This document shows positions 1 to 6,072 of a stretch of DNA of 6,072 nt, in pieces. Positions within the stretch are counted from its first letter, which is position 1. Each line of letters opens with the position of its first letter. Origin of the DNA: JAZDEY01 sp043808325 [NCBI: Candidatus Eiseniibacteriota bacterium] (GTDB lineage Bacteria; Arandabacterota; Arandabacteria; Arandabacterales). The DNA lies in contig JAZDEY010000014.1 of the NCBI GenBank assembly GCA_043808325.1, forward strand, positions 1 to 6,072, in the 5' to 3' direction. The translations under genes were made by a program, and so were the position numbers. The notes below the pieces were generated by a model, which made no database searches, was not told where the DNA came from, and saw nothing but the letters and a program-made list of their open reading frames with translations.

Positions 1-204
1 CTGGGGGGCCCGATGGGAAAAACGACCTCGTAGGATGCCCCTGGATAGGTAATCAGGTGACCGTCAAGGGTACGGCAAGGAGAAAAAACGGTGGAGGTCA
101 TGCCTCTCTCATTTTACAGGAACAAAAGGACTTGACCCAAGTATCACAAGTACCAGCAGTAAGAATGCGATAGCCACAGGAACACTACGACCGATGGTCT
201 TCAT
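1..204 (-). pseudogene. Secreted protein gene, 5' part, apparent one-base frameshift after the signal peptide; runs off the window
   Basis: Minus-strand ATG at 204 follows a Shine-Dalgarno-like AAAGGGGG with about 5 nt spacing, and a near-consensus promoter lies about 60 nt upstream. The first frame encodes 31 residues: a charged start (MKTIGR), a long Leu/Val/Ile/Ala-rich core, then GSSPFVPVK and a TGA at 109-111. This is a textbook signal peptide with no mature protein. A second frame is open from about 116 to the window edge and reads VNERGMTSTVFSP, then LDGHLITYPGASYEVVFPI. Removing one A from the AAAA run at 112-115 (plus-strand T's) joins the two frames without a stop. I therefore read this as one exported protein with a real or sequencing-derived frameshift. 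The alternative is a 31-residue peptide followed by a separate gene starting at ATG 99-101, but that start has only a weak, close Shine-Dalgarno. The family is not recognised; only about 65 codons are visible. Confidence 0.45.
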
Positions 205-260
205 GGCAGCCCCCTTTGATAGGTAGAACCTCCGGAACCACTCTCGTTCCGCGTCCTTGC

Positions 261-289
261 ATTATATCATAAACCTATGGGCCTGTAAA
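261..289 (-). promoter_or_regulatory. Sigma70-type promoter for the gene at 1-204
   Basis: On the minus strand, TTTACA (289-284) is followed by a 17-nt spacer and a perfect TATAAT (266-261). This is one mismatch from the vegetative sigma consensus with ideal spacing. Transcription would start near 254, giving a leader of about 50 nt that ends in the AAAGGGGG Shine-Dalgarno before ATG 204. The good promoter argues that the small signal-peptide frame is a genuine gene start. Confidence 0.7.
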
Positions 290-893
290 CTGCATCCGAG
301 GTCGCTATGGGAGATGAACTCGACCCGCCCGGAGATGCGAGGGTTCATCCTGCCAGACAGTTCGACTTTTGCCTGGACCGGTTCTGAGGCGAAAGGCCAT
401 TTATCCCAGCGACAACCGGAACGGAATACCATTGGTTCAAGAAAAGGGTGGCAAGGGGAGAAACCCCATGCAGCCGCAATTCAGCCACTCAAGACCCTCC
501 CCGGATATCCGACGATGCGGCCCATATAAGCTCACATGACAGCACCCTTGCGGCGGCAGATCAACTCCGAACTGCCACAGCAAGAGTCTGCGGCCATACT
601 CCCACCAGCCTGACTTTTACCCAATAATCCTGTTCCCATACCAGATTATCGTGGGATTCCAAAGAAGGGTGGTAGTATGAGCAGGCCGCCAAAGCCTCAT
701 GATTCAGAACGGAACCGCTTCTGTCAGGTCTTGCTCGGCCTGGCCCTCTCGAAGCAAAGCCATGCCATTCAAGAACCCCATAATCTGGTTCCAATTCAAA
801 CTCACGTGGTGTACCACTTCGGATTCTTCGTGACCTGCCCCCATCTTTGACCAACGCGTGGCAGAGAACTTCTATGTGTGCACCGGGTTTGTC
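290..893. other. About 600 bp with no gene I can support
   Basis: This stretch separates the TolB-like gene from the promoter at 261-289. Several minus-strand frames are open over short distances: a TTG-started frame at 561-854 of 97 codons, and an ATG frame at 704-844 of 46 codons whose central part has a natural-looking composition (HHVSLNWNQIMGFLNGMALL). None has a convincing Shine-Dalgarno, a recognisable domain or a frame that stays open. The plus-strand frame at 257-529 lies partly on the promoter and looks like chance. No tRNA, strong terminator hairpin or tandem repeat was seen. It may be a long intergenic region or a decayed gene. Confidence 0.5.
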
Positions 894-1802
894 TCACTTC
901 CACAGTGCCTTGATCTGTCCCCATGTAGTTTGCTCGGTTGCCGTTGATGGCAATTCGAGAATCCAGATGTCAAGCGGCAGATCATCGCATCTAGGACTCT
1001 TCGTATAAGCCACCTTATCACCTTGAGGGGAGACAGCGCAGCCCCAGTTACAGTCCGGGTCGCTTGTAAGTTCCTCTCTATACGCTCCATCCCGGCTGAC
1101 AACCACAAGTTCGGGGTTAGAGGCCATACTCCACCCCGTGAAGATGATCTTCTCACTATCCGGTGTCCACCGTGCAAAGCTGCCAGTCTCGAATAGCCGT
1201 GTCTCGCCACCCCTAATCGGTTCCACTGCCAGACTGTCGTTTTGGGTGAAGAACGCGAGCCACTGACCATCCGGGGAAATAACACCGCCAGTGCCATGCC
1301 TAAGAAAGCGGGTTGTCCCACTGGATAGGTTGAGCGCCCAAATCTCATGATCTACCGGATCCCACACCGTGTAAAGCACCTCTTCTCCATCAGGAGTAAG
1401 GCTGAATCCAGGATCATCCCAGAACTCCGGTACCTGCCAGACCACGGACGGTCCACCATCAAGATCGTAAACGACGAACTCGTATACTTGAGGCAGCTCG
1501 TCACCTTCCCTGAACCGATGATAGACGATGTGTCTCCCATCCGGGTGCCACATTGGGCCAAATGCACCATTCGGGTCCACAAACAAGGTGTCCGGATCGC
1601 CTCCCCCCGCAGACACCATCCAAATCTGAATGTCTTGGTCTTCGTACGTTGGTGTAGGGCGGTTGCACACCAGCGCAGTTCCGTCCGGCGACCAAGAGGG
1701 GCTCCACGCATCCTCTAACAGGAGCGTCTCTCCTGAATAGGCCAAGTGGGGAAGCCCTAATACGCAGAGGGAAACGCAGACTACCATGACAAACCGTTTC
1801 AT
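894..1802 (-). CDS. Exported TolB-like (WD40-like PD40) beta-propeller protein
   Basis: The 302-residue protein starts with a signal peptide: MKR, a hydrophobic core to about residue 20, and a probable cut near Y22-S23-G24. At least six copies follow of the WxPDG-type motif of TolB/PD40 propeller blades: WSPDG (37-41), WHPDG (85-89), LTPDG (135-139), ISPDG (175-179), WTPDS (212-216) and VSPQG (257-261). Each is followed by a strand such as ALVC, HIVYHR, EVLYT, WLAFF, KIIFTG or KVAYT. The fold is known as a periplasmic or surface protein-interaction scaffold; no catalytic residues are evident. It lacks the N-terminal domain of true TolB and no tol-pal genes are nearby, so it should not be called tolB. 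The tail TTWGQIKALWK is a compact Trp/Lys end that might be a localisation tag (inference). The start is fixed by GGAGGT at 1811-1816, 8 nt before ATG 1802. The gene appears monocistronic behind the promoter at 1964-1993. Confidence 0.88.
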   Translation of the reverse strand: MKRFVMVVCVSLCVLGLPHLAYSGETLLLEDAWSPSWSPDGTALVCNRPTPTYEDQDIQIWMVSAGGGDPDTLFVDPNGAFGPMWHPDGRHIVYHRFREGDELPQVYEFVVYDLDGGPSVVWQVPEFWDDPGFSLTPDGEEVLYTVWDPVDHEIWALNLSSGTTRFLRHGTGGVISPDGQWLAFFTQNDSLAVEPIRGGETRLFETGSFARWTPDSEKIIFTGWSMASNPELVVVSRDGAYREELTSDPDCNWGCAVSPQGDKVAYTKSPRCDDLPLDIWILELPSTATEQTTWGQIKALWK

Positions 1803-1817
1803 AATTTCGCACCTCCA

Positions 1818-1877
1818 TCACGGATGCCGCCAGCCACATGCCGGACATTCAACCGGGCTAGGATTCCACTTGGTCAT
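1818..1877 (-). CDS. Possible 19-codon leader ORF ending just before the Shine-Dalgarno of the propeller gene
   Basis: Within the long leader, an ATG at 1877 opens a 19-residue frame, MTKWNPSPVECPACGWRHP. Its TGA (1820-1818) lies 1 nt before the GGAGGT that serves the propeller gene. The CPAC pair followed by GWRH resembles one half of a zinc knuckle. The upstream sequence (GGCGGG) is a poor Shine-Dalgarno. It could be a leader peptide coupling translation to the next gene, or chance; no family is recognised. Confidence 0.2.
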   Translation of the reverse strand: MTKWNPSPVECPACGWRHP

Positions 1878-1963
1878 GCACGCCCGCCGCGATGCCGGCG
1901 CCTACCACGCTTTCAAGATGGATGCTCTCGACGATTTCTTTCGGTCTTGGCTTTCTAACGACC

Positions 1964-1993
1964 ATTATAGCGCGATTCCGTCAGCATAGTCAA
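1964..1993 (-). promoter_or_regulatory. Sigma70-type promoter for the propeller gene
   Basis: Minus-strand TTGACT (1993-1988), an 18-nt spacer and TATAAT (1969-1964). The -10 box is perfect and the -35 box differs at one base. Transcription would start near 1957, leaving an untranslated leader of about 155 nt before ATG 1802, which is long for a single secreted-protein gene. Confidence 0.75.
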
Positions 1994-2016
1994 GCGCTTC
2001 CGCGTTATGCTGTCGG
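1978..2016. promoter_or_regulatory. Imperfect inverted repeat around the -35 box, candidate operator
   Basis: CCGTCAGCATA (1978-1988) and TATGCTGTCGG (2006-2016) are inverted copies matching at 10 of 11 positions, separated by 17 nt. The left arm fills the promoter spacer up to the -35 hexamer and the right arm lies just upstream of it. The 8-bp palindrome AAGCGCTT (1992-1999) sits between the arms. A repressor bound here would cover the -35 box. Operator function is inferred from position only. Confidence 0.4.
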
Positions 2017-2354
2017 GGCCACTGTAAAGCAGACGGCAGGGGGAAGACCCCTAGAAATGGCCTAAACCAGTGCCGCCCCGTTCCTGCACTGCAGTCGTGT
2101 CGCGAGTGTGGGTCGCATGTGAGGCTTCCCCCGCGCAGAGGTGCATGTACCAGCCTCTGTCGAAAGGCCGGGGTCGCACTTTTTGCCCTTGGGGTTTCCT
2201 CAGAATTAATGTCTTTTCGATGGTGGGGTAGCACGGTTTCAGGCCAGCGCTCCGACCAAATCCACCACTTCTAGACACTCTTGCGACCTCAAGAAGTTGC
2301 GAAACTTGTCCTGTATGGCGTACTCAGTCCACCTGCTGGCCGCGCTATCGACTA
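2017..2354. other. Intergenic stretch with no supported gene
   Basis: This lies between the promoter of the propeller gene and the left end of the central element. Before the element inserted, it would have been the sequence downstream of the FG-GAP gene. Two overlapping minus-strand frames (2051-2278 and 1965-2234) are open, but they lack a good Shine-Dalgarno and recognisable domains, and the second runs into the promoter. A short hairpin (CAGAGG and CCTCTG arms, near 2140-2163) has no T-run. No tRNA-like fold was found. Confidence 0.5.
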
Positions 2355-2357
2355 TTA
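2355..2357. repeat. Putative target-site duplication, left copy (TTA)
   Basis: TTA directly abuts the outer edge of the left 12-bp inverted repeat. The same triplet in the same orientation abuts the right repeat at 4326-4328. Three matching bases have a 1 in 64 chance alone, so this supports transposition only together with the inverted repeats. Confidence 0.5.
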
Positions 2358-2369
2358 GGCCATATGTCC
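2358..2369. repeat. Terminal inverted repeat, left end of the DUF1670-pair element
   Basis: GGCCATATGTCC is a perfect inverted match to 4314-4325. The central CATATG is itself palindromic, so the informative part is the asymmetric outer triplets, GGC outside and TCC inside, conserved at both ends. GGTGAGTGG follows inside; the other end has GAGAGTGG a little further in. Confidence 0.65.
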
Positions 2370-2393
2370 GGTGAGTGGTTTTTGATCGCTTTC

Positions 2394-3416
2394 TCATCCT
2401 CTGCTCTCGAGACCTCTTTGAGCGTTTTTCGACTCTTGGAAGCAGCCGGTCTTCGAATCGGCTTCACCAGAGTCTTTACGAGCGACGATCTCACCCTCGG
2501 TTGAACCTGGGAGTCCCCCCTCTTTGAGGACCATCATCATCGAGTTCATAGACTCCGCAGGCAAGGACCTCACAGCCCCGATCTTCTCACGACGTCCCGT
2601 CAGCCACTCCCCATGCTCCTTGCTCATCAGCTCCGGATGATAATGCTCCACGATCACCAAGTATTGAGCTACCGTGCGAGGTGCCTTGCCTGTCACCTGG
2701 CAGATCGTTTCAACGTCGAAGCCCTTCCTCAGAAGTACCTTGATCCGTCTATAGGTCCCAAGGTAGTTGTCAACTGAGTCCAGACCGTGCCCCGTCGCCC
2801 GCGCTATGTCCGGGGGACTCATACCTTCCTCAAACTTACGACAGATGATACCCTTGTGGGTCGGGGAGCTGCCCATGTCAAGTACGTAGCCCTTCAGAGG
2901 AAGCGCCTCGCCTGTCTCTCGCTCGTAGGTCCGGACATACTCGTGTATCTTCATCAACGATCGGTTCATCAACAAGGATAACTCTGCACCAGTAAGAAGA
3001 CCTCCTTGCTCGGCTGCACTCTTCACCAGACGAACAAGCGTCCCCATGCCTCGACGGAGATCCTTTCTCCGGTTATCTTTCGGGTCCCGACCAGGACCTG
3101 CAGCCATCCTTGACTCTATCTCTGACTTTGTTACCAGTGGCAACTGAACCATCTGTACTCCATACGATTCCGCCCGCTTACCCCAACTCACCTTCGCCCC
3201 ATCTCCTGCCTTAGTTGTCGCCCAAAGGATCGTACCCGGTCTCTGATGCGTCGTCTCCGGAAAGAACTCGCGATGCAACTCCATGATCGACTCAACAATC
3301 ATGCGAATCACTCGATGGCTGCCCACTAACTTGAACTCCGTCTCGAGCATATATCCCACTGCTGAGGCAAAGTCCCGACAGCCCACTGTCCTATAGCGAT
3401 CAGGAAGCGTTCTCAT
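2394..3416 (-). CDS. DUF1670-like helix-turn-helix protein, second of the pair
   Basis: The 340-residue protein has an N-terminal alpha/beta region (about 1-110: DRYRTVGCRDFASAVGYML, then REFFPETTHQRPGTILWATT), a basic linker (110-125, with NRRKDLRR) and three helix-turn-helix-like segments: about 137-165 (GGLLTGAELSLLMNRS), 184-222 (SPTHKGII, IARATGHGLDSVDNYL) and 232-257 (DVETICQVTGKAPRTVAQYL). The order matches the upstream protein, so the two look like diverged paralogues. I recognise the general DUF1670 pattern from memory; to my knowledge the family has no established function. A polar tail (about 265-340) has no counterpart in the partner. The ATG at 3416 overlaps the upstream TGA by one base (TGATG), so translation is probably coupled; no separate promoter is seen. 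Cytoplasmic, with no signal or membrane segment. Likely a DNA-binding protein, possibly working with its partner on the element ends; that role is inference. Confidence 0.8.
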   Translation of the reverse strand: MRTLPDRYRTVGCRDFASAVGYMLETEFKLVGSHRVIRMIVESIMELHREFFPETTHQRPGTILWATTKAGDGAKVSWGKRAESYGVQMVQLPLVTKSEIESRMAAGPGRDPKDNRRKDLRRGMGTLVRLVKSAAEQGGLLTGAELSLLMNRSLMKIHEYVRTYERETGEALPLKGYVLDMGSSPTHKGIICRKFEEGMSPPDIARATGHGLDSVDNYLGTYRRIKVLLRKGFDVETICQVTGKAPRTVAQYLVIVEHYHPELMSKEHGEWLTGRREKIGAVRSLPAESMNSMMMVLKEGGLPGSTEGEIVARKDSGEADSKTGCFQESKNAQRGLESRG

Positions 3417-4228
3417 CAGGACCCCCTTTTTCCCCCAACACAGCCACCAAGAACTCGCCGTACCTGGCGCGCTATCTCCTCCATCCGATCCTCATACTGT
3501 GGACTGGCATAATGCTTGCGAAGTCCCAGATACTCACCTGCCAGCCGCGCACTCATCCCCAAAATATAGCCCATCTCCCCAGCCTCTTCCACTCCCCGTT
3601 CCCACAACACCACCACCCGCCCGAAACTCTCCACGTAACGCTTGATCGCACTCGGGCTGTGACGCGCACGTCGTACTATCTCTGAATACGTCATCCCTTG
3701 AAGGTACATCTCAACGATCTTCGCCTTGTGCGACTGACCCCGCCCTATCGCCTTCACCGCTCCTCGTGTCGCTACCCAGTCTCCACCACCCCTTAGCGAT
3801 GCTACATCCCGACGAATCGTACGAACCCCAGTCTGTAAGAGCCGGGCCAGATCCTCCTGCGTTAAGACTCCGCCCTGGTCCACTGCCTCCTCAGCCATCC
3901 GCATGAGCCGAACCCGACGAAGCCTGCTTGCGCCAAACCGCTTCAATATCTCAAGATCCTCCAAACCACCATCCACTGTCACCACTATACCCACTTTCTT
4001 CATCTCACTCAGCGGCTTGCCCGACGGCTCATCTACACTCACTGCCGTCGCTCGCAACTGCCCCTCTCGTATTTCTCCATTCCCTGATAACGGAAATAGC
4101 ACCTGCTGCACCGCCGCCAATACCGCCCGCGACGTAGCAGGTGCTAACTCAAAATCCCGCTCCAACTCGTATAGAAACTGCCGCTCTACTGTCTTCTCGC
4201 TTAGCCGCTCCGCCTCTGTGCGTGCCAT
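3416..4228 (-). CDS. DUF1670-like helix-turn-helix protein, first of the pair
   Basis: The 270-residue protein opens with MARTEAERLSEKTVERQFL, the start style I associate with DUF1670 proteins. A mixed domain (20-100) contains GKPLSEMKKVGIVVTVD. Three helix-turn-helix-like segments follow: 120-147 (GGVLTQEDLARLLQTGVRTI, then RRDVASLR), 165-204 (QSHKAKIVEMYLQGMTYSEI, then HSPSAIKRYVESF) and 211-238 (GYILGMSARLAGEYLGLRKH). No DDE triad, serine-recombinase start, HUH pair or tyrosine-recombinase RHR-Y pattern is evident. The start is set by AGGAGG at 4234-4239, 5 nt before ATG 4228. It is the first gene inside the element, with a weak promoter against the right terminal repeat. The product is probably a cytoplasmic DNA-binding protein. 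Transposition protein, element regulator and unrelated regulator all remain possible. Confidence 0.83.
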   Translation of the reverse strand: MARTEAERLSEKTVERQFLYELERDFELAPATSRAVLAAVQQVLFPLSGNGEIREGQLRATAVSVDEPSGKPLSEMKKVGIVVTVDGGLEDLEILKRFGASRLRRVRLMRMAEEAVDQGGVLTQEDLARLLQTGVRTIRRDVASLRGGGDWVATRGAVKAIGRGQSHKAKIVEMYLQGMTYSEIVRRARHSPSAIKRYVESFGRVVVLWERGVEEAGEMGYILGMSARLAGEYLGLRKHYASPQYEDRMEEIARQVRRVLGGCVGGKRGS

Positions 4229-4274
4229 CGCGCCCTCCTTCTACTTCCGTCCAGATGTGGTCTAATCGCACTAC

Positions 4275-4301
4275 ACTATACAACAACCACACCACTCTCA
4301 A
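4275..4301 (-). promoter_or_regulatory. Weak candidate promoter for the DUF1670 pair, next to the right terminal repeat
   Basis: Minus-strand TTGAGA (4301-4296) and TATAGT (4280-4275) each resemble the sigma70 boxes, but the spacer is only 15 nt. The alternative is TTGAGA with TAGTGT at 17 nt. Transcription would begin close inside the element, as in insertion sequences. The GAGTGGT subterminal repeat overlaps the -35 box, so a protein bound to the end could also regulate the pair (inference). Confidence 0.35.
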
Positions 4302-4313
4302 CGGAAAGTGGGA

Positions 4314-4325
4314 GGACATATGGCC
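4314..4325. repeat. Terminal inverted repeat, right end of the DUF1670-pair element
   Basis: GGACATATGGCC is the exact reverse complement of 2358-2369. Its outer edge touches the TAA stop codon of the FG-GAP gene, read on the minus strand. Confidence 0.65.
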
Positions 4326-4328
4326 TTA
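4326..4328. repeat. Putative target-site duplication, right copy (TTA)
   Basis: TTA here equals the triplet at 2355-2357. On the minus strand it is the TAA stop codon of the FG-GAP gene, so a 3-bp duplication would leave that gene's stop intact. Confidence 0.5.
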
Positions 4329-5870
4329 TCGCACGAGTACGAGTTTGTCCCTAAGAACTTTCCCTGTTGCCTCAAGTGTCACGAAGTAAATACCGCCCGT
4401 GACTTCCTCCCCTCGGGCGTTCTTGCCGTCCCAGAGAAGCGAGTAGTATCCGGCATCACGACGGTCATTGGCGACCTCTCGCACAATCATGCCGCGGACG
4501 TCATGAACCGTGACGAGCACCGGTCCGGCCGCCGGCACGTGGAAGCTTATTTGGACGCCTCCCACGCTCGGATTCGGGATTGCAGCGCACAGGGCAACAT
4601 CGGCAGGGGCCGCACCCAAAGGCCCGGTGACATCGTCAACTGTGGTCTCTCGGGCCTTAAAGGCAGGGTCAGAATCAGTGGCCCGTCTCTCACCCAGAGT
4701 GCGCGCCATGTTCTTCCAGAGACTGATCCTGTGACATCCAGCGGCGTAGCCGTTGGCCGCTACGATGTCCTTGTCACCGTCGCCGTCCACGTCAGCTGCC
4801 TGCGCGGATATTATGTTTGGGCATGCGCTACCAACCAGGTAGCTACCCCATGAACCGGAGAACGGCGTGCCATCGTTCTCCCAGATGAACAAATCGCCCT
4901 TATTGCATCCTGTCATGATGTCGGTATCGCCATCCAGATCAAAATCACCGACTCCCCCAGTAGGTGCAGACACCGATCCGATCACGTTACTCGGCCATGA
5001 TCCCGAGAACGGCGTACCGTCGTTGCGGAAGATACTCTGTGTGTACGATGGCGTGTAGCCGCAGGTGGTCACTATGTCGCGGTATGCGTCTCCGTCGAGG
5101 AAGGCCATCTCGACGTAACCGACCATGCCGCCGCAAGCGGAGCCGACGTAGTTGGACTGCCAGGCGCCGGAGAACGGTGTACCATCGTTCTGCAGGGCAT
5201 AGATGTAGTATTCGTTACCACCGCAGGCAACGTCATCGTCGCCATCATTGTCAAGATCACCGACAGCAAGGCCAGGCCCGAGCGCATATCCTGAGAAGAC
5301 CGTGTTGCTTGTCCAAGCCCCCGAAAATGGCGTGCCGTCATTCTGCCAGACCACCACGTTGCGAGTCTCCCCGCTATATTCGCACCCCAGAGACACGATG
5401 TCGAAGAAGGAATCTCCGTCAAGGTCTGCAACACGTATGGCGACTACCTTGCAGGTGAGCGTGCCCACCTCGTGAGGTGTCCAAGACCATGGCCCTGTCC
5501 TCTCCCAGGCAATTATGGGATAGCTACTCGACACGTCCGTACCGCAGCCAGTTACGATGTCGAGGTCGTTGTCGTGGTCGAGATCGGTTATGCCTATGCT
5601 GCAGACATCGTGCGTTGTTCCCCCGATATAGTGCCGCGGCCAGTGGTTCCAGAAAGGAGTGCCATCGTTTTCCCAGGCTACAAGCTCAAATGCTGCGGAA
5701 GCGTAGCTTCCGGAAATAAGGTCCAAATCGCCATCGCCATCCAGATCGGCAACCTGTATGTTGCGGAGCATGTCGGATAGTACTGCGACTCTGTACTGAG
5801 TGCCTCCGAAATTCATGGATGCAAGCGAAACGCCTGTCGTCAGTGCAATAAATGCAGATGCGAAAAACAC
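4326..5870 (-). CDS. Exported FG-GAP/VCBS seven-blade propeller protein with a C-terminal FlgD-Ig/T9SS-like sorting domain
   Basis: As read from GTG 5870 the protein has 514 residues. Seven calcium-loop motifs of the DxDxDGxxD type occur at 42-50, 96-104, 149-157, 205-213, 257-265, 309-317 and 360-368, each followed by hydrophobic I/V residues as in FG-GAP/VCBS blades. Most blades also carry ENDGTPFSGSW or a close copy. From about 426 (IPNPSVGGVQISF, VHDVRGMIVREV, LLWDGKNARGEEVTGGIYF, KLVLVR) comes the Ig-like C-terminal domain used as a T9SS-type sorting signal in the FCB group. It is complete, so the native end is present. GTG 5870 lacks a Shine-Dalgarno and leaves a signal peptide without basic residues. 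The better start is ATG 5895 with AGGAAG 8 nt upstream: deleting one base of the A-run at 5863-5867 gives MTRAGYTARVFASAF and a normal signal peptide cut near SLA/S. Likely an outer-surface or secreted adhesion-type protein. The DUF1670 element abuts its stop codon. Confidence 0.88.
   Translation of the reverse strand: MFFASAFIALTTGVSLASMNFGGTQYRVAVLSDMLRNIQVADLDGDGDLDLISGSYASAAFELVAWENDGTPFWNHWPRHYIGGTTHDVCSIGITDLDHDNDLDIVTGCGTDVSSSYPIIAWERTGPWSWTPHEVGTLTCKVVAIRVADLDGDSFFDIVSLGCEYSGETRNVVVWQNDGTPFSGAWTSNTVFSGYALGPGLAVGDLDNDGDDDVACGGNEYYIYALQNDGTPFSGAWQSNYVGSACGGMVGYVEMAFLDGDAYRDIVTTCGYTPSYTQSIFRNDGTPFSGSWPSNVIGSVSAPTGGVGDFDLDGDTDIMTGCNKGDLFIWENDGTPFSGSWGSYLVGSACPNIISAQAADVDGDGDKDIVAANGYAAGCHRISLWKNMARTLGERRATDSDPAFKARETTVDDVTGPLGAAPADVALCAAIPNPSVGGVQISFHVPAAGPVLVTVHDVRGMIVREVANDRRDAGYYSLLWDGKNARGEEVTGGIYFVTLEATGKVLRDKLVLVR
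4858..5680 (-). repeat. Intragenic repeats encoding the NDGTPFSG blade motif
   Basis: The segment encoding xNDGTPFSGxW recurs with plus-strand copies starting near 4858, 5005, 5170, 5323 and 5651, at intervals of roughly 150-165 bp for the first four. The blade in the longer gap has a diverged copy (WERTGPWSWTPHEVG). The copies are similar in DNA but not identical. They reflect propeller blade duplication and could recombine to change blade number. Confidence 0.75.
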
Positions 5871-5923
5871 GAGCCGTATAACCCGCTCGGGTCATGTCAT
5901 AGACTTCCTGTAAAAGCAGAAGA

Positions 5924-5986
5924 GGTGTAATCTCCATGAGACCCTAAGAGAACGGGCTTTGGTAGAAGCCCGGAGGAGGTTACACC
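5924..5986 (+). promoter_or_regulatory. Nested inverted repeats that can mask the Shine-Dalgarno of the transposase-like gene
   Basis: GGTGTAATCTCC (5924-5935) pairs with GGAGGTTACACC (5975-5986), 12 bp with one U-G pair. Between them, CGGGCTT (5953-5959) pairs with AAGCCCG (5966-5972) around a 6-nt loop. The outer right arm contains the GGAGGT Shine-Dalgarno and ends directly before ATG 5987. A transcript reading in from outside would hide the ribosome site; one starting inside, past 5935, would not. IS10 and IS50 use this logic against impinging transcription; its use here is inferred. Confidence 0.55.
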
Positions 5987-6072
5987 ATGAGAAGAGTAGC
6001 ACCGAGTGTGCGGATGGAGCAAGAGTTGTATGCGGGTTTGATAGGTAGTGGCGATCCCATAGGGGAGGCGGC
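5987..6072 (+). CDS. N-terminus of a probable IS256/Mutator-family transposase, cut by the window end
   Basis: ATG 5987 follows GGAGGAGGT (5972-5980) by 6 nt, an excellent ribosome site. The 28 visible codons begin MRRVAPSVRMEQELYAGLIG and continue SGDPIGEA. Starts of the form M-R/K-R/K-V-x-P-S followed by a basic/acidic amphipathic helix are common in IS256-family transposases, and the helix leading to a GEA segment fits the region before their usual Q-x-x-L-E-E box. No catalytic residue of the DDE domain is within view, so assignment rests on this resemblance and the insertion-sequence-like leader. It is the only plus-strand gene and is divergent from the FG-GAP gene. It could be another short-leader protein. 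Confidence 0.45.
   Translation, partial: MRRVAPSVRMEQELYAGLIGSGDPIGEA

Follow-up and report, generated by a model that had tools for sequence, protein, structure and literature searches.

Tn7 enters a single chromosomal site, attTn7, downstream of glmS, by means of several known proteins, and integrative elements that enter the 3′ ends of genes restore the gene end. Among insertion sequences, the IS1202 family is described at the start of its published abstract as inserting at dif sites, with a length of 1.5 kb and ends of 24–26 bp (PMC10132070). The 1968-bp element reported here resembles insertion sequences in its 12-bp inverted ends, in the TAA on both sides of the complete copies from Latescibacterota, in its two tightly packed genes, and in its occurrence at several sites per genome and as relics. 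It differs from them in that it encodes no recognised transposase-family protein, in the near-palindromic ends of the copy studied, and in that this type of element enters stop codons in genes that share one kind of C-terminal domain. It is like the IS1202 family in having one target kind and one orientation, but differs in target, length and ends, and the start of the abstract of that report does not mention DUF1670 (PMC10132070). As with Tn7, insertion occurs just past the end of a conserved gene, which is unharmed, but the element draws on a gene family that offers more than a hundred possible sites. As with 3′-end integrative elements, the gene end stays intact, but no tyrosine or serine integrase is recognised, and the shared sequence is 3 bp only.

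In the window, which is the whole stretch of 6,072 nucleotides analysed, the element occupies positions 2358–4325 of the minus strand, in the same orientation as its host gene. In gene orientation, the 5′ terminal inverted repeat (4314–4325, minus strand) is GGCCATATGTCC and the 3′ terminal inverted repeat (2358–2369, assigned to the plus strand) is GGACATATGGCC; on the plus strand, GGCCATATGTCC is read at 2358–2369 and its exact reverse complement at 4314–4325. The repeats match at 12 of 12 positions, or at 13 when the flanking A/T is counted. Two main frames lie between them on the minus strand, ORF A (3416–4228, 270 aa, with several HTH segments) and ORF B (2394–3416, 340 aa), and the start of B overlaps the stop of A by one base. 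Both are DUF1670 proteins well over the curated cut-off of PF07900 (25 bits), A with 169.5 bits (E 9e-50) and B with 132 bits (E 2.7e-38). Smaller frames on the opposite strand of the element are taken as chance, and neither Rfam families nor tRNA genes were found in the window. At the window end (5987–6072), a frame of 28 residues begins behind GGAGG and looks like the start of a transposase, with no Pfam match.

An earlier note on this DNA had described a 1968-bp unit with perfect 12-bp inverted ends, flanking TTA repeats and two tightly packed, overlapping DUF1670 genes, and all of these features are borne out. It had also judged that inverted ends beside the gene pair exceed chance: when the 150-bp stretches on either side of the gene pair were dinucleotide-shuffled, 1 of 3000 pairs contained matching inverted 12-mers. 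It is the placement of the 12-mers that carries weight, because shuffled windows contain on average about 2.3 chance inverted 12-mer pairs at any position, and the reality of the ends is settled by the recurrence of the design in relatives. The subterminal GAGTGGT of the same description is present near both ends in the window (16 and 29 bases in) but nowhere in the elements of the two relatives with complete copies, bin70 and G007, and has been dropped as a feature of the element.

What that description lacked is the nature of the target. The right-hand TTA (4326–4328) is, on the minus strand, the TAA stop codon of a gene at 4326–5870 whose 514-aa product has FG-GAP repeats and ends in a FlgD_ig sorting-type domain (residues 447–502; type IX-like, hereafter CTD). 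The insertion site is therefore the stop codon of a member of a repeated sorting-domain gene family. The same TAA would be one copy of a presumed 3-bp target duplication, the second copy being the TAA on the far side (2355–2357, minus strand), to which a TAA is equivalently placed in bin70 and G007.

A scan of genome contigs gave a single relative, Candidatus Latescibacterota bin70 (CP070677.1), 74% identical in A. Its element (L001, 5904–7770) has the ends GGACATTTGTCC and GGACAAATGTCC, which are inverted repeats at 12 of 12 positions, starts directly after a TAA, the stop codon of a gene for an M1 peptidase that has a FlgD_ig tail, and is followed by another TAA. A third complete copy, in the genome G007, has the ends GGCCACCTGACC and GGTCAGATGGCC (an inverted match of 11/12) with TAA on both sides, and lies downstream of a GH32 gene with a FlgD_ig tail. 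The three complete copies, one per genome, are thus found in three different CTD genes (FG-GAP, M1 peptidase and GH32), and all three have the flanking TAA pair that a short target duplication would leave. The 3′ flanks of the elements in the window, L001 and L010 read TAATAGTCG, TAAGAGTCG and TAAGAGTAA. Because these three Latescibacterota flanks share TAANAGT, the element could end beyond the TAA, and, judging from the flanks, the NAGT may either reflect a preferred target or belong to the element. A search with A through plasmids, phages and viral contigs gave no relative. In 80 genomes of Latescibacterota, PF07900 is present in three, namely bin70, G007 and G004; the last has a 5.1-kb contig (C947) in which two single DUF1670 genes and one double-DUF1670 gene of 530 aa adjoin a CHC2/Toprim primase-like gene (L011, 640–5101 for the whole group), a larger kind of DUF1670 cluster.

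The 80 genomes were also searched with a 5′-end pattern consisting of TAA, the 12-mer and ten inner bases, with up to 2 mismatches. The pattern matched 15 times, in 10 genomes; reversed, it matched 5 times, by count alone. Fourteen of the 15 lie exactly at a TAA, bin70 and G007 included, and one (G035) lies away from CTD genes. An in-frame CTD tail, for example ...ETKRMVLIK-stop, precedes 12 of the 14, although the tail in G050 has stops further up; the other two, both in G051, follow the last seven to nine CTD residues only. Together with the window and G353, a genome outside the 80-genome set, these make 16 TAA-type sites, all with a 12-mer related to the 5′ terminal repeat at the equivalent place. 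FlgD_ig scores above the Pfam cut-off in all 13 host genes searched for it, and the frames of the other three of the 16 are disrupted or incomplete.

All 16 sites read AAATAA (12) or CGATAA (4), in which TAA was imposed by the pattern for 12 sites and the preceding A was not. At 42 CTD ends without an element, which come largely from other genomes than the 16 occupied ones, the stop is TAG in 23, TAA in 10 and TGA in 9, and 17 of 41 K/R codons have A as their last base, as against 16 of 16 at the occupied ends. Because the pattern demanded TAA and the 5′ end, the 12 further sites are a biased sample in stop type, orientation and minimum relic length. Since bin70 has 134 FlgD_ig matches in 4.3 Mb, an insertion exactly at such a stop would occur by chance about 3 times in 100,000 per insertion.

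The 12 further sites are all relics or cut by contig ends within the DNA fetched, with no complete copy among them, and the seven genomes that contain them have no PF07900 match. In one relic (L137), roughly the first 35 codons of A remain, interrupted by a stop. Several copies per genome are seen as such relic or contig-cut 5′ ends, five in G051, on five contigs, and two in G039. In G039, two different CTD genes are each followed by 107 identical element bases up to both contig ends; the two genes have their last 31 coding bases in common and differ further up.

CTD tails are repeated sequence, and the copies might have spread by homologous recombination or gene conversion of tails carrying a downstream unit. 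The 31 coding bases common to the G039 sites fit such an exchange, as does a gene in G050 that is 95% identical over 1912 bp to an occupied gene of G051: it has no element and a TAG stop, and identity between the orthologues is lost at the stop codon, beyond which the G050 DNA is unrelated. However, the complete copies have inverted ends with a TAA beyond each, the more upstream CTD sequences in G039 differ while 107 element bases are identical, and the host genes of the window, bin70 and G007 copies encode different kinds of protein, so that we regard spread through the tails as very improbable. The G050 locus and an orthologue of the bin70 M1 gene in G080 (71% identity, no element, TAG stop) are unoccupied orthologues, not clean empty sites. 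The comparison of relatives proposed in the earlier note has given shared ends and several sites, but no clean empty site; the closest unoccupied orthologue is that in G050.

In wider searches, PF07900 was found in 20 genomes in all (genome handles up to G481), which belong to at least three bacterial phylum groups; searches of two classes and two phyla, with 1 to 6 genomes each, gave no new DUF1670 locus. Among 14 control genomes, the archaeon Methanosarcina acetivorans alone has a PF07900 match. The copy in G353 follows a FlgD_ig gene through the same 5′ junction, and its remainder is cut by the contig end. All four copies from Latescibacterota or G353 that were found through their DUF1670 genes have one kind of target and one orientation. 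Other copies are arranged differently. Those in G137 and G277, the latter decayed, abut a CTD gene end in the opposite orientation, with TAG replacing TAA (out of frame in G277), and those in G216, G397 and G401 have related 12-mers but lie away from CTD gene ends. A clear 3-bp duplication was not seen in these three or in the G253 copy, of which only 57 flanking bases are available. Outside Latescibacterota, the flanks are mostly TA[AG] facing inward at both ends, or different, and no 3-bp duplication was seen. A 2-bp TA duplication, which fits some of these ends, fails in the three complete Latescibacterota copies and was rejected.

The G253 group (L035, 58–4011, and L064) has one 12-mer after a promoter-like box, TATAATAG, and a second about 3.9 kb beyond it; some 2 kb of the DNA between the two contains no frames other than ones of about 100 to 120 codons. 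In four genomes, solo DUF1670 genes on the minus strand (L060, 2890–3705; L061, 1347–2165; L040, 6060–6899; L065, 2396–2827) have similar surroundings, and terminal repeats were not noticed beside them. The gene next to the one in L060 encodes a chemotaxis-receptor-type signalling protein (MCPsignal), and flagellar or RpoN-type genes occur in the vicinity, judged by a reading of the frames. A solo gene is probably a domesticated member of the family. These loci bear on the idea that A and B are an immobile, fixed regulatory pair whose 12-mers serve as operators or terminators: the promoter-like box of the G253 group and the similar surroundings of the solo genes would agree with it, but different host genes, several sites per genome, relics and TAA at both ends of the complete copies would not, and we consider it barely credible. 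The earlier note had named DUF1670 genes without terminal repeats in fixed synteny as evidence against an insertion element; such genes were found only in the separate solo branch. An insertion element built on a DUF1670 pair, as the note had proposed, is by far the best reading, because the whole design recurs at different CTD genes, several 5′ ends occur per genome, and 107 bases are identical in G039.

A and B are 27% identical to each other over 134 residues. Among the window, bin70 and G007, pN/pS is 0.16–0.36 for both, with synonymous sites near saturation, and both are under purifying selection. In a tree of 23 proteins, including three of the four solo genes, B forms one lineage (99/98) and A the other side, in which the solo genes lie. 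For A and B alike, the proteins of the window, bin70 and G007 form one group, followed by G353 and G253, although the forks of G353 are weakly supported (80/53 and 84/73) and the branch of the G401 B protein is long. The broadly matching host order in two separate lineages points to an old pair that has been inherited together.

The pair is probably the mobility machinery, although no catalytic motif or recombinase fold has been recognised in it. Like the earlier note, searches of Pfam, NCBIfam, PHROGs and PDB sequences and with Foldseek recognised no recombinase motif, though they were weak tests for the N-terminal half; for known transposases (DDE, HUH, serine and tyrosine), they gave nothing beyond weak, mostly HTH-type matches, the N-terminal models being poor. 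PDB-sequence profile searches returned HTH regulators, designed proteins, chance matches and a 'CAP REPEAT' chain (8vd6), which whole-sequence A matched at 4.9e-9 and whole-sequence B at 4.2e-7. The weak PHROGs matches are mostly transcription regulators and replication proteins; one is to a transposase (phrog_1157, E 0.07) and covers an HTH stretch of A (residues 170–202). In PADLOC, the DUF1670 proteins weakly matched WYL, methyltransferase and CARF entries, at 6e-4 or worse. The comparison with nuclease and integrase folds that the earlier note had called for was made with the model of A; the models of both proteins (pLDDT 56 for A and 47.5 for B) are poor outside the C-terminal HTH part. 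Foldseek found no match for model A at E 0.001 or better, and VIA-align matched its C-terminal part mainly to HTH regulators and its poorly predicted N-terminal part to unrelated proteins, with Z up to 6.4. Because the N-terminal models are poor, an active site may lie hidden in A or B.

The element may also be mobile and directed to stop codons with A and B as DNA-binding target selectors or regulators only, a recombinase encoded elsewhere acting in trans. The mainly HTH-type similarities of A and B and the lack of an invariant acidic triad in the alignments A2 and A3 would suit this arrangement; the earlier note had likewise considered a non-autonomous unit moved in trans. We nevertheless regard it as unlikely: the complete copies in three genomes carry nothing else sizeable besides A and B, both of which are under selection; A and B are paired in other clades as well; no partner gene recurs beside them, except for the primase-like gene at one other DUF1670 cluster (L011); and the poorly modelled N-terminal part could conceal an active site. 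That A and B constitute a two-protein recombinase of a new class, which reads the end of a sorting-domain gene, inserts in its TAA and restores the stop by duplication, is a tentative proposal to which we give somewhat less than even odds.

The leader of the element, from its 5′ end through the ATG of A (4226–4325, minus strand), potentially forms a strong RNA hairpin (z −5.07). Against shuffled sequences, the 100-base leaders reach z −5.1 to −7.5 in six of seven copies and −2.8 in the seventh, and the seven share a consensus fold of an outer and an inner helix. In the outer helix, GTCCTC at and beside the terminal repeat pairs with the region of the ribosome-binding site, AAGGAGG. Two-sided changes affect ten of 25 pairs, a count that none of 500 shuffles reached, the seven related sequences being few. 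These ten pairs are confined to the inner helix; in the outer helix, which would hide the ribosome-binding site, changes are one-sided only. From this fold, we infer that the leader may keep read-through transcripts of the host gene from starting A efficiently. IS10 and IS50 have a comparable guard against read-through translation.

An RNA guide to the target was considered as well and has no support. The longest stretch shared between leader and target is 7 bases in the window (equalled in 87 of 200 shuffles), 7 in bin70 (92 of 200) and 8 in G007 (33 of 200); between tail and target it is 5 (199 of 200), 6 (135 of 200) and 8 bases (17 of 200), in the same order. The leaders of the window and L001 contain GTGCGAT and TTCGATA, respectively, and in each case the host gene ends in the same bases, before or at its stop codon; this sharing may be chance, because shuffles reach equal length so often.

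We propose, with a probability of roughly 0.72, that the element represents a family of site-directed insertion elements whose DUF1670 pair binds the element ends and CTD DNA and inserts at the TAA, and whose leader guards translation. The sequences themselves show the ends, the TAA flanks of the complete copies, the recurrence at many CTD stops, several sites per genome together with relics, the strongly folded leader and the long co-inheritance of A and B. In the proposed pathway, A and B would act as mobility enzymes that bind the near-palindromic 12-bp ends, recognise the 3′-terminal DNA of CTD genes, and bring about insertion at a TAA stop in an AAA-TAA or CGA-TAA context. The TAA would belong to the target, not to the element, and its duplication on insertion would leave the host gene with its full frame and stop. 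A read-through transcript from the host gene would then fold the leader, with the ribosome-binding site of A paired with the tip of the element, and A and B would be poorly translated until transcription begins inside the element.

The literature searched, which lacked most subscription journals and preprints, contained no mention of DUF1670 or PF07900. Within the parts of that literature available, the element was not found under insertion sequences of Latescibacteria, sorting domains together with transposons, or stop-codon target specificity, and the family was thus found described nowhere in what was searched. If the proposed reading is true, it would provide the first function for DUF1670, a family annotated only as of unknown function, and would add a family of insertion elements without a recognised transposase. 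Entry at the stop codons of a many-site gene family, with the stop given back, would be a safe genomic niche for a mobile element, and natural insertion just past a chosen coding end may be of practical interest for adding sequence behind genes while leaving them unbroken.
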